Below, piece by piece: positions 1 to 64,000 of a stretch of DNA of 64,000 nucleotides; position 1 is the first letter of the stretch, and every line of letters starts with the position of its first letter. The DNA is from Synechococcus sp. CCY 0621. GTDB taxonomy: Bacteria > Cyanobacteriota > Cyanobacteriia > PCC-6307 > Cyanobiaceae. Location: contig NZ_JAFKRH010000015.1 in the NCBI RefSeq assembly GCF_019038465.1, positions 186,001 through 250,000 of the forward strand. Direction: 5' to 3'. Below the pieces are notes generated by a model. It searched no databases, was not told the origin of the DNA, and was given only the letters and a program-made list of their open reading frames with translations. A program made the position numbers and the translations under genes.

Positions 1-846
1 GCCGAGGGTTTCCGTGCTGGAGGGGAACAGGAAGGCATCACCGCTGGCATAGGCCGAGGCCAGCTCTTCGCCGGCCAGGTAGCCCACGAAGGTGGTGGCG
101 GTGCCCTCGAAATGGCGCTCCAGCTGCTGGCGGTGGGGACCGTCCCCCACCAGGGCCAGGCGGGTCTGGGGCATCGCTTCCAGCACCGGCCGGATCCGGT
201 CGATCTGCTTCTCCGCCGAGAGCCGGCCGATGTACAGCAGCAGGTGGCCGGTGTCGTCATGGCCGCCGTGCAGCCGCTGGCGCATGGCGGCGGAGGCCAG
301 TTCGGGGCGGAACAGGTCGGTGTCCACGCCGCGCTGCCAGAGGGCCGTGTGCTGGATGCCCCGGGAGGCCAGCTCCTCCACCATGGCGGTGGAAGTGCAG
401 AGATTGAGCTGGGCCTGGTTGTGGGCGGCCTTGAGCAGTTCCCACAACAGGGGCTCCAGCATCCCCATGCCGTAGTGCTCCAGGTACTTGGGCAGGTGGG
501 TGTGGTAGCTGGCCACCAGCGGCAGGCCGCGGCTGCGGGCCAGCCAGATGCCCCCCAGGCCGAGCACGGCGGGGTTGACCACGTGGACCAGATCGGGACC
601 GAAGCGATCCAGGGCTTCGGAGACCGCCGGCCGCGGCAGGGCCAGTTTCAGCTCGGGGTAGAGGGGCAGCGGCAGCGCCGGCACCCCCACCACCCGGGCG
701 CCCATGTAGGTGTCGGGAGCCCCCTCGGGGCAGAAGATCAGCACCTCATCGCCGGCCGCCACCAGTTGCTGCACCGTCTTGGTGAGCCGCGTGACGATGC
801 CATCCACCTTCGGAAGGAAGGTTTCCGTGAAAAAGGCGATCTTCAC
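1..846 (-). CDS. sqdX: SqdX, sulfoquinovosyl transferase (3' end beyond window)
   Basis: This is a family 4 glycosyltransferase that transfers sulfoquinovose from UDP-sulfoquinovose to diacylglycerol, the last step of sulfolipid (SQDG) synthesis at the thylakoid/inner membrane. The gene begins with GTG (KIAFFTETFLPKVDGIVTRL follows), and 282 codons are visible; the C-terminal third lies outside the window. The N-terminal FxETFxPxVDG loop, the GxPxLPLYPELK segment and HVVNPAVLGLGG are typical of SqdX/SqdD-type enzymes. The start codon lies only 10 bases after the stop of sqdB on the same strand, so the two form an operon, which strengthens the assignment. Confidence 0.9.
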   Translation of the reverse strand, partial: MKIAFFTETFLPKVDGIVTRLTKTVQQLVAAGDEVLIFCPEGAPDTYMGARVVGVPALPLPLYPELKLALPRPAVSEALDRFGPDLVHVVNPAVLGLGGIWLARSRGLPLVASYHTHLPKYLEHYGMGMLEPLLWELLKAAHNQAQLNLCTSTAMVEELASRGIQHTALWQRGVDTDLFRPELASAAMRQRLHGGHDDTGHLLLYIGRLSAEKQIDRIRPVLEAMPQTRLALVGDGPHRQQLERHFEGTATTFVGYLAGEELASAYASGDAFLFPSSTETLG

Positions 847-856
847 AGGCGGGTGA

Positions 857-2053
857 TCAGGCGAAGGCCTTGATCGCTTCGGCCTGGCGCTGGGTCCAGG
901 CCGAGACGCAGGGGATCTTGGAGCGGTCGCAGCGGTCGGCCCAGCGGCGGGCCACGTCCACCACCTCCGCCAGAAGGCCGTCATCGAGGGTCGTGGGCTT
1001 GAGGCCCAGCTCGATGAAGCAGCGGTTGTCGACGATCAGATCGTTCTCGATCGCCTCCTTGCGGGGGTTGGGCAGGTAGTTGATCTCGGCGTCGGTGAGG
1101 GCCGCCACCTTGCGGGCCAGTTCGCCCACCTGGTGGCTCTCGGTCATCTGGTTGAAGATCTTCACCTTCTCGCCGGGCTCGGGGGGGTGCTCCAGGGCCA
1201 GCTGGACGCAGCGCACCGAATCGCGGATGTGGATGAAGGCCCGCGTCTGGCCGCCGGTGCCGTGCACGGTGAGGGGGTAGCCGATCGCGGCCTGCATCAG
1301 GAAGCGATTCAGCACCGTGCCGTAGTCGCCGTCGTAGTCGAAGCGGTTGGTGAGCCGCGGATCCCGTTGGGTGAGGTCGGTGTTGGTGCCCCAGACGATG
1401 CCCTGGTGCAGGTCGGTGACCCGGATCGCGTCGTTCTTGTTGTAGTAGAAGAACAGCAGCTGATCCAGCGTCTTGGTCATGTGATAGACGCTGCCCGGAT
1501 CCGTGGGGTGCAGGATCTTCTCGGTGAAGCAGGTGCCGTCGGGCTGGGGCACCTCCACCGTGAGGTAGCCCTCCGGAATCGTGGCGCCGCGGTGCGATCC
1601 GTAGCCGTAGACGCCCATGGTGCCGAGGTGCACGATGTGGACATCAAGGCCGCTGTCGACAATGGCCGCCAGCAGGTTGTGGGTGCCGTTGACGTTGTTA
1701 TCGACGGTGTAGCGCTTGGTGGCGCTGCTCTTCATCGAGTAAGGGGCGGCCCGCTGCTCGGCGAAGTGGACGATGGCCGAGGGGCGCTCGCTGCGCAGCA
1801 ACTCCACCAGCCGGTCGTACTCCCGGGCGATGTCGAGGTGCACGAAGGTCATCGTGCGGCCGCCCACCTGGTCCCAGGCCCGCAGGCGGTCCTGGATGGT
1901 GGAGATCGGCGTCAGCGACTCGACGCCCAGGTCGATGTCGATCTTGCGCCGACTGAGGTTGTCGACGATGACAACGTCATGTCCGGCTTCGGCCAGGTTC
2001 ACGGCACAGGGCCAACCACAGAAGCCGTCGCCGCCGAGAACGAGAACCTTCAC
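857..2053 (-). CDS. sqdB: SqdB, UDP-sulfoquinovose synthase
   Basis: SqdB converts UDP-glucose and sulfite to UDP-sulfoquinovose, the head-group donor for SQDG. The 398-residue protein is an extended short-chain dehydrogenase/reductase. It has the N-terminal NAD loop GGDGFCGWP (residues 7-15), the Thr of HLGTMGVYGYG and a YHMTK catalytic Tyr/Lys pair; FAEQRAAPYSM is also typical of SqdB. Length matches the family. It is followed after 10 bases by sqdX. The pair supplies the acidic thylakoid lipid that can replace phosphatidylglycerol under phosphate limitation. Confidence 0.95.
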   Translation of the reverse strand: MKVLVLGGDGFCGWPCAVNLAEAGHDVVIVDNLSRRKIDIDLGVESLTPISTIQDRLRAWDQVGGRTMTFVHLDIAREYDRLVELLRSERPSAIVHFAEQRAAPYSMKSSATKRYTVDNNVNGTHNLLAAIVDSGLDVHIVHLGTMGVYGYGSHRGATIPEGYLTVEVPQPDGTCFTEKILHPTDPGSVYHMTKTLDQLLFFYYNKNDAIRVTDLHQGIVWGTNTDLTQRDPRLTNRFDYDGDYGTVLNRFLMQAAIGYPLTVHGTGGQTRAFIHIRDSVRCVQLALEHPPEPGEKVKIFNQMTESHQVGELARKVAALTDAEINYLPNPRKEAIENDLIVDNRCFIELGLKPTTLDDGLLAEVVDVARRWADRCDRSKIPCVSAWTQRQAEAIKAFA

Positions 2054-2121
2054 CCCAGACTCCTGAACGAGCGGTTGCTCAGACGGGCAAGCTACTACAG
2101 GCCTCAGATGGCCCTCCGGTC

Positions 2122-2286
2122 TCAGCTGATGCCGGCCGCCACTGCCACCATCACGGCCACCAGCACCAGGCCGCCGATCAGCAGCATCCGGTTGGCGCCG
2201 CTGGTCTCCCCCTGCTCCTGGAGCACCATGCGGGGCTCCTTGGCAAAGGCATTCAGCTTGCCGCCGTCTTCTTCGGTGACTTGCAT
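2122..2286 (-). CDS. psb34: Psb34, ssl1498-family photosystem II assembly protein
   Basis: This is a 54-residue, single-span membrane protein. The N-terminal MQVTEEDGGKLNAFAKEP segment matches the (T)TEEGGRLNNFAxEP signature of the ssl1498 light-harvesting-like family, now called Psb34. That protein binds CP47 at a late stage of photosystem II assembly. A hydrophobic helix (MLLIGGLVLVAVMVAVAAG) forms the C terminus. I chose the ATG at 2286 rather than an in-frame start 8 codons upstream because the family begins at this Met. The gene is 58 bases downstream of thiG on the same strand and may be read with it or from its own promoter. Confidence 0.8.
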   Translation of the reverse strand: MQVTEEDGGKLNAFAKEPRMVLQEQGETSGANRMLLIGGLVLVAVMVAVAAGIS

Positions 2287-2344
2287 GGCTGGGGAATCGG
2301 TGTGCGGCAAACCCTATGGAGGGCTGCCTGGATCAGTTGGATCG

Positions 2345-3166
2345 TCAATGGTTCGTCACACGACCCTCCAGCGGTGAACTGGCCCTGGCGTCGGCCCGCT
2401 GGGGCAGTCGGCCCGCCAGCAGGGCGGTGCGGCCGGCTTCGGTGGCCAGGGCCATCGCCCGTGCCATCGCCGCCGGATCTCCCGCCAGGGCGATGGCGCT
2501 GTTGATCAACAGGGCGTCGGCGCCCATCTCCATCGCCTGGGCGGCTTCGCTGGGCACCCCGAGGCCCGCATCCACCACCACCGGGATGCTGGCGCTTTCG
2601 ATGATCAGGGCGATGTTGGCGGCGTTGCGGATGCCCTGGCCCGAACCGATCGGCGATCCCAGCGGCATCACCGTGGCGCACCCTGCCTCCTCCAGCCGCT
2701 TGGCCAGCAGGGGATCGGCGTTGATGTAGGGCAACACGGCAAAACCCTCCTTCACCAGCTGTTCGGCGGCCTCGAGGGTGCCGAAGGGGTCGGGCAGCAG
2801 GTGGCGGGAATCGGGGATCACCTCCAGCTTCACGAAGTTGTTGTCCTCCTGGCCCGCGAGCCGTGCCAGCTCCCGGCCCAGCCGGGCCACCCGCACCGCC
2901 TCCTCGGCGGTGGCGCAGCCGGCCGTGTTGGGCAGCATCCAGATCCGGCTCCAGTCGATCGCCTCCATCAGCCCGCCGTGGCCCGGGGCACCGCTCTGGA
3001 CCCGCCGGACTGCCACGGTGACGATCTCGCAGCCGCTGGCCTCCAGGCTGGCCTGCATGGCCTCCAGGCTTGGGTACTTGCCGGTGCCGGTCATCAGACG
3101 GCTGCGGAAGCGGCGGCCGGCGATCACCAGATCGTCGTGGGAGGCAGGGGGGACGATGGCGGTCAA
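2345..3166 (-). CDS. thiG: ThiG, thiazole synthase
   Basis: ThiG is a (beta/alpha)8 enzyme that builds the thiazole phosphate of thiamine from deoxyxylulose 5-phosphate, ThiS thiocarboxylate and dehydroglycine. Visible family landmarks are [11 protein letters not shown], the [11 protein letters not shown] strand carrying the expected Schiff-base Lys, [30 protein letters not shown] and [14 protein letters not shown]. The open frame extends to 3229, but that would run into the divergent gene at 3233. The TTG at 3166, giving [20 protein letters not shown], fits the usual family length (273 residues). No TPP riboswitch was recognised upstream. Confidence 0.93.
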
Positions 3167-3232
3167 GGTCGGAAGCCGGCGGCGGACGGGCGCATCCCGA
3201 TTAGTCTGCCCTTTGCCCACGAGACCCACGTC

Positions 3233-3808
3233 ATGCCGGTGCCTCTGGCCGCCCTGCCCCTGCTGCTCGCCGCCAGCCCGGTGCTTGCCGCCAGCCCCCT
3301 GCCGGCCAACGGGTTTGTGCCGTTCACCCCCCCCGAGATCCAGGCGACCGTCCAGGACGGCGGAGCCAGCGGCGAGGTCGAGACCTTCGATCCGATCGCC
3401 CGGGCCCGCCTGATCGCCGAACAGCTGCCCCGTCGCTGGAGCGGCCGGTACCAGTCGTTCAGTGGTGGTCCTGCCGTGCCCGTCCAGCTGCGCATCGACG
3501 GGGCCACGCCGATGGGCCAGATGGTCGATCTGCGTGGTGCGATCGCCATCGGCGGGGTCGAGTCACCCGTGCAGGGCAACCTCAATGCGAAGTCGGACCA
3601 GCTGGATCTGCTGCTGCTGGGGGATCCCCTCGGCGGCGCCCTGGAGCCCGGTGGCGCCTTTCAGAGCGTGCAGGGCCTGTCCCTGAGTGGCTGGCGCGCG
3701 CCGCGCCTCACGACCCCGGGAGGACGCCTGCAGCTGATTCCGGAAACCACGGCTACCCGCCCTGCCGGCCCAGCGGCGAGTGAATCACCGGTGCGCGGCC
3801 TCTGGTGA
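3233..3808 (+). CDS. Secreted protein of unknown function
   Basis: The 191-residue protein starts with a clear Sec signal peptide ([20 protein letters not shown], cleavage expected near residue 20), so it should be exported to the periplasm or thylakoid lumen. The mature part has no motif I recognise. It contains a segment ([10 protein letters not shown] to [11 protein letters not shown]) with several short beta-like stretches and closes with a Pro/Ala-rich tail. It is divergent from thiG with little space between them and converges with the ycf37-like gene 16 bases downstream. The ORF is supported by codon position GC and by the signal peptide. Function unknown. Confidence 0.7.
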
Positions 3809-3824
3809 GCCTTGCTTCAGGGCT

Positions 3825-4382
3825 TCAGGAGGCTTTGCCGCCGGCCTCCTGGCCGCTGCGGCGTTCGAGGATCGAGAGCCGTTTGCGGGCCGTCTTGTTG
3901 GTGGCTTCCAACTGCAGCACCCGCTCATAGAGGGTCCTGGCTTCGTCAGGCTTCGACTGCTTCTCCAAGGCGAAGGCCAGGTTGTTGATCGCCACCGGAT
4001 AGTCAGCCTTGGCCCTGAGGGCGGCCCGGTAGTGCCGCACGGCCGCGGCGTAATTGTTCTGGGCCGCGAGGGTGAAGCCGAGGGCGTTCTCCATCAGGGC
4101 CCTGGCTTCGGCAGGGGCGTTTTCGGCGTCCGCCAGCTTCAGCGCTTGCTTGAGGTTCACCTGCGCCTCGGCATAGAGGCGCTTGCGCAGCTGTACGGAC
4201 GCCAGCTCGTACAGGGTCGTGACATCCCTGGGGGTGCCGCCGGCCTTGTCGTTGCCCCCCAGCCGGGCCATGGCGAGTTCGTCTTGGCGAACCCGCAGGA
4301 TCTGGCGGGCGACCACGACGGCCGCCACGCCCAGAAGGGCGATCAGTCCCAGCAGGTAGGCCTGGGGCAGCAGGTCGTTCAT
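3825..4382 (-). CDS. ycf37: Ycf37-like membrane-anchored TPR protein
   Basis: A 185-residue protein with one N-terminal transmembrane helix (about residues 7-26, LLPQAYLLGLIALLGVAAVV). It is followed by about three tetratricopeptide repeats between residues 55 and 165 (for example LYELASVQLRKRLYAEAQVN and AINNLAFALEKQSKPDEARTLYERVLQLEATN). A single anchor plus three TPRs at this size is the layout of Ycf37, a thylakoid protein that assists photosystem I assembly and stability in Synechocystis. TPR proteins are easy to over-assign, so the name rests on architecture and host, not on a diagnostic residue. It lies just downstream of rplT on the same strand. Confidence 0.65.
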   Translation of the reverse strand: MNDLLPQAYLLGLIALLGVAAVVVARQILRVRQDELAMARLGGNDKAGGTPRDVTTLYELASVQLRKRLYAEAQVNLKQALKLADAENAPAEARALMENALGFTLAAQNNYAAAVRHYRAALRAKADYPVAINNLAFALEKQSKPDEARTLYERVLQLEATNKTARKRLSILERRSGQEAGGKAS

Positions 4383-4419
4383 CGGGGCCGGCCGGACGGT
4401 CGGAGCGGGGGGGACGGCG

Positions 4420-4767
4420 TCAGTGGCCTGCCGCGGTGGCCACGGCGGTGAAGCTGGTGGGATCGGCGACAGCCAGCTGGGCCAGCATCTTGCGGTTGAG
4501 GCGCACGTCGGCCCGCTTGAGGCCGCCGATCAGCTTGCTGTAGCTGAGGCCGTTCATGCGGGCGGCGGCGTTGATCCTGGCGATCCAGAGGCGGCGGAAG
4601 TCACGCTTGCGGCGGCGACGGTCGCGGTAGGCGTTGCAGAGGGCCTTCATGACCCGCTGGTTGGCGGTGCGGAACAGGCTGCCGTTGCTCCCCTGGAAGC
4701 CGCGGGCGAGACGAAGGATCTTGTTGCGGCGTTTGCGGGCGACGTTGCCCCTCTTGACGCGGGCCAT
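4420..4767 (-). CDS. rplT: 50S ribosomal protein L20
   Basis: The 115-residue basic protein begins [20 protein letters not shown] and contains GFxGSxxxLFRTANQ and the [20 protein letters not shown] core of L20, which binds 23S rRNA early in large-subunit assembly. The open frame extends 17 codons upstream, but the ATG at 4767 gives the universal MARVKRG start. It follows rpmI by 74 bases on the same strand, the standard rpmI-rplT pair. No infC is nearby, as is common in cyanobacteria. Confidence 0.97.
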
Positions 4768-4841
4768 GGGAGGTGAGCTTGGGGTGGAAGACGGGGTGGA
4801 AAATAAGGACGGCGGCAACTCCGGAAGGAGCTCAACCGGAC

Positions 4842-5042
4842 TCAGCCGGCGTAGGGCAGCATCCGGGCCACGTTGTCGTGGTCGCGATCGTCAACCACCG
4901 CCATCGTCCCCAGATAGCGCTTGCGCTTGGGGCTCTTGTGGTCGAGAAGGTGGTTGAGGAAGGCACGCCGGCGCATGAACTTGCCGGTGCCGGTGGCCTT
5001 GAACCGCTTCGCGGCCGCTTTGCGGGTCTTGAGCTTCGGCAT
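4842..5042 (-). CDS. rpmI: 50S ribosomal protein L35
   Basis: The 66-residue protein [20 protein letters not shown] followed by [21 protein letters not shown] is a full-length L35. The ATG at 5042 was chosen over the longer open frame because L35 proteins begin with MPKLKT/MPKMKT. Its start is only 70 bases from the divergent exported-protein gene at 5113, so the promoters of both must share that gap. It heads the rpmI-rplT transcription unit. Confidence 0.97.
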
Positions 5043-5112
5043 CTCGGTAGGCGCAGGCACAAAGAAGCACACTACGACGCGGGTGCACCCTCCTCCAACA
5101 CCTGCCGTGCCG

Positions 5113-6702
5113 ATGTCGCTGCGTCCCCGTGTTCTACCCAGGCTGCTGCTGGCGATGGCGCTGCTGTTCCCGGCCGGCTGCCGCGCCGACCAGGGGCCGC
5201 TCGCCCCGCCTCCCCCCCCCTCTGCAGACGCGCCTGCCCCGGAGTCCTCCACCCCGATGCACTGGCCGGTGCCCCGCCCCGCCCCGTTGACGGCGGCGAA
5301 CCCGGTGCTGTGGGTGGCCCTGGCGGCACGGCTGGGCCCGGCGCCGGCGGACGTCCAGACGGCTCAGCCCTTGCGGCTGCGCAGCAGCAGCGGCCTGCTC
5401 ACCCTGATCGATGCCAGTGGTCAGCGCTTCCAGTCCCCCGAGCTGGTGCTGCACTGGCGGCGCGAGGTGCTGCCCCAGCCCACGACGCTGCGGCGCCGTG
5501 TCCTGGGGCCGTTCGCCAGCTTTGAGAGCGCTGAGCAGGCGGCCGGGCTCTGGCGCGCCGTTGGGGTGGAGGCCGCGATCGCCAAGCCCCGGGACTGGGA
5601 GGTGTGGGCCCCGGCCGGGGCGCCGGATCCCGCCCCCCTTCCCGACGGCGTGCGGCTGACGGGCTTCCAGCGGACGGTTGCCGAGCGGGTCGGGCTGGAG
5701 CTGCGCCGGGCCCAGGGGGTGGTGCCCTTGGCGTCTCCGATCCGGATCGAGGCCCCTGGGGGCCTGCTCTGGAAGCAGGGGGCCTACGCCGGCCCCTTCC
5801 GGCTGCTGGCCGATGCGCACGGCGGTTGGAGTCTGGTGGAGCAGGTGCCGCTGGAGCGTTATCTGGAAGGCGTGGTGCCCCACGAGATCGGTGCCGGGGT
5901 GCCAGCCGCGGCCCTTGAGGCCCAGGCGGTGCTGGCCCGCACCTGGGCGGTGCGCAACCAGCACCGCTTCGTGGTGGATGGCTACCACCTCTGCGCCGAC
6001 ACCCAGTGCCAGGTGTACAGCGACCCGCGCCATGCCGGCGCCGCCGTGCGCCAGGCGATCGCCGCCACCCGGCTGGCCGTGCTGATGGGCGCCGATGGAC
6101 CCATCCACGCCGTTTATCACGCCAGCAACGGTGGCGTCAGCGCCGCCTATCCGGAGGCCTGGAACGGCGCGCCGGTTCCCTACCTGACCCCCTTCCCCGA
6201 CGGGCCCGCCCCCTTCCAGGCGCGGTTCCCCGTGCCCATGGCCGCCACGGCCCTGCCAACGCTGCTGCGGGACGGGCGGGCGGCCTGGGGGGCCGACCAT
6301 CCCGTCTTCCGCTGGCAGCGGCAGCTCACGGCCGCCCAGATCGCCGCCGCCCTCGGGCCGGAGCGGGCGGTGGGGCGGCCCACGGCCCTGAAGGTGCTGG
6401 CCCGCGGCCCCAGCGGCCGGGTGCTGGCCCTGGAGGTGCAGGGAACCGAAGGCCGCACCGTGCTGCGTCTGGATGCCATCCGCCGCACCCTGCGCAGCCT
6501 GCCTAGCACCCTGTTCACCCTGCAGCCGGCGGGAGCGGGGGTCTGGCAGCTGGTCGGTGGGGGGTTCGGCCACGGGGCCGGTCTCTCCCAGGCCGGAGCG
6601 ATCGATCTGGCCGGCCGTGGCTGGAGCACGCGCCGGATCCTGGCGCACTATTACCCCGGCACCACGTTGCAACCCCTCGGTGCGGGCGGCGATTCCCCTT
6701 AG
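5113..6702 (+). CDS. SpoIID/LytB-domain exported protein
   Basis: This 529-residue protein has an N-terminal export signal ending in PAGC (Cys about residue 17), which could be a weak lipobox. A Pro-rich linker follows, then a poorly conserved N-terminal half with an SPOR-like region ([26 protein letters not shown]). The C-terminal half is a SpoIID domain: [50 protein letters not shown] and the terminal [15 protein letters not shown]. SpoIID of Bacillus is a lytic transglycosylase that acts on peptidoglycan denuded of stem peptides; cyanobacteria do not sporulate, so here it is presumably a cell-wall remodelling enzyme. The start is the ATG before the signal peptide. Confidence 0.85.
6054..6063. 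repeat. HIP1 palindrome (representative copy)
   Basis: GGCGATCGCC contains the octamer GCGATCGC (HIP1), the highly iterated palindrome of many cyanobacterial genomes. Other copies seen in this window start at 3539, 6750, 7853, 29644, 30619 and 46096. They fall mostly inside coding regions and are not associated with gene boundaries here. The motif is a lineage marker more than a regulatory site. Confidence 0.9.
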
Positions 6703-6727
6703 AGTCACGGCCTGGATGAGGATCACC

Positions 6728-8122
6728 ATGGCTGCCGGCGGCAGTGACAGCGATCGCCGCCGTGCCAAGGCGGCCCTGTTCCTCGCCTGCTGTGGCCTGG
6801 TAGGGATCGCCCCCCACTGGCTGCCCCCCGGCCGCAGCCTCGTACCGGCGATCACCCTGGCCACCCTGCTGGGGGGCTACAGCCTGCGCACCGTGCTGCT
6901 GCAGGCCTTCCGCCGCAATGGCCGTGAAACGCCCCCTCCGGCCCTTGCGCCCGCAGCACCCCCGTCGGCCATCGACGTGGTGGTGGCCGCCCGCGACGAG
7001 CAGGCCGTGATTGCCCGCCTGGTGGAGCGGATCGCTGCCCTGCGCTGGCCTGAGGGCCAGCTCACCCTGTGGGTCGTGGATGACGGCAGTGACGACCGCA
7101 CCCCCGAGCTGCTGGCCGAGCTCCAGGGGCGCCATCCTTTTCTGAGGGTGTTGCGCCGCCCCCGGGATGCGGGGGGCGGTAAGTCAGGGGCCCTGAACCT
7201 GGTGCTGCAGCAGCTGGGCGGCCGCTGGATGCTGGTCCTCGATGCAGATGCCGATCTGCAGTCCGATGTGCTTGAGCGCCTCGTGCCCTGGGCCGAGGCC
7301 GGCGGCTGGGCGGCGGTGCAGCTGCGCAAGGCGGTGGCCAATGCCCAGACCAACCTGCTCACCAGCGCCCAGGCGATGGAGATGGCCTTCGACGCCATGA
7401 TCCAGGAGGGGCGCCTGGCCAACGGCGGGGTGGCCGAGTTGCGGGGCAATGGCCAGTTGTTGTCCAGGGAGGCGCTCCTCAAGGTCGGGGGCTTCAACGA
7501 GGACACCGTGACCGACGATCTCGACCTCAGCTTCCGCTTCCTGCTCGAAGGCCTGCCGATCGGCGTGCTCTGGGATCCCCCCGTGCAGGAGGAGGCGGTG
7601 CTGACGTTGCCGGCCCTGTGGCGCCAGCGCCAACGCTGGGCCGAGGGCGGCCTGCAGCGTTTCTTCGACTACGGCCCCGGTCTGGTTTCCGACCGACTCA
7701 CGTTCAGCCAGAAGCTTGATCTCACCTGCTTCTTCCTGCTGCAGTACGTTCTGCCGGTGGTGGCCAGTGCCGACCTGATCGGCACGGTGCTCACCCGCAC
7801 GGCCCCCACGATGTGGCCATTCTCGATCGTGGCCCTGGCCCTCTCGGGCCTGGCGATCGCCACGGGCTGCCGCCGCCCGTCCGAGGGGCCGTCCCTGCCG
7901 GCGATGAACCCCTTCAGCGCGGGACTGGGCATCCTCTATCTGGTCCACTGGTTCGTGGTGATTCCCTGGGTGACGTTGAAGATGGCCCTGCTGCCCAAGA
8001 AGCTGGTGTGGGTCAAGACGCTTCACCTGGGACAGGAGCACGGCGATCCCTCACCAGCGGGCGACGTCGACGTCGCCATGGAGTCCGATCCCGAACTGGC
8101 CTCCGAAGCCAGCCACGTCTGA
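6728..8122 (+). CDS. mgdA: MgdA-like family 2 glycosyltransferase, probable monoglucosyldiacylglycerol synthase
   Basis: The 464-residue membrane glycosyltransferase has two N-terminal hydrophobic stretches and a processive GT2 domain: DVVVAARDEQAVI, VVDDGSDDRT, the DADAD metal site, EDTVTDDLDLSFR and the QRQRW motif. C-terminal membrane segments follow (LLQYVLPVVASADLIG, LGILYLVHWFVVIPW). The arrangement matches the cyanobacterial beta-monoglucosyldiacylglycerol synthase (sll1377), which makes GlcDG, the precursor of galactolipids. Two ATGs are possible, at 6716 and 6728; the second has GAGG six bases upstream and is preferred. The main alternative is another cellulose-synthase-like GT2. Confidence 0.75.
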   Translation: MAAGGSDSDRRRAKAALFLACCGLVGIAPHWLPPGRSLVPAITLATLLGGYSLRTVLLQAFRRNGRETPPPALAPAAPPSAIDVVVAARDEQAVIARLVERIAALRWPEGQLTLWVVDDGSDDRTPELLAELQGRHPFLRVLRRPRDAGGGKSGALNLVLQQLGGRWMLVLDADADLQSDVLERLVPWAEAGGWAAVQLRKAVANAQTNLLTSAQAMEMAFDAMIQEGRLANGGVAELRGNGQLLSREALLKVGGFNEDTVTDDLDLSFRFLLEGLPIGVLWDPPVQEEAVLTLPALWRQRQRWAEGGLQRFFDYGPGLVSDRLTFSQKLDLTCFFLLQYVLPVVASADLIGTVLTRTAPTMWPFSIVALALSGLAIATGCRRPSEGPSLPAMNPFSAGLGILYLVHWFVVIPWVTLKMALLPKKLVWVKTLHLGQEHGDPSPAGDVDVAMESDPELASEASHV

Positions 8123-8179
8123 ACGGGGCGTTCCTGCCCTCCGCCCCTGGTCTTCAGTCGGGTTCCGTGCCCTGTGGCA

Positions 8180-9931
8180 TCAGTTCCCTTCGGGATCTGC
8201 GTGGAGTCCGCTGATCACCTCGCCGTTGAAGAACTCAGCCAGGCGGCCGGCCTGCGTATCGATGGCCGAAGCCATGGCCGGCAGCGTCGGCTTGGCCTCA
8301 CTGGGGCGTTCCTCGACAACCAGCGGGGGCGCTGGAGACGGGGTTGGCGCCGCAGGGCTCTCGGGGGGTGGCGCCGGGGGTCTGGCGGCAGCCACGGGCG
8401 GCTCGGGGCGGTGGGCGGTTCGGGCCGGCGGTGGGGGCTCCATGGCTGGCCGTGCCGCAGGGGTGTCCCCCCCGGCCTCCAGGGTCAGCTGGCGCGGGCT
8501 GCCCAGGGCACTGGCCACCGCTTTCTCCAGCAGCGGCAGGCGGCTCTGAACCATGGCCATCCAGGTTCCGGCCACGCGCACCACCGCCCGGCGATCGTCA
8601 AGCCGCAGCAGCTGGGCCTGCTGGGAGAGCAGCATCCGGGTGGAGGGCAGCTCCAGGCCCGCCAGGATCTGCTGCCACAGCTCCGCCAGGTTGTCGTTGG
8701 CCGGTGCCGCAACCTCCGCATCGGCTTCCGGGATCACCGCAGGGATCACCGCCGCGACCGGGGCCACCCTGCTGATCGGCCGTTGGACCTCGGCACTGGT
8801 CTGGACGGGCCCGGCGGGGGCTGGGGCGACGGCGGCCGGCTCGGCGAGCAGGCCCAGCAGCAGCACCTCCAGCCACAGCCTCGGTTGGACGCTGTGGCGC
8901 AGCTGCTGCTCGCTGCCCTTGAGCTGCGACTGCCACCGCAGCAGGCGAGCCTTGCCGATCTGGCGCGCCACCTCGGGCAGCTGCGGCCGCAGCTCCGGCG
9001 ACACGCTGGTGAGCTCCAGCCGATCCGGCGCCACCCCCGCCAGCAGCAGGTCGCGCAGCAGGCTGACCAGCCCCTGGAGCACGGCGGCAGGTTCCCGCCC
9101 CCGATCCAGCAGTTCGCGGCAGCCCTCCACCACCTGCAGGGGATCGGCCGCGGCCATGGCGACGGCCAGCCGCAGCAGTTCCTGGTCGGGCACCGCCCCC
9201 AGCAGGTCCCAGACCGCGTCGGCGACGATCGGCGCCGGCAGCAGGCTCAGCTGGTCGAGCAGGCTTTCGGCGTCCCGCAGGCCTCCCTGGGAGCGTTGGG
9301 CCACCAGGTGCAGGGCCTCCGGGGTGATGCCGATGGACTCCTCAGCGGCGATCCAGTGCAGATGACCCTCCAGGGCCTCCAGGGGGATGCGCCGGAAATC
9401 GAAGCGCTGGCAGCGGCTCAGGATCGTGGGCAGCACCCGCTGGGGATCGGTGGTGGCCAGCACGAACACCACCCGTGGCGGTGGTTCCTCCAGGGTCTTG
9501 AGCAGGGCGTTGAAGGCGGCCGTGGAGAGCATGTGGCACTCGTCCACCACGTAGACCTTCCAGCGGGCCTGGACCGGGGCGAACCGGGACCGTTCGATCA
9601 GTTCGCGGATGTTGTCGACGCCGGTGTTGGAGGCGGCGTCGATCTCGATCACATCAAGGGCGTTGCCGCTGGCGATGTCCGTGCACAGCTGGCAGCGTCC
9701 GCAGGGCTCAGGCGTCGGGCCCGGGCTGGCCAGACAGTTCAGCGAACGCGCCAGGATCCGTGCGCTGGAGGTCTTTCCCGTTCCCCGGGGGCCGCTGAAC
9801 AGATAGGCCGGGGCGATGCGGTTCTGGAGCAGGGCCTGGCTGAGGGTGTCGGCGACCGCCTTCTGGCCCACCAGCTGGTCGAAACGCTGGGGCCTGTACT
9901 TGTGATGAAGGGGCTCGTAGGCCTGGACCAT
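8180..9931 (-). CDS. dnaX: DNA polymerase III subunits gamma/tau
   Basis: DnaX is the clamp-loader ATPase of the replicase. The 583-residue protein has YRPQRFDQLVGQ, Walker A GPRGTGKTSSARI, a four-Cys zinc module (CxxxxxxxxxCxxCxxC, about residues 65-80), the DECHMLS Walker B and the SRCQRFDF sensor. A long Pro/Ala-rich tau-type tail forms the C-terminal third. No intein interrupts the ATPase domain, although some cyanobacterial dnaX genes carry one. It is the last gene of a minus-strand run and follows the LRAT-like gene by 27 bases. Confidence 0.96.
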   Translation of the reverse strand: MVQAYEPLHHKYRPQRFDQLVGQKAVADTLSQALLQNRIAPAYLFSGPRGTGKTSSARILARSLNCLASPGPTPEPCGRCQLCTDIASGNALDVIEIDAASNTGVDNIRELIERSRFAPVQARWKVYVVDECHMLSTAAFNALLKTLEEPPPRVVFVLATTDPQRVLPTILSRCQRFDFRRIPLEALEGHLHWIAAEESIGITPEALHLVAQRSQGGLRDAESLLDQLSLLPAPIVADAVWDLLGAVPDQELLRLAVAMAAADPLQVVEGCRELLDRGREPAAVLQGLVSLLRDLLLAGVAPDRLELTSVSPELRPQLPEVARQIGKARLLRWQSQLKGSEQQLRHSVQPRLWLEVLLLGLLAEPAAVAPAPAGPVQTSAEVQRPISRVAPVAAVIPAVIPEADAEVAAPANDNLAELWQQILAGLELPSTRMLLSQQAQLLRLDDRRAVVRVAGTWMAMVQSRLPLLEKAVASALGSPRQLTLEAGGDTPAARPAMEPPPPARTAHRPEPPVAAARPPAPPPESPAAPTPSPAPPLVVEERPSEAKPTLPAMASAIDTQAGRLAEFFNGEVISGLHADPEGN

Positions 9932-9958
9932 CCACCCTGCCCTGACCGGATGGAGAGC

Positions 9959-10732
9959 CTAAGGCGGGCTGCCGTCGGCCGGATCATCGGTGGGCCGCGT
10001 TGAGGGCGCCTGGGATTCGGTGGCGGCCTTGCCAGGCTCGAGCAATCGCTGCAGCCTGTCCTCCATCTCCTCCACGGCGGCCAGCTGGTCGGCCAGGCTC
10101 TGCCCGGCGAGGCGCAGGCGATCGAAGCCGTCGGGACCGGTGCCGATCGCCCCATTCCCTTCCCCCCAGCGCCGTTCGGCCCGGGCCAGCTCCTCCTCCA
10201 GGCGCTGCTGCAGCCATTGGCGCAGGCTGTCGAGCTGCTCAAGGCTGCGCCGGGCGAGGTCCCGGCCCCGGTCCAGCTGCTCGGGATCGAGGGCCGTGGC
10301 CAGGGTCTCGGCGAGGGACTGGCCCTGGCGCAGCAGCACCCGTGCCCCGGTCAGCACGGCGGCCGGCACGAACTGGCCCAGGGCCAGGGCGCCGAGGCTG
10401 CCGGTGTGCAGCCAGTCCTCCACCTGGGCGCTGCGGTGCCGACCGGTTTTGCACCAGTGGGCGAAGTGCTCGCAGTTGTTGAACAGCAGGTTGTAACGCT
10501 GCTCGCCGATGCGGCCCATGGCCCGGCGCAGGGTGACCCCCACCGCTGAACAGCTCCCTTCGGGATAGTCGACGGTGCTGATCAGTTCGCCGCGGCTGAA
10601 GTCAGCCCGCGGGCTTCGCAGGATCTCCCTTCCCTCCAGGTAGTGGGCCACCGTCCCGTCTCCCAGGTCGATGCCGTGGTGCAGGAACAGGCCGTGCTGG
10701 CGGCGGGCCTGCAGGTGATCGGCGGCGGCCAA
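9959..10732 (-). CDS. LRAT-like (NC domain) protein
   Basis: The 257-residue protein has an N-terminal NlpC/P60-related LRAT domain. The catalytic triad is visible as HHGIDLGDG (His), the downstream His of VAHYL and FNNCEHFAHWC (Cys, about residue 87). LRAT-fold enzymes transfer or hydrolyse acyl groups through a cysteine thioester. The C-terminal 120 residues are Arg/Glu/Leu-rich and probably helical (LEQLDSLRQWLQQRLEEELA), perhaps a coiled coil. Reading back from the domain, the first usable start is TTG at 10732, because an in-frame TGA lies only 24 bases upstream. It sits between clpX and dnaX on the same strand. Substrate unknown. Confidence 0.8.
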   Translation of the reverse strand: MAAADHLQARRQHGLFLHHGIDLGDGTVAHYLEGREILRSPRADFSRGELISTVDYPEGSCSAVGVTLRRAMGRIGEQRYNLLFNNCEHFAHWCKTGRHRSAQVEDWLHTGSLGALALGQFVPAAVLTGARVLLRQGQSLAETLATALDPEQLDRGRDLARRSLEQLDSLRQWLQQRLEEELARAERRWGEGNGAIGTGPDGFDRLRLAGQSLADQLAAVEEMEDRLQRLLEPGKAATESQAPSTRPTDDPADGSPP

Positions 10733-10836
10733 GGCGTGGCAACAACGGATCCTTCAGCTTCGCGCCGTGGCGACGCTCCTCCGGGATGGCGCCGGGTACG
10801 GATGGCCGCTCGGTGGCACCTCAGCAGGTGGTGCCC

Positions 10837-12210
10837 TCAGGCCGTGGCCTGTTCGCCCCGGTGGCCGTCGAGGTCGGCGGCGGCACTGATCGGCAGCACC
10901 TTGGCCTTGCTGCGTTGCTCCACCAGCTCCCGGGTGATGGTGAAGGTCTGAACGTCGCGGCGGGAGGGCAGGTCGTACATGACGTCGAGCATCAGTTCCT
11001 CGACGATGCCCCGCAGGGCCCGGGCGCCGGTTTTGCGGCGATGGGCTTCGGCGGCGATGGCTTCGACGGCGCCCGGCTCGAACTCGAGCCGCACGTTGTC
11101 CATGCTGAGCAGGGTCTGGAACTGCTTGACCAGGGCGTCGCGCGGTTCGGTGAGGATCGCCTCCAGGGCGCTGGTGTCGAGCGGTTCGAGCACGGCGCTC
11201 ACCGGCAGCCGGCCGATGAACTCGGGAATCAGGCCATAGCGGACCAGATCTTCCGGTTCGAGGTGGCGCATCACTTCGCTCGACTGCTTGTCCTTGCCGG
11301 ATCGCACCCGGCTGCGGCCATCGGCGGGTAGGAAGCCGATGGCGTTGCGGCCCATGCGCTTCTGGACCAGGTCGTCCAGACCCACGAAGGCGCCACCGCA
11401 GATGAACAGCACCTGGCTGGTGTCGATCTGGATGCAGTCCTGATAGGGGTGTTTGCGGCCGCCCTGGGGGGGCACGTTGGCGACGGTGCCCTCCAGCATC
11501 TTGAGCAGGGCCTGCTGCACCCCTTCACCGGAGACATCGCGGGTGATCGAGGGGTTTTCGCTCTTGCGGGCGATCTTGTCGATCTCGTCGATGTAGATGA
11601 TGCCCCGCTGGGCCTGTTCGACGTCGAGGTCGGCCTTCTGGAGCAGGCGCAGCAGGATGTTCTCCACGTCTTCGCCCACGTAGCCGGCTTCGGTGAGCGT
11701 GGTGGCATCGGCCACCGCGAAGGGCACGTCGAGCATCTCCGCCAGGGACTGGGCCAGGAGGGTCTTGCCGCAGCCGGTGGGGCCGATCAGCAGGATGTTC
11801 GATTTGTGCAGGCGGGTGGCGGTCTGGTCCGTCTCGCCCTTGCCGTCCCCCTGCCAGGCCAGGCGCTTGTAGTGGTTGTAGACGGCCACGGCCAGCACCT
11901 TCTTGGCCTCCTCCTGGCCCACGACCTGCTGGTCGAGGAAGGTCTTGATCTCCTGGGGCCTGGGGATGGTGGCGAGGGTGGGGGCGGGTTTGGCCGATTT
12001 CTTCGCCGGGGCCTTGCGGCCGCCATCGGCGGCGGGCCTGCCCTGGGGGCCATGGCCATGGTGCTCGACGAGTTCCTCGTCGAGGATCTCGTTGCAGAGA
12101 TCAATGCATTCGTCGCAGATGTAGACGCCAGGCCCGGCGATCAGCTTGCGCACCTGTTCCTGGGACTTGCCGCAGAAGGAGCACTTCAGATGGGCGTCGA
12201 ACTTGGCCAT
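10837..12210 (-). CDS. clpX: ClpX, ATPase subunit of Clp protease
   Basis: ClpX unfolds tagged substrates and threads them into ClpP. The 457-residue protein has the N-terminal four-Cys zinc-binding domain ([11 protein letters not shown], then [14 protein letters not shown]), Walker [13 protein letters not shown], Walker [14 protein letters not shown], the sensor region RMGRNAIGF and the C-terminal [22 protein letters not shown] Lys/Ala/Pro-rich linker separates the zinc domain from the AAA+ module, as in other cyanobacteria. It is downstream of tig and clpP on the same strand, the conserved tig-clpP-clpX order. Confidence 0.97.
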
Positions 12211-12366
12211 CGGCGAGGAGGCGGCGGGAGCGGCGTTGGTCGCCCGGGGAGGGGTTGGGTGGAAGCCCAGTCCTCAGGATCGACCCCAGCCGTCGTTTTG
12301 TCAGTCGTTCCTGAGGTTCGGACCGGTGGTGGAGGGGCGCTGGAGGGGCGTTGGGGCAGCGACGAC

Positions 12367-13113
12367 CTAGGGGACGACAGGGGCTGGGGCGTCATCGACC
12401 ACCCGGTCGATGAGTCCGTATTCAACCGCTTCCGCCGGGGAAAGGAAGTAGTCCCGGTCGGTATCTTCAGCGATCTTGTCGAGCGGCTGGCCGGTGTGCT
12501 CGGCCATCAGCCCGTTGAGCGTGTCCTTCAGGTAGAGGATCTCCCTGGCCTGGATTTCGATATCCACGGCCTGTCCCTGGGCGCCGCCGAGGGGTTGGTG
12601 GATCATGATCCGGGCATTGGGCAGGGCCATCCGTTTTCCGGGGGCGCCGCCCGTGAGCAGGAAGGCCCCCATGCTGGCGGCAAGCCCGTAACAGATGGTC
12701 ACCACATCCGGCGCCACCTGCTGCATGGTGTCGTAGATCGCCAGGCCGGAGGTGACCGAACCGCCCGGGGAGTTGATGTAGATCTGAATGTCCTTCTCAG
12801 GATCCTCGGCTTCGAGGAACAGCAACTGGGCCACCAGGGAATCGGCCACCTGGTCGTCGATGCCGGTGCCAAGAAAGATGATGCGCTCCCGCAGCAGCCG
12901 GGAATAGATGTCAAAGGCCCGGTCGCCGCGGCCGGACTGCTCCACCACCGTGGGCAGCACTCCGGGGGCGGCGGAGGGGCTTGGGGTGGCCACCCCGTTC
13001 CAGGGCAGTGGCCCCTGCCAGAGGTTGCTCACGGGGTGGGGCCGTGTCCCCGATGGGCTGGCCAGGGCGGCTGGCAACCAGTCGGGGATCAGGGGCGAGG
13101 GGGCGTCGATCAC
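12367..13113 (-). CDS. clpP: ClpP2-type protease subunit
   Basis: This serine peptidase assembles into the Clp barrel with ClpX. The 248-residue protein has the Ser in [13 protein letters not shown], the His in [11 protein letters not shown] and the Asp in [13 protein letters not shown]. The unconserved N terminus (about 50 residues before [20 protein letters not shown]) begins with GTG. Its position immediately upstream of clpX and downstream of tig is that of clpP2 in Synechococcus. Other clpP/clpR paralogues are expected elsewhere, so the number 2 is inferred from synteny. Confidence 0.95.
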
Positions 13114-13149
13114 GCGGATTCGCTGGCGGACGGGGGGAGTGGCTTCAAT

Positions 13150-14631
13150 CTATGGCTGGGCACCTTCCTCCTGAGCCTTGCTGTCCCCGGCAGCGGCGGC
13201 TGCCTTCTTCGCTTTGGCCGCGGCCTTCGTGGTTTTGGGCTGCGCTTCGCTGGCGGAGTCCTCGGGGGTGTCGCTGGCGTCTGTGGCCTCTTCAGCGGCC
13301 GGGGCCTTGTCGGTGATCGTGCTGTTGGTCTCCAGCCACTCCAGCAACTTCTCCTTCAGTAAGTCCTCGGCGACGGCCAGCCGCAGCCGCTCCTGGTCGA
13401 TGGCGGCGCTGTCGCTCAGGCCCTGGCGGATCTCGGTCAGCTTGGCCTCCAGGTCGGCGGCAGCCACCTCGATCTTCTCGGCGGCGGCCAGCGCCTTGAG
13501 CGCCAGGGTGCGCCGCAGCCGCTGCTCGGCCTCGGGCCGGGAGGTGTCCATCAGGCTGCGCACCAGATCGGGGGTGAACAGCTTTTTGACATCCATGCCC
13601 TGCTGGGAGATCTGGCCGGCGGTCTGCTCGATCAGGTTGCGCACCTCCTGCTGGATCAGGGTTTCGGGCAGCTCCACCTCCAGCTGTTCCACCAGCACGG
13701 TGAGCAGGGCCTCATGGCGGTTGGCCCGATGGCGACGCTCGGCGTCCTCCCGCAGGCGCTGCTCCAGGTCGGCGCGGAGTTCGGCCAGGGTCGGCTTGTC
13801 GCTGGCCTGCTGGGCGAAGGCATCGTCGAGGGCGGGGAGCTCCCGGGTCTTGAGCTCCAGCAGGGTGATGGCAAACAGGGCCTCCCGGCCGGCGGCCTGC
13901 TCCTGGGGGTAGCTGTCGGGGAAGCGGCAGGTCACATCGCGGCTGTCGCCCACCGCCATGCCGACGATGCCGGCCACGAAGCCGGGGATCATGCGGCCCT
14001 CCTCCAGCTCCACTTCCATGCCTTCGCTGCTGCCGCCCTCGATGGCCTCGCCGTTGTCGACGAAGCTGCCGCTGAAGGCGATCTGGGCCACGTCACCGTC
14101 GGCGGCGGCCCGATCCTCCACCGGCACCAGGGTGGCCAGCTGGCGTCGCGACTGCTCGATCAGTTCGTCGACCCGGGCGGGGTCGAAGGGCACAGGTTCG
14201 GCCTCGGCCGTGAAGCCCTTGGTGCTGCGCAGGGTGGGGATGGGCTCGACGTCCATCTCCAGGGTGATGGTGAGCTCCTCGCCAGGGGTGAAGCGCTGCA
14301 GGACCAGCTCGAAGGCCTCGTTCAGTTCGGGCCGGCCGATCGCCTCGATGGCCTCCTGCTGCATCGCCTCCCGTACGACCGCATCCACCAGGTCCTCGAG
14401 GGCAGTGGCGCGGATGCGCAGCGGTCCGATCTGCTGCAGCAGCACCGGCCGGGGCACCCGTCCCTTGCGGAATCCGGGCAGCTTGACGCTGCGGCTCAGC
14501 TTCTCCAGGGCGGCGTCGTAGCTCTTCTGGCTGCGCCCCGCAGGCACGGCCACCTCCACGGCCAGGCGGCTTCCGGGACGGGGGGAGGTTGTGACCCGGA
14601 GGTTGGTTTCGGTGCTGGCGGCAGGGCTCAT
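13150..14631 (-). CDS. tig: Trigger factor
   Basis: Trigger factor is the ribosome-associated chaperone and prolyl isomerase. The 493-residue protein has the ribosome-binding signature GFRKGRVPRPVL (about residues 47-58) and a central PPIase domain (VEDRAAADGDVAQIAFSGSF, EGRMIPGFVAGIVGM). The helical C-terminal domain ends in an Ala/Lys/Glu-rich tail (KAAAKAKKAAAAAG). I used the ATG at 14631; the frame stays open 34 codons upstream, but that stretch is Arg-rich junk within the promoter region. It is divergent from asd and heads the tig-clpP-clpX unit. Confidence 0.96.
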   Translation of the reverse strand: MSPAASTETNLRVTTSPRPGSRLAVEVAVPAGRSQKSYDAALEKLSRSVKLPGFRKGRVPRPVLLQQIGPLRIRATALEDLVDAVVREAMQQEAIEAIGRPELNEAFELVLQRFTPGEELTITLEMDVEPIPTLRSTKGFTAEAEPVPFDPARVDELIEQSRRQLATLVPVEDRAAADGDVAQIAFSGSFVDNGEAIEGGSSEGMEVELEEGRMIPGFVAGIVGMAVGDSRDVTCRFPDSYPQEQAAGREALFAITLLELKTRELPALDDAFAQQASDKPTLAELRADLEQRLREDAERRHRANRHEALLTVLVEQLEVELPETLIQQEVRNLIEQTAGQISQQGMDVKKLFTPDLVRSLMDTSRPEAEQRLRRTLALKALAAAEKIEVAAADLEAKLTEIRQGLSDSAAIDQERLRLAVAEDLLKEKLLEWLETNSTITDKAPAAEEATDASDTPEDSASEAQPKTTKAAAKAKKAAAAAGDSKAQEEGAQP

Positions 14632-14834
14632 GAAACGGGTTCGCTCGGGGCAGCCCCCCATCCTAGAAACTGGCCGTTTCGGGCCTCTGCGACGTATTGT
14701 GCGATCGACGCAACGGCGCGCCCATATCCCCAACTGAACACACCTTTCCGGCCTCGGGCCGGTGGTTTTGTTTCAGGGTCCCGTTTCCGCAGTCCCCTTC
14801 CCGACCCTTCCCGCCACCTGTTCCTTTCTCCCCG

Positions 14835-15917
14835 TTGACCGTCTCAGCGACCCTGTCCTCCCCTCCGTGCCACCTGCCCTCAAGGCCGCTGCGCATCGCC
14901 ATCCTCGGCGCCACCGGAGCCGTGGGCCAGGAGCTTCTGGCCTTGCTGCAGGAACGTGGCTTCCCGGTGGCGGAACTGGTGCCTCTGGCCTCCCCCCGCT
15001 CTGCCGGCCAGGACCTCGACTGGCGGGGTGAGCGGATCCAGGTGCGGCCCGTTGGCCCCGGGGCCTTCGAGGGCGTCGACCTGGTGCTGGCCTCCGCCGG
15101 TGGTTCTGTCTCCAGGCAGTGGGCCCCGGTGGCGGTGGCGGCCGGAGCCGTGGTGATTGACAACTCCAGCGCCTTTCGCATGGATCCGGCGGTGCCCCTG
15201 GTGGTGCCTGAGGTGAATCCCCAGGCCGCCTTCGCCCATGGCGGGATCATCGCCAATCCCAACTGCACCACGATTCTGCTGACCCTGGCCCTGGCGCCCC
15301 TGGCGGCCCGGCGCCCGATCCGCCGAGTCGTGATCAGCACGTACCAGTCGGCCAGCGGCGCCGGCGCCCGCGCCATGGAGGAACTGCGCCAGCTGAGCCG
15401 CACCGTGCTGGATGGCGGCGAGCCGGTGAGTGAAGTGCTGCCCCATTCGCTGGCCTTCAACCTCTTCCTGCACAACTCACCCCTGCAGCCCAGCGGCTAC
15501 TGCGAGGAGGAGCTCAAGATGCTGCACGAAACCCGCAAGATCATGGGGCTGCCGCAGCTGCGCCTGACAGCCACCTGTGTGCGGGTGCCGGTTCTGCGGG
15601 CCCATTCCGAGGCCGTCAACATCGAATTCGAGGAGCCCTTTCCCGTGGAGGAGGCCCGCGCCCTGCTGGCGGCTGCCCCCGGGGTTGAGCTGATCGAGAA
15701 CTTCGAGACCAACCGCTTCCCCATGCCCACCGATGTCACCGGCCGGGATGCGGTGGCCGTGGGCCGCATCCGCCAGGACCTCAGTGATCCCCACGCCCTG
15801 GAGCTGTGGCTCTGCGGCGACCAGATCCGCAAGGGGGCGGCCCTCAACGCCATCCAGATCGCCGAACTGCTGCGCGAGCCCGCCGCGGCGACTCCGGGCC
15901 CAGGAGGTGCCGTTTGA
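14835..15917 (+). CDS. asd: Aspartate-semialdehyde dehydrogenase
   Basis: Asd reduces aspartyl-4-phosphate to aspartate semialdehyde, the branch point to lysine, threonine and methionine. Landmarks are the NADP loop [33 protein letters not shown], the catalytic Cys in [19 protein letters not shown] and the late His in [12 protein letters not shown]. The start is uncertain: no ATG gives a normal length, and the TTG at 14835 leaves 17 residues before the NADP strand. The frame remains open to 14697, but that part reads as non-coding. The gene overlaps dapA by 4 bases (TTGA). Confidence 0.93.
15902..15909 (+). promoter_or_regulatory. Strong Shine-Dalgarno site of dapA
   Basis: AGGAGGTG lies inside the last codons of asd and ends four bases before the TTG at 15914. 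It is an almost perfect anti-16S match and fixes that TTG as the dapA start. Overlap of the dapA start with the asd stop (TTGA) indicates translational coupling. Confidence 0.75.
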
Positions 15918-16843
15918 GCACGGCCTCCCTGCTGGCGCCAAGCACGGCCCCCTCGCCTGAGGCCCCCTTCGGGCGGGTGCTCACCGCCATGGTGACCCCC
16001 TTCCGGCCCGATGGTGCCGTCGATCTTGAGCTGGCGGCGCGGCTGGCGGACCATCTGGTCAGCCATGGATCCGATGGCCTGGTGCTGTGTGGCACCACCG
16101 GCGAATCCCCCACCCTCACCTGGCAGGAGCAGCACGCGCTGTTCGCCGCCGTGAAGGGGGCGGTGGGGAGCCGCGCCACCCTGCTAGCGGGCAGTGGCAG
16201 CAACTGCACGGCCGAGGCGGTGGAAGCCACCGGCGAGGCGGCCGCCCTCGGCGCCGACGGTGCTTTGGTGGTGGTGCCCTACTACAACAAACCACCCCAG
16301 GAGGGGCTGGAAGCCCATTTCCGGGCCGTGGCCCAGGCCGCACCGGAGCTGCCGCTGATGCTTTACAACATCCCGGGCCGCACCGGCTGCAGCCTGGCGC
16401 CGGACACCACCGCCCGCCTGCTGGATCAGGCCAACGTGGTGGGATTCAAGGCCGCCAGCGGCACCACCGAGGAGGTCAGCCGGCTGCGGGAGCTCTGCGG
16501 CGACCGCCTGGCGATCTACAGCGGCGATGACGCCCTCACCCTGCCGATGCTGGCCGTGGGCGCCGTGGGTGTGGTGAGCGTGGCCAGCCATCTGGTCGGC
16601 CCCAGGATCCGGGCCATGCTCCAGGCCTTCCTGAGCGGCGACGTCACCGCCGCCCTCGACGTGCACCAGCAGCTGCTGCCCCTGTGCCGGGCCCTGTTCT
16701 GCACCACCAATCCCATCCCCGTCAAAGCCGCCCTGGAGATCAGCGGCTGGCCGGTGGGTTCCCCCCGACTTCCCCTTCTTTCCGCCGATACCGACGTGCG
16801 CCAACGCCTTTCCTCGATCCTGGCCGCCCTGCGTCCCACCTGA
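15914..16843 (+). CDS. dapA: 4-hydroxy-tetrahydrodipicolinate synthase
   Basis: DapA condenses aspartate semialdehyde with pyruvate, the first step toward lysine and diaminopimelate for peptidoglycan. The 309-residue TIM barrel shows [29 protein letters not shown] with the catalytic Tyr, LYNIPGRTG, the Schiff-base Lys in VVGFKAASG and [22 protein letters not shown]. The TTG start overlaps the asd stop and is preceded by a strong Shine-Dalgarno site. Together with asd just upstream and lysC at 27.4-29.3 kb, it supplies the early lysine pathway. Confidence 0.97.
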
Positions 16844-16918
16844 CGCCAAGGCTGATTTCCAGAGTCACCTCTGCTTCCGCTTCCCGTTCCTTCCCACCGC
16901 CAACCCTTCCTTTCCTAC

Positions 16919-18925
16919 ATGTCCAGTCAGAACGTCAATCCCATCGTCCGCTCCGGCAACGGCGCCAAAGCCAAGCATCAGGGCCTGCGGGTCATCCCCC
17001 TGGGCGGCCTGCACGAGATCGGCAAGAACACCTGCGTCTTCGAATACGGCGATGAGCTGATGCTCGTCGATGCCGGCCTCGCGTTTCCCAGTGATGGCAT
17101 GCACGGCGTCAACGTGGTGATGCCCGACACCAGCTATCTGCGCGAGAACCAGAAGCGCATTCGCGGCATGGTGGTCACCCACGGCCACGAAGATCACATC
17201 GGCGGCATTCCCCACCACCTCAAGAACTTCAACATCCCGATCATCTACGGCCCCCGGCTGGCGATGTCGATGCTGCAGGGGAAGATGGAGGAGGCGGGCG
17301 TCACCGACCGCACCACGATCCAGACGGTCGGTCCGCGGGATGTGGTGCATGTCGGCCAGCACTTCAAGGTGGAGTTCATCCGTAACACCCACTCGATGGC
17401 CGACAGCTTCACGCTGGCCATCACCACCCCCGTTGGCGTGATCATCTTCACCGGCGACTTCAAGTTCGACCACACCCCCGTGGATGGGGAGGCCTTCGAC
17501 CTGCAGCGCCTGGCCCACTACGGCGAGCAGGGGGTCCTGTGCCTGTTCAGCGATTCCACCAACGCCGAGATCCCCGGTTTCACACCGCCGGAGCGGGCCG
17601 TGTTCCCGAATCTGGATCGCCACATCAGCCAGGCAGACGGCCGGGTGATCATCACCACCTTCGCCAGCTCGATTCATCGCGTTTCGATGATCCTCGAACT
17701 GGCGATGAAGAACGGCCGCAAGGTGGGCCTGCTGGGCCGCTCGATGCTCAACGTGATCGCCAAGGCCCGCGAGCTCGGCTACATGCGTGCCCCCGATGAT
17801 CTGTTCGTTCCCATCAAGCAGATCCGCGACCTGCCCGACCGTGAAACCCTGCTGCTGATGACCGGCAGCCAGGGCGAACCTCTGGCGGCCCTCAGCCGCA
17901 TCTCCCGCGGTGAACATCCCCAGGTGCAGGTGAAGTCCACCGACACGATCATCTTTTCTGCCAGCCCGATCCCCGGCAACACCATCTCGGTGGTGAACAC
18001 CATCGACCGACTGATGATGATGGGGGCCAAGGTTGTCTACGGCAAGGGCGAGGGCATCCACGTCTCCGGCCACGGCTGCCAGGAGGACCACAAGCTGATG
18101 CTGGCGCTGGCCAAGCCGAAATTCTTCGTGCCCGTGCATGGCGAGCACCGCATGCTCGTCTGCCATTCCAAAACAGCCCAGTCAATGGGTGTGCCGGCCG
18201 ACCACATCCTGATCATCGACAACGGCGACGTGGTGGAACTCACCCCCGACACCATCAACAAGGGCGAGCCGGTCAAGGCCGGCATTGAGCTGCTGGATGC
18301 CTCGCGCAACGGCATCGTCGATGCCCGGGTGCTCAAGGAGCGCCAGCAGCTGGCCGAGGACGGTGTCATCACCCTGCTGGCGGTGATCACCACCGACGGC
18401 GTGATGGCGGCGCCGCCGCGGGTGAATCTGCGCGGTGTGGTCACCGCCGCCGATGCCCGCAAGCTCTCGGTCTGGGCGGAACGGGAGATCACCTGGGTGC
18501 TGGAGAACCGCTGGAACCAGCTCGCCCGCAACACCGGTGGCAAGGCTCCAGACGTTGACTGGGTGGGCGTGCAGCGGGAAGTGGAGGTGGGCCTGCAGCG
18601 CCGCCTGCGCCGCGAGCTCCAGGTGGACCCGTTGATCATCTGCCTGGTGCAGCCTGCCCCGGCCGGCACCCCGGCCTACAAGGGTCGGGCCGATGCCGAA
18701 CCCGACACCCGGCCGGCGCCCCGCGGCGGCCGCAGGGATGGGGGTGGCCGCCAGGCGGCCGCCGCCGTGCCCCAGCGCCAGCTGGTGACGGCCGCGGCTG
18801 CGGCTCCAGCGGCCACCATGGCAGCGCCGGCCCCGGCCCCCGCAGCGGTTGTCACCAAGGCCCCCCCTGAGGAACCGGAACCCACCGGTCGGGTCCGCCG
18901 CCGGCGCTCCGCCGCCGCAGGCTGA
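16919..18925 (+). CDS. rnj: Ribonuclease J
   Basis: RNase J is a metallo-beta-lactamase/beta-CASP nuclease with endo- and 5'-to-3' exonuclease activity, acting with RNase E in cyanobacterial mRNA and rRNA processing. The 668-residue protein has VIPLGGLHEIGKN, the metal motif THGHEDHIGG, FTGDFKFDHTPVD and FASSIHRV. It also carries the beta-CASP motif GSQGEP and HVSGHGCQEDHKLML, followed by the RNase J C-terminal domain. The last 70 residues are Ala/Pro/Arg-rich and low complexity, typical of cyanobacterial versions. It is 75 bases downstream of dapA on the same strand. Confidence 0.95.
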   Translation: MSSQNVNPIVRSGNGAKAKHQGLRVIPLGGLHEIGKNTCVFEYGDELMLVDAGLAFPSDGMHGVNVVMPDTSYLRENQKRIRGMVVTHGHEDHIGGIPHHLKNFNIPIIYGPRLAMSMLQGKMEEAGVTDRTTIQTVGPRDVVHVGQHFKVEFIRNTHSMADSFTLAITTPVGVIIFTGDFKFDHTPVDGEAFDLQRLAHYGEQGVLCLFSDSTNAEIPGFTPPERAVFPNLDRHISQADGRVIITTFASSIHRVSMILELAMKNGRKVGLLGRSMLNVIAKARELGYMRAPDDLFVPIKQIRDLPDRETLLLMTGSQGEPLAALSRISRGEHPQVQVKSTDTIIFSASPIPGNTISVVNTIDRLMMMGAKVVYGKGEGIHVSGHGCQEDHKLMLALAKPKFFVPVHGEHRMLVCHSKTAQSMGVPADHILIIDNGDVVELTPDTINKGEPVKAGIELLDASRNGIVDARVLKERQQLAEDGVITLLAVITTDGVMAAPPRVNLRGVVTAADARKLSVWAEREITWVLENRWNQLARNTGGKAPDVDWVGVQREVEVGLQRRLRRELQVDPLIICLVQPAPAGTPAYKGRADAEPDTRPAPRGGRRDGGGRQAAAAVPQRQLVTAAAAAPAATMAAPAPAPAAVVTKAPPEEPEPTGRVRRRRSAAAG

Positions 18926-18982
18926 GCGCCGTACGTCCTTCGGCTGGGCCCCGCCTGGGGCCTCAGATGAAGGGTCTGGGAC

Positions 18983-19705
18983 TCAGCTGATCCGGACCAG
19001 CATCAGGCCGCTGACCAGGTCCCCATCTTCCATGTCCACGGCCGCCGAGGCTGGGGCCGGTTCCTTCCAGTCGAGCTCCACGTCCTCGGAGAGGGCCGGA
19101 TCAGCCTGGTGCAATTCGATCAGTTCAGGCTCTTCGACCACCTCCGGAATCAACGAAGGCTCGCTCCATGGGGCGGCCGGCGTCGAAGCCCCAGGTTCCA
19201 CGGCGGGCTGGGTCTCGACCTCCACGATCGGGGTAGGCGTCGACGGCTCAGTCGCCAATGCTGCGGTGGTAGCAGTGGCTGTGGTTGCAGCGGCGGTGAG
19301 CCAGGGGGCCGCCGGGCCTGGCCCGGCGCTGCTGGGGGTGACGACAGGCGCCACGGCCTCTTTCGGGGCCTCTGCCTGGACTGGCTCGGCGTGCGCTTCT
19401 TCGATGGCGCACTGTTTCAGTCCCTGCGCCGCGATCTTGGTGAGGGCGGCTTCATTGCTCTTGGCCGCCACGGCTCCGTAGTACACGGCGGCGGCGGTCT
19501 TGTTGGTGTAGCCGTAGAGCTGGGTGTGGCCCAGAAGCAGCTGCAACCGCATCTGCAGCCCAAGGAGCTGGACATTGTCCGACTGCCGCAGCAGCAGCAG
19601 CAGGTCTTCGCCGTTCTGCAGCACGGCGGCCCAGTTCTCCTTCGAATAGGCCTGCTCGATCACCGCGTAGCGCTGGGCGGCTTCGTTGGCGGTGGTCTCA
19701 GCCAT
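18983..19705 (-). CDS. Conserved cyanobacterial protein of unknown function
   Basis: The 240-residue acidic protein has an N-terminal helical part of about 100 residues (for example MAETTANEAAQRYAVIEQAY and VQLLGLQMRLQLLLGHTQLY). A long Pro/Ala/Thr/Glu-rich low-complexity tail (about residues 108-225) ends in GDLVSGLMLVRIS. No catalytic motif or membrane segment is evident. Its start overlaps the tilS stop by 8 bases, so it is probably cotranscribed and perhaps translationally coupled with tilS. Function unknown. Confidence 0.65.
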   Translation of the reverse strand: MAETTANEAAQRYAVIEQAYSKENWAAVLQNGEDLLLLLRQSDNVQLLGLQMRLQLLLGHTQLYGYTNKTAAAVYYGAVAAKSNEAALTKIAAQGLKQCAIEEAHAEPVQAEAPKEAVAPVVTPSSAGPGPAAPWLTAAATTATATTAALATEPSTPTPIVEVETQPAVEPGASTPAAPWSEPSLIPEVVEEPELIELHQADPALSEDVELDWKEPAPASAAVDMEDGDLVSGLMLVRIS

Positions 19706-20729
19706 GGAGCGCGTCGGGCGTTCGGACCCACAGTGTGCTGCGATCCCAGTGCAGTTGCCATCCTCCGGCCAGATCGAGACGGCCAGGATCCCCCCCCTGG
19801 CCCAGCCGGGTCACCAGTGTCTCGAGGTTTCGAGCACCAGGGTCGCTGCCCAGGTGCCGGCGCAGCCAGTGCTGCAACAGCCGCCGCTGGCTGGCCGGGG
19901 CCAGGCTGGCCAGACGCCGGCGTTGCAACCGCCCGGGAGCCCCTTTGGCCTCCAGGGCCCCCAGGGCCAGCTCCAGCAGTTCCGTTTCCGCCCCAAACTG
20001 CTGCTCCAGCCGCTCCGCCTGGGCGCTGATCCGGCGGCAGGCGCCGGGGTGGAGGTCCTCCAGCACCGGCATCACCTCAGCGCGCAGCCGGTTGCGGGCG
20101 AAGCGCCGATCGGCGTTGCTGCTGTCCTCCCAGACGGGCAGGCTGCGTTCCCGGCAGAGGCGGCCCGTGTCGGCGCGATCGAACACGAGCAGGGGGCGGA
20201 CCAGCCGCAGGCTGTCTGCCTCCCGGCCCAGGGGGCGGCTGGCCCCCTGGCTGGCCAGGCCCCGCAGGTGGCTGCCGCGGGCCAGGTTGAGCAGGATCGT
20301 TTCGGCCCGGTCGCTGGCGGTGTGACCCGTGACCACATGGGTGCATGGCAGCTGGAGCGCCGCCTCGGCCAGGGCGCCGTAGCGCCAGTCCCGGGCCTCG
20401 GCTTCGCTGAGCGGAACGGGGTCGGCCCGATCGAGCCACAGGGGCAGTCCCTGGCTCCGGGCCCACTGGAGCAGTTCCTCGGCCTGGCGTGCGGCGTCGG
20501 GGCGCCAGCCGTGGTCCCCGTGCCACAGCTGCAGACACCAGCCATGCAAGTGCTGCAGGTCGCGCAGGAGGGTGGTCAGGGCCATCGAATCCTGCCCGCC
20601 GGACACGGCCAGCAGCAGGGACCCCCCCGCCGGCAGCAGGCAGGGGTGCCGCAGCAGATGGCGGTGCAGGCGTGCCTGGTCGCTTCCCCAGGGCCGCCGC
20701 GGCTGACTTGGGTCGGGTGGGAGAATCAC
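19698..20729 (-). CDS. tilS: tRNA(Ile)-lysidine synthase
   Basis: TilS converts C34 of the CAU-anticodon tRNA-Ile to lysidine so that it reads AUA. The 343-residue protein has the ATP-binding PP-loop LLAVSGGQDSMAL (about residues 40-52), the GHTASDRAETILLNLARGSHLRGL region, LVRPLLVF and SNADRRFARNRLRAEVMPVL. The start is GTG at 20729, 24 bases from the divergent gene at 20753. It lacks an extended C-terminal substrate-binding domain, as is usual for short cyanobacterial TilS. Confidence 0.94.
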   Translation of the reverse strand: MILPPDPSQPRRPWGSDQARLHRHLLRHPCLLPAGGSLLLAVSGGQDSMALTTLLRDLQHLHGWCLQLWHGDHGWRPDAARQAEELLQWARSQGLPLWLDRADPVPLSEAEARDWRYGALAEAALQLPCTHVVTGHTASDRAETILLNLARGSHLRGLASQGASRPLGREADSLRLVRPLLVFDRADTGRLCRERSLPVWEDSSNADRRFARNRLRAEVMPVLEDLHPGACRRISAQAERLEQQFGAETELLELALGALEAKGAPGRLQRRRLASLAPASQRRLLQHWLRRHLGSDPGARNLETLVTRLGQGGDPGRLDLAGGWQLHWDRSTLWVRTPDALHG

Positions 20730-20752
20730 GTCACGCTTCCGTTCGTCCGCCG

Positions 20753-21523
20753 ATGTCCCGTCTCTCCAGCCTGCCCACCGCCCTGCAGCAGTCGATCCGC
20801 CAGGGGCGCACGCTGAAGGTCATCGCCGGACTGGACAACTTCGACGCGGCCCGCGTGCGGCAGGTGGTCAGGGCCGCGGCCGCCGGTGGCGCCGATCTGG
20901 TGGATCTGGCCTGTGAGCCTGCCCTGGTGCGCCTGGCCCAGGAGCTGGCACCGCAGCTGCCGGTCTGCGTCTCGGCGGTGGATCCGGCCCTGTTCCCCCC
21001 TGCCGTCGACGCAGGCGCGGCCATGGTGGAGATCGGCAACTACGACAGCTTCTATCCCCAGGGGCGCGTTTTCGGTGCCGAAGAAGTGCTGGCGCTCACC
21101 CGCCGCACCCGTGAGCTGCTGCCCCAGACGGTGCTGTCCGTCACCGTGCCCCACACCCTGCCCCTCGACGGCCAGGAACGGCTGGCGGTGGAGCTGGTGG
21201 CTGCTGGTGCCGATCTGATCCAGACCGAGGGCGGAACCAGCGCCCGTCCCCTCAGTGCCGGCGCCCTGGGCCTGATCGAAAAAGCCGCCCCGACCCTGGC
21301 GGCCGCCCATGCCATCAGCCGGGCGGTGGCCGTACCGGTGCTGTGCGCTTCCGGTCTGTCGGCCGTCACGGTGCCGATGGCCCTGGCCGCCGGCGCTGCT
21401 GGTGTGGGGGTCGGCTCTGCCGTTAACCGCCTCAACGACGACCTCGCCATGGTGGCGGTGGTGCGTGCTCTGCGGGAAGCGATGCCGTTGGCAGCGGTGG
21501 TTCAAGGCGAACGGCCTCAGTAA
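20753..21523 (+). CDS. ycf23: DUF561/Ycf23-family protein
   Basis: The 256-residue protein reads as a TIM-barrel-like fold: LKVIAGLDNFDAARVRQVV, GGADLVDLACEP, VCVSAVDPALF, MVEIGNYDSFYPQGR, LSVTVPHTLPLDGQ, LIQTEGGTSARP and VLCASGLSAVTVPMALAAGA. This is the DUF561 (Ycf23) family, conserved in cyanobacteria and red-algal plastids. Its exact reaction is not established; sequence features suggest a phosphate-binding barrel. It is divergent from tilS. Confidence 0.85.
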   Translation: MSRLSSLPTALQQSIRQGRTLKVIAGLDNFDAARVRQVVRAAAAGGADLVDLACEPALVRLAQELAPQLPVCVSAVDPALFPPAVDAGAAMVEIGNYDSFYPQGRVFGAEEVLALTRRTRELLPQTVLSVTVPHTLPLDGQERLAVELVAAGADLIQTEGGTSARPLSAGALGLIEKAAPTLAAAHAISRAVAVPVLCASGLSAVTVPMALAAGAAGVGVGSAVNRLNDDLAMVAVVRALREAMPLAAVVQGERPQ

Positions 21524-21550
21524 GCTGATCGGGTTGTTGCTTCGCCTCCC

Positions 21551-21973
21551 ATGGGCTCGCTTGTCTGGCTTCTGCAATGGCCGATCCGAGCTCTGATTCT
21601 GCTCCTGGTGGCACGGCTGCCCCTGGGAGTGGAAATGGCGAGCTTCCCGGTCGCCCTGCTCTCGGCCGTCGTCATCGGCCTGCTGGGCACGCTGCTGATC
21701 TGGCCGCTGAAGCTGATTCTCGGGCCGATCTGGGCTGTCACCTCCCTGGGCGGCATCATCAGCCCGGTGTCGTTCCTGTTCAACTGGCTGATCACGATCA
21801 TCCTGTTCGGCCTGGCCGCCTGGCTGATCCAGGGCTTCCGGCTCAAGAACGGTCTGGTCAGCGCCATTCTCGGGGCCTTGGTCTACAGCGTTTTGAGCAC
21901 TGTCGTGCTGCGCTGGCTCGGCCTGGAGATTCCCTTCACCCGGGCGATGGCGGCCACCACGGGTCTGGGCTGA
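21551..21973 (+). CDS. Four-TM phage-holin-IV-like membrane protein
   Basis: The 140-residue protein is almost entirely hydrophobic, with four predicted membrane helices (about residues 3-23, 32-60, 65-92 and 100-122). GVEMASFPVALLSAVVIGL and LKLILGPIWAVTSLGGIISP resemble the Mycobacterial 4-TMS phage holin superfamily IV, a widespread bacterial membrane family of unknown function despite the name. There is no lysis gene nearby, so it is not a phage module. It lies between ycf23 and uvrB on the same strand. Confidence 0.75.
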   Translation: MGSLVWLLQWPIRALILLLVARLPLGVEMASFPVALLSAVVIGLLGTLLIWPLKLILGPIWAVTSLGGIISPVSFLFNWLITIILFGLAAWLIQGFRLKNGLVSAILGALVYSVLSTVVLRWLGLEIPFTRAMAATTGLG

Positions 21974-22024
21974 TCGGTTTTCCCCGCCGAGCCGTTCACC
22001 GGGGGTGAACGCCAGAATGGTCCG

Positions 22025-24034
22025 ATGCCATTCCAGCTTCACGCCCCCTACGTGCCGAAGGGTGACCAACCCACCGCCATCGAAGCGATGGTGAAGGGCG
22101 TTGACGCCGGCGAACGCTTCCAGACCCTGCTGGGGGCCACCGGCACCGGCAAGACGTTCTCGATCGCCAATGTGATTGCCCGCACCGGTCGTCCCACCCT
22201 GGTGCTGGCCCACAACAAGACGCTGGCGGCGCAGCTCTGCAACGAGCTGCGGGAATTCTTCCCCAACAACGCCGTCGAATACTTCATCTCCTATTACGAC
22301 TACTACCAGCCCGAGGCTTACGTTCCCGTCTCGGATACCTACATTGCCAAGACCGCCTCGATCAACGAGGAGATCGACATGCTGCGGCACTCGGCCACCC
22401 GTTCGCTGTTTGAGCGGCGGGATGTGATCGTGGTGGCCTCGATCAGCTGCATCTACGGCCTGGGCATCCCCTCGGAATACCTCAAGGCCGCCGTCAAGTT
22501 CGAGGTGGGCGACAAGCTCGATCTGCGCGGTTCGCTACGGGATCTGGTCAACAACCAGTACTCCCGCAACGACATCGAGATCAGCCGCGGGCGCTTCCGG
22601 GTGCGGGGTGATGTGCTGGAGATCGGACCCGCCTACGAAGACCGGCTGGTGCGGATCGAGCTGTTCGGCGATGAGGTGGAAGCGATCCGCTACGTGGATC
22701 CCACCACCGGCGAAATCCTCCAGAGCCTGGAGACGATCAACATCTACCCGGCCAAGCACTTCGTGACGCCCAAGGAGCGGCTGCAGGGGGCGATTCAGGC
22801 GATCCGCGCCGAGCTGCGCGAACGGCTCGATGTGCTCAACGGCCAGGGGCGGCTGTTGGAGGCCCAGCGCCTGGAGCAGCGCACCACCTACGACCTGGAG
22901 ATGCTGGAGCAGGTGGGCTACTGCAACGGGGTCGAGAACTACGCCCGGCATCTGGCGGGCCGGGAGGCCGGTACGCCGCCCGAGTGCCTGATTGATTACT
23001 TCCCCGACGACTGGCTGCTGGTGGTGGATGAAAGCCACGTGACCTGCTCCCAGCTGCAGGCCATGTACAACGGCGACCAGAGCCGCAAGCAGGTGCTGAT
23101 CGAGCACGGCTTCCGCCTGCCCAGCGCCGCCGACAACCGGCCCCTCAAGGGGGATGAGTTCTGGGAGAAGGCGCGGCAGACCATCTTCGTCTCGGCGACC
23201 CCCGGCGCCTGGGAGCTGGCCCAGAGCAAGGAGCAGGTGGTGGAGCAGGTGATCCGCCCCACCGGCGTTCTCGACCCGATCGTGGAGGTGCGCCCCTCCG
23301 AGGGTCAGATCGATGACCTGCTCGGTGAGATCCGTGTGCGTGCCGATCGCCAGGAGCGGGTGCTGGTCACCACCCTCACCAAGCGCATGGCGGAGGACCT
23401 CACCGACTACCTGGCTGAGAACGGCGTGCGGGTGCGCTATCTGCACTCGGAGATCCATTCGATCGAACGGATCGAGATCATTCAGGACCTGCGCAATGGC
23501 GCCTACGACGTGCTCGTGGGGGTCAACCTGCTGCGGGAGGGCCTTGATCTGCCCGAGGTGTCTCTGGTGGCGATTCTCGACGCCGACAAGGAGGGCTTCC
23601 TGCGGGCGGAACGCTCCCTGATCCAGACCATCGGCCGGGCGGCACGCCACATCGATGGGGTGGCGCTTCTCTATGCCGACAACCTCACCGATTCGATGGC
23701 CAGGGCGATCTCCGAGACGGAACGGCGTCGGGTGATCCAGCACGCCTACAACGAGCGCCATGGCATCACGCCCACCCCCGCCGGCAAGCGGGCGGGCAAT
23801 TCGATCCTCAGCTTCCTTGAACTCTCACGTCGGCTCACCGACGATCAGCTGGAGGTGGCGGCCGACCAGGCCGAGCACAACGAGGTGTCCCTTGATGCAT
23901 TGCCCGAACTGATCAGGCAGCTGGAGGAGAAGATGAAGGTGGCGGCGAAGGGCCTGGAATTCGAGGAGGCCGCCAACCTGCGTGATCGCATCAAGCACCT
24001 GCGCCAGAAGCTGGTGGGCCGGCCGGCGGCTTAA
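22025..24034 (+). CDS. uvrB: Excinuclease ABC subunit B
   Basis: UvrB is the damage-verification helicase of nucleotide excision repair. The 669-residue protein has Walker [16 protein letters not shown], the beta-hairpin [12 protein letters not shown] and DESHVT. Downstream come the superfamily 2 motifs [44 protein letters not shown] (non-contiguous key residues) and [11 protein letters not shown]-terminal UVR domain ([20 protein letters not shown]) binds UvrC. It converges on mscL, and the two stop codons share bases 24032-24033. Confidence 0.98.
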
Positions 24035-24423
24035 AGGGCGCGCCGATCCAGGGCTTCGGCCAGGCGGTTGGCGGCGGCGGCCAGTTCGGCTTGGGGATCG
24101 GGCCCGGCATCGGCGGCCTTGATCTCCTCCTGGCGTTTCATCGCTTCGATGGCCCGCACGATCAGGAACACCACGAAGGCGATCACCAGGAAGTTGATCA
24201 GGGCCACGATCACCGCCCCGGCGGGCCAGGCGCTGATCGAATTGACCTGCGCCGCCTTCAGGGCCGGCTCCAGCAGGCTCGTCATCACCAGGCTGACGAT
24301 TGCATCGACCACCTTGCCGAAGGCACCGCCGATCACCACGGCCACCGCCAGATCGACCACGTTGCCTTTGTTGATGAAATCCTTGAAGTCGCTCAGAAAG
24401 GAAGACGTGCTGCGCCGGGCCAT
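24031..24423 (-). CDS. mscL: Large-conductance mechanosensitive channel
   Basis: MscL is the inner-membrane safety valve opened by hypo-osmotic shock. The 130-residue protein has [20 protein letters not shown] and [18 protein letters not shown] (first helix, pore lining), an external loop, a second helix ([20 protein letters not shown]) and a charged C-terminal helix. The ATG at 24423 gives the family start MARRSTSSF. It is the last gene of a minus-strand chain and overlaps the uvrB stop (shared TTAA). Confidence 0.96.
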
Positions 24424-24480
24424 GGGAATCACTTGTGAATACAGTCCTTTCCTAGGTCATGGCCAGTGGGCCAATCGCGG

Positions 24481-25632
24481 TCAGATGGGTTCAAGCCGGA
24501 GCAGCTGGCCATCGCCGGCCCCATCGGTGAGCACATACAGGAAACCGTCCGGTCCCTGGCGCACGTCCCTCACCCTGGCGCCGATGGAAATCTCCTCCTG
24601 TGGTGTCGCGGATCCCTGCGGAGTGAGGCGCAGGCGATGCACCTGCTGCGACACCAGCCCGCCGGCGAAGAGATCACCGCGCCAGCCTGGATAGCGATCG
24701 CCGTCGTAGAGCGTCAGGCCGGAGGGGGCGATGGCGGGCGTCCAGACCAGGGCCGGATCCCGCAGGCCCGGTGCACTGCTGGTCGGTGCGATGGCGGGGC
24801 CGAAGTACTCGCGGCTGTGGGTCACCTTCGGCCAGCCGTAGTTCACCCCGGCCTCGATCCGGTTGAGCTCGTCGCCATCCCTGGCGCCGTGTTCGCTGGC
24901 CCAGACCCGGCCCGTGCGGCGATCGAGGGCCAGGCCCTGGATGTTGCGATGCCCGAGGCTCCAGAGCCCCGGCAGGGTGCCGGGCCTGCCGGCGAAGGGG
25001 CTGCCCCTGGCGGGGCTGCCGTCGTCGTTGAGGCGCAGCACCTTGCCCAGGGCGCTGCCTGGGTTCTGGGCCTGGGTGCGGATCAGCTGCCCCTCCAGCT
25101 GGAGCGGAGGATTGCCCCCGTCACCGATGGCCAGCAGCAGGGTGCGATCGGGCAGCCAGAGCAGGCGCGAGCCGAAGTGCTGGCTGCCGGCTTTGCGTTG
25201 CGGCACGGCGAACAGCACCTGCAGGTCGCTGAGGCCACGGCCGTCGAAGCGGGCCCGGGCCAGCCGGGTGTGGTTGGCCGCGGCGCTGCCGGCCGCATAG
25301 GTGAGATAGATCCAGCGGTTGGTGGCGAAGTCGGGATGCACGGCCACGTCCAGCAGGCCCCCCTGGCCGGCGGCCAGCACCTTCGGCACACCACCGATCG
25401 GCTCCGGTTGCAGCACACCGCCCCGCACCAGGCGCAACCGGCCCGGCCGCTCCGTGATCAGCAGATCGCCGCCTGGCAGCCAGGCCACGGCCCAGGGGTG
25501 CTCCAGGCCGCCCACCACTGGCACGCTGCGCACCGCGGCGGCACTGGGCGCCGGCTGGCAGCCCCCCAGGAGGGCGGGAACCAGCAGGGCCGCCGCCAGC
25601 CGGTTCAGGATCCCGGAACGGTGGCCGGACAT
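24481..25632 (-). CDS. Lipoprotein PQQ-type sugar (glucose/sorbosone) dehydrogenase
   Basis: The 383-residue protein starts with a lipoprotein signal peptide (LLVPALLGGC, Cys about residue 25) and folds as a soluble aldose dehydrogenase beta-propeller. Landmarks are LEHPWAVAWLPGGDLLITER, GGLLDVAVHPDF, AIGDGGNPP, the GKVLRLNDDGS loop, LWSLGHRNIQGLA and the metal/PQQ-site region WASEHGARDGDELNRI. Such enzymes oxidise sugars in the periplasm, often awaiting externally supplied PQQ. It overlaps the upstream MBL/GAF gene by 28 bases on the same strand. The sugar substrate cannot be read from the sequence. Confidence 0.88.
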   Translation of the reverse strand: MSGHRSGILNRLAAALLVPALLGGCQPAPSAAAVRSVPVVGGLEHPWAVAWLPGGDLLITERPGRLRLVRGGVLQPEPIGGVPKVLAAGQGGLLDVAVHPDFATNRWIYLTYAAGSAAANHTRLARARFDGRGLSDLQVLFAVPQRKAGSQHFGSRLLWLPDRTLLLAIGDGGNPPLQLEGQLIRTQAQNPGSALGKVLRLNDDGSPARGSPFAGRPGTLPGLWSLGHRNIQGLALDRRTGRVWASEHGARDGDELNRIEAGVNYGWPKVTHSREYFGPAIAPTSSAPGLRDPALVWTPAIAPSGLTLYDGDRYPGWRGDLFAGGLVSQQVHRLRLTPQGSATPQEEISIGARVRDVRQGPDGFLYVLTDGAGDGQLLRLEPI

Positions 25633-27413
25633 GGCGTGGGGGAGATCTCCAGCAGCACCAGGTCGCGCAGGTCGTGGAGCAGGGCCAGCTCGGTGCTGCT
25701 GAGCTGGCGCGGCCGGTTGTCGATCAGACAAAGGGTGCCCAGGCAGGTGCCGTCGTCGAGGGTCAGGGGCGAGCCGGCGTAGAAGCGGATGCGCGGCTCC
25801 CCCAGCACCAGCGGGTTGTCCGCGAAGCGGTCGTCGAGCCAGGTGTCCGCCACCAGCAGATCCGACTTCTGCGCGACCGCATGGGCGCAGAAGGCCAGAT
25901 CGCGGGAGGTCTGGCAGGTGGCCAGGCCGTGGCACGACTTGAACCACTGCCGCTCCGCGTCGATCAGGCTGATCAGGGCGATCGGCACGTCGAAGGCGGC
26001 GGCGGCGATCCGGGTCAGGCGGTCAAAGCGTTCCTCCCGCTCCGTGTCCAGCAGGCCGAGCTCGCCCAGGCGCCGCAGGCGGCGCGGCTCGTCCCCCGGT
26101 GGCCGGGCCCGCTGCCAGCGGCAGGGGCTGCCCAGGCTCCAGGCCCGAAGCCTGGCACGCAGGAAGCTTTCGGAGATGGGCTGCACCAGCCACTCGCTGA
26201 CCAGGGGGTCGTCCCTCCGGGCCAGGCTCTCCTCGGCGGCCAGCATCAGAACAGGGGTAGCGGCCGCCGACGTGCCCAGGACCTGCCGCAGGTGGTGGGT
26301 CAGTCCAGGGCCTTCCGGGCCTGGCGCTTGCTCCAGCAGCAGCACCGAGGCCCCCTGCTGCTCGAGGGCCTGCAGCAGGTCCGCTTCATCGGGGGCCACC
26401 CGGCAGGGCAAGCCTTCCAGGCGCAGGGCCGTGCTGAGGCCCGCCTCCAGGTCCCTGTCCGCCACCCAGACCAGGGCCGGAGGGCCGCCGGGCATCTCCG
26501 CCTGGCCACCACACGCGGCACCGGTCTCCGCGACGGCGCCCCGGGTGGGTGAGGTGCGCAGCACCAGTCCCTCCGAGGCCGCCATCACCTCCAGGGGGGA
26601 GCCCCGGTCGGCCAGATCGGCGCGCACCCGGGCCAGGATCAGGTCGATGGCTGCATCGTTGCGCAGGGGATCGTGGTGGGTGAGCACCAGCCGGGCCACC
26701 CCGGCCTCCTCGCAGAGGCGCACGGCGTACTCCACCGAGCTGTGGCCCCAGCCGAGCTTGGCCGGGAACTCCAGGGCCGTGTACTGGGCATCGTGGATCA
26801 CCAGGTCGGCCCCCTCGATGAACTCGGCGTAGTGCAGGTCCTGGCCCGATAGCGGTCCGATGCCGCTGGCCAGCTCGGCGGCGTGGGGTTCGTGGTCGCA
26901 GCAGTAGACGACCGTGGCCCCATCGGCCTGGAGCCGGTAGGCCAGGGTGAGGGCGGGGTGGTTGAGGTAGTGGGTCGTCACCGTCACGTCGCCGATGCGG
27001 AAGGTGCCTTCGCCCAGGTCGTGGTAGTGGATCGCGGCGGCGAACTGGTCGAGGGTGACCGGGAAGTAGGCGTGCTGCATCTGGCCCGAGAGCACGCTGC
27101 GCAGGCTGCCCGAGAGGCCGCTGGGTCCGTAGACGTCCCAGGCGTGGCCGGGGGCGAAGAAGGGGGCGAAGAAAGGAAAGCCCTGGATGTGGTCCCAGTG
27201 GGTGTGGCTGATCAGCAGCGACCCCTCCATGCCGTCGGGGCTCTCCTGCATCAGGGCCTGTCCCAGGCCGTGGGCGCCGGTGCCGCAGTCGATCACCAGC
27301 AGGGTGCCTGCTCCGGAGCGGACCTCCACACAGGAGGTGTTGCCGCCGAAGCGGAAGGTGTCGGGGCCGGGTTTGGCGATCGAACCGCGGGTTCCCCAGA
27401 ACCGAACCAGCAT
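25605..27413 (-). CDS. MBL-fold hydrolase fused to pseudo-receiver and GAF domain
   Basis: This 602-residue protein has three parts. Residues 1 to about 265 are a metallo-beta-lactamase-fold hydrolase (VRFWGTRGSIAKPGP, SHTHWDHIQGFPFF, the His of LTHHDP). Residues about 305-420 resemble a response-regulator receiver (LVWVADRDLEAGL, VLMLAAEE), but the phospho-acceptor position reads LLLEQ, so Glu replaces Asp. Residues about 440-590 are a GAF sensor (ALISLIDAERQWFKSCHG, FYAGSPLTLDDGTCLGTLCL). The ATG at 27413 starts the MBL domain. It follows lysC by 26 bases. The architecture suggests a signalling phosphodiesterase or a regulated hydrolase, but the substrate is unknown. Confidence 0.85.
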   Translation of the reverse strand: MLVRFWGTRGSIAKPGPDTFRFGGNTSCVEVRSGAGTLLVIDCGTGAHGLGQALMQESPDGMEGSLLISHTHWDHIQGFPFFAPFFAPGHAWDVYGPSGLSGSLRSVLSGQMQHAYFPVTLDQFAAAIHYHDLGEGTFRIGDVTVTTHYLNHPALTLAYRLQADGATVVYCCDHEPHAAELASGIGPLSGQDLHYAEFIEGADLVIHDAQYTALEFPAKLGWGHSSVEYAVRLCEEAGVARLVLTHHDPLRNDAAIDLILARVRADLADRGSPLEVMAASEGLVLRTSPTRGAVAETGAACGGQAEMPGGPPALVWVADRDLEAGLSTALRLEGLPCRVAPDEADLLQALEQQGASVLLLEQAPGPEGPGLTHHLRQVLGTSAAATPVLMLAAEESLARRDDPLVSEWLVQPISESFLRARLRAWSLGSPCRWQRARPPGDEPRRLRRLGELGLLDTEREERFDRLTRIAAAAFDVPIALISLIDAERQWFKSCHGLATCQTSRDLAFCAHAVAQKSDLLVADTWLDDRFADNPLVLGEPRIRFYAGSPLTLDDGTCLGTLCLIDNRPRQLSSTELALLHDLRDLVLLEISPTPCPATVPGS

Positions 27414-27439
27414 GCCGCCACCCTGTTGCCGGACCAACC

Positions 27440-29275
27440 CTAGGAAGGGCAGGCGCTTTCAGCTGCGGGGGCTTCCGTTCCCTCAGCGGCGTGGCGGGTC
27501 GTGCCGCCGAGGCCGAAGGCCTGGTGCACCGCCTGCAGGGCCCGCACCCCATCGGCTTCCGCCACCACACAGCTGGTGCGGATCTCGCTGGTGGCGATCA
27601 GGGAGATGTTGATGCCCGCATCGGCCAGGGAGCGGAACATCCGCGCCGCCGTGCCGGCGGTGCAGGCCATCCCGGCCCCCACGGCGCTGACCCTGGCGAT
27701 GGCGGGCCCCTCCTCGAAGCAGGCACCGTCCCACTGGCGCAGGATCGGTGCCAGGGCCCGTTCGGCCCCCGGCCGGTCGTCGCGCCGCAGGGTGAAGCTC
27801 ATGTCCCGCCGCCGGTCCTCGGGGCCGCCGTGGGTGCGCTCCGACTGCACGATGGCGTCCAGGCTGATGCCGGCATCGGCCAGGGCCCGGCAGATGGCCG
27901 CGGCGGCCCCCGGCCGATCGGGCACCCGTCGCACCGACACCTGCACCTGATCGCGGTCGAGGGCCACCCCCCGCACCGCCGGATCGCCCAGGTGGCAGGG
28001 GGGTGGATCGTGGCGCAGCTGCTGGTCGGCCAGCTCGAAGGCCTCCCCGGCGGCCCGCAGCGCCCGGGCCCCCAGCTGCCCATCCACCACGCAGCTCACC
28101 TTCACCTCGCTGGTGGCGATCAGGCGCAGGTTGATGCCGAGGCGGGCCATCGTGTCGAACAGGCGGGCCGCCACACCGGGGCGGCCCAGGATGCCGGCGC
28201 CGGCGATGCTCAGCTTGGCCATGCCCGCTTCGGCCGAGAGCTGGGCCCCATCGGCCCCCATGGCGGCCAGCACCTCCTGGCACACCCGTCGGGCCGATTC
28301 CATTTCGGACGCCGTCAGGGTGAAGGCGATGTCGTTGCTGGACCCCTCGTGGATCGCCTGCACGATCAGGTCCACGTTCAGCCCGGCGGCGCCGAGGGCT
28401 TCGAACAGGGTGGCGGCCACGCCCGGCCTGTCGGGCACGTGGGACAGGGCCAGCACCGCCTGGTCGGCCTCCAGTTCGGCCCCATCCACGGGCCGGCCCA
28501 GTTCCAGCCCTTCACTGCCGATCGGCCGGGCAGGACCGCTGGTGAGACGGGTGCCGGGGGCCTGGCTCCAGCTGGAGCGCACCGTCAGGGGCACGCCGTA
28601 GTTGCGGGCGATCTCCACGGCCCTGGGGTGGAGTACCGCGGCCCCGAGGCTGGCCAGCTCCAGCATCTCGTCGCAGCTGACACTCGCCATCAGCTGGGCG
28701 TCGCTCACCTTGCGGGGATCGGTGGTCAGCACCCCGGGCACGTCGGTGTAGATCTCGCAGCCGTCGGCGCCGAGGGCCGCCGCCAGTGCCACCGCCGAGG
28801 TGTCGGAGCCACCCCGCCCCAGGGTGGTGATCTCCGGGGTGCCGGCCTGGCCACTGCTGGTGCCCTGGAACCCGGCCACGACCACCACGTGGCCGTCCTC
28901 CAGCAGGCGGCGCAGCCGTTCGGTGCGCACCTCCAGGATGCGGGCCCGGCCGTGGGCCGATTCGGTGATGATCCCTGCCTGGGTGCCGGTCATCGAGACG
29001 GCAGGGACGCCTTCGGCATGGAGGGCCATGGCCAGCAGGGCGATCGACACCTGCTCGCCCGTGGCCAGCAGCATGTCCATCTCCCGCCGTGGCGGGTCGC
29101 TGCAGAGGCTGGCGGCCATGCCCGTGAGCTGGTCGGTGGTGTGCCCCATGGCCGACACCACGATCACCAGCTCGTGGCCCTCCTCGCGGCTGGCGGCGAT
29201 GCGGCGGGCCACCGCCCGGATCCGCTCGGTGTCGGCCACCGACGTCCCCCCGAACTTCTGTATCAGCAGGCCCAT
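27440..29275 (-). CDS. lysC: Aspartate kinase with four ACT domains
   Basis: LysC phosphorylates aspartate, committing carbon to lysine, threonine and methionine. The 611-residue protein starts MGLLIQKFGGTSVADTERI, with a kinase domain to about residue 250 ([35 protein letters not shown]). The regulatory half contains two repeated ACT pairs: VPDRPGVAATLFEALG, LSIAGAGILGRPGVAARLFD, VPDRPGAAAAICRALAD and VSAVGAGMACTAGTAARMF. The duplicated regulatory half is typical of cyanobacterial aspartokinases and implies feedback control by end products. It follows holA by 31 bases. Confidence 0.96.
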   Translation of the reverse strand: MGLLIQKFGGTSVADTERIRAVARRIAASREEGHELVIVVSAMGHTTDQLTGMAASLCSDPPRREMDMLLATGEQVSIALLAMALHAEGVPAVSMTGTQAGIITESAHGRARILEVRTERLRRLLEDGHVVVVAGFQGTSSGQAGTPEITTLGRGGSDTSAVALAAALGADGCEIYTDVPGVLTTDPRKVSDAQLMASVSCDEMLELASLGAAVLHPRAVEIARNYGVPLTVRSSWSQAPGTRLTSGPARPIGSEGLELGRPVDGAELEADQAVLALSHVPDRPGVAATLFEALGAAGLNVDLIVQAIHEGSSNDIAFTLTASEMESARRVCQEVLAAMGADGAQLSAEAGMAKLSIAGAGILGRPGVAARLFDTMARLGINLRLIATSEVKVSCVVDGQLGARALRAAGEAFELADQQLRHDPPPCHLGDPAVRGVALDRDQVQVSVRRVPDRPGAAAAICRALADAGISLDAIVQSERTHGGPEDRRRDMSFTLRRDDRPGAERALAPILRQWDGACFEEGPAIARVSAVGAGMACTAGTAARMFRSLADAGINISLIATSEIRTSCVVAEADGVRALQAVHQAFGLGGTTRHAAEGTEAPAAESACPS

Positions 29276-29306
29276 GGGCTCGTCGCCGGCGCGTCGGGCT
29301 CGATTA

Positions 29307-30302
29307 TCAACGCGGGGCGCTGCCGGGCTCTGCCAGGGCGGCCAGCAGGAAGCCGTCCCGGAAGGCGTCGCCCGGGTCGGCGCCGCGCTTGAGGGCGGCC
29401 TCAACGTCGAGCAGGCGGCGCAGCAGGGTCAGCAGCTGCTCGGGGCTGCGGCCGCGGATCTGTTTGCGCATCACATAGATCCGCTTGGGATTGCCGATCC
29501 CCGCGGCTTTGGCGATCACGGCCACGTCCTGCTCGCCGCTGCGCTCCAGCAGGCACACCCACAGCCAGCCCCGGATCTGGCTGGCCAGGGCCGCCACGAT
29601 GCGCAGGGCGGGTTCGTTGGCCTCCAGCAGGGCCTCCACCAGGGCGATCGCCTCGGCGGGGCGCTGGGCCAGCAGGGCATCCCCCACGGCCAGGCTGCTG
29701 GTGACCTGGCCGCCGATCAGGGCGGCCACCGCCTCGGCCGTGATGGGGCCGGCGGCGCTGCCGGCGTGGAGCGCCAGCTTCTCCAGCTCGCTGGCGAGCC
29801 GCAGGCCATCGCTGCCGATCGCCTCGGCCAGGGCTTCAGCCGCCCCGGGGGCCAGGGCCAGGCCCCGGTCCCGGGCGGCGCTCTCCACCCGCTCGATCTG
29901 GCCGGCCCCGTCCCAGATGGGGGGCAGGGGGAAGGACCGCTCCTCCGCCACGGCCCGCAGCCGCTTGGTGGTGCGCAACCGGGCGTCGGGCTTGCCTTCG
30001 CTCACCAGGAACAGGTGGCCATCGGCGGGGATCAGCTCGAGGGCGGCCTCCAGCTGGGCGGCCAGCTCCGCCGGGCAGGCCTGGCAGAAGGGACTGCGCT
30101 GCAGCACCACCACCCGGGCTCCGGCGCCGAAGGGGGCCGTGCGGGCCTCCTCCAGGGCTTGGGCCGCCTGACCGGGATCGGCACCGTCGAGGCGGCTGAG
30201 GTTGATCGAGGCCCAGGCCGGATCCACCAGGGCCTCGATCTGGGCCGCCAGGGCCCGCTGGCGGGCGGCTTCATCGTCGCCCCAGTAGAGGTGAATCGGC
30301 AT
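29307..30302 (-). CDS. holA: DNA polymerase III subunit delta
   Basis: HolA is the clamp-opening subunit of the clamp loader that works with DnaX (8.2-9.9 kb). The 331-residue protein has the N-terminal MPIHLYWGDDEAARQRAL, the KRLRAVAEERSFPLPP region, LALAPGAAEALAEAIGSDGLRLASELEKL (as separate short motifs) and the C-terminal KQIRGRSPEQLLTLLRRLLDVE. It abuts the Phd-PIN gene as TGAATG and is followed by lysC, so all three are probably on one mRNA. Confidence 0.9.
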   Translation of the reverse strand: MPIHLYWGDDEAARQRALAAQIEALVDPAWASINLSRLDGADPGQAAQALEEARTAPFGAGARVVVLQRSPFCQACPAELAAQLEAALELIPADGHLFLVSEGKPDARLRTTKRLRAVAEERSFPLPPIWDGAGQIERVESAARDRGLALAPGAAEALAEAIGSDGLRLASELEKLALHAGSAAGPITAEAVAALIGGQVTSSLAVGDALLAQRPAEAIALVEALLEANEPALRIVAALASQIRGWLWVCLLERSGEQDVAVIAKAAGIGNPKRIYVMRKQIRGRSPEQLLTLLRRLLDVEAALKRGADPGDAFRDGFLLAALAEPGSAPR

Positions 30303-30971
30303 TCAGTGCAGGGGCGCCGGCTGGGGCAGGGCGGCGAGCAGGCGGGGGTCCCGGCTGATCATCGCCGTGGCGCCACCCTGCAGGGCCGAGGCCAGCTCCA
30401 GGGCCACCTCGGGCGCCATTGCGGCGTGGATGCCTGGCCGCTGCAGGCGCGCTGCCGCCAGGGCGACCTGGGGCGTGAGGCTCACCAGGGTCCAGGCCGC
30501 CGGGTCGCTGAACACCGCTTCGTAGCGGGCCGCCAGGGCTTCATCCCCCAGGCGCAGGGGCCCCTCCATCAGCGTCATCAAGGTGGCCATGCTCAGCACG
30601 CCCCGCCAGCGGCCGGCGGCGATCGCGGCGATCAGGGGCTCTGCGTGGCGGCTGGAGGCGTCGCCGCGCAGGAAGGGGATCAACACCGTGGCGTCGACGG
30701 CCACAGCCGAACCGAGGGTCAGGCTGGCGCTGCTCTCCAGGGGTTGGACCGGCCAAGGTTGGCTCGGCGGGAGCGGGTCCGGCCAGCAGGCGAGGCCGCT
30801 GCCCTTGAGGGCGATCAGGGCCTGCCGCTGGGGACGGTGGCGACGCCAGAGCGGCACCAGGGCCGCCACCGGGTGGCCGTGGCGTGAGATCAGGGTCTCC
30901 TCGCCCCCGTGGGCTCGATCGAGCAGCTCGGGGAAGCGCTTCCTGGCCTCCAGGACGCCGAGGGTGTCCAT
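30303..30971 (-). CDS. Single-chain Phd/YefM antitoxin-PIN toxin fusion
   Basis: The 222-residue protein joins two modules that are normally separate genes. Residues 1 to about 60 are a Phd/YefM antitoxin (VLEARKRFPELLDRAHGGEE, LISRHGHPVAALVPL). After a Pro-rich linker (about residues 64-85), residues about 88-215 resemble a PIN ribonuclease: AVDATVLIPFLRGD (first Asp), LMTLMEGPLRLG (Glu) and a terminal ISRDPRLL (Asp). The usual DAxxLATAL acidic site reads APEVALELASAL, so the third carboxylate is altered. A 17-bp palindrome lies 24 bases upstream. Its stop abuts the holA start. No separate toxin or antitoxin gene is seen beside it. Confidence 0.75.
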   Translation of the reverse strand: MDTLGVLEARKRFPELLDRAHGGEETLISRHGHPVAALVPLWRRHRPQRQALIALKGSGLACWPDPLPPSQPWPVQPLESSASLTLGSAVAVDATVLIPFLRGDASSRHAEPLIAAIAAGRWRGVLSMATLMTLMEGPLRLGDEALAARYEAVFSDPAAWTLVSLTPQVALAAARLQRPGIHAAMAPEVALELASALQGGATAMISRDPRLLAALPQPAPLH

Positions 30972-30995
30972 GGTGTTGGCGGCCGCAATCGAGTT

Positions 30996-31012
30996 CTGTA
31001 CACAATGTACAG
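30996..31012. promoter_or_regulatory. Palindromic operator candidate (CTGTACA-CAA-TGTACAG)
   Basis: A perfect 7-bp inverted repeat with a 3-base spacer sits 24 bases upstream of the Phd-PIN start, in the 132-bp gap shared with the divergent cobH gene. Phd/YefM proteins bind such palindromes to repress their own promoter, so autoregulation is the obvious reading. It resembles the cyanobacterial LexA box only loosely, because the spacing between GTAC halves is one base too long. Confidence 0.6.
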
Positions 31013-31103
31013 GTTTGGATTTTGCTCGGCAGAGGCCCCTGCCCACCCGGAGCACGGCCAGGGTGCATCCCGTAGCCTCGCCGCTTCCCGTCCCGGTGCC
31101 CCC

Positions 31104-31781
31104 ATGCCGCGCCAGGCGATCAACAGCTTCGAGGCCTCGCTCGATCACCCGATCTTCCAGGAGAGCGTGCGGCGCATCCGCGCCTGGCTCGGGCCCACCG
31201 GCCTGGTGGGGGTCGAGCAGGAGGTCCTGGAGCGCCTGGTGCACAGCAGCGGCGACCTGGCCCTGGCGCCGGATCTGCGTATCGGGCCAGGGGCCTGCGC
31301 TGCCGGCCTCAAAGCCCTGGCGGCCGGCGCGCCGATTCTCACCGACACGGCGATGGCCGCGGCGGCCGTGGCCCCCATGGCCCGGCGCACCTTCGCCAAT
31401 CCGGTGCATTCGGTGCTGGCCTGGGCGCCGGCCGTGGCGCCGGCTGGTGGCACGCGGGCGGCGGCGGGCATGGAGCGGGCGCTGGCGGAGCACCCGGGGG
31501 CGGTGGTGCTGGTGGGCAGCGCCCCCACGGCCCTGGAGCGGCTGATCGAGCTGGTCGAGGCCGGAACCATCGCCGCCCCGGCCCTGGTGATCGGCATGCC
31601 GGTGGGGTTCGTGGGGGTGGCCGAGAGCAAGCGCCACCTGGCCGCCAGCGATCTGGTCCAGATCCGCCTGGAGGGCAGCAAGGGCGGGGCCGGCCTGGTG
31701 GGTGCCGCCGCCAATGCCCTGCTGCGGCGGGCCTGGCTGGATCAGGCGCCCCAGGATCAGGCGGCCCTGGATCCCCCCTGA
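31104..31781 (+). CDS. cobH: Precorrin-8X methylmutase (CobH/CbiC)
   Basis: The 225-residue protein moves the C11 methyl group of (cobalt-)precorrin-8 to C12, giving (cob/hydrogeno)byrinate in cobamide synthesis. Landmarks are the N-terminal [11 protein letters not shown], the catalytic His in [51 protein letters not shown] and a glycine-rich C-terminal [17 protein letters not shown]. The ATG at 31104 gives the expected length. No other cob gene is in the window. It converges with mutS, overlapping its 3' end by 25 bases. Confidence 0.92.
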
Positions 31782-34483
31782 AGACCCACCGCCACATGGC
31801 TGTTGGCCTCGATGCGGCCCAGCACCTGGCGGGCCCGCAGCACCACCGAGGCGGGAACCCCGGCCAGCCTGGCCGCCTCGATGCCGTAGCTGCGGCTGGC
31901 GCCACCCCGGCAGACCCGGTGCAGGAACACCAGGTCATTGCCGGTCTCCTCCACCAGCACCTGGGCGTTGCCCACGTTGGGCAGCAGCTCGGCCAGCTCG
32001 TTGAGCTCGTGGTAGTGGGTGGCGAAGATGGTGCGGGCGCCGATGCCGTCGGCCAGGTGCTCCGCCACGGCCCAGGCGATCGAGAGGCCATCGAAGGTGG
32101 CCGTGCCCCGGCCGATCTCGTCGAGCAGCACCAGGGAGCGGGGGCTGGCGTGGTGAAGGATGTTGGCGGTTTCGGCCATCTCCACCATGAAGGTGGACTG
32201 GCCGCTGGCCAGGTCGTCCACGGCCCCCACCCGGGTGAAGATGCGGTCGGCGATGCCGAGGCGGGCGGAGCGGGCGGGGATCCAGCTGCCGATCTGGGCC
32301 ATCAGCTGCAACAGGCCGCTCTGGCGCAGGTAGCAGCTCTTGCCGCTGGCATTCGGCCCGGTGAGCACGATCAAATCCGGTGAAGGGGCGCCCAGCTGCA
32401 GGTCGTTGGGGGTGAAGGCCGTGTCGACCAGCAGCTGCTCCACCACCGGATGGCGCCCCGCCTCGATCACCAGCTCGCGGCCCTCGCTGAGCTCGGGCCG
32501 GCAGTAGCCAGAGGTGGCCGCCACCTCGGCCAGGGAGGCCAGGGCATCGAGTTCCGCCACCCGCCGGGCGGCGGCCCGCACCGGTCCTGCCGCTTCGCCA
32601 ACGCGGCGGCGCAGCTCGCAGAACAGGTCGTACTCCCGCTGGCAAACCCTCGACCGCAACTGCAGGATCCGGCCTTCGCGGCCCTTGAGCTCGGGGGTGA
32701 CGAAGCGTTCCTCGTTGGCCAGGGTCTGGCGGCGGATCCAGTGGTCCGGAACGGCGGCGGCCCGGGCGCGGCTCACCGCCAGGAAGTAGCCGAAGCTGCG
32801 GTGGTACTGGAGGCGCAGGTTGGGGTTGCCGCTGGCCCGCCGTTCGACCGCCTCCTGACGGGAGAGCCAGGCCTCCTGGTCGTCGAGCTGGTTGCGCAGG
32901 CCGTCGAGCACCGGATCGACGCCGTCATGGAGCAGCCCGCCCTCGCTCAGCGACAGAGGCGGCGTCTCCACCAGGTGGTGGCGCACCTGCTCGGCCAGGG
33001 CGGCCAGCTCGGGCCAGGGACCCTTGAGGGCCGCCAGGGGGCCGCTGCGGCACTGGGTCACCAGGGCCGCCAGGCGGGGCAGGCGCTCGAGGCCATCGGC
33101 CAGGGCCACCAGATCGCGGGCCGAGGCGCTGCCGGCGCCGGCCCGGCCCGCCAGGCGCTCCAGATCCCCCATGGGCCGCAGCAGCCGGCGCAGACCCAGC
33201 CGCAAGGGCCGCTGCTCCACCAGCTCGCTGACCGCCTCCTGGCGCTCCAGGATCGCCGGCAGGTCCACCAGGGGGGCCTCGATCCAGCGCCGCAGGCAGC
33301 GGCCGCCCATGGCGGTGGCGGTGCGGTCGAGGGCCCAGAGCAGGGAGCCCTGCAGGGCGCCGCCCAGCTGGGTGCGGGTGAGCTCCAGGTTGCGGCGGGT
33401 CTGGGCGTCGAGCACCAGCTGGTCGCCGGCGTGCCACAGCCGGGGCATCTCCAGGGGGATCGACGCGGCCCTCTCGGCCGCCGCTGCCTGGGTGGTGTCC
33501 AGGTAGGCCAGCAGGCCCCCGGCGGCCCGCAGCGCCAGGGGGGCTTCCCCCAGCCCGAGGCCATCGAGGCTGGCCAGCCGGAAGCGGCGGCGCAGCAGGG
33601 CGGCGGCTTCGGTGGCTTCGAAGGGGGTGCGGGCCAGGGGGGTGAGCCGCAGGCCCTCGGGGCACCAGGCGGGGGCTTCCCCCTGGCCGGGCCACACCAC
33701 CTCAGCGGGCTCCAGCTGCAGCAGCTCCTGGTGCAGGCTGCCGCTGCCGTCCCGTTCGCTGACGCGGAATTCACCGGTGCTGACGTCGGCGACGGCCAGA
33801 CCCCAGCGGCCCGCTGCGCTGCCGTCCCCGTCGAGGACCACAGCGCAGAGCCAGTTGTTGCGGCGGGCCGCCAGCATGCCCTCCTCCAGCACCGTGCCGG
33901 GGGTCAGCACCCGGGTGATGCCGCGGCGCAGCAGGGCCCCCTTGGCGGGGGTGGCCTCCAGCTGGTCGCAGAGGGCGACGCTGAGGCCGCGGCGCACCAG
34001 GTCGGCGCAGTAGCGCTCGGCGGCGTGGTGGGGGATGCCCGCCATCGGCACCCGGCCCAGGGCCTTGCCGGCGTCCTTGCCGGTGAGGGTGAGCTCCAGC
34101 AGGCGCGAGAGCAGGATCGCGTCCTCGAAGAAGAACTCAAAGAAGTCGCCGAGGCGATAGAGCAGCACCCGATCCGGATGGGCCGCCTTCAGCTCCACGT
34201 AGTGGCGCAGCACCGGCGTGAGCGTCGCCGGGTCCACCAGGGAATGGTGGTGCCAGCGGGGCAGGTCGTCCTCAGGCTCCGGGCTCTCGCTCTTGGCAGG
34301 CTCCGGCTTCGGCATGGAGGGCCGCCGCCGCGCACGCGGCCTGGCGCTGGCATCCGCCAGCAGCGTCTGCTCATCAAAGCCGCCGTCGGGCTCCGGTGCC
34401 GGCGCCACGTCAACCCCGAACAGGTCGCCCTGCAGTCCGGAGTCGTCCGCAAGCGGGAGCTGCTGCTGCACTTCCCTGGCCAT
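31757..34483 (-). CDS. mutS: DNA mismatch repair protein MutS
   Basis: MutS recognises mismatches and triggers repair. The 908-residue protein has the mismatch-binding domain with [14 protein letters not shown] (Phe-x-Glu wedge written FFE rather than the more common FYE), connector and clamp regions. The ATPase shows Walker [30 protein letters not shown] (Walker B) and [12 protein letters not shown]. The N-terminal 90 residues are an extra low-complexity region. The ATG at 34483 was chosen; the frame is open 33 codons further, but that reads as non-coding. Confidence 0.97.
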
Positions 34484-34614
34484 GGGCCCGCCGCCTGGAG
34501 CGCCCCGATCGTAGGGGGCCTGCCGGGGAGATCCCACTCGAGACGCCCCGGCGCTGGCGGAGGAGGCCCGGATGCTGCTCAACTGGGTCGTGAGCTTCTG
34601 CGTGGTCTGATCCC

Positions 34615-35103
34615 TTGACGGTTTTCGAAGGCCGCTTCACCGATGTCGCCGATCTGCGGATCGGCCTGGTGATCGCCCGTTTCAACGATCTGGTGACCGG
34701 CAAGCTGCTGAGCGGCTGCCTAGATGCCCTCTCCCGCCACGGCATTGATGTGGGCCCCGAGAGTAGCCAGCTCGACGTGGCCTGGGTGCCGGGCAGCTTC
34801 GAGATCCCCCTGGTGGCCCAGCGACTCGCCGCCACCGGCCGCTACCAGGTGGTGATCACCCTGGGGGCGGTGATCCGCGGCGACACGCCCCACTTCGATG
34901 TGGTGGTGGCCGAGGTGAGCAAGGGGGTGGCCGCCGTGGCCCGCGACACCGGCGTGCCGGTGATCTTCGGGGTTCTCACCACCGACACCCTGCAGCAGGC
35001 CCTGGAGCGGGCCGGCATCAAGAGCAACCTGGGCTGGAGCTATGGCCTCCAGGCCCTGGAGATGGGCAGCCTGATGGCCGCCCTGCCCAAGCAACAGCCA
35101 TGA
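34615..35103 (+). CDS. ribH: 6,7-dimethyl-8-ribityllumazine synthase
   Basis: RibH makes the lumazine precursor of riboflavin. The 162-residue protein has [43 protein letters not shown] with the catalytic His, and [19 protein letters not shown]. The start is a TTG at 34615, because no ATG is available upstream of the first conserved strand. Its stop overlaps the rfbA start (ATGA). It is divergent from mutS. Confidence 0.96.
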
Positions 35104-36008
35104 ACCGCAAGGGACTCATCCTGGCGGGGGGCAGCGGCACGCGGCTGGCGCCCCTCACCACCGCTGTCAGCAAGCAGCTGGTGCCGGTGTACGACAAGCC
35201 GATGATCTACTACCCGCTCAGCACGCTGATGCTGGCGGGCATCCGCGAGGTGCTGGTGATCACCACCCCCACCGACCGTCCCGCCTTCGAGCGGCTGCTG
35301 GGGGATGGCGCGGCCTGGGGCATGGAGATCCGCTATGCGGTGCAGCCCAGCCCCGATGGCCTGGCCCAGGCGTTCCTGATCGGCGCCGATTTCCTTGACG
35401 GCGCCCCGGCGGCCCTGGTGCTGGGGGACAACCTGTTCCACGGCCATGACCTGATCCCCCAGCTGCAGGGGGCCAACGGCGAACGGCCGGGGGCAACGGT
35501 GTTTGCCTATCCGGTGAGCGACCCGGAGCGCTACGGGGTGGTGGAGTTCAGCGGTGACGGCCGGGTGCTGAGCATCGAGGAGAAGCCGGCCCAGCCGCGC
35601 AGCCGCTACGCCGTGACGGGCCTGTACTTCTACGACCACACGGTGGTGGAGCGGGCCCGGCAGGTGCGCCCCTCGCCGCGGGGGGAACTGGAGATCACCG
35701 ACCTCAACCAGCTCTACCTTGAGGAGGGACTGCTGCGGGTGGAGCTGATGGGTCGGGGCATGGCCTGGCTGGACACGGGCACCCCTGATTCCCTGCACGA
35801 AGCCGCCAGCTACATCCGCACCCTGGAGAAGCGTCAGGGCCTCAAGGTGGGCTGCCCCGAGGAGGTGGCCTGGCGCCTCGGCTGGATCGACCACGGCCAG
35901 CTGGAGCGCCTGGCCCTGCCCCTGAAGAAATCCGGCTACGGCGACTACCTGCTGCGCCTGCTGCAGGAGGCCGCCAGCGACCACCTGGCCCTGGAGCCCC
36001 AGCGATGA
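35100..36008 (+). CDS. rfbA: Glucose-1-phosphate thymidylyltransferase
   Basis: RfbA/RmlA makes dTDP-glucose, the entry to dTDP-rhamnose and other dTDP-6-deoxysugars. The 302-residue protein has [17 protein letters not shown], the [20 protein letters not shown] core, VLGDNLFHG and [16 protein letters not shown]. It overlaps ribH and rfbC by 4 bases on each side, so translation is coupled through the three genes. dTDP-glucose 4,6-dehydratase (rfbB) and rfbD are absent from the window and must lie elsewhere. Confidence 0.97.
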
Positions 36009-36604
36009 ACGTGCAGTTCCTGGCCATCGAAGGCCCCCTGCTGCTCACCCCGGCGGTCTATGCCGACGAGCGGGGCTGGTTCAGCGAAAGCTGGAACCGG
36101 CGCCGCTTCGCCGATGCCCTCGGCAAGGCGGACGCCGACGCCCCGGAGTTCGTGCAGGACAATCACTCCCGCTCCCTGCAGGGGGTGTTGCGGGGCCTGC
36201 ATTTCCAGCGGCAGCCTCACGCCCAGGGCAAGCTCGTGCGTTGCACGCTGGGGGAGGTGTTCGATGTGGCCGTCGACCTGCGCCAGGACTCCGCCACCCT
36301 GGGCCACTGGGTGGGCGAGCGGCTCAGCGCCGAGAACCAGCACCAGCTCTGGGTGCCGGTGGGCTTCGCCCATGGCTTCCTCACCCTCAGCGCGGTGGCC
36401 GAGGTGCAGTACAAGACCGCTGGGTACTGGAGCCGGGAGTGCGAGCGCTCCCTGGCCTGGAACGACCCGGCCATCGGCATCGACTGGCCCCTGGGGGAGC
36501 TCCCAGAGCCCCACCAGCCCCTGCTGGCCCCCAAGGACGCCGCCGCCCCCGGTCTCGGGGCCCTGGCGGCCGCCGGGGATCTGTTCGCGCCCGACAACGT
36601 GTGA
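36005..36604 (+). CDS. rfbC: dTDP-4-dehydrorhamnose 3,5-epimerase
   Basis: RfbC/RmlC epimerises dTDP-4-keto-6-deoxyglucose on the way to dTDP-L-rhamnose. The 199-residue cupin has [14 protein letters not shown], the QDNHSRS motif, [19 protein letters not shown] with the catalytic His, and [13 protein letters not shown]. The ATG overlaps the rfbA stop. The product feeds rhamnose-containing surface glycans, consistent with the downstream polysaccharide island. Confidence 0.96.
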
Positions 36605-36690
36605 AGGATGGCTCCGGCGGCGGGCAGGGCCCCGCTCTGCATGGCAGGATCCCCCACGCTGCCTGATCCGGCCCCGAGCCTTCCTGCCCC

Positions 36691-36879
36691 ATGCAGATCC
36701 TCAATACCCTCACCGTTCTGGCCCTGGTGGTGATGTCCTTCGCCCTGATCGTGGCAGTGCCGGTGCTCTACGCGAGCACCGAGGACAGCGGCCGCTCCAA
36801 CCGCCTGATCCTGATCGGCGGCGCCGCCTGGGTGGCCCTGGTGCTGGTGAACTGGGGCATGAGCCTGCTGGTGGTGTGA
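36691..36879 (+). CDS. psbZ: Photosystem II protein PsbZ (Ycf9)
   Basis: The 62-residue protein has two membrane helices ([20 protein letters not shown] and [18 protein letters not shown]) joined by a short loop containing SGRSNR. This is the PsbZ family, a peripheral photosystem II subunit near CP43 that affects supercomplex stability and PsbK binding. It stands alone between rfbC and the sugar transferase on the same strand, 86 bases after rfbC, so it probably has its own promoter. Confidence 0.92.
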
Positions 36880-36979
36880 AGCAGGGCCTCCCCGCAAGGC
36901 CGTGGCACCCTTGGGCCAACCCGGGCGTGAACCTGACGGCTGAGTTGAGTCACTGATACGACCATCCGGGTGGAGAAAC

Positions 36980-38083
36980 GTGTTCTTGCGCAAGCCGCGC
37001 AGCGTCCTGGCTCTCTGTGCGGTCCTTGACCTGGTTGGGGTTGCTGCCGGCGCAGCCCTGATGGATGCCTGTCTGGGTACGGATCTGTTGGAGGATCCCC
37101 AGTGGCTGGTGACGTTCGGCCTTGTCTACGTCCTGTTGAGTTGGCTGTTCGGCAGTTACACCCTGCTACGCCTGCCGCGCCTGAGTGGGGCTCAGGTGTT
37201 GATGCGGCTGGGGATGGCGGCCCTGGCCAGCACGCTGCTGGTGGTGCTCGCCTACTGGGCGCTCAGCCTTCCTCCCACCTTCACCCTGGGCCACCGTCGC
37301 ACCCAGGTACTGCTGTTGGCGTGGCTCAGCCTCTGGGCTCTGGCGACAAGGCTTGCCCTGCGCCGAATGGTCCGCCATCGCCAGCCCAGATTCCCAAGCC
37401 TGCTCGAGAAGATGGAATCCCAGCAGCAGCGCCTTCTGCCTGCCCTGCTGGCTGAGGAAGCCTTGACCCTGGAGGACCTGCCCTGGGCGGACGGTTTGAG
37501 TGTGCAGCGCCAGCTCAAGCGGGGCGCCGATGTTGCTGTGGCCTTGTTGCTGCTGTTGGCCGCCATGCCGCTGATGGCTCTGTCCGGGCTGCTGATCTGG
37601 CTGGAGGATCGGGGACCGGTGTTTTATGTGCAGGAGCGGAGCGGTTGGATGGGCCAAGTGTTTCGTCTCTATAAGCTGCGAACGATGCGTCTGGCCTCTC
37701 CAGATGTTCCCGCCACCTGGACCATCCAGGGGGACACGCGGATCACCCGAGTGGGATCTTTCCTGCGACGCGTGCGGCTGGATGAACTGCCCCAGCTCCT
37801 CAACGTGCTGCGGGGCGAAATGACTTTGATCGGACCGCGGCCGGAGCGTCCGGAGCTGGAGCATGACCTCGAGCAGCGGATTCCCCACTACCGCAAGCGT
37901 CACTGGATGCCGCCAGGCCTCAGCGGCTGGGCCCAGGTCTGTGCACCGTATGACGCCAGCGTGGAGGAGGCCGAACTCAAGCTCAGTTACGACCTCTACT
38001 ATCTGCGGCACTGGAGCACGGGGCTTGATCTTCTGATCCTGCTGAAGACGATCAAGACGGTACTCAAGGCGAGGGGGAGGTGA
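36980..38083 (+). CDS. Polyprenyl-phosphate sugar-1-phosphate transferase (bacterial sugar transferase)
   Basis: The 367-residue membrane protein starts the glycan assembly by moving a sugar phosphate from a nucleotide sugar onto undecaprenyl phosphate. An N-terminal half with four hydrophobic helices precedes the catalytic domain: KRGADVAVALLLLL, FYVQERSGWMGQVFRLYKLR, DELPQLLNVLRGEM, LIGPRPERPE and RKRHWMPPGLSGWAQV. The start is GTG at 36980 with GGAGAAAC just upstream. It is the last GC-rich gene before the composition drop and is followed by a terminator-like hairpin. The sugar (Gal, Glc or an N-acetyl sugar) cannot be told. Confidence 0.9.
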   Translation: MFLRKPRSVLALCAVLDLVGVAAGAALMDACLGTDLLEDPQWLVTFGLVYVLLSWLFGSYTLLRLPRLSGAQVLMRLGMAALASTLLVVLAYWALSLPPTFTLGHRRTQVLLLAWLSLWALATRLALRRMVRHRQPRFPSLLEKMESQQQRLLPALLAEEALTLEDLPWADGLSVQRQLKRGADVAVALLLLLAAMPLMALSGLLIWLEDRGPVFYVQERSGWMGQVFRLYKLRTMRLASPDVPATWTIQGDTRITRVGSFLRRVRLDELPQLLNVLRGEMTLIGPRPERPELEHDLEQRIPHYRKRHWMPPGLSGWAQVCAPYDASVEEAELKLSYDLYYLRHWSTGLDLLILLKTIKTVLKARGR

Positions 38084-38091
38084 TGACGGCG

Positions 38092-38118
38092 TCACGACTT
38101 TCGCCGAAAGTCTCGTGA
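38092..38118 (+). terminator. Terminator-like hairpin after the sugar transferase
   Basis: TCACGACTTTC, a GCC loop and GAAAGTCTCGTGA form an 11-bp stem with a two-base bulge, 8 bases after the stop codon at 38083. A short pyrimidine run (TTCTTCT) follows about 8 bases later, so the U-tract is weak. It also marks the point at which GC content falls. Confidence 0.55.
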
Positions 38119-38512
38119 AAGTGGATTCTTCTACTAGAGTCATATAGTGAGCGCTTTGTGTGATTGCAGTTTCTAGCACGAAGTATTCAGTTTGAGACTT
38201 CCTGTCCCGTCGGTCAATGCAATTGACTCATTTGGCATTCCGAGATCGGAATCAGCCTGATTCTAATCACTGATAGGGCCTAATGGATACAAGCATTCGC
38301 TCATCGAAAATGCCTTGCGGCCAGTAAGGAATGGAATTGTCAAGGCGTTCAGAACAGTTAGCAAGCTTTATTTCCTAGACTCCTGAAGAATCTGTGGGGT
38401 GCTCTGGTATCAGTAGGCGTCTGGGGAGAAGCCATGGGCTGTCGTTCTTTCAGGCGGTTGAATTGCAGAAGATGTTGCTAGCAGTGGCTCTGTGTAGGGG
38501 TGTTGCCAGTGT
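38119..38512. other. AT-richer intergenic region, no gene seen
   Basis: Nearly 400 bases separate the plus-strand sugar transferase from the minus-strand neuA-like gene. No ORF with coding character, tRNA or clear repeat was seen. Composition is much more AT-rich than everything upstream, so this is the left edge of the polysaccharide island. Because both flanking genes point toward it, it need not contain a promoter. Confidence 0.6.
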
Positions 38513-39247
38513 CTAATGAGCTTCACGACATATCCTCGGTAGAACCCATTCGCCTCGCGCCACTCTCATGCGGGCAATTTCCAGATCGAGTGGATAATTA
38601 ATGTCGAAGCCCTCCGCTTCAGATGTCAGAAATGGAACAATTAGATGTCCGGCGATTGAACCGGTTTCGGCATAGCAAGAAAAGCGAGCTATCTCGAGGC
38701 TGGCATTCTGTACATAAATCTCTGGCAGCGCGGCCATCTGCGAACTATGCCATGGTGTTCCATCCTGTTCAAAGGGAAGAAGCGGCGTCATGAAGGGGCC
38801 ATTCATTCTCCACATCTTGCCGGGATGAAGACTGGTTTTTTCAACGGCACGGATGGAATCGGCTCGAGAGTTGTCCTGCAGAATCGCCAGGGCACGACGG
38901 ATGGTGTCCGCTTGGCGGAATGGGCTGGTGGGACGCAGAATTGAAAAGTAGTCAATGGGTGCATCGACGAAGCAGGATTCGAAAAACCATCGCACCCAGC
39001 TGATGTCCGGTGAGTTGGACTGCGCTGTTGATGTGGGGCGCAGTTCAGCTACGGTGCCGCCATAGGAACGGGCGATGTCAGCATAGGTTGCGCTGTCGGT
39101 GATGCAGTGAACAGCATCGAAACAGCCGCTCTCGAGTGCCGCGGAGATGCTGTAGGACAACAGGGGATGCCCGGCCAGCTCAGCCACGTTCTTATCCGGC
39201 AGTCGGGTGGAGCCGCTGCGGGCAGGGATGAGGGCAATTCGCATCAT
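38513..39247 (-). CDS. NeuA-family cytidylyltransferase (CMP-nonulosonate synthetase)
   Basis: The 244-residue protein has the nucleotidyltransferase start RIALIPARSGSTRLPDKNVA, HPLLSYSI, the ILRPTSPFR motif and a C-terminal GFDINYPLDLEIA. These match CMP-N-acylneuraminate/CMP-KDN synthetases, which activate a nine-carbon keto-acid with CTP. It overlaps the HAD phosphatase gene by 4 bases and is last in an operon containing a NeuB synthase. It could also activate an eight-carbon acid such as Kdo, but KdsB sequences look different. Confidence 0.85.
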   Translation of the reverse strand: MMRIALIPARSGSTRLPDKNVAELAGHPLLSYSISAALESGCFDAVHCITDSATYADIARSYGGTVAELRPTSTAQSNSPDISWVRWFFESCFVDAPIDYFSILRPTSPFRQADTIRRALAILQDNSRADSIRAVEKTSLHPGKMWRMNGPFMTPLLPFEQDGTPWHSSQMAALPEIYVQNASLEIARFSCYAETGSIAGHLIVPFLTSEAEGFDINYPLDLEIARMRVARGEWVLPRICREAH

Positions 39248-39750
39248 GGGGCTGGAGAACTAGCCGACTCAATGGCGTCGCCGATGAGATCGCAGATCTC
39301 GCGGACGGCCCCCTGGCCCCCAGGGCGATCGGTGATGATCGCGGCATGCTTAAAGACGGAGGGGTACGCATCAGCAACGGTGAAAGCGATGCCGACAGAT
39401 CTCATGGCATCAATGTCGTTGATGTCGTTGCCGACGAAGGCGGCGTGCTCTAAAGCGATACCATGCTCGCCACACACCTTGGCAACGACTTCAGCCTTGT
39501 CTCCAACGGACTGATGCACAGGAAGTTGAAGTTTCTCGGCCCGGCGGCTCACAACTGGATTCACCTCAGTGGAGATGATGAACTGGATCAGCCCCAGCGA
39601 GCGAAGTCTAGAGATGCCGAATCCATCAAATCTGGAGCAACGAACGTACTCCACTCCATTGGAATCGACCAGAACATGATTATCAGTGAATACCCCGTCA
39701 AAGTCGTAGAAAATGATTTGAATGTTTCTGAGGTCAGGGTAGGAGACCAT
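39244..39750 (-). CDS. KdsC/YrbI-type HAD phosphatase
   Basis: The 168-residue protein is a cap-less HAD phosphatase: IIFYDFDGVFTDN (nucleophile Asp and acid Asp), RFDGFGISRLRSLGL, ISTEVNPVVSRRAEKL, the Lys of GDKAEVV, and FVGNDINDIDAM with the metal-binding Asp residues. KdsC relatives remove phosphate from 3-deoxy keto-acids (Kdo-8-P; KDN-9-P in Bacteroides). Placement between neuB- and neuA-like genes supports a nonulosonate-9-phosphate as the substrate. It ends in an ATGA overlap with the neuA-like gene. Confidence 0.88.
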   Translation of the reverse strand: MVSYPDLRNIQIIFYDFDGVFTDNHVLVDSNGVEYVRCSRFDGFGISRLRSLGLIQFIISTEVNPVVSRRAEKLQLPVHQSVGDKAEVVAKVCGEHGIALEHAAFVGNDINDIDAMRSVGIAFTVADAYPSVFKHAAIITDRPGGQGAVREICDLIGDAIESASSPAP

Positions 39751-39816
39751 GTTGTAGGAGCCAGGAACGACGAGGAGCGACAGACTCGGGCAACCAAAGT
39801 ATCGAAACTGGACTGC

Positions 39817-40857
39817 TTAGCCAGGGCCGGATAACTGCTCATAGCGAATGGGCATGCCCTGATCAATTGAAGCGATGGCTTTCTGACCGAGAATGGAGTT
39901 GCTTTCGCGCACAGGAATGTACGTCGTCTCGAAGATCTTGCCGGTGAGCTTGTCAAGCGTAATGACATCACCGGGGCTGAGTGGCACTCGCGCGGCCAAT
40001 GATTTCCCCAGCTTTTTGAACACAGGCTCGGTGCCCAGGCTTTCAGTTGGCTTGGGTGGCATCATTTCGGGAATGCGCTTGATGTCACGGGCGAATCGCC
40101 GGAAGCCATCGGGTTCCAGCGCAAAGCTATGGTCTGTTCCCTTCCACGAACGGTTGAGAGTCACGTGCTTCTCAAACACCCGTGCACCACACATGTATCC
40201 AACAGGACCACTAACGATTCCGTTAAAGTGGTCGGACAGTCCAATCGTGATCGTTGGGTAATCATTCAGAAAGCGCTCGATACGTTGCAATCCCAAATGA
40301 TTGTGGTCGCAGGGATACTCTGACACGCAATGCAGGAGAGCGATTTCGTCGTGGTAACGCAGAATGGTGTCAACACTGTTTCGAATCTGCTCATCGTTTG
40401 CTCCCCCAGTGCTTACCACGACGGGTATGCCGGTTTGGGCGATACGATCGATAAAAGGAAGATTCCCGATGTCGAAGGAGGCAATCTTCAGCAGGTCGAT
40501 CTGCAGGTCAACCAGCAGCTCAAGGCTGTACTCGTCAAACGGTGTCGACATGAACAGAGCCCCAGCTTCGCGGCACTTTGCGCGTAGAATTCGTTTCTCA
40601 TCGGGAGTCAGTTCAAGTTGCTCGCGATGCTCGCCGTAGGTGGGGCCGAACGCATTTTCACTATCGTATGGTTTATTGTAGGCGTCTTCAGAAAAAAGAT
40701 AGCGATTGTTTCTGGTCTGGAACTTAATGACATCAGCTCCGGCTGAGGCGAAGCGGTGAATGTATTCGAGCGCATTTTCAAGTTTGCCTTGGTGATTCTG
40801 TCCCACCTCGGCGATAATCAGAGACTGATGGGAAGACCTCAGATGTTTTAGCATCAT
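39817..40857 (-). CDS. NeuB-family N-acylneuraminate (or KDN-9-P) synthase
   Basis: The 346-residue protein has a TIM barrel (IIAEVGQNHQGKLENALEYI, ADVIKFQTR, FMSTPFDEYSLELL, LLKIASFDIGNLP, ALLHCVSEYPC, IGLSDHF) and EKHVTLNRSWKGTDH. A C-terminal antifreeze-like SAF domain (GKSLAARVPLSPGDVITLDKL) is also present. NeuB condenses phosphoenolpyruvate with a six-carbon acceptor (ManNAc, its 6-phosphate, or mannose-6-P) to give a nine-carbon keto-acid. The neighbouring phosphatase suggests that a phosphorylated acceptor is used. It follows the GT gene by 21 bases. Confidence 0.92.
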   Translation of the reverse strand: MMLKHLRSSHQSLIIAEVGQNHQGKLENALEYIHRFASAGADVIKFQTRNNRYLFSEDAYNKPYDSENAFGPTYGEHREQLELTPDEKRILRAKCREAGALFMSTPFDEYSLELLVDLQIDLLKIASFDIGNLPFIDRIAQTGIPVVVSTGGANDEQIRNSVDTILRYHDEIALLHCVSEYPCDHNHLGLQRIERFLNDYPTITIGLSDHFNGIVSGPVGYMCGARVFEKHVTLNRSWKGTDHSFALEPDGFRRFARDIKRIPEMMPPKPTESLGTEPVFKKLGKSLAARVPLSPGDVITLDKLTGKIFETTYIPVRESNSILGQKAIASIDQGMPIRYEQLSGPG

Positions 40858-40878
40858 GAAATATCGTTCAAATCCACT

Positions 40879-41997
40879 CTAACATGTGAAACTCTGCCAT
40901 TGGCTCAGCTGTTTGGAGAGTCTCTGCAGTTCGCTTCGGTTGGTTTGATGCATCCTCTCAAACACGGCCAGACGGCTTCTCCCATCTTCGGGCAGGGGCC
41001 AATCCCGACACAGATCAGACACGGAGCTCGTGTCCATCGGATCCACATAGCAGGCGGCATCATCCAGAATCTCCCGAAAGACAGGTATGTCGCTGCAGAT
41101 GATGCGGCAGTTCTCACTCAACGCCTCAATCAGTGGCAGTCCGAATCCTTCCACGAAAGACAATTGCCAGTAGTAAAGATTCATACGGTAGAGATTCACT
41201 AGCTCATCCTCTGAGAGCCTTTCCAGCACCTGTACTCCATGACTCAAGGGCCGAGCCAGTTCCTGTACAGCATTTGCATTGTCGGTAACGATGGTCAGCC
41301 GCCACCTGGAGTCTGTCTTCAAAAGCTTTCCAAAGGCAGCGAGGACTCCTGGTAGATTCTTGTTGGCGGTGTTGGCTGCAACGGTCAGGATCGAAAAATC
41401 AGAACGCTTCGCAAATTCGTCTTTCTCAATCTGGGAGTCTTCAACAATCTCCAGACGCTTTGAGGTTCCCTTTAGAAGATAGTAGAGGACGAAACTAGTG
41501 GCGGTGGGTCTGTTGCGAAGCTGGTCGACTCGATTTTTGTTGGTATAGGTGGTGACGAGCAATAAGTCTGCCCAGCGCAGGTTGGCAGCGACGATGAGCT
41601 TATAGTAAAGATATTGACTGAAGCGGTAAACAGTTGGCATGTCTTGCCAGTAGAGGTCATTGATGACCACAACATTGTGGGTACTACCGAAGACTCCGCA
41701 GGAACCGACAGAGATCACAATGTTGTCTGTTCTGCCGTTCCGCAGGAAATAGATCTGTCTGCTCAAGTAGCGACGCCAGAGCATCTGAGGCAGTTGTATG
41801 GAGCGAATGCTGACGTCACAGTCAGAGAGGCGCATGCGGAGATACGCAGCGTTGGAAGGCCCGCTGACCACGCACTCAATTGGAAACGGGAGGACTTGCA
41901 GGCTTAGGGACTTGGCCAGTTCAATGCCATACTGGAACGTCCCTTTCAGGTACCCGCCATCTTTGGCGTAGCTGAAATCAATGATCAGGTGCTGCAT
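40879..41997 (-). CDS. GT4-like glycosyltransferase
   Basis: The 372-residue protein begins MQHLIIDFSYAKDGGYLKGT, a typical GT-B first strand with glycine loop. The C-terminal half has ILTVAANTANKNLPGVLAAF, WRLTIVTDNANAVQ, the acidic motif VEGFGLPLIEALSENCRIIC and IPVFREILDDAACYVD. These features fit retaining GT1/GT4 family enzymes. It overlaps the upstream KpsS-like gene by 20 bases and precedes neuB, so it presumably builds the same glycan. Donor and acceptor unknown. Confidence 0.85.
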   Translation of the reverse strand: MQHLIIDFSYAKDGGYLKGTFQYGIELAKSLSLQVLPFPIECVVSGPSNAAYLRMRLSDCDVSIRSIQLPQMLWRRYLSRQIYFLRNGRTDNIVISVGSCGVFGSTHNVVVINDLYWQDMPTVYRFSQYLYYKLIVAANLRWADLLLVTTYTNKNRVDQLRNRPTATSFVLYYLLKGTSKRLEIVEDSQIEKDEFAKRSDFSILTVAANTANKNLPGVLAAFGKLLKTDSRWRLTIVTDNANAVQELARPLSHGVQVLERLSEDELVNLYRMNLYYWQLSFVEGFGLPLIEALSENCRIICSDIPVFREILDDAACYVDPMDTSSVSDLCRDWPLPEDGRSRLAVFERMHQTNRSELQRLSKQLSQWQSFTC

Positions 41998-43576
41998 GAA
42001 AGGGTGTCCCAATTGCAATGCCGTCCAAAATAGCCTTTTCGCCATTGCTGGCTTCGGATGCCGTGAGAAGTTCCCACTCGATCATGCGTCGCCTGAATAG
42101 GTGGAACGCATACCGTTCAGCACGTTCTTGATAGGGAAGAGTTCGATGCTCCAGCATGTCCTGCACCACCGTGGGCAGATCTTCGCCTCGTTGCAGATCA
42201 CGACCCACCTTTTTTCCCCGTAGGCAGGATTCACCGCAGATGAGTACGGGCTTGCCCAGATACGCGGCCTCCACAGCCGTCTTTGTGGCATACACCACCA
42301 CCAGATCACTGGCTTCCAGCAGTTGATAGGTACTGATGGGTTCGTCGGCCTCAATGATCGAGAGATTGGCGCAGCGGTGGGCGGTCTCCCGGAGAACTTC
42401 TGCAGATGTCGTTGCCGCTATCCTTCGGCCGGTTACTTCGGCGGGATGGATCCTCACCACGAACCGTGTACCAGGAAGTTTCTCTGCGCAACGACCGATG
42501 TCACGCAGCCAGCTTTGCATATCGGTGTAAGTGTTGGCGTTGAAGTGAGCCTGTGCGTCCCAGTCCACGTTCGTGAGGACGGAGACAAGCGGGCTACCTT
42601 GGTCGCCGGAAAACACAGGCGACTTTGACTCGGCGCCCCTGTGTACAAAGCTCACCCAGTCCTGAGTACCTGTCCGGCGTGATGTCATGTAGTTCTTCAG
42701 CCAGACGCGATCAGCAGCGCTGAGCACATGATTCTCCCATGTAGCGTTCGGTTCTTCAATGAGTTGGCGGTGATAGGTATCGCCGTGGCTCAAGAGAAGC
42801 GTATGACGACGATATCCCTTGTGCCAGGTGACAACTCGGACTCCGTGAGCATGGGCAGTGGCTACGATGACCCCCTGAGGGACATAGAGACCATGATTGA
42901 CAACAATAACTTCTGGGGTGTAGGTCTCCAGTATGGATTCCACTCGCAGAACGGTTTGGCAAGCGGCTTCCGCAAATCGACGAACGACTGAGGTGGGCAC
43001 TTGGCTGGGTTCGACAACCTTGCCATAGAAACGAATCAAGCCCGAGCGTACGTGTTCGCTGATTGGCACGCCGCGGAAGCTGGCCTCTTGCCCATGTAGA
43101 AATCCCTGAATCCACCCATCCATGTCTGCTTTATCCGCCTCATGCACATGTGCATATGTAAAGACTTGGAAATGGTGGCGGATATAGGCATTGAAGGATC
43201 CGGAACAGTAGGTGCAGGTGTGTCCTGGTCCCTTCTGAGCAAACTCCCGATCGCTAAGGAACCGCTCGCTCTCACATAGGGAACAGGCAGTCAGGCTACC
43301 CTCACATATAAGAAAAGCGACGGATGCTCCTTGTTTTTGAAGTCGAATACCCAGACATATATCTAGACTGGAGATATCTACGTTTCCAAGGGTCGAACAG
43401 GCAATCAGAATTCGCTTCTGCCCATAACTGCTGGAACCAGGCCTTTTTTCAGCCTTTGAGAAAAGAGTCAGGGCCCTGTGTGCACGACGTCTCAGGCGAA
43501 CCGGCAAAACCGTGCGACTCCATATGCTGCCGAACGCCGGCAATCGCTTGATCCGCTTCCGGATGCTAAACTTCAT
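41978..43576 (-). CDS. KpsS/KpsC-like capsule biosynthesis protein with Cys cluster
   Basis: The 532-residue protein has a basic N-terminus and a GT-B-like layout: KRILIACSTLGNVDISSLDI, then two paired cysteines (CSLCESERF and HTCTYCSG, about residues 97-130) that could bind zinc. It continues NHGLYVPQGVIVATAHAHGV, TWHKGYRRHTLLLSHGDTYH, EEPNATWEN, RFVVRIHPAEV and DLVVVYATKTAVEAAYLGKPVL. The C-terminal motifs resemble KpsS/KpsC-type Kdo transferases and polysaccharide phosphotransferases. It heads the minus-strand nonulosonate operon. A clear paralogue lies at 60884-63118. Confidence 0.75.
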   Translation of the reverse strand: MKFSIRKRIKRLPAFGSIWSRTVLPVRLRRRAHRALTLFSKAEKRPGSSSYGQKRILIACSTLGNVDISSLDICLGIRLQKQGASVAFLICEGSLTACSLCESERFLSDREFAQKGPGHTCTYCSGSFNAYIRHHFQVFTYAHVHEADKADMDGWIQGFLHGQEASFRGVPISEHVRSGLIRFYGKVVEPSQVPTSVVRRFAEAACQTVLRVESILETYTPEVIVVNHGLYVPQGVIVATAHAHGVRVVTWHKGYRRHTLLLSHGDTYHRQLIEEPNATWENHVLSAADRVWLKNYMTSRRTGTQDWVSFVHRGAESKSPVFSGDQGSPLVSVLTNVDWDAQAHFNANTYTDMQSWLRDIGRCAEKLPGTRFVVRIHPAEVTGRRIAATTSAEVLRETAHRCANLSIIEADEPISTYQLLEASDLVVVYATKTAVEAAYLGKPVLICGESCLRGKKVGRDLQRGEDLPTVVQDMLEHRTLPYQERAERYAFHLFRRRMIEWELLTASEASNGEKAILDGIAIGTPFHAAPDH

Positions 43577-43750
43577 TTGAAAAAACTAGCCATGCTTTAG
43601 AAGTTGAGATCACCACATCACCAAGACTCGCTGGAATCATCGCGGCTGACCGTGCTGGCTGATGTCACGGTGAAGATTCAACACTGATGAGTCTACTCCT
43701 TGGCTTAACCTTGTGCGGCATCTAGGTTTGCCTCGGTAGTCTTGTTTGCT

Positions 43751-44560
43751 ATGTATCGATCTCTACCGATCAGTTCGACCATCGTTACCTATCGACGTGG
43801 TGGAGACTCTGCCTATGGGGCGCGGCTGGCTGATTGCATTATGGGTTTGCTTTCCTCCGGATTTGCTGGGCCTCTTTACATCGTTGACAATAGTCGCGAA
43901 TCCAGTTTAGAAGCAGTTCTACCCAGCGATCCACGAATTCACTACTTGCATTTGGGTGGCCGAAATCTTGGATTTGGTGCAGCTCATAATCTTGTAAGGA
44001 ATCTTGAGCTGGGAACCTTTCATCTGATTCTAAATCCCGACATTGTGTTCCCAGAACCTACCGTTCTGCAGCGCCTGGTAGCGGTACTTGACGAGAACCC
44101 TTCAATTTCAATGATACAGCCATTGATCTGTGATGTGCTTCCACCTCACCATGTGCAGCGATTATGCAAGCGTGATCCCACCTTGCTTGCCCAGATCGGC
44201 AGAGCCGTGCTTGGTCCGATCTACCACCGGGCTTTGCGTCGGTACAACGAATGGTATGAAATGCAAAGCGAGGCCTACGGCAGTTCGCTGGTTTTATCCA
44301 CGTATCTTTCAGGAGCGTTCATGCTATGTCGTACGGATAAGCTACACAGAGCTGGCTGGTTTGATCCAGCTTTCTTTCTCTATCTGGAAGATGCTGATCT
44401 GACCCGCCGCCTCGCGGCTTATGGTCCGTGTGTGCATTGTCCTTGGGTGCTCGTCTATCACCATTGGGCTCGCTTCAATCGTACCCGTCTGATCCCTTTC
44501 CTTTCTGCTGCTTGGTCCTTTGTAATCTATTCCCGAAAGTGGGGGCTGGTAGGCTGGTAA
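43751..44560 (+). CDS. GT2 rhamnosyltransferase-like glycosyltransferase
   Basis: The 269-residue protein is a small GT-A enzyme: TIVTYRRGGDSAYG, LYIVDNSRESS, LGGRNLGFGAAHNLVRNL, the donor/metal motif LILNPDIVF, YLSGAFMLCRTDKLHRAGWF and the acidic FLYLEDADLTRRL. It has the pattern of rhamnosyl/galactofuranosyl-type GT2 proteins (FGxAxNxG, NPD). The ATG at 43751 is used; a TTG lies 3 codons upstream. It is divergent from the nonulosonate operon across 174 bases and is followed after 22 bases by a cupin gene. Confidence 0.88.
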   Translation: MYRSLPISSTIVTYRRGGDSAYGARLADCIMGLLSSGFAGPLYIVDNSRESSLEAVLPSDPRIHYLHLGGRNLGFGAAHNLVRNLELGTFHLILNPDIVFPEPTVLQRLVAVLDENPSISMIQPLICDVLPPHHVQRLCKRDPTLLAQIGRAVLGPIYHRALRRYNEWYEMQSEAYGSSLVLSTYLSGAFMLCRTDKLHRAGWFDPAFFLYLEDADLTRRLAAYGPCVHCPWVLVYHHWARFNRTRLIPFLSAAWSFVIYSRKWGLVGW

Positions 44561-44582
44561 TGATGTGCTGCCTGCACTGATC

Positions 44583-45023
44583 ATGACGGAACCCCTGCCA
44601 ACACCAGAATTCTTTGCACCCAGGGACATGGGCCCACGATCCTGGGGGACAGAGACCTTGGTTGCCCTTTCTCCTGGGAAGTATTCCCTCAAGCATCTTT
44701 TCGTAAAGGCGGGTTCACGCGGTGGCTTGCAGTATCACCATTTCAAGGATGAGAGCGCCTTTCTTGTCAGCGGTACGATGCGCCTTCGATACGACGATGG
44801 AAGCGGCAAACTTGTTGAGAAACTGGTTGGTCCTGGCGCAAGTTTTCGTTTCCCGCCAGGTTCGGTCCACCAGGAAGAAGCCATCACTGACTGTGTGCTG
44901 ATTGAGGCTTCTACTCCTCACGCCAATGACAGGGTTCGTATGGAAGCCGTCTACGGCATTGATGCAGGTGATGATAACCCTCTCCCTTCCACTCGCCCTG
45001 ATGAAGTGATCCTCATCACGTAA
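44583..45023 (+). CDS. Cupin-domain protein
   Basis: The 146-residue protein is one cupin barrel: GSRGGLQYHHFKDESAFLVS (His-His-Glu type first motif) and GASFRFPPGSVHQEEA (second motif His). It probably binds one metal ion. Proteins like this near polysaccharide genes include sugar isomerases/epimerases and mannose-6-P isomerase-like enzymes, but no substrate can be assigned. It follows the GT2 gene by 22 bases and converges with the aldolase gene at 45031. Confidence 0.82.
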   Translation: MTEPLPTPEFFAPRDMGPRSWGTETLVALSPGKYSLKHLFVKAGSRGGLQYHHFKDESAFLVSGTMRLRYDDGSGKLVEKLVGPGASFRFPPGSVHQEEAITDCVLIEASTPHANDRVRMEAVYGIDAGDDNPLPSTRPDEVILIT

Positions 45024-45030
45024 GCCGTCG

Positions 45031-45807
45031 CTAGTGATTCAGCTCCGCGAGAAGGCCGCCGGCCCCTCCGCTTAGCAGCACCGTATCGGTGGTCACTGCA
45101 ATGAACTGAAAGCCCTCTTCCCGCCGGCGTCGAATGGACTCTCGTTCCAGTGCGATCACACCGGCGGCGACACCAGCTCTTTGGGCGGCCACTAGAACAC
45201 GTCCTGCTGCTGACACGACACTTGGATGGTCTACCTGCCCAAGGAGCCCCATACTTGCGGAAAGGTCATACATGCCCACAAACACGAGATCAAGGCCGGG
45301 GACGGAGACAATCTCATCAATGGCGTCAACGGCCGCTATATGTTCAATTTGGGCGATGGCTAGAATTTCGTTATCTGCCACTTTCGCGTAGGTGCCGGCT
45401 CCATTCACCCCCCAGCGCGCTGGGGCCATGGCTGGACCGAACCCTCTGACTCCTTGGGGTGGATATCTCACAGCAGCCACTGCTTGATAGGCCTCCTTGG
45501 CGGAATTGACCATCGGGGTGATGATTCCCATGGCCCCGGCATCCAGATGTGCTTTGGCGAGCCACGGCAAATTCTCTGCAATTCGCACAAGTGGTACGGC
45601 GTCTGTTCCCTGGCTGGCCTGGATCATCAGCTGGGCTGTTTCCACTGAGATCGCACCATGCTCGGTGTCGACCCAGATCCAGTCGAATCCTTGAGCGGCC
45701 ATCAGTGCCGCTACCGTCGGGCAGGCCAACTGCAGGATGACTCCGTAGGAGGGTTCTCCTGCTCTGAGTCTTCCCTTGAGCTGTAGAAGCGCATTCATTC
45801 TGTTCAT
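45031..45807 (-). CDS. HpcH/HpaI-family class II aldolase
   Basis: The 258-residue TIM barrel has YGVILQLACPTVAALMAAQG, the WVDTEHGAISVETAQ motif with catalytic and metal-binding residues, VRIAENLPWLAKAHLDAGAMG, IITPMVNSAKEA and GLDLVFVGMYDLSASMG. The family cleaves or forms 2-keto-3-deoxy acids from pyruvate and an aldehyde. Its place next to a NeuB cassette and a cupin suggests keto-acid sugar metabolism, but whether it builds or recycles is unknown. An ATG at 45807 is used (TTG one codon earlier is also possible). Confidence 0.88.
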   Translation of the reverse strand: MNRMNALLQLKGRLRAGEPSYGVILQLACPTVAALMAAQGFDWIWVDTEHGAISVETAQLMIQASQGTDAVPLVRIAENLPWLAKAHLDAGAMGIITPMVNSAKEAYQAVAAVRYPPQGVRGFGPAMAPARWGVNGAGTYAKVADNEILAIAQIEHIAAVDAIDEIVSVPGLDLVFVGMYDLSASMGLLGQVDHPSVVSAAGRVLVAAQRAGVAAGVIALERESIRRRREEGFQFIAVTTDTVLLSGGAGGLLAELNH

Positions 45808-46372
45808 CAATTGACAGCCTGTTCATGGCACTCCAATTATCCTTGGAATTCCTGGTATTCACTAGTCGGACGATCTTGCCTCATTACATGTAACGTATGG
45901 ACACAGCCCAGACCTCTTCTGCTAGAGGACCTGCTGGTTGTTCACGTTGTGCCCAGTGTCATCACGATGAGGCCCGCAGCCTGGCCTTCCAGAAATCCTG
46001 GATCATCAGACCTGGCAAGGAGCTCAGCCCCTGCATTTCCTGGCAGCATTTTCCTAAGTCATCTACTCATCCCACACTGCCTTGGGCATTGTTTTGCGAT
46101 CGCGCTGCCGACATCCATGGCCTTGAACGGCCACTACCAACGGATCGCTGCATGTAATCAAAATCTGGCTAGCGAATTTCTCGCCTTCCTTCTCATCAGA
46201 GTCCTTCAGTGCGTATGAGGGTTGAGTTCGCAAGCCTGGGCATTAAAAACGGCAGACTGCCACCATCCTGACAGCCTTAATGCGGCGCTTGTTGTGTCCT
46301 GGAGTTGATGACGCAGCAGCTGGACTCAACATCTTTGTGTTAGGGTGACCGGTGAATCACGGTTGGGTCATT
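45808..46372. other. Intergenic region with non-coding-looking short ORFs
   Basis: About 560 bases lie between the aldolase start and the GT-C-like gene. Two overlapping plus-strand ORFs of 86 and 135 codons occur here, but they have no recognisable motif, mixed base composition and out-of-frame overlap, so I do not call them. One HIP1 octamer is at 46096. The tail of the region must hold the promoter for the gene at 46373 and another for the aldolase. Confidence 0.5.
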
Positions 46373-48094
46373 ATGGGTAAAGCCTCTTCGTTGAACCCGT
46401 TGAAGAAGTGCTTTGCCATGGCTCTCCTGTTAGTCTTTTTTGTTGTTATAGCCTCTGTTAAATTTGGACATGTGGTGAGTTATTCGCAATCTCAGGGGCG
46501 TTTGTCCATCCCCCCAAGGCCAGATGACATCGGCTATCAATTGCAGGCAATAAAGGATGCCAATGAGCTTCGTGCGAGAGGCTGGAGTCTTGGCTCTGTT
46601 GAGTATATATTTCACCATCGTCATTCTCCCCTGCTGAATGCCATTGGCACCTCTAGTTACCTCGTCTCTCCGCCCCGATACGTTCATGGATCGAAGGACT
46701 GGTCAAGCTTTTACCTGCCTAGCAAGGTGGCGGGTTTCTCTATGTTGTTGGCCATTCCGCTCCTTTTCTGGTGCCTGTTCAGGTTCCAGGCATTTGGCCT
46801 GCCGATCTTTGTTGGAACTTTCGCCACTTATAGCTTCGCTTGGACGGGTGGTTTGATCACCGAGTTCAGGCCTGACCTGATCAGTGGCCTGTTGCTGGGT
46901 GCTGGCGTGTTAGCGCTATGCCAGCGAGCTTTCAATGAACGGGTGCCACTGATTGTTGCGCCTCTTTTTATCTTTGCCTCCCTCTATGCTAAGCCAACAA
47001 CATTTCTTCCTTTGTTCATAACTGCGGGTGCGACGATTCTGCTTGTCTACCTTTGCTATGCGCGACGGGGCCTCGGGATGGCTCCATTAAGGAAGTCATC
47101 CATTTCTCTTGCTATTTCCGTAAGCGTTGCGCTTCTGCTCCCTTTCTTGTTGATTAATCTGGCTCCCATCTCTTCGTATCTCTACAAGGCGTTCGTGACG
47201 GATTCACGCATTTGGGGTGGGCCGTTTGAGGGCCAAAGTCTGATTGAGCGACTGTCCTGGTACTTGCAACCTTCTGGCGGAGGCGCCATCAGTCTTCCCC
47301 TGAATAATCTGATCTTAATTGTATCTATTGTCTTTTTTCTTGTTGTGCGTCTTGCGCTATGCCGGCGACTGGGAAGCGAACTTTCTCACGGCTATTACAA
47401 GGGATTTGCATTGGCACTGCTCTGTGGCGCTCCCTATTTTCTTATGGCGAGCGTATCGAATAATAAGAGTTACTTTCTTGGGGCCTTCATCGGTATCTTC
47501 ATGTCGCTTCTGCTTGCGGGCATCCTCGCGACTTTAGTGCTGGAGCTGAGCTTATCTGGAAGACGACTCTTGCATTCCTTGGCTTTGCTGCTAGTCGCTT
47601 GTATGGGCGTTCTGGCTATGGCGGCACCGCCGCCGGAAGCCTTTTTGTGGTCGGCAGGTAATTCACTGCAAGCACGCATGTTGCATCGGGATACTGTCGA
47701 CCAGGCGCTGGCGCTCTTGAGTCAGTCGCCTGCTTTGTCGCGAGCGAATAGTCGGGTATTTGTGGCCGCTACGGAGTCGCTTCACGGAGATCTTGTTGAG
47801 GCCTATCTCCAGATACAGTCGCCACGGGGCAAGTCATTCCATGTAACTGACGGCGAGAATGTCACTGGTCAGCAGGAACTCATCCGTGAAATTGACAGTG
47901 CGGATATCATTGTCTTTGAGTCCGGTGAGATAGCTCCACCTTCCTATGCCTTTGACCTTTACATGCCATCCGTGCAAAGTCACTTGCAACAGATGGCTAA
48001 GGGCGGAAAGGACTTGCAAGTTCTTGAAACCAAAGCCCGTGTCCGTATGAAGAACGGACGAAGCCAGGGGGTTCTGATCATGTCCAGGCTTTGA
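46373..48094 (+). CDS. Multi-spanning GT-C-like membrane glycosyltransferase
   Basis: The 573-residue protein has an N-terminal helix (MALLLVFFVVIASVKFG), then a loop with PRPDDIGYQ, where paired aspartates after the first helix are typical of GT39/GT83-type enzymes. Around nine further hydrophobic helices run to residue about 430 (for example LPIFVGTFATYSFAWTGGL and ISLAISVSVALLLPFLLI). A soluble C-terminal domain follows. Such enzymes use polyprenyl-linked sugars on the outer side of the membrane. An ATG at 46373 was preferred over GTG seven codons earlier. Exact family not established. Confidence 0.65.
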   Translation: MGKASSLNPLKKCFAMALLLVFFVVIASVKFGHVVSYSQSQGRLSIPPRPDDIGYQLQAIKDANELRARGWSLGSVEYIFHHRHSPLLNAIGTSSYLVSPPRYVHGSKDWSSFYLPSKVAGFSMLLAIPLLFWCLFRFQAFGLPIFVGTFATYSFAWTGGLITEFRPDLISGLLLGAGVLALCQRAFNERVPLIVAPLFIFASLYAKPTTFLPLFITAGATILLVYLCYARRGLGMAPLRKSSISLAISVSVALLLPFLLINLAPISSYLYKAFVTDSRIWGGPFEGQSLIERLSWYLQPSGGGAISLPLNNLILIVSIVFFLVVRLALCRRLGSELSHGYYKGFALALLCGAPYFLMASVSNNKSYFLGAFIGIFMSLLLAGILATLVLELSLSGRRLLHSLALLLVACMGVLAMAAPPPEAFLWSAGNSLQARMLHRDTVDQALALLSQSPALSRANSRVFVAATESLHGDLVEAYLQIQSPRGKSFHVTDGENVTGQQELIREIDSADIIVFESGEIAPPSYAFDLYMPSVQSHLQQMAKGGKDLQVLETKARVRMKNGRSQGVLIMSRL

Positions 48095-49273
48095 TAAGTC
48101 CAGCGACCACACTTCTTGCTTGAAACATTGGATGTAGAGTCTTCATCTTGCTGCTCCATTGCAGGTTCATAAAATGATCTTTGCTTTGCAGTGATCTTTC
48201 TGGTCCATGCGACTAGCTTTCGTCGCTAAGCTATGCGCTTTCATTCGTTTCTCTGTTCTTCGGAGATCCTTCTGCAGTGAGCGCTGACGCTTCTATATCC
48301 CGTCCACTGCTACCACCAGTGGGCCTGCTGGAATTGATCGTTGATTTCTTCCCGCCAGTCCGCCCAGGATGCCAAATCTCAGCCGCCGCAGGCGATGATT
48401 GAGCAGATCGCTGCGGAGAAGTGTCACCAGCAGGCCAGCGCCAGGTCAGCCGCCTGATGCAGGACCTGCGTCGTAAGGACAAGGCCCTGGCGGAGGCGCC
48501 GGCACTGCTGTAGCCGCAGGCAGCTTCGATGCATTTCGCCTCAACGATGAACCAGGCTGTCAGGGCAGGGTAGGGGGGAATTGATCTCTCCTTTTTAATC
48601 ATTGGAGAGCACCGGAGATGCTCCATGCAGGTACTGCGGCAGCGTTGCGGAGGCGGCGTCAGTTTTGGGCTGATGGGGAGAGTCTGGATGGCCGTTTGGG
48701 CAGCCACTGCCCTGGTTCTCATTGCTCCATCGATGAGAAGCTCAAACGGATCCTGCTCCCCTGTAGCCCGCCGGAATCCGCCGGTCCGCCGCCTGGACAG
48801 AGCGATCCAGCACTTGCGGACCGTCCCTGTCCATCTCCTTGGTGGATGCCTGCGGCTACGCTTACGCTCGCAGCGAAGTTAGGGTGCTGCATGCCCACGT
48901 CCAGGCTCACCAGCGTCCGTGGTGACATCGGTAACACCATAAGGGTGTTCACCCTTGAGGCATGCCTGGATGAGTTGGCTGTGCTCCAATCCTTTCCCCA
49001 TCCCACAGGTCAGCATCGACACCCCCTGCTAGGAATCGCAGCAGTCTGGCTGCGCGCATCAGCAGGGCCGCCAGCGTCATCGCTGCTGCTGGCTGTGGCC
49101 GGAGATGCTCGTGTTCAATTCAACGCCCCCAGAAACATCGTCTATCGGCCTAAGTTGGCAATGTGCGCCGGATAAGCGCCAGGAACTTCATCTTTGTGCG
49201 CTGTCACCGAGCCACTCCTTGTGAAGCTGGTTTCTGTCCACCATCATGTGACGTTCAGCTGTGCTGGTGATCC
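48095..49273. other. IS graveyard between two polysaccharide gene blocks
   Basis: Almost 1.2 kb without an intact gene. The stretch 48347-48513 is a decayed IS3 orfA. The following 700 bases are more GC-rich than their surroundings. They hold several broken frames of 70-185 codons on both strands with no recognisable motif, so they may be older insertion debris. The last 100 bases before 49274 should hold the promoter of the GtrB operon. Confidence 0.5.
48347..48513 (+). pseudogene. Decayed IS3-family orfA fragment
   Basis: One frame reads SRQSAQDAKSQP and a frame-shifted continuation reads QRQVSRLMQDLRRKDKALAE. Both match the corresponding part of orfA in the element at 53721-55476 (RQAAQDANAQP and LQQELRRKDKALAE), so this is a truncated, frameshifted relative of that IS in the opposite orientation. 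No start or terminal repeats were found. Confidence 0.7.
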
Positions 49274-50257
49274 ATGCACCTCTGGCTCCTAAGATGGATG
49301 AAATTATCGGGACAGCGGGAGCCAGAGCCAGTGCCAATGATCTCTGTGGTCTCTCCTGTGTACCAAGCTGCAGAGGCGCTCCCGCATCTGGTCAGGGAAC
49401 TATCCAATACACTCCAGAATCTGACTGATCGCTACGAAATCATCCTTGTCGATGATAGAAGTAAGGATCAGTCTTGGCAGTCAATTGAAGTTGAGTGCCG
49501 CAAGTCCAGTCATGTGATTGGTCTCAGGCTTAGTCGAAACTTTGGACAGCACTCTGCAATTACTGCTGGACTGAGCCATGCAACAGGAGACTGGATTGTC
49601 GTCATGGACTGTGATCTTCAGGACAGACCTGATCAAATTCCTGCTCTTTATCGCAAGGCAACCGAAGGATATGATGTCGTCACAGCAAGGAGACTGATTA
49701 GGCAAGACTCCATATTGAAGAGATTTTATTCACGCTGTTTCTATTCCTTTTTTAGCTACCTTACAGGCACAACCCAAGATGCCTCAATTGCCAACTTTGG
49801 TATTTACCGTAAGAAGGTTATTCGGGCAATCCTTAGCATGGAGGACAACATTCGATACTTTCCGGCCATGGTCCAATGGGTTGGATTTTATTCGACGTCT
49901 GTTGACGTCGCCCACGCTTCACGAGTGCATGGAAGATCTACCTATAACTTGCAGAAAATGCTTCGGCTTGCGATTGACGTCATTATTTCCTTTTCGGACA
50001 AGCCCTTGAGGCTAGTCGCTCAAGGAGGGTTAGCCCTTTCTTGCCTGTCTATGCTTATTGGCTTTATTTATTTGGGGGGTTATGCGCTTGGTGTTATCAA
50101 GGTCGCTGGCTATGCAAGTATCATTATATCCATTTGGCTTACTGCGGGCTTTAACATATTTGTTTTGGGTCTCGTTGGAATTTATGTGGGTAAGGCCTTT
50201 GAAAAAATCAAGGGTCGTCCAGTCTTCATTGTTGATGAGGTTCTGAGTCTTGATTGA
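49274..50257 (+). CDS. GtrB/ArnC-like polyprenyl-phosphate glycosyltransferase
   Basis: The 327-residue GT2 protein has ISVVSPVYQAAEALPHLV, YEIILVDDRSKDQSW, LRLSRNFGQHSAITAGL and the metal motif VVMDCDLQDRPDQIP. Two C-terminal membrane helices follow (ALSCLSMLIGFIYLGGYAL and AGFNIFVLGLVGIYVG). This architecture transfers a sugar from a nucleotide to undecaprenyl phosphate on the cytoplasmic face, for later use outside. A GtrA-like flippase gene is two genes downstream. Its stop overlaps the next gene by 8 bases. Confidence 0.9.
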   Translation: MHLWLLRWMKLSGQREPEPVPMISVVSPVYQAAEALPHLVRELSNTLQNLTDRYEIILVDDRSKDQSWQSIEVECRKSSHVIGLRLSRNFGQHSAITAGLSHATGDWIVVMDCDLQDRPDQIPALYRKATEGYDVVTARRLIRQDSILKRFYSRCFYSFFSYLTGTTQDASIANFGIYRKKVIRAILSMEDNIRYFPAMVQWVGFYSTSVDVAHASRVHGRSTYNLQKMLRLAIDVIISFSDKPLRLVAQGGLALSCLSMLIGFIYLGGYALGVIKVAGYASIIISIWLTAGFNIFVLGLVGIYVGKAFEKIKGRPVFIVDEVLSLD

Positions 50258-50984
50258 GTATCTTGACTGGGATACGAAGTTCTTCGAGCTTAAGGTTGGA
50301 AGGTGCACTGTTGACTCTGACTTGTCGTGGAGTACAGCACAGGTGCAAGCAGGTGATGGAGACTTCAAGCTGGTGTATATCTACTCTGGCTACGAACTAT
50401 CAGGTTCGTCGAATGATTGCTTCCATCTGCTTGATGTCGGAGGACAGATTGAATTTGACAAGACTCCTTTGGCTCATCCTGAGGACCAAGAGACCGGCAG
50501 GAATATCTCTTCCTATCGAAGCCTGCCCCTGTCTCCCGCTATCTGCCATCTTGCTTATACTAGTGGGCGACTGTCTAGGTTTAGGATTGATCCACACATC
50601 CCGAGGACTAAATATGAATCGCTTTATGCTACTTGGGTCGCCAATACCCTGCAACGCCATCCATTCGGATCCGTCTTTGTTTATCAGATGGACGGTCACC
50701 CTGTTGGGCTTATCACGTTTGAGTGGGATCGTTCAGTTTGCACGATCGGCCTGCTAGCAGTTCTTGACTCAGCCCAGGGTAGGGGAATCGCTACAAAGCT
50801 GATCAGGCATGTTGAGAGCTTCTGCATGCGAAGACGGATAGGAAAGCTACGAGTCAAAACTCAACTCTCTAACCTCAGTGCACGATCTCTGTATCTAAAA
50901 TGTGGCTTCGTTGTGCGGGAACGCTCATATCTTTATCACGCCCGTGCGTCGTCACTTGGAGATAAGTCAGTCAGCCTCCTTTGA
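50250..50984 (+). CDS. WecD-like GNAT N-acetyltransferase
   Basis: The 244-residue protein begins IEYLDWDTKFFELKVGR, the dTDP-fucosamine acetyltransferase (WecD) opening (DWDTxFFxxxVGR). The C-terminal GNAT fold shows CTIGLLAVLDSAQGRGIATKLIRH (acetyl-CoA loop QGRGIA) and NLSARSLYLKCGF. WecD acetylates the amino group of dTDP-4-amino-4,6-dideoxygalactose made by WecE. Here wecE is three genes on in the same operon. The TTG start at 50250 overlaps the end of the GtrB gene by 8 bases. Confidence 0.88.
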   Translation: MIEYLDWDTKFFELKVGRCTVDSDLSWSTAQVQAGDGDFKLVYIYSGYELSGSSNDCFHLLDVGGQIEFDKTPLAHPEDQETGRNISSYRSLPLSPAICHLAYTSGRLSRFRIDPHIPRTKYESLYATWVANTLQRHPFGSVFVYQMDGHPVGLITFEWDRSVCTIGLLAVLDSAQGRGIATKLIRHVESFCMRRRIGKLRVKTQLSNLSARSLYLKCGFVVRERSYLYHARASSLGDKSVSLL

Positions 50985-51008
50985 CTCTCAAGTTACTTGC
51001 ATGTCTGC

Positions 51009-51392
51009 ATGAATCAACATCTCGAGCTCCGTAGCCAACTCTTCAAATACTTACTTGTTGGTGTCACTTCCAATGGTGCCGCCTATGGCTTCTACCTTCT
51101 CATTACGTCATTTGGCCTAAGTCCAGTTCTCGGCATGTCGATCGTCTACGTCATGGCGGCCGGCATTAATTATTTCTTGAACAGATCCTGGACATTCTCT
51201 TCGAATGCTCCCGTGCGCAGATCTTTGTTTAGATATGTCGTGGTTCAGTGCGTTGGTTATGCCACGAATCTTGTTCTGTTAGCCGTGCTTCATTATGCTC
51301 TTGGTGTGCCTCACTATCTTGCGCAGCTAGCTGGTGTTACGATAGTGGCTGGTGAGCTATTTCTTCTGAGCCGCTTTTTTGTTTTTGTATAG
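51009..51392 (+). CDS. GtrA-family membrane protein
   Basis: The 127-residue protein has four hydrophobic helices, with FKYLLVGVTSNGAAYGFYLL, INYFLNRSWTFSS (the GtrA N-x2-W-T-F motif) and ELFLLSRFFVFV. GtrA proteins are thought to flip polyprenyl-linked sugars made by GtrB partners; the GtrB gene is two genes upstream. An ATG at 51009 gives the family start. Confidence 0.92.
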   Translation: MNQHLELRSQLFKYLLVGVTSNGAAYGFYLLITSFGLSPVLGMSIVYVMAAGINYFLNRSWTFSSNAPVRRSLFRYVVVQCVGYATNLVLLAVLHYALGVPHYLAQLAGVTIVAGELFLLSRFFVFV

Positions 51393-51401
51393 CTCAAGCC
51401 T

Positions 51402-52160
51402 ATGAAAGCAACCCTTCCCTCTTCCCCGTTCCCTCCACAAGCCTTTATCGATCTTGCTGATGCGGAAGATCAGCATTGGTGGTTTCGGGCGAGAAGTCAG
51501 ATTCTCATTTGGATTCTGAAGACAAGAGTCTATGGGCTGAGCAACTTTCTCGAAGTCGGTTGCGGCACTGGTTATGTTCTAAGAAGCATTTCAGACGCAC
51601 TCCCGTGTGTAGGCCTGGAAGCCACTGAATACTTTCAGGATGGCATGTTGATTGCCATGCAGCGGGTTCCAAATTGTCATTTTAGACAACTCGATGCCAC
51701 TGAGATGGCCGAAGCAGATGTCTATGACTGCATTGGATCTTTTGACGTTTTGGAGCATATTCAGGCTGATGAGCGCGTGCTTCTTAACTTTCATCGTGCT
51801 CTGCGTTCAGGCGGGTTTCTTGTGCTGACTGTTCCGCAGCACGCCTGGCTTTGGTCAGGGGCGGACGAATTCGCTCACCATGTGCGCCGCTACTCACGAT
51901 CTGAACTTCGAGAGAAGGTTCTTCGTGCAGGTTTCCACATTCAGGAGTGCACTTCTTTCGTCAGTATCCTTTTGCCAGTCATGGCTCTCCAGAGACTTAC
52001 GGCAAGTCGAAAGACCTATCGCCTGGCTGATGAGCTAAGGATCAATCCCATTGTGAATTCCATGCTGTATTTTGTCATGCAGCTTGAGATCGTTCTGTTG
52101 CGCGCTGGACTACGCTTTCCTGCCGGTGGTTCTCTTCTCCTGCTGGCGCGTAAGCCATGA
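51402..52160 (+). CDS. Class I SAM-dependent methyltransferase
   Basis: The 252-residue protein has a Rossmann SAM-binding loop LEVGCGTGYVLRSI, a following acidic strand end (VGLEATE), DVYDCIGSFDVLEHI (motif post II), and LRSGGFLVLTVPQHAWLWS. It resembles methyltransferases found in polysaccharide clusters. Hydrophobic patches near the C terminus may allow membrane association. It overlaps the wecE-like gene by 4 bases. The methyl acceptor (sugar or lipid-linked sugar) is unknown. Confidence 0.85.
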   Translation: MKATLPSSPFPPQAFIDLADAEDQHWWFRARSQILIWILKTRVYGLSNFLEVGCGTGYVLRSISDALPCVGLEATEYFQDGMLIAMQRVPNCHFRQLDATEMAEADVYDCIGSFDVLEHIQADERVLLNFHRALRSGGFLVLTVPQHAWLWSGADEFAHHVRRYSRSELREKVLRAGFHIQECTSFVSILLPVMALQRLTASRKTYRLADELRINPIVNSMLYFVMQLEIVLLRAGLRFPAGGSLLLLARKP

Positions 52161-53284
52161 TTCCATTCAACAAACCTTATCTTACCGGGCGAGAACTTCA
52201 TCACATCTCTGAAGCCCATGCTCGAGGTCAGCTTGCAGGCGATGGCCACTTCACCAAGAAGTGCAATACTTGGCTTGAGGAGCGAACAGGCTGTCATAAA
52301 GCACTGTTGACCCATTCATGCACTGCGGCTCTTGAGATGGCGGCGATTCTCGCTGACATCCAGCCTGGTGATGAGATCATCATGCCCTCATACACTTTCG
52401 TGTCTACGGCTAATGCTTTTGTGCTTCGAGGTGGTGTCCCTGTCTTTGTTGATATTCGCGAAGACACTCTCAACATTGATGAACGCCTGATTGAGCCCGC
52501 TATAACCTCCCGCACCAAGGCCATTGTTCCAGTTCATTATGCTGGTGTCGGCTGTGAAATGGATACGATTATGGCGATTGCCAGCAGGCATAACCTGCTG
52601 GTTATTGAGGATGCGGCCCAAGCTGTGATGGCCACCTATAAGGGGCGTCTGCTTGGCTCGATCGGTGACCTCGGCTGCTACTCCTTCCACGAAACAAAGA
52701 ACATTATATCTGGTGAGGGAGGTGCGCTCCTCATCAACAACCCTGCATTTGCTGAGCGTGCCGAAATCATTCGTGAGAAGGGTACCAACCGCACCCAGTT
52801 CTTTCGTGGACAGGTGGACAAATATACCTGGGTTGATATTGGATCCTCCTATCTTCCTGGTGAATTGATCGCAGCTTTCCTCTGGGCCCAAATGGAGGAG
52901 TCCGACTTGATCACTGCCAGTCGTCTAAAGATATGGAATGACTACCATGAGTCCTTCCAGGTTCTTGAGGAGGCAGGGCGTCTCCGTAGACCTGTCATCG
53001 CTGATGACTGTGTTCACAACGCCCATATGTACTACCTGCTCCTGGCTGACTTGGCAGAAAGGAGCGCATTTATTTCTTGCATGCTGAAGCGGGATATCAG
53101 GTGCGTGTTTCACTATGTTCCGCTCCACAATGCGAAGATGATGATTGCATCCCATCTGCCACCGGCCTTGCTCCCTGTGACAGAGTCGGTAGCAGCATGT
53201 CTTGTGAGGTTGCCTTTGTGGATTGGTCTCAATCATGATCTAGTTATTGAAGCAGTCCTTGATGTTTCCAATATATCGGGCTGA
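52157..53284 (+). CDS. wecE: WecE/RffA-type dTDP-4-amino-4,6-dideoxygalactose transaminase
   Basis: The 375-residue PLP enzyme starts IPFNKPYLTGRELHHI and has SCTAALEMAAILADIQPGDEI, MPSYTFVSTANAFVLRGG, the IEDAAQAVMATYKGRLLGSIG region and FHETKNIISGEGGAL with the PLP Lys. It transfers an amino group to dTDP-4-keto-6-deoxyglucose. The motif set is that of RffA/WecE rather than other DegT enzymes. With the WecD-like acetyltransferase upstream it would give dTDP-Fuc4NAc. Stop at 53284 ends the operon. Confidence 0.9.
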   Translation: MIPFNKPYLTGRELHHISEAHARGQLAGDGHFTKKCNTWLEERTGCHKALLTHSCTAALEMAAILADIQPGDEIIMPSYTFVSTANAFVLRGGVPVFVDIREDTLNIDERLIEPAITSRTKAIVPVHYAGVGCEMDTIMAIASRHNLLVIEDAAQAVMATYKGRLLGSIGDLGCYSFHETKNIISGEGGALLINNPAFAERAEIIREKGTNRTQFFRGQVDKYTWVDIGSSYLPGELIAAFLWAQMEESDLITASRLKIWNDYHESFQVLEEAGRLRRPVIADDCVHNAHMYYLLLADLAERSAFISCMLKRDIRCVFHYVPLHNAKMMIASHLPPALLPVTESVAACLVRLPLWIGLNHDLVIEAVLDVSNISG

Positions 53285-53720
53285 CTTCTTTCGTGAACAG
53301 TGCATTCATGGGTTGACTTGGTCCAGGCATTACTCTGTTTTCTTTTAGTACCCTTTTCATCATGGTAGAGAGAGCCACTGTTTGCATGCATTTCTGTTGT
53401 CGTCCTGACGCCACCCGGATTTTCGCCAGAGTCCTTGCCAGGGACATTTGAGTCTGCCCTTGCCGCGAGCTCGACATGGTTGATGTCTGCGGGTGGATTT
53501 GCTCTCCCCACCTTTTCATCAACAGATTGAGGTGGAGTGTGGTGCTAGGAGTTTGTTGCCCATAGAGCAGAAGCCCGCCTGTCACGGCGAATGCCGGCCC
53601 TGAGCGAACGCTGTGGCTCTGTTCTTCAGCTGAACGTGCCCATTGAGGCGGTCCTCCATCAGCTCTGGCCAGGGCGGCTGCCTGCCCTTCATCCCGTTGC
53701 GGTGACTACCAGGAAAGATG
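53285..53720. other. Intergenic region before the IS element
   Basis: About 430 bases between wecE and the left end of the IS. Overlapping minus-strand frames of about 90-110 codons occur, without a recognisable motif. A 12-base direct repeat (CCAGGAAAGATG at 53709-53720 and 53730-53741) straddles the left terminal repeat and may reflect insertion or slippage at the IS end. Confidence 0.5.
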
Positions 53721-53757
53721 CCCCCTCTGCCAGGAAAGATGACGCCCCTGCCGCTGA

Positions 53758-54899
53758 TCAAGCGGCCATGACCAACTTAGCTGGATCAATGGCGTTTTCT
53801 GGAAGCGGTTGATTGATCCAGACCACCCCCGGCTGACGCCAGCAGCGATTACCGCGGCTCCAGCGGCGGGGGTGTCGCTGGCGGGCCTGCTCGTAGACAC
53901 GGGCGCGGTGACGACAGAGTTCAATGGCCTGACCGCTCTGGCGCTGATCAGGCGTCACGAAACGGATGGAACTGTGGCGGTGCCTGTGGTTGTACCAGTC
54001 CACGAATGCACACGCCCAGCTGCAGGCCTCTTCCTGGCTGCGGAAGGGTCGCCTGGGGTAGTCCGGTCGGTACTTGACCGTGCGGAACAGCGACTCCGAG
54101 GAGGCATTGTCGTTGCTGACCCGTGGCCTGGAGAAGGATCTGAGGACCCCCAGCTCCTCCAGCCGGCTCTCCAGCGTGGCTGCCCGCATGGCATTGCCGT
54201 TGTCGGCATGGAGGATCAGCGGCTGGCGGCGGTCCTTGCAGATCCGCTCCCGCAGGCAGGCCCTGCCCACCAGATCAGCGGCGATCTGTGCGTCTTCCCG
54301 ATCCGCCACGTCCCAGGCCACGATCTTGTGGCTCCAGACGTCGATCACCAGGTACAGGTACAGCCACACCCCCCGAATGCTGGTGGGCAGGTAGGTGATG
54401 TCCCAGCTCCAGAGCTGATTCGGCCCCATGGCCTGCAGCCGTGGCACCGGTCTTGGCGCCTGGGGCGGACGCGCCCTCCCGCGGCGGTGGGCCTGGCCGT
54501 GGGTGCCCGGTGTCAACTACGTAGGCGGCCGCCTACTAATTGTCGCCGGACACCGCGGGCATGAAGCACCCGGTAGAAGCTCCGCTCCGAGCCGATGTAG
54601 AGCACCCGATCCGCCAGGACCGGCACGATCTGGCCCGGTGGCAACGCCGCAAATTCCGGCTGGTTGCAGGTCAGCAGGATCCGCTGGCGCTCATCATCGG
54701 AAAGCCGGTGAGACACCAGACTTGGACTCCCTTTACGGCGATCCAGTCCGTCCCCTACACCGGCGAACTGCTGCCGCCAGCGCTGCAGCGTGGTGAGCCC
54801 CACGCCAAGCAGAGCGGCGAGTGCACGGGCCCGTGCACCGGCAGCCATCGCCGCATCGAGGATCTCCAGGGCCTTGCGGCGATCGGCAGGAGATGTCAA
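53758..54899 (-). pseudogene. IS3 orfB transposase, interrupted
   Basis: The N-terminal part (54899 to about 54513) has LALLGVGLTTLQRWRQQF-like helix-turn-helix and LPPGQIVPVLADR, YIGSERSFYRVLHA. After a frame change it continues HGQAHRRGRARPP and the integrase core: LWSWDITYLPTSIRG (first Asp), ILHADNGNAM (second Asp), NDNASSESLFRTVKYRPD (Glu) and DWYNHRHRHSSIRFVTPDQR. The two halves are in different frames because of the insert at 54511-54552. The TTG start overlaps the orfA stop. Confidence 0.85.
54511..54552. repeat. 42-bp palindromic insert within orfB
   Basis: The sequence runs TGTCAACTAC at the left to TGTCGCCGGACA at the right. It has a perfect 16-bp palindrome at its centre (54521-54536, GTAGGCGGCCGCCTAC) and TGTC...GACA at the ends. 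It falls exactly where orfB should continue from LHA to HGQAH and destroys the frame. It may be a tiny mobile palindromic repeat or abutted ends of another IS. Confidence 0.6.
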
Positions 54900-55401
54900 T
54901 CCCCCGCGTCCTCTCCCCAGTAGGCCTGGATCTTTTTTGAGGCGATCAGCAGCGCCGCGCCTCTGCCAGGGCCTTGTCCTTTCGGCGGAGCTCCTGTTGC
55001 AGCCGCTTGATCTCTCGCTGATCGGCCTGGTGGCGCCTCTCGAGGTCCTTCTGCTCGGCCATCGTCAGCAGCGGCTGTGCATTGGCATCCTGGGCCGCCT
55101 GCCGCCAACGGTCCACCTGCTTGGGGAACAGGCCCCGCTCCCGGCAGTAGGAACCCAGTTCGGTGCTGTTCAGGCCGGCGGTCTCCAGCACCACCGTGAA
55201 CTTGTCGGCCGGGCCCCAACCCTCAGGGTCCTTCTGAGTGGCGGGCACCACCTCCCCCTGCAGCCGCCAGGCCTTCCTCCACTTGTAGAGGGTGATCACG
55301 TGGATGCCCAGCTCTTGGGCAATCTCCGCCATGCTCTGGCGGTGAGGCGGGCTCATCCGCCGGCGGACATCAGCCTTGACGGCCTCGCTGTAGGGACGCA
55401 T
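54896..55401 (-). pseudogene. IS3 orfA, one-base frameshift near the 3' end
   Basis: The protein begins MRPYSEAVKADVRRRM and has a helix-turn-helix (SMAEIAQELGIHVITLYKWR) and a leucine-zipper-like region (KDLERRHQADQREIKRLQQE). The frame stops early after KDKALAEARRC. The expected ending AALLIASKKIQAYWGEDAGD lies in another frame, indicating a single-base indel at about 54952-54962. The true stop overlaps the orfB start. Confidence 0.85.
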
Positions 55402-55557
55402 TGATCGATTCCATCAGGCCCCCTGGTGGTCGGAATGGTCGGGATGGAGAGCCTTCAACGTTCCTGGCAGAGGGGGACCTTGTTCTCAGTCGAACTAGCC
55501 AGGTCGCACGAATGAGTGAAGCCGTCAATGTGGGCAAACTCCCGTCTGTGCTTGCGC

Positions 55558-56607
55558 TCATTGCTCAGCTGCTTGGAGGTCAAGAACTTGGTCGGCTAGA
55601 CTGTTAGCCAATGCACTTCGACCCGCTTGATTCAGGTGCTCTGTTGGATCATTGTCATGAAAAAAGTAATCAGAAGTTAAGAGAGTGCTGTAATCGAGAA
55701 GTCTGGTGCTATCGAGACTGGTGTGTTGGTCAATGCAGTTGGTGATGACCCTGATATTTTCGCGTACGATCGCTTCAAACTCGCTGCCGACATGCCTTAA
55801 GCCTGCACAGTAGTTTATGGGTGTAATGTAGAGCAAGATCTTGATTCCCATGTCGGCGAGTTGATTGATTATCTCAGTCAGTACTCCTAGTTTAGGATGG
55901 CTGCAATCAAGGGGATGTGTATAATGAAAAATGTAGATATGTCGCCACCTGCAATTCTTTTCTGTTTCGTCCTGAGGGTTGGACGCTATGACCTCGCGGA
56001 ACTGGCCAATTTGGCTGAACTCACTTAGTGGGTACTCCACAACTCTGTTGGCATAGGAGTCGATTGCATCTACAAGCTTGTTCTGATCCGCTTTTTCTAA
56101 GACTGGAGACCCTCTGTGAGGTTCTGCAAGGTACGACTTGATGGCGGCTATCTCGGGCTCTAGTCTCCAGAGGGGATTCAGATCCCACTGTGGTGAAAAA
56201 CTTCTCAGGTTGATTGGCAAAACTAGCATCTTCGGTTGTAGCCGAAGGGTGCTTAGAATCTGCACAAATCCAAGGAATACTTGCATGTGATAGGCAGATC
56301 CTGAAATTGACGCTACAGATAGCTTGTCGTGCAAGCAGTCTGCAAGCATCTTGCCGAGGGTTCTTGCATCTGAATCATGCTTGGAGGTCCGCTCAACTAC
56401 TGAATCCCCGAGATAGAGTACATTCGGTGCAGTCTCTTCTGAGCTGAACAGTTCAAGAAGCCTGGTAAGATCGGTATAGCGGGACTCTTCTTTGGCTGTG
56501 ACAGGCAAGTCGACATCTCTGGGCCGAGCGTCGATTGCTGGCCTATTCCTGAATTTGGCGAATGCAGCCTTGAGGAGATTTTGGGCAACACGCCTAATCG
56601 ACATCAT
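55558..56607 (-). CDS. SGNH/GDSL-like hydrolase domain protein
   Basis: The 349-residue protein has a likely SGNH fold: NVLYLGDSVVERTSK (block I GDS, about residue 70), LVLPINLRSFSPQWDLNP (block III-like Asn) and a C-terminal FFHDNDPTEHLNQAGRS with Asp and His three residues apart as in block V. Such proteins de-acetylate or acylate polysaccharides. No membrane helix or signal peptide is obvious. It lies alone on the minus strand between IS debris. Function in glycan modification is inferred from motif and location. Confidence 0.7.
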   Translation of the reverse strand: MMSIRRVAQNLLKAAFAKFRNRPAIDARPRDVDLPVTAKEESRYTDLTRLLELFSSEETAPNVLYLGDSVVERTSKHDSDARTLGKMLADCLHDKLSVASISGSAYHMQVFLGFVQILSTLRLQPKMLVLPINLRSFSPQWDLNPLWRLEPEIAAIKSYLAEPHRGSPVLEKADQNKLVDAIDSYANRVVEYPLSEFSQIGQFREVIASNPQDETEKNCRWRHIYIFHYTHPLDCSHPKLGVLTEIINQLADMGIKILLYITPINYCAGLRHVGSEFEAIVRENIRVITNCIDQHTSLDSTRLLDYSTLLTSDYFFHDNDPTEHLNQAGRSALANSLADQVLDLQAAEQ

Positions 56608-57808
56608 GACGCCTCATCTGCCATTCAGGCCAGCTCCTTGCGTTTGTTGCGGTATAGGCATTGGAACCAGTGTGATGCCTGGTGTGGCGACGTTGCATCG
56701 GTGCTTAAGGACCATTCTCGAACTTGACTTGGAATTGCCGCGCAACTGTTAGGTGTCCTTTACGTGCCTCTACTTATCCTGTGATCATGCCATCCAGCCA
56801 GCACTGATCGAACTCTAAGTGATACTACTCTGGGCTTTCTCCGGTTCCGTGGACAGGTCGCTAAGGGGCAACCGATGGCCACCCCCACCAAGGTTAGACG
56901 CTGGATTCCTCTCCAGCAGAGGCAGCGGGCTGTTCACCTTCGCCTGCAGGAGGGGCTGAACTGCAACACCGTGGCTAAGTGTTTGGGCCCGCCTTTCAGC
57001 TGCATGCTCCTCTGGGTATAGTAGCCCCACGTTGATCATGCTCAGGATGTGCTCAGTGCAGCTGAGCTTGGGTCCTGAACCCTCTTAACAATGTCAGCAG
57101 GAATTGAGGAAGGAGAAGGCATCTTTATGGCTGATGGCACCCCTCGTTGCCACAGAGCCTCGCAATGGTTTCGCCTGATCGATGAGCGTCGATGCCGTCA
57201 CTTCGTCTCCTCAATCTTCCAGCAGCTGTGCTGGCGCCTCAGTGGCTTCGACGCCTTTGGGCAGTGCCAGGATTCTCCCGTACGGCGGGTGATCCAGATC
57301 GGTTCTGATCCGCGCTGAGATCCAGCGGGGTTCAAGCAGCAGCGTGGCTTCCATGGCGGTCCGCGTGTGACCCTTGGCCGGGGGAGCTCAGCCCAGAAGC
57401 TTGGTCGTCACCGTGTCGCCTGGCCCTTCCAGTGTGCTCAGCACAGTGGCAGAACCTGCAAGCCATTGCGGACCTGTACTCGGCTCCAATGATGCCCGGC
57501 GCTACCTGGCCGATTGGATCAACCTGTTCAGTTTGAGTGTTGTCGGTTGGATGCAGTATCGAGCCATGGCTGCTTCTCTGCTGATCGAGGCTCCTAGCCG
57601 ATCCCTCGTTCACCGCCAGGTCCATCCGGATCATCTGGGGAGTCAATACTTATCGACTGACTCTCGCCAGCTACTGGTGGAGAACAAGGTCAGCTGCAGC
57701 TTGAACTTGCTTTCTGGACCGAGTGCTACGACACGCGCCAGTGGCAGCACTCGACCATGGTCACTGCACTAGGCAAGTGAATGGCATGTCCAACTCTTAC
57801 TTGTTCGA
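56608..57808. other. IS debris between the SGNH gene and fkbM
   Basis: About 1.2 kb with no intact gene. The plus-strand frame at 56875-57021 reads RRWIPLQQRQRAVHLRLQEG and looks like a transposase helix-turn-helix remnant (weak). The part 57497-57772 is a decayed IS3 orfB. Other frames are short and unsupported. The SGNH gene must have its promoter in the first 100 bases of this stretch. Confidence 0.5.
57497..57772 (+). pseudogene. Decayed IS3-family orfB (integrase core fragment)
   Basis: The frame reads YLADWINLFSLSVVGW, then VHPDHLGSQYLSTDSRQLLV and CSLN. These correspond to the YLAxVIDLFSRxVVGW and HSDRGSQYxSxxFRxLL blocks of IS3 integrases. The catalytic HSD is altered to HPD. A shifted frame continues with ECYDTRQW, as in the ECYDNA block. 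No start, no complete DDE triad and no ends were found. Confidence 0.7.
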
Positions 57809-58609
57809 CTACTTTGCCGAGTAGCTACGTCGATTCCATGTGGGATGGTCCGACCGTATAAAGATCATGTGAAATTGCCAAAATGCTAAGTCCCCAGGTC
57901 GGAACAAGAGATCGCACATGTCAATGCAGCGAAAGCCAATTGACTTCATGTGCAGTGACATCTCGTCGAATGTTAGGTTCTTGCCATCGACAAAGTTTAA
58001 TTTAAAATTGTAGCACTCCATCATGATTAAGTTGGTTTGTTTCAGCGTCTCGGTGGCACCCTTCAGCACATCAAGCTCAACTCCATGGGTGTCAAACTTG
58101 AGGAAATATGGGCCTGGCATTGCGAACTCATTGACCAGTGTGTCGATTCTGCGAATGGGAGTTCGGTGGGTGTTTGCGCCGCTGCCGTCGCCAGTTCCAA
58201 GGGCTCCACCAGTATCGTTGCTCTTCTGAAACATGCCTTCGATGTCCTCACTCCCGGCGCCACAAACAACATGCTTAATACCGGGATAGCTTTTGGAGAG
58301 TTCCTTCCAAGTGGGTTCAAACCTTTCATCCATATCAATTAGCAAGGCCACGAGATGGCTCCAATGATTTCTGAAGAAACCTATGTCATCACCCTTCCCA
58401 GCACCAATATTGATCAGGCTATTGACCTCGATTTGACGGGCGTCCATTCGCTTGAATGCTGCCCCTATGTCCGAGCTTCTGTAAAGCTGATTGTCCGTCA
58501 TCCTTGCATACCGATTGAGATCCTTGTCGAGTAGCCCAAGCATCATCCTAACTCTTGAAATGTGGGTCGTGTACTTTGCTGATCTGAGAGGCTGAACTGG
58601 GCTTAACAT
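57809..58609 (-). CDS. FkbM-family methyltransferase
   Basis: The 266-residue protein has a SAM-binding region (VNSLINIGAGKGDDIGFFRN), VALLIDMDERF, then the FkbM signature FLKFDTHGVELDVLKGATETL and LIMMECYNFKL. FkbM enzymes O-methylate sugars or small molecules and are frequent in polysaccharide clusters. It is the last gene of the minus-strand operon; its start lies 11 bases after the preceding stop, within a 24-bp inverted repeat. Confidence 0.88.
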   Translation of the reverse strand: MLSPVQPLRSAKYTTHISRVRMMLGLLDKDLNRYARMTDNQLYRSSDIGAAFKRMDARQIEVNSLINIGAGKGDDIGFFRNHWSHLVALLIDMDERFEPTWKELSKSYPGIKHVVCGAGSEDIEGMFQKSNDTGGALGTGDGSGANTHRTPIRRIDTLVNEFAMPGPYFLKFDTHGVELDVLKGATETLKQTNLIMMECYNFKLNFVDGKNLTFDEMSLHMKSIGFRCIDMCDLLFRPGDLAFWQFHMIFIRSDHPTWNRRSYSAK

Positions 58610-58625
58610 GTTTCAACATGTTAAG
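58602..58625. repeat. 24-bp inverted repeat over the fkbM start codon
   Basis: CTTAACATGTT, a 2-base spacer (TC on the plus strand) and AACATGTTAAG form perfect 11-bp arms. The repeat covers both the stop of the GT2-GT4 gene and the ATG of fkbM. In the mRNA it would fold into a hairpin that hides the start. It may govern coupling, or act as an attenuator. Confidence 0.7.
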
Positions 58626-60909
58626 CGAACATTCGCTGTAGCTGCACTTTTTCGCTATCTGAAAGTGAGCGTTTCGCTACATATCGATAAAGTAACCGAA
58701 ATGAACTTGTGGCCTGTTCCCAAGAAAAGTCCTTTGCTCGTTGTTTGCCCCATTGAGCCAGTTCTCGTCTTAGGTTTTCATCTAACCAGATTGATGTTAA
58801 CTTAGCGGCTATGTCGTCGACTGAGTATGGATCGAACATCAACGCAGCCTTTCCGACTACTTCGGGGATGCAGGAGACGTTTGAGCAGGTGATGGGCACC
58901 CCCCGATCCATGGCTTCCAGCAATGGAATCCCCAGCCCCTCAAAAAGGGATGGGAAAAGTAGAAGCCGTGCACTGGACAGATAGAGTTGGATCTCTGACT
59001 CTGATAGATATCCAATACAGTAGATCTGATCACTGATATCATAGTGTTGAGCAAGAGCTTCAAGGTGGCCTTCTCGGCCTTTCACCGCTCGCCCAGTGCA
59101 GACGACTGGAATGCGAAGCCCAGAATCCTTTTTGATCTTTGCCAAGGCAGCGAAGAGTCGCTCATGGTTTTTGTGTGGCCATGGTTTGGCAGGATAGATG
59201 GCATAGCTCCCTGCTTCTATGGGCATCTTCTCTGCTTGTGAAACTTTCTGATTCCAGGCTACTGGCGTTTCGCAGGGTGGTTCAACTCCACGATAGATGA
59301 CAGCGATCTTGGAGGCAGGGATTTGGAAATAGCGTGCAATATCATACTTTGTACTCCTTGTTGCCGTCACGACCACTGCTGCTTTCTTACAGGCTTCCGA
59401 ATAGTGCCTGTTTCTGAACAAGATCTCCTCTTTTGCAAACAGCTCCGGCAAGTGGATGTGTTGAAGATCCCAAGGCTCAAAGATAAATGGTAAGGACGTT
59501 GGATAGAAACGTTGGTAAGGGAAATGTATCAGTTCAATCCCGTTTAACCTGAATATCTTATCAAGTCCCGTGACGCCAGTGTGATCTTTCGCAGAAGCCA
59601 TGCGCAAGGATTGCTTAACATCCCGCAGATATCGAAGCAGTTGATGAGGCCATCCGAAAATAGAACCAGAGGCGTACCGTATCGGACGCCAAGCAACTAT
59701 CGACTGGGACGATGATATATGTGACTCTAACCATGCCGATTCTCCGCCAGGACCAATTAGGAACTGGGAGTCCCCTGGTTCATTCTGCAATGCAAGGCCA
59801 CGAATCAACTGAAGCAGATTGGTTTCGATCCCTCCCGCACTTCCTTCAAGAAGCTGTGCGTTGATTGCAACTCTTACCCCTGCTGTTGGAATCGTCTTGA
59901 TGGCGAGATTCTGTGCTTGCACATCTTCCGGATCACTCTCAAGTTTCTTCGTAGGCATACTCACAGACGATCCAAGTATAGTCTGCCTTTGCAAGGATTG
60001 TCGTAAATGGTATGCTTTGCCAGTACAAAGTATTGGATCGTAGGGACTGATGTAGTGGCAGGTAAGAATGTTGTTGATATCTCTCAGCAGGCCTTTTAGT
60101 CCTTGGTTGTTTCGCATGCCAGGAGCATGCTTGAGCAGCCGCCCTACATTGCGATACAGTCGCTTGAGGCGACGACTTTTGGGTTTTGTTTGATTCTTCG
60201 CAAAGGTCTTGCTATAGAGACTCTGGTAATCTTCTTGCTTTTGTAGCTGCCTTTCTAGTTGCGTGTCTGTTCCCCAATCGCGCCAATGTTGGAGTGCGAT
60301 GTTGCGTGTATAGACAATATCTCGACCGCTGAAGAGCATCCTCGCCGTAAGGTCAGGATCAATTCCATAGTCCATGAAAGCTTCGCTGAATCCTCCGAGC
60401 TCTTGTAGAAGCTTTGTACGAAGAAGACCTTGGTTTACATTGAGAATCCCGCAGGTCGAAATGCCACCGATATATGGTTCACTGGCGAACGGGCCTTGCA
60501 TATCACGGACCTTGAGGCCAACCATTCCAATCTTGGTGTCTTGCTCAAGGATGTTGACTGCAGTGGCGAGACCGTCGTTGACAACGATATTATCGTCGCT
60601 CAGCCAACATGTGTATGGAGTTGTGATCTTCGAAAAAATTTCATTGTAGGCTTTGGCTTGGCCAATCTTCTGCGGATGAAAGATGCACGTAACTTCCTGC
60701 GGATTCAGGCTCTGAAGATATTCAACCGTTCCGTCCTCTGATCCAGCATCCGAAATATAAATCCGAGTACTGATAGACGACTCGCGGATTGACTGAATAC
60801 ACGCATGAAGAAGTGATAGTCGGTTGTAGGAACCAATGACGACGGATAGCAAGGCTGTCTGGTTTGAAATCGGCATCCTTTGATCAGATCCGTCTGTAGA
60901 TGGTTTCAA
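58621..60909 (-). CDS. Bifunctional GT2-GT4 glycosyltransferase
   Basis: The 762-residue protein fuses two enzymes. Residues about 17-260 are GT2: LLSVVIGSYNRLSLLHACI, DAGSEDGTVEYL and the donor site TCWLSDDNIVVNDG. Residues about 345-755 are GT4: VRVAINAQLLEGSAGGIETN, AIYPAKPWPHKNHERLFAAL, the EGLGIPLLEAMDRGVP motif and SCIPEVVGKAALMFDP. Fusion suggests two successive sugar additions. Its start overlaps the upstream KpsS-like gene by 26 bases. Confidence 0.9.
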   Translation of the reverse strand: MKPSTDGSDQRMPISNQTALLSVVIGSYNRLSLLHACIQSIRESSISTRIYISDAGSEDGTVEYLQSLNPQEVTCIFHPQKIGQAKAYNEIFSKITTPYTCWLSDDNIVVNDGLATAVNILEQDTKIGMVGLKVRDMQGPFASEPYIGGISTCGILNVNQGLLRTKLLQELGGFSEAFMDYGIDPDLTARMLFSGRDIVYTRNIALQHWRDWGTDTQLERQLQKQEDYQSLYSKTFAKNQTKPKSRRLKRLYRNVGRLLKHAPGMRNNQGLKGLLRDINNILTCHYISPYDPILCTGKAYHLRQSLQRQTILGSSVSMPTKKLESDPEDVQAQNLAIKTIPTAGVRVAINAQLLEGSAGGIETNLLQLIRGLALQNEPGDSQFLIGPGGESAWLESHISSSQSIVAWRPIRYASGSIFGWPHQLLRYLRDVKQSLRMASAKDHTGVTGLDKIFRLNGIELIHFPYQRFYPTSLPFIFEPWDLQHIHLPELFAKEEILFRNRHYSEACKKAAVVVTATRSTKYDIARYFQIPASKIAVIYRGVEPPCETPVAWNQKVSQAEKMPIEAGSYAIYPAKPWPHKNHERLFAALAKIKKDSGLRIPVVCTGRAVKGREGHLEALAQHYDISDQIYCIGYLSESEIQLYLSSARLLLFPSLFEGLGIPLLEAMDRGVPITCSNVSCIPEVVGKAALMFDPYSVDDIAAKLTSIWLDENLRRELAQWGKQRAKDFSWEQATSSFRLLYRYVAKRSLSDSEKVQLQRMFA

Positions 60910-63118
60910 TCATGTGTGGATGTCCGTTTATGCTGCATATCGTGTCCTCAAGTTTTCTTGAAAGTCGGAAGCCAGACTGTTCAAGCGTTTGGTGGATGGC
61001 ATCATAGGTGTTGTCTTCATCTGAATCCGTGTCAAGCCTCTTTTGCAAGCTTACGAACTGAACTGTGGGACTTTTCAGGCTTGCAATCAAGCTGCTCCGA
61101 TCATCCTGGATGTCTACGAAAAGAATAGCTGGCCCACTTCCCAAAGCTTCCGACAGGATTCCCTCATGCATCTGATCGACAATCTGGATTTGTAGTCGGT
61201 CTTTGGATCTAAACCTCTGGGCTAGACCTTCCGCTCGTTTCTGAGACCTTTCATTCAGAATGATCAGTTTCTGAACTCCTAGGCTTTGAAGCCGTGTCTC
61301 CATGCTCTTTGCTCTTTCTGGACGACGAATCCAACGATTCAACTTTGCTGACTTCCGGCGCCACGAAGACAGCACTCGCTGCCGGCGAAGGACATAGTCT
61401 TCTGCAGGATAGATAAACTCTTTACCTTGTGTGATGCCATCACAGATGATGTCAAGGCCGATGTCCACGCCAGGTAGTAATCCCTTCAATGAGCGGACGG
61501 CGGGCTTATAGGGAGGCCATGCTCCAGTCTTCCCCATGCATCGAAGAGGAATCATTCTCCGGTAGAAGAAGTGAAAGGCATACTTTAGTGCCCGTTTCTG
61601 AGTTGTTTCATCGAGCCGTTGGCGTAATGGAAGACTTGCCAGAATCTGCAGGTAGTCTTCTACAGAGCTGGCATCACGGGTTACTTTCTTGTTGCGTATC
61701 CAGGCTTCACCTGCCACGACCACCGGAATCCCAACACTCGTCAGCTCCACGCCTGTCTTGGTTCCGTATATGATCACTGAGTCGCATTTATCCATCACAG
61801 CGTAGGTGCTGATCTGACTCTCTGGTCCGATCACTTTGATATTTTCTGGCAGAGTGGGCCATTGTTTGTTAATCTCAGCGAGCAAGGGTTGCCTCGAGGG
61901 TAGGGTACCTCGGACTTCCGCTGGGTGAATCCGAATCACAAGCTGTAGCTCAGTACGTCCAGAAAAGTATTTGATAGTCTCGAAGACCCAACTCAGCATG
62001 TCAGGGAATGCATTCGCCTCGTAGTGCAGCTGTGCATCCCACATCACATTGGTCAGCATGCCAATGATTGGCTTGGTAAGGTCCAGTCCAAGAGTCTTGT
62101 TTATTTCTTTGAAGTCCTCTTGCGGTTTTTCGTGAAACCATATCCAGTCCCTACTGCCATTGAGACGACTCTGTAGGTACGACAAAACCTGTTTTTGAGC
62201 CGGCTCATCAAACTCGATGTCTTCCCAGTTTGCATTTGGCTCATTTAGCAAGGTGTGGTGATAAGTATCGTCATGGCTAAAGATGAAGCACTTTTTCCGA
62301 TAGGCAATGTTCCATGTACTGACTTTGACCCCTTTTGATCTTAATACTTCTCCTATAACGCCATGAGGGCAGTAGATACCATGGTTGAAACAAGATGACT
62401 GATAGTGGTAGCGATTGGCGAGTTCACTGACAGCATTCATGGTCACGATAGATGCCTCAAGATAACATCTAAGTACTGCTTCCCCCATTTCCTGGTCATC
62501 AAGATTTCCGCTGGCAAAGTAGCGCAATGTCCCTGCATAGGCATGTTCGCCGACTGGGATGTCTGAAACCTTCAAGCTGGAAATCTCTGAGAATGCAACT
62601 TCCTGACTCTTTAACTTGGCGTTTTCTCGTTGCTCACTGGTGACGAGCTCGCTCAGCCGATGGATGTGGATACCTAGGGCAGAAAACAGATACTCTCCTG
62701 TTGCTTGGCATGTCTTGCAGATGATCGACTGAAACTCTGACGAGATGATGTCCTTTGGATCCTTGATCGTTGTGTGCTCAACACGTAGGCACGCTGGCAA
62801 GGCGGCATCACATAGAAGCACATGCACCTCAAACCCACGCAGCGTCAGGGATACTGCAAGGAGACTTTCCATGGAGCTCAGCGCTGCCATCCCTCCAACA
62901 GTTGTAGGCAGCAAGATCTTTGGGGCCCCAACGCATCGTTTCAACCGTTCTTCCCAGAATGAACGCTCACTCCCAAGCAGCCTTGCCCAATCTGGCAGGT
63001 AATCCACATTCTCAACTTTATTTCGAGGTATTCCCTGCACTGTGAGTCCTTGGTCTCTCCTGTTTACCAGTGTTGATAACGGACTGCTCTTCAGGAGATT
63101 GCGAATCCTATCTTTCAT
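60884..63118 (-). CDS. Large KpsS/KpsC-like protein with C-terminal extension
   Basis: The 744-residue protein is a paralogue of the protein at 41978-43576. Shared blocks are KILLPTTVGGMAALSSMESL, the CKTC pair near residue 135, SSCFNHGIYCPHGVIGEVL, TWNIAYRKKCFIFSHDDTYH, NEPNANWEDIEF, QLVIRIHPAEVRG, YAVMDKCDSVIIYGTKTGVE and RNKKVTRDA. Only one CxxC pair is clear, versus two in the paralogue. An extra 160-residue C-terminal domain follows (about 585-744; KLIILNERSQKRAEGLAQRF and AILFVDIQDDRSSLIASL). It overlaps neighbours at both ends, so it is a fully integrated operon member. Confidence 0.75.
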   Translation of the reverse strand: MKDRIRNLLKSSPLSTLVNRRDQGLTVQGIPRNKVENVDYLPDWARLLGSERSFWEERLKRCVGAPKILLPTTVGGMAALSSMESLLAVSLTLRGFEVHVLLCDAALPACLRVEHTTIKDPKDIISSEFQSIICKTCQATGEYLFSALGIHIHRLSELVTSEQRENAKLKSQEVAFSEISSLKVSDIPVGEHAYAGTLRYFASGNLDDQEMGEAVLRCYLEASIVTMNAVSELANRYHYQSSCFNHGIYCPHGVIGEVLRSKGVKVSTWNIAYRKKCFIFSHDDTYHHTLLNEPNANWEDIEFDEPAQKQVLSYLQSRLNGSRDWIWFHEKPQEDFKEINKTLGLDLTKPIIGMLTNVMWDAQLHYEANAFPDMLSWVFETIKYFSGRTELQLVIRIHPAEVRGTLPSRQPLLAEINKQWPTLPENIKVIGPESQISTYAVMDKCDSVIIYGTKTGVELTSVGIPVVVAGEAWIRNKKVTRDASSVEDYLQILASLPLRQRLDETTQKRALKYAFHFFYRRMIPLRCMGKTGAWPPYKPAVRSLKGLLPGVDIGLDIICDGITQGKEFIYPAEDYVLRRQRVLSSWRRKSAKLNRWIRRPERAKSMETRLQSLGVQKLIILNERSQKRAEGLAQRFRSKDRLQIQIVDQMHEGILSEALGSGPAILFVDIQDDRSSLIASLKSPTVQFVSLQKRLDTDSDEDNTYDAIHQTLEQSGFRLSRKLEDTICSINGHPHMIETIYRRI

Positions 63119-64000
63119 GACTGATCGCCTTGTGTCGACTTGTCCAAAGTCTTAGTGACTTCCATTGACTGACTTTCTTGGCAAGCAGCCTTTTGCTCCT
63201 GTGCCTGATCACTGGTTAATTCTGTTGATTCTTGGCCTTTTATCGTTCGGTTGCGATACTCGCGAAAGCAATGCTCAGCTTGCTGACTTGCATCTTTGAA
63301 TTCACAGTATACCTTTCCCATGTTCTTCTTAATCCTTGTCACCTGAGTGTGGTACTTCCACTTCGAGCGGTACCGCTCGGCGTCTTCCATCTGAGTACGG
63401 TTATTTTGTACTCTAACAAGCTCACCGTTGTCCATGTAGTGCTCAATGTAGCAACTGTCTGCCTCAAGTATCTTGTATCCTCGTTCCCAGATCTTTAGGC
63501 AGAGGTCTCCATCTGCTTTGTAAAACTTGTAATAGTCTTCCTCTGCCCATCCGACATCCTCTAGGGCACGACGCAGAAATAGTCCATGATTAACCATGAG
63601 CTTTCCGCCTAACGTCCTCTGCACGTAGTAGTTTTCTTCATCAGGCCAGTTTCGGAAGTAGAAAGCGAGTCCTCCAATCCTGGCTTTTCGACTTAGTCTT
63701 TCGAACTGTTCTGTGCCTCTTCTGAGAGACCCCGGCAGGAGTATGCAATCATCACTCACCATCAAAACATATTTTCCTTGAGCAATCTTGAAACCTAAGT
63801 TCATGAAATATCCCCAGCTGCGACGAGGACCTGGTGATTCTGGATCCCGGCCTCGGTTGTGTTGAATGATTGTCACGATGTCTGTCTGGCTGCTCAGCCA
63901 TTCAATGGATCCATCAGTTGATCCACCATCAATGACAATCAGTTCGCTGTTGAGTTCACGGCTCTCCGTTCGGACATTATCAATTGTCTTTATGAGCAGC
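63115..64000 (-). CDS. GT2 glycosyltransferase (5' end beyond window)
   Basis: The open frame continues to the window edge. Translation back from position 64000 gives ELIVIDGGSTDGSIEWLSSQ and then GYFMNLGFKIAQGKYVLMVS followed by DDCILLPGS. These are the GT2 substrate loops (DGGSTDG and SDD) of a GT-A enzyme. After the catalytic region (GLAFYFRNWPDEENYY, VNHGLFLRRALEDVGWAEED, DGDLCLKIWERGYKI) comes a charged tail of about 70 residues. An internal GTG at 63876 should not be used as the start. It overlaps the KpsS-like gene by 4 bases. Confidence 0.88.
   Translation of the reverse strand, partial: LLIKTIDNVRTESRELNSELIVIDGGSTDGSIEWLSSQTDIVTIIQHNRGRDPESPGPRRSWGYFMNLGFKIAQGKYVLMVSDDCILLPGSLRRGTEQFERLSRKARIGGLAFYFRNWPDEENYYVQRTLGGKLMVNHGLFLRRALEDVGWAEEDYYKFYKADGDLCLKIWERGYKILEADSCYIEHYMDNGELVRVQNNRTQMEDAERYRSKWKYHTQVTRIKKNMGKVYCEFKDASQQAEHCFREYRNRTIKGQESTELTSDQAQEQKAACQESQSMEVTKTLDKSTQGDQS

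What the first reader, a model, noticed from the sequence alone, without database searches (positions are those of the whole stretch)
30303..30971. Antitoxin and PIN toxin fused in one polypeptide
Phd/YefM and PIN modules are normally separate, overlapping genes. Here one 222-residue chain holds both, joined by a Pro-rich linker. One of the PIN acidic positions is altered (PEV instead of DA). A fused antitoxin could keep a toxin permanently neutralised, or the protein could have become a regulator. It sits directly upstream of holA, an essential replication gene.
Basis: partly seen in the sequence, partly recalled or inferred. Interest (0 to 1): 0.6.

Follow-up and report, generated by a model that had tools for sequence, protein, structure and literature searches.

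The report
Domesticated dead toxin-antitoxin fusion, DNA-binding
In some small planktonic and freshwater cyanobacteria, a two-gene toxin-antitoxin switch next to the replication gene holA has fused into one protein whose toxin half has lost its RNA-cutting residues and whose antitoxin half still looks like a DNA-binding repressor with its own conserved DNA site, so a selfish poison system seems to have been turned into a house regulator.

Summary
On the minus strand (30971..30303) one 222-aa ORF carries a Phd/YefM domain, a Pro-rich linker and a PIN fold. It is no sequencing error: 46 distinct intact fusions occur at the same place (cobH // fusion-holA) in six genera of picocyanobacteria, one clade (100/99). 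At the same locus three relatives still have two separate genes, Phd plus PIN, with all four PIN catalytic acids; two-gene relatives also occur in Proteobacteria and Myxococcota. Every fusion has lost catalytic acid 3 and 42 of 46 acid 2; the window copy has D93, T133, V189, D208. Both domains are under purifying selection (dN/dS 0.18 and 0.29), the linker hardly (0.75). A palindrome CTGTACA-N3-TGTACAG, with the TGTACA core of YefM operators, lies 24 bp before the start codon, is conserved in fused and unfused forms and absent where the gene is absent. Verdict: a domesticated, catalytically dead toxin-antitoxin fusion, probably kept as a DNA-binding autoregulator of the holA operon; not a self-neutralised active toxin. 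Unexpectedly, further copies of the palindrome are scattered between genes almost only in genomes that carry the gene; in two genera they cluster around oriC. Their role is open.

The parts
30303..30971 (-). fusion gene (222 aa), Phd/YefM antitoxin domain + linker + degenerate PIN domain
   Evidence: translation; intact in 46 distinct homologues
30822..30971 (-). residues 1-50, Phd/YefM DNA-binding domain; R10 and R30 invariant in 22 homologues and aligned with YefM R10/R31
   Evidence: dN/dS 0.18
30783..30809 (-). residues 55-63, remnant of the antitoxin's putative toxin-binding motif (L-x-GSG-x-x-x-W), kept from the two-gene form
30744..30782 (-). residues 64-76, Pro-rich linker that takes the place of the antitoxin C-terminal tail
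   Evidence: pLDDT under 50 at 71-77; dN/dS 0.75 over residues 64-88; comparison with L124/L132
30330..30743 (-). residues 77-214, former toxin: PIN fold
   Evidence: dN/dS 0.29 over residues 89-214
30693..30695 (-). D93, catalytic acid 1, kept
30573..30575 (-). T133, at the place of catalytic acid 2 (Glu), lost
30405..30407 (-). V189, at the place of catalytic acid 3 (Asp), lost
30348..30350 (-). D208, catalytic acid 4, kept here (lost in 23 of 46 fusions)
30996..31012 (.). operator-like palindrome CTGTACA-N3-TGTACAG, 24 bp before the start codon, in the divergent cobH/fusion intergenic region
29307..30302 (-). holA, DNA polymerase III delta subunit; ATG follows the fusion's TGA directly (TGATG overlap in most same-genus relatives)
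31104..31781 (+). cobH/cbiC, precorrin-8X methylmutase, divergent neighbour (start codon inferred)

Best explanation
A two-gene Phd-PIN (VapBC-type) toxin-antitoxin pair sitting upstream of holA was fused once into a single polypeptide in an ancestor of the fused forms now seen in several picocyanobacterial genera. In the fused line the antitoxin tail became a Pro-rich linker and the PIN catalytic site was lost. What remains is a domesticated DNA-binding protein. Its Phd domain binds the inherited TGTACA-N3-TGTACA operator and represses the fusion-holA operon, in which the fusion's stop touches the holA start. The PIN fold, kept by selection but catalytically dead, most likely serves as a dimerisation or oligomerisation module, so that repression no longer depends on a toxin:antitoxin ratio. 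It probably also binds further copies of the palindrome elsewhere in the genome. Shown here: fusion, conservation, one origin, loss of catalytic residues, purifying selection, conserved palindrome, co-occurrence of gene and dispersed sites. Inferred: DNA binding, repression, role of the PIN fold, control of holA.
For: 46 distinct intact fusions at one locus in six genera. Three two-gene versions at that same locus and four in other phyla keep D-E-D-D; fusions lose acid 3 in 46/46, acid 2 in 42/46, and none keeps four. Fusions form one clade, 100/99, on a tree built without the catalytic columns. dN/dS 0.18 for the Phd domain, 0.75 for the linker, 0.29 for PIN. The palindrome has 11-12 of 12 matches in 39/46 fusions, never in shuffles; it has 9-12 of 12 before the two-gene relatives and at most 7 in 19 genomes without the gene. 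YefM operators have TGTACA cores (PMC7730913), and R10/R31 of YefM are essential for operator binding (PMC4803016); the aligned R10/R30 are invariant in 22 fusions. Exact TGTACAN3TGTACA sites occur in 37/51 genomes with the gene against 9/349 without. In the genome with a broken fusion (G009) its own operator and one orthologous site each carry a mutation.
Against: No binding, expression or phenotype data. The two TGTACA cores are 9 bp apart centre to centre here, 12 bp in YefM. Extra sites lie between convergent genes as often as at promoters (22 convergent, 15 divergent, 37 tandem), so they are not simply a promoter regulon. The gene is missing from most of the family and broken in at least three genomes (G009, G209, G198), so it is dispensable. 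A sigma-70 consensus scan found no promoter in the 350-bp region. Gene and site co-occurrence is partly shared ancestry.
Confidence: 0.7

Rival explanations
1. A self-neutralised but potentially active toxin, like EzeT: the antitoxin domain blocks the PIN RNase in cis until a protease cuts the linker.
For: The linker is predicted flexible; cis-neutralised fusions are known (EzeT). D93 and D208 are kept here, and the putative toxin-binding GSG...W motif is retained.
Against: Two of four catalytic acids are lost in the window copy, acid 3 in all 46 and acid 2 in 42 of 46, while unfused relatives keep all four.
Confidence: 0.05
2. An anti-addiction decoy: the antitoxin part, or the dead PIN, binds and neutralises related active PIN toxins brought in by plasmids or other elements.
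For: The motif L-x-GSG-x-x-x-W is conserved. Separate PIN toxins exist in these genomes.
Against: The distal antitoxin tail of the two-gene form is gone, and the motif's Arg is Leu in the window copy. No plasmid relative was found. It does not explain the conserved operator or the dispersed sites.
Confidence: 0.1
3. A decaying remnant of a toxin-antitoxin pair without function.
For: Catalytic residues lost; patchy distribution; at least three broken copies.
Against: 46 intact frames, dN/dS 0.18 and 0.29 on both domains, operator conserved while its flanks diverge.
Confidence: 0.05
4. The protein only autoregulates its own operon; the dispersed palindromes are a separate repeat family (REP-like or hairpin terminators) that happens to share the core and the ancestry. 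(Compatible with the main claim; concerns the extra sites only.)
For: Sites are extragenic and often between convergent genes. Some have perfect arms of 15-23 bp. Positions are orthologous within a genus and mostly differ between genera.
Against: Within one genus 15/16 genomes with the gene have sites, 1/26 without. Most sites have arms of only 7-8 bp and no T-run. Parallel decay in G009.
Confidence: 0.35

Closest known systems
VapBC / Phd-PIN type II toxin-antitoxin systems
   Same: Phd/YefM antitoxin fold, PIN toxin fold, autoregulatory-type palindrome upstream; two-gene ancestral-type forms at the same locus
   Different: One polypeptide; PIN catalytic acids lost; antitoxin tail replaced by a linker
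EzeT (E. coli), cis-acting antitoxin fused to a zeta-type toxin (PMC4826407)
   Same: Antitoxin N-terminal and toxin C-terminal in one chain, likely by fusion of a bicistronic operon
   Different: EzeT keeps an active toxin; here the catalytic site is lost, and the domains are Phd and PIN
Phd-RelE fusion of Ralstonia eutropha, yb_293189 (cited in PMC4826407)
   Same: Phd-family antitoxin fused to a toxin thought to be inactive
   Different: RelE, not PIN; reported as possibly a dead end, whereas here selection, operator and distribution point to a maintained function
Slr1999, HicA-HicB fusion of Synechocystis 6803 (PMC4963859)
   Same: Toxin and antitoxin in one protein in a cyanobacterium
   Different: Other families; reported without any fused homologue elsewhere
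YefM-YoeB operator (PMC7730913, PMC4803016)
   Same: Paired TGTACA cores; R10 and the second Arg conserved
   Different: Core spacing 9 bp here, 12 bp in YefM; in two genomes four TGTACA in a 9-bp tandem array

Membership tests
Phd/YefM antitoxin family | Significant match to the family profile | tested here: met
   Pfam PF02604 36.6 bits (cut-off 29.8), TIGR01552 25.8 bits (cut-off 20.8)
Phd/YefM antitoxin family | Phd fold | tested here: met
   VapB46 Z 7.6 at 1.2 A over 42 residues, P1 Phd Z 7.1
Phd/YefM antitoxin family | Palindromic operator upstream of its own gene | tested here: met
   Sequence only: 39/46 fusions with 11-12 of 12 matches; binding itself not tested
Phd/YefM antitoxin family | C-terminal tail that neutralises a partner toxin | tested here: inconclusive
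   Motif L-x-GSG-x-x-x-W kept, distal tail replaced by the linker
PIN domain / VapC toxin | PIN fold | tested here: met
   VapC15 Z 12.3, 2.5 A over 120 residues
PIN domain / VapC toxin | Conserved acidic catalytic residues | tested here: not met
   Acid 3 lost in 46/46, acid 2 in 42/46; window copy D93, T133, V189, D208
PIN domain / VapC toxin | RNase activity, toxicity | not testable with these tools
   needs an assay
Type II toxin-antitoxin system (two genes) | Separate toxin and antitoxin genes | tested here: not met
   One frame without stop in 46 distinct homologues
ParB-parS-like origin-proximal site binder | Palindromic sites clustered around oriC | tested here: inconclusive
   16 of 34 sites within 130 kb of dnaN, expected 3.3, in four genomes of genera g68, g32, g53; none beside its own operator near dnaN in the window's own contig, and no clustering seen in G023
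ParB-parS-like origin-proximal site binder | Sequence or fold homology to ParB | tested here: not met
   The domains found are Phd and PIN

The most novel reading that the evidence does not exclude
The dead toxin-antitoxin fusion has become an origin-region DNA-binding protein. It is encoded 11-92 kb from dnaN/oriC and has a set of palindromic sites that, in two genera, cluster within about 130 kb of oriC. It could report origin copy number (its sites titrate it as the origin is duplicated, which would relieve repression of holA) or organise the origin region, in cyanobacteria for whose relative S. elongatus no chromosomal parB was detected.
Probability: 0.15. Interest if true: 0.88.

Novelty: new variant of a known kind. 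Interest (0 to 1): 0.62.

Why it matters
Whether chromosomal toxin-antitoxin systems get domesticated is an old question, and many cases are inferred from orphans. Here the two-gene, catalytically complete form and the fused, dead form sit at the same place in related genomes, so the steps (fusion, loss of the active site, keeping of the operator, coupling to an essential replication gene) can be compared directly. The link between the gene and a genome-wide set of palindromes is testable by one ChIP-seq and would show what a dead toxin is kept for.

Tried and rejected
Sequencing or frame error at the junction: rejected, 46 distinct intact homologues. Unrelated C-terminal fold: rejected by structure comparison. 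Mobile element or defence system: no PADLOC, PHROG or plasmid match. Promoter regulon made of the dispersed sites: not supported by gene orientation; a shared regulon across genera is weak (few shared positions). The literature searches found no report of this fusion, but only an open-access library was searched. The PIN proteins of G391 and G030 (L137, L017) are separate ordinary PIN genes, not part of this family.

Full report
WHAT IS THERE. The ORF lies on the minus strand, 30971..30303, 222 aa. Pfam finds PhdYeFM_antitox at residues 1-41 (E 4e-9) and PIN at 91-211 (E 2e-4, just under its cut-off). The fusion's TGA is followed directly by the ATG of holA; cobH/cbiC is divergent on the other side. 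AlphaFold2 gives a confident two-domain model (pLDDT 84): residues 86-218 match VapC toxins (best Z 12.3), residues 1-52 match VapB46, P1 Phd and YefM.

IS IT AN ERROR? No. The fusion has an open frame in 14 genomes of the genus, the window's own included; the other 13 are 77-95% identical to it. In all there are 46 distinct sequences over six genera coded g1, g32, g53, g67, g68, g82. Named carriers include Cyanobium, Aphanothece, Synechococcus and Vulcanococcus. Wherever both flanks could be read the gene lies between cobH and holA. Nineteen genomes without it have cobH directly divergent from holA.

WHERE IT CAME FROM. Three cyanobacterial genomes (G182/L124, G243/L132, G233/L136) have two separate genes, a Phd antitoxin of about 80-90 aa and a PIN toxin, at the same locus: holA follows in all three; cobH was seen in two, the third contig ends before it. 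Two-gene relatives also occur in a myxococcal, an alphaproteobacterial, a gammaproteobacterial and a Zeimonas genome. On a tree from both domains, without the catalytic columns, the 46 fusions form one clade (100/99), with the three two-gene cyanobacterial forms beside it. Comparison shows the toxin's N-terminus (QPLD...) kept, and the antitoxin tail after L-x-GSG-x-x-x-W replaced by the Pro-rich linker.

THE TOXIN HALF LOOKS DEAD. At the four acidic positions of PIN nucleases all seven unfused relatives have D, E, D, D. Of 46 fusions, acid 1 is D in 43 and E in 3; acid 2 is acidic in only 4; acid 3 in none; acid 4 in 23. None keeps all four. The window copy has D93, T133, V189, D208. Loss of RNase activity is inferred from this, not measured.

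IT IS KEPT. Among 15 same-genus sequences median dN/dS is 0.18 for the Phd domain, 0.75 for residues 64-88 and 0.29 for the PIN domain (Nei-Gojobori, 105 pairs). Both folded parts are constrained, the linker hardly. At least three genomes have broken copies, so the gene is not essential.

THE OPERATOR-LIKE SITE. CTGTACATTGTGTACAG (read on the gene's strand) lies 24 bp before the start codon (window 30996-31012). Of 46 fusions 39 have 11-12 of the 12 core letters, never reached in shuffled upstream regions. The two-gene relatives, also those in other phyla, have 9-12 of 12; genomes without the gene at most 7. In L052 both halves have changed (CCGTACGGACCGTACGG), so the symmetry is kept. YefM operators have paired TGTACA cores, 12 bp apart, and YefM R10 and R31 are essential for binding. 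The aligned R10 and R30 are invariant in 22 fusions. Spacing here is 9 bp. In two genomes the own promoter has four TGTACA in a 9-bp tandem array.

AN UNEXPECTED LINK. The exact 17-bp palindrome occurs 1-8 times in all 14 same-genus genomes with an intact fusion and in none of the 23 without; the reversed control pattern occurs nowhere. Over 400 family genomes, TGTACAN3TGTACA is found in 37 of 51 genomes with the gene (fused, two-gene or broken) and 9 of 349 without; all nine belong to genera that carry the gene. Part of this is shared ancestry. Within the genus the sites lie at orthologous intergenic places, for example before thiC. G009, whose fusion is broken, has no exact site; its own operator and the orthologue of the site next to a chlM-like gene each carry one mutation. 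The flanking genes are convergent 22, divergent 15, tandem 37 times, so these are not mainly promoter operators. Some sites have perfect arms of 15-23 bp, most only 7-8.

ORIGIN PROXIMITY. In five genomes, the window's own included, the fusion gene lies 11-92 kb from dnaN, which lies at or near the switch of GC skew. holA also lies about 75 kb from coordinate 1 in several complete genomes without the fusion, so the gene's place is probably ancestral. Sites other than the gene's own lie within 130 kb of dnaN 16 times of 34 (expected 3.3, p about 2e-8) in G103, G224, G189 and G195. The 130-kb width was chosen after seeing the data, G103 and G224 are of one genus, and G195 alone gives no signal. 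In the window's own contig no further exact site lies near dnaN, and G023 shows no such cluster. The origin reading is therefore a lead, not a result.

MECHANISM. Best supported: a domesticated, catalytically dead Phd-PIN fusion that represses its own operon with holA through the palindrome, the PIN fold serving as a structural module. DNA binding, repression and the effect on holA are inferred. Replacing two chains by one removes the toxin:antitoxin ratio that tunes ordinary systems of this kind, so the output would be a plain autoregulator.

WHAT IS KNOWN. Fused pairs have been described: EzeT, active when freed; a Phd-RelE fusion of R. eutropha thought inactive; Slr1999. No report of a conserved Phd-PIN fusion with a lost active site was found in the library searched. 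It is a new variant of a known kind. For the origin idea: no obvious chromosomal parB was detected in S. elongatus.

Noticed in passing
L171 (G000:C16:23869-23885) and orthologues L182, L183, L188, L195, L198, L200, L201, L204: The palindrome lies 46-94 bp after a HEAT-repeat gene and about 140-260 bp before thiC in nine genomes, in some with perfect arms of 15-19 bp.
   Followed up: partly
L213 (G000:C9:43785-43801) and L205, L209, L211: Same palindrome with arms up to 17-19 bp, near a VapC-like gene and a PIN fragment; possibly a remnant of another toxin-antitoxin locus.
   Followed up: partly
G341, G162, G255, G266, G302 and four others: Genomes of gene-carrying genera with one to five exact sites but no detected fusion; recent loss or incomplete assembly not told apart.
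   Followed up: no
G103:C1:2250862-2250878: A near copy of the palindrome (one outer mismatch) lies inside the fusion gene itself.
   Followed up: no
L125, L126, L128, L129: Two-gene Phd-PIN pairs in Myxococcota and Proteobacteria with the same type of operator.
   Followed up: partly
L052 / L108 (G144): Most divergent fusion (long branch) with a symmetrically changed operator CCGTACGGACCGTACGG; a natural test of operator and protein co-evolution.
   Followed up: no

Follow-up and report, generated by a model that had tools for sequence, protein, structure and literature searches.

The window, a stretch of 64,000 nucleotides from Synechococcus sp. CCY 0621, harbors a compact trio of genes whose products belong to the NeuB, HAD and NeuA families (Table 1). 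The synthase and HAD genes are separated by 66 nt, and the HAD gene overlaps the cytidylyltransferase gene by 4 nt, an arrangement that the initial annotation had correctly described as adjacent and tightly spaced. The Pfam matches (PF03102 NeuB, 6e-64, for the synthase; PF08282, 3e-7, for the HAD protein; PF02348 CTP_transf_3, 1e-17, for the cytidylyltransferase) are far above chance, and catalytic HAD motifs are found in the cassette HAD. The trio is the 3' portion of a five-gene run (43576 to 38513) that opens with two glycosyltransferase genes. Because GC content in the region is mostly 47-56% (65% at 53.5-55 kb), compared with 70-76% upstream, the region looks laterally acquired.

Table 1. 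Cassette genes and other relevant features, in window positions
Feature	Position	Strand	Remarks
NANS-type nonulosonate(-9-phosphate) synthase (putative)	39817..40857	-	346 aa; PF03102 + SAF domain
C0-type HAD phosphatase, KdsC / KDN-9-P phosphatase relative	39244..39750	-	168 aa
CMP-ulosonate synthetase, NeuA/PseF type (putative)	38513..39247	-	244 aa; PF02348
Glycosyltransferase group 1	40879..42045	-	same gene run, 21 nt upstream of synthase
GT-B protein, KpsC-like (Kdo transferase) fold	41978..43576	-	structure model
Single-domain cupin, mannose-6-phosphate isomerase domain-like	44565..45023	+	start codon provisional
GNAT gene	50250-50984		WecD-like, under cut-off
DegT aminotransferase	52157-53284		WecE-like, over cut-off

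Across the genome, which comprises 3.23 Mb and is 100% complete, PF03102 matches the cassette synthase and nothing else. The reported lack of a NeuC epimerase and of Leg/Pse genes likewise extends to the entire genome at family cut-offs, as the best matches score 78.5 bits for NeuC (cut-off, 235.9) and 175 bits for PseB (cut-off, 407.75). The view that a surface nonulosonate would be notable in a cyanobacterium was, however, overstated: a NeuB homologue is present in 44 of the 149 genomes searched, this one included. Judged by sequence, nonulosonate genes are not rare in cyanobacteria; what is rare is the NANS-type synthase, detected by score in this genome and in genome G053. A literature search that covered titles and the beginnings of abstracts retrieved no account of cyanobacteria that synthesize KDN or a nonulosonate.

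A NANS-type synthase and its probable phosphatase

The synthase contains a loop, PYDSENAFGPTYGEHREQLE, that resembles the TYGEHR loop of human NANS. At the Arg/Lys position of the loop, R or K is found in 39 of 39 subfamily rows, a figure that is partly built in, since the loop was among the criteria for delimiting the subfamily, and in 7 of 76 other synthases. The opposite distribution is seen for the arginine at position 314 of Neisseria meningitidis NeuB, a residue with a role in ManNAc binding: it is present in 54/76 of the other synthases and in 2/39 subfamily rows, and the window synthase lacks an equivalent. Equivalents of E25, K53, Q55, K129, S132, S154, S213, H215, H236 and D247 are kept. 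Hence, the protein combines the two features by which we recognize the NANS type: a TYGEHR/K loop and no Arg314 equivalent. Such a combination may separate synthases of phosphorylated sugars from those of free sugars, and would thus permit prediction of substrate use from sequence.

Other comparisons point in the same direction. The score of the synthase is 224.6 bits with the NeuB Neu5Ac synthase model TIGR03569, under the cut-off of 399.65, and 188.6 bits with the PseI model, under the cut-off of 340.25. In a quick tree, which left out SpsE and the Bacteroides thetaiotaomicron KDN-9-P synthase, the subfamily and NANS fall on one side with an SH-aLRT value of 92, below 95; alignment indicates that SpsE lacks a TYGEHR-type loop. 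Altogether, these data support the interpretation that the enzyme is neither an ordinary NeuB nor LegI or PseI. Within the tree, the window synthase groups with those of loci L037 and L038 in one clade, whose long branch measures 1.56 (SH-aLRT 100). The nearest relative is the synthase of L037 (Ciceribacter sichuanensis), with 62% identity; its neighbors encode an SDR, an aldehyde dehydrogenase (ALDH) and a transketolase, activities that are superfluous for plain KDN synthesis.

The surroundings of the synthase gene were compared in 80 named relatives, 37 loci with the NANS loop and 43 without it, using tblastn counts within the fetched flank. A KdsC-like HAD gene lies nearby in 13/37 NANS-loop loci and in 0/43 of the others (p=1e-5); no HAD is in reach at the remaining 24 of the 37. 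Because of this association, and given the NANS-type features of the synthase, the phosphorylated route preferred by the initial annotation is well supported.

The exact specificity of the phosphatase is less easily read. The score of the window HAD is 97.5 bits with the KDN-9-P phosphatase model NF058599 (BT1677 type), under the cut-off of 180, and it is similar with KdsC models (98.8 bits of 208, and 93.7 of 106.95 with TIGR01670). Two members of the wider set come closer to the KDN type: the L062 HAD passes the cut-off with 184.3 bits, and the L065 phosphatase reaches 169.1 of 180 bits. The pair Glu56/Lys67 of BT1677, which has a role in specificity, is kept in the whole set (14/14, window included), while the KdsC protein 3mn1 has Arg/Ser at these positions. 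Compared with BT1677, the window HAD shows C-S-R for F-N-T at 32-34 and N for D at 103. A literature search on the phosphatase found no paper.

Candidate enzymes upstream and downstream

A candidate for precursor supply is the cupin. Cupin genes adjoin neuB in loci L003, L038 and L042 and lie one gene off in L052, and their presence beside NANS-type synthases recurs in picocyanobacteria, in SAR11 and in one viral contig (viral contigs were searched with the cupin alone, and one locus was confirmed, L136, with the order NeuB (TYGEHR)-cupin-NeuA). Cupin matches above 100 bits occur in only 2 of the 149 genomes, this one and G053, which are the two with a NANS-type synthase. W-G, LQ-x-H, E, P-x-G-x-x-H and D-x-VR are common to the cupin and to the isomerase domain that ManC from the same genome already carries. 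Matches to PF01050, the type II phosphomannose isomerase domain, are weak: against a gathering score of 23.6, the window cupin scores 23.9 and the L042 cupin 23.0, and the cupins of L003 and L052 (E up to 0.01) and L038 (E up to 0.001) are unmatched. In the archaeal locus L065, the near-KDN phosphatase is fused to an isomerase-type cupin whose PF01050 score is over the cut-off. A fold search retrieved KdgF and CapF as closest, and also oxalate decarboxylase, all of them generic cupins. From its sequence and neighborhood, the cupin is likely to be the enzyme that converts fructose-6-phosphate into mannose-6-phosphate (Man-6-P) in this pathway. Loci L042 and L052 also lie near GmhA/HddA/HddC-like genes, named from sequence by eye, which brought up a heptose-7-phosphate as a conceivable substrate; no genes of this kind were seen among the scanned window ORFs.

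The best score of the cytidylyltransferase is with the PseF model (100.8 bits, under the cut-off of 205.7). It is nested among the NeuA proteins of loci with transketolase and ALDH, and distant from those of the KDN-like loci L062 and L065.

The structural model of the ORF at the head of the run (pLDDT 76.8) has KpsC Kdo transferases as its five best matches (Z 15.4-14.7, rmsd 3.6-3.8), while GT-B proteins other than KpsC, namely UDP-GlcNAc 2-epimerases and trehalose synthases, show Z values of 12.6-14.4 with larger rmsd. The fold is thus shared with the KpsC / WbbB beta-Kdo transferases (Z 15.4-12.6), at an identity of 10-19%. Relatives of this ORF are found at 7/37 NANS-loop loci. The model suggests that the protein is likely to be a transferase for a CMP-activated sugar.

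What the cassette might make

Family identities, NANS-type features of the synthase, and the association of such synthases with a phosphatase and, recurrently, with a cupin are evident in the sequences. The interpretation that we favor, with about as much confidence as doubt, is that the cassette encodes the phosphorylated, animal-type route to a CMP-activated nonulosonic acid. The cupin would turn fructose-6-phosphate into Man-6-P; the synthase would condense a hexose-6-phosphate, presumably Man-6-P, with PEP to yield a nonulosonate-9-phosphate (KDN-9-P); the HAD protein would strip the phosphate; the NeuA-type protein would activate the nonulosonate as a CMP sugar; and the KpsC-like protein would transfer it to the polysaccharide built by the neighboring glycosyltransferases. 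Man-6-P as substrate, over ManNAc-6-P or another sugar phosphate, and KDN as product are both plausible. With such a pathway, phototrophs and SAR11 would have a counterpart of the animal sialic-acid route that is laid down in a prokaryotic gene cluster and may be complete, starting with fructose-6-phosphate; a surface nonulosonate, if confirmed, would bear on the recognition of picocyanobacteria by phages and grazers.

The nature of the product admits other explanations. A tentative one, possible though somewhat unlikely, is that the same phosphorylated route ends in a CMP-ulosonate that is not KDN, with a simpler or different sugar in the cupin variant; in most relatives, the SDR would oxidize the nonulosonate, the transketolase would shorten or rebuild it, and ALDH would oxidize the result. 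Many relatives, in more than 10 phyla, carry transketolase, ALDH and SDR in place of the cupin, and for this reason a modified ulosonate may be the product of the subfamily. Of the 80 named loci, those with the NANS loop have a dedicated transketolase in 14/37 and ALDH in 16/37 cases, and those without it have each in 0/43. Membership of the window NeuA and KpsC-like protein in families from these loci, differences of the window HAD and NeuA from KDN-type members, and the long branch of the synthase clade are consistent with such a product. However, transketolase and ALDH of these families were not found in the Synechococcus genome itself (best matches, 27% and 32%), so that no remodeling is recognizably encoded there, and the shared NeuA may simply be tolerant.

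Synthesis of Neu5Ac by the animal route, in which NanE would provide ManNAc-6-P, the synthase Neu5Ac-9-P and the HAD protein its dephosphorylation, is improbable. Human NANS accepts both Man-6-P and ManNAc-6-P. An excerpt of PMC9000132 likewise credits the human enzyme with both phosphorylated products. A NanE over the cut-off is encoded in the genome and could provide ManNAc-6-P despite the lack of NeuC. NanE is, however, a core gene, present in 55/60 genomes (this one included) whether or not they have a NANS-type synthase; it is not close to the cassette, and the cupin points to Man-6-P. A Kdo or Kdo-like octulosonate made from arabinose-5-phosphate seems very improbable, even if the HAD protein scores about equally with KdsC and the transferase fold is Kdo-transferase-like. 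No KdsA was found in the genome, where the single PF00793 match reads as a DAHP synthase, and a Kdo pathway can consequently not account for the HAD gene; its product has Glu/Lys where 3mn1 differs and scores under the KdsC cut-off, and no NeuB-family enzyme is known to make Kdo. This reading was rejected. So was a route to legionaminic or pseudaminic acid whose remaining genes would be located elsewhere, which we regard as scarcely credible: PseF gives the best NeuA score, but PseF, PseI and, genome-wide, PseB all stay under their cut-offs in family and genome searches. The window aminotransferase is WecE-like, and together with the GNAT gene it types as a dTDP-Fuc4N gene rather than a Leg/Pse gene; no role for a phosphatase is known in Leg/Pse routes.

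A broader and rather doubtful proposal is that the NeuB(NANS-type)-HAD-NeuA families constitute an unrecognized CMP-ulosonate pathway, spread over more than 10 phyla and sister to KDN synthesis, with either a cupin or an SDR-transketolase-ALDH module. In the latter, the SDR would oxidize the sugar near its end, two carbons would be lost to transketolase, and ALDH would generate a chain-shortened ulosaric acid, to be activated with CMP and transferred by KpsC-like enzymes. This acid would be similar to Dha, a heptulosaric acid contained in plants. The linked transketolase/ALDH module suggests a sugar whose route of formation did not turn up in the literature searched.

Relationship to known pathways

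If the cassette does make a CMP-nonulosonate by the phosphorylated route, its closest parallel is the animal NANS pathway, with which it shares the TYGEHR/K loop, the lack of an Arg314 equivalent, a separate phosphatase and a CMP synthetase; it differs in being prokaryotic, in its KdsC-type HAD and in the PMI-like cupin that is likely to supply its precursor. The Bacteroides parallel drawn in the initial annotation holds in part. The KDN set of B. thetaiotaomicron, which consists of KDN-9-P synthase, the BT1677 phosphatase and CMP-KDN synthetase, has the same three enzyme classes and the HAD pair Glu56/Lys67 in common with the window; the likeness weakens at the HAD score on the KDN-9-P phosphatase model and at the placement of NeuA among those of transketolase loci.

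Two microbial systems offer further comparison. The alga Prymnesium parvum makes CMP-KDN de novo through a KDN-9-P synthase (PMC6200933); it is microbial like the window but eukaryotic, and the comparison is one of pathways. In Serratia marcescens, the neuA-neuB genes of KL1/KL2 belong, according to an excerpt of PMC9000132, to a capsule locus that makes KDN and some Neu5Ac. The window resembles this locus in having NeuB and NeuA, but the Serratia NeuB has an extra COG1082 domain, and the excerpt names no phosphatase. Several kin of the same genus as the window strain have NeuB frames of ~645 aa, unlike the window synthase.

The cassette and its surroundings

The three adjacent genes described in the initial annotation were recovered exactly where it had placed them, with unambiguous family matches. 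Synthase and HAD phosphatase are separated by 66 nt, HAD and cytidylyltransferase overlap by 4 nt, and together they are the last three genes of a five-gene run whose first two members overlap by 68 nt and end 21 nt before the synthase. A whole-genome search found one NeuB gene in this 3.23 Mb, 100% complete genome. The GC content of the cassette region is mostly 47–56% vs 70–76% to its left, and the closest synthase among the matches listed (62%) belongs to an alphaproteobacterium, Ciceribacter. Lateral acquisition of the region is therefore likely. An IS-type transposase gene also lies within the low-GC region.

Coordinates of the cassette and other features in the window
Feature	Position	Strand	Remark
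Cytidylyltransferase (NeuA-type)	38513-39247	minus	ORF and family match
HAD phosphatase (KdsC-like)	39244-39750	minus	ORF and family match
Synthase (NeuB-type)	39817-40857	minus	ORF and family match
Second gene of the run	40879-42045		
Putative transferase, first gene of the run	41978-43576		
Cupin	44565-45023	opposite to synthase	3.7 kb from synthase
HpaI/GarL-type aldolase	45031-45810	minus	convergent with cupin
RmlA and RmlC	35100-36604		
dTDP-Fuc4NAc-type set	50250-53284	plus	WecD-like acyltransferase, methyltransferase, WecE-like aminotransferase
Transposase	53758-54516	minus	integrase core

Synthase type and the probable phosphorylated route

The synthase falls short of the curated Neu5Ac synthase and PseI models by a wide margin. 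When the genome_contigs collection was scanned with it, at least 586 stretches matched; in the best 80 loci, which were kept, identity grades from 62% (L037) and 55% (L038, from SAR11) through about 30 loci at 32–45% to ordinary NeuBs at about 33%. Both the metal ligands and the core catalytic residues are conserved, and the alignment revealed a PYxxxNSxGxTYGEHRxxLE-like loop common to the window synthase and its group, which resembles that of human NANS, whose sequence we take to be ERPYTSKHSWGKTYGEHKRHLEF. At the loop Arg position, 39/39 subfamily rows have R/K vs 7/76 others, the 39/39 being a dependent figure as the loop was partly used to draw up the subfamily; the position of Arg314 (N. 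meningitidis NeuB numbering) is R in 2/39 vs 54/76.

In a quick tree of 116 rows, a branch with SH-aLRT 92 (not >95) sets apart NANS, 38 rows of the subfamily and seven further ones, and the window synthase, L037 and L038 form a long-branched clade (SH-aLRT 100). The subfamily members named in this tree span Pseudomonadota, Cyanobacteriota, Nitrospirota, Thermodesulfobacteriota, Chloroflexota, Armatimonadota, Actinomycetota, Gemmatimonadota, Acidobacteriota, Planctomycetota and Bdellovibrionota, plus one archaeon. Only one other genome of 149 (own included), G053, has a synthase above 200 bits. NeuB frames of about 645 aa in three same-genus genomes (L004, L005, L008) recall by length the NeuB-COG1082 protein of KDN-producing Serratia; the L005 translation runs on into a second domain.

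Gene neighbourhoods were counted in the 80 loci, 37 with R/K at the loop position (NANS-loop loci) and 43 without. At ≥60 bits against the window HAD, a KdsC-like HAD was found in 13/37 NANS-loop loci vs 0/43 others (p=1e-5; best 80 of at least 586), while 24/37 had none in reach, flanks being unequal and some contigs ending within reach. The phosphorylated route preferred in the initial annotation is thus likely, and we hold it with considerable confidence. Glu56 and Lys67 of BT1677, the KDN-9-P phosphatase of B. thetaiotaomicron, are kept in all 14 HADs of the set (Arg and Ser in the KdsC structure 3mn1). However, F32-N33-T34 of BT1677 is C-x-R in 11, and position 103 is Asn in all, of the 12 HADs other than those of L062 and L065, which equal BT1677 at 32, 34 and 103. 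Against the KDN-9-P phosphatase model (cut-off 180), L062 passes (184.3), L065 nearly does (169.1) and the window HAD scores 97.5 bits. The window's gene set is therefore akin to the Bacteroides KDN set without demonstrably being identical to it.

The sugar produced

KDN as the product is, in our judgement, evenly balanced, mainly because the window NeuA nests among NeuAs of loci that bear SDR, aldehyde dehydrogenase (ALDH) and transketolase (TK) genes. Microbial KDN is already known from Serratia capsules (KDN with minor Neu5Ac, PMC9000132) and Prymnesium (CMP-KDN, PMC6200933); none of the papers listed by our literature searches concerned cyanobacterial KDN. The genome encodes NanE, which leaves room for Neu5Ac-9-P as the synthase product, but 55 of the 60 genomes compared, this one among them, have NanE and we consider this product improbable. 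A genome-wide search at family cut-offs bore out the claimed lack of NeuC and of Pse genes, the latter for PseB. The sole PF00793 match of the genome reads as DAHP synthase, so there is no Kdo pathway needing KdsC. The window's DegT and GNAT genes are assigned to dTDP-Fuc4NAc-type synthesis and belong to a set of that type; RmlA and RmlC are also encoded.

Among the best 80 of at least 586, SDR is present in 25/37 NANS-loop loci vs 10/43 others, ALDH in 16/37 vs 0/43 and a transketolase-like protein in 14/37 vs 0/43; the families were also typed by Pfam. The order in L037 is NeuB-HAD-SDR-ALDH-NeuA-TK. Dedicated TK and/or ALDH genes accompany NANS-type NeuB, mostly with SDR and in many phyla, at L037, L039, L041, L043-L046, L048-L050, L053, L054, L056-L059, L063, L067 and L082. 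A search of the window's own genome turned up no TK and no ALDH belonging to these families. The actinobacterial L032, L063 and L067 have NeuB-SDR-TK, and no NeuA was found there; genes read from sequence as hydroxyphenylglycine synthesis adjoin it in L032, which suggests a natural-product cluster.

Putative transferase and cupin

The first gene of the run has no Pfam match and no PDB sequence match, and matches surface-polysaccharide transferase models of NCBIfam weakly. Its relatives (≥120 bits) occur in 7/37 NANS-loop loci vs 0/43 others (best 80 of at least 586). The best fold matches of its AlphaFold model (pLDDT 76.8, 8 sequences) are KpsC Kdo transferases (Z 15.4–14.7, rmsd 3.6–3.8 over 268–288 residues), with the WbbB Kdo transferase ranked lower; H377-P378 is invariant in 8/8 sequences.

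The cupin recurs beside related synthases. In G053, cupin, synthase and HAD are consecutive, and an enolase-superfamily gene and one further gene lie between HAD and NeuA (L135:2906-4883). The cupin adjoins the synthase in SAR11 (L038, L042), and in L052 the synthase is followed by one gene, the cupin and NeuA. When IMG/VR was queried with just the cupin, 126 pattern-matching stretches emerged, one of them confirmed (L136:2896-5139), ordered synthase (TYGEHR)-cupin-NeuA; the NeuB frame of this viral contig stops early, at 307 aa, and lacks a complete SAF domain. Across the 149 genomes, the cupin exceeds 100 bits only in the own genome (341) and G053 (170), the next being 64.

Members of the cupin family can be aligned to the isomerase domain at the C-terminus of the ManC encoded in this genome; common to both are putative metal ligands (Q-x-H, E, H) and a tail reading D-x-V-R. 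The window cupin passes the Pfam isomerase model marginally (23.9 vs 23.6 needed), and the other four family members miss the threshold. In an archaeal ORF (L065:8012-8872, order NeuA-NeuB-HAD:cupin), a KDN-9-P-phosphatase-like HAD is joined to a cupin of the mannose-6-phosphate isomerase type, which passes the same model at 25.8. We regard the window cupin as a candidate dedicated phosphomannose isomerase. Next to it is a putative 2-keto-3-deoxy sugar acid aldolase, which could act on ulosonic acids.
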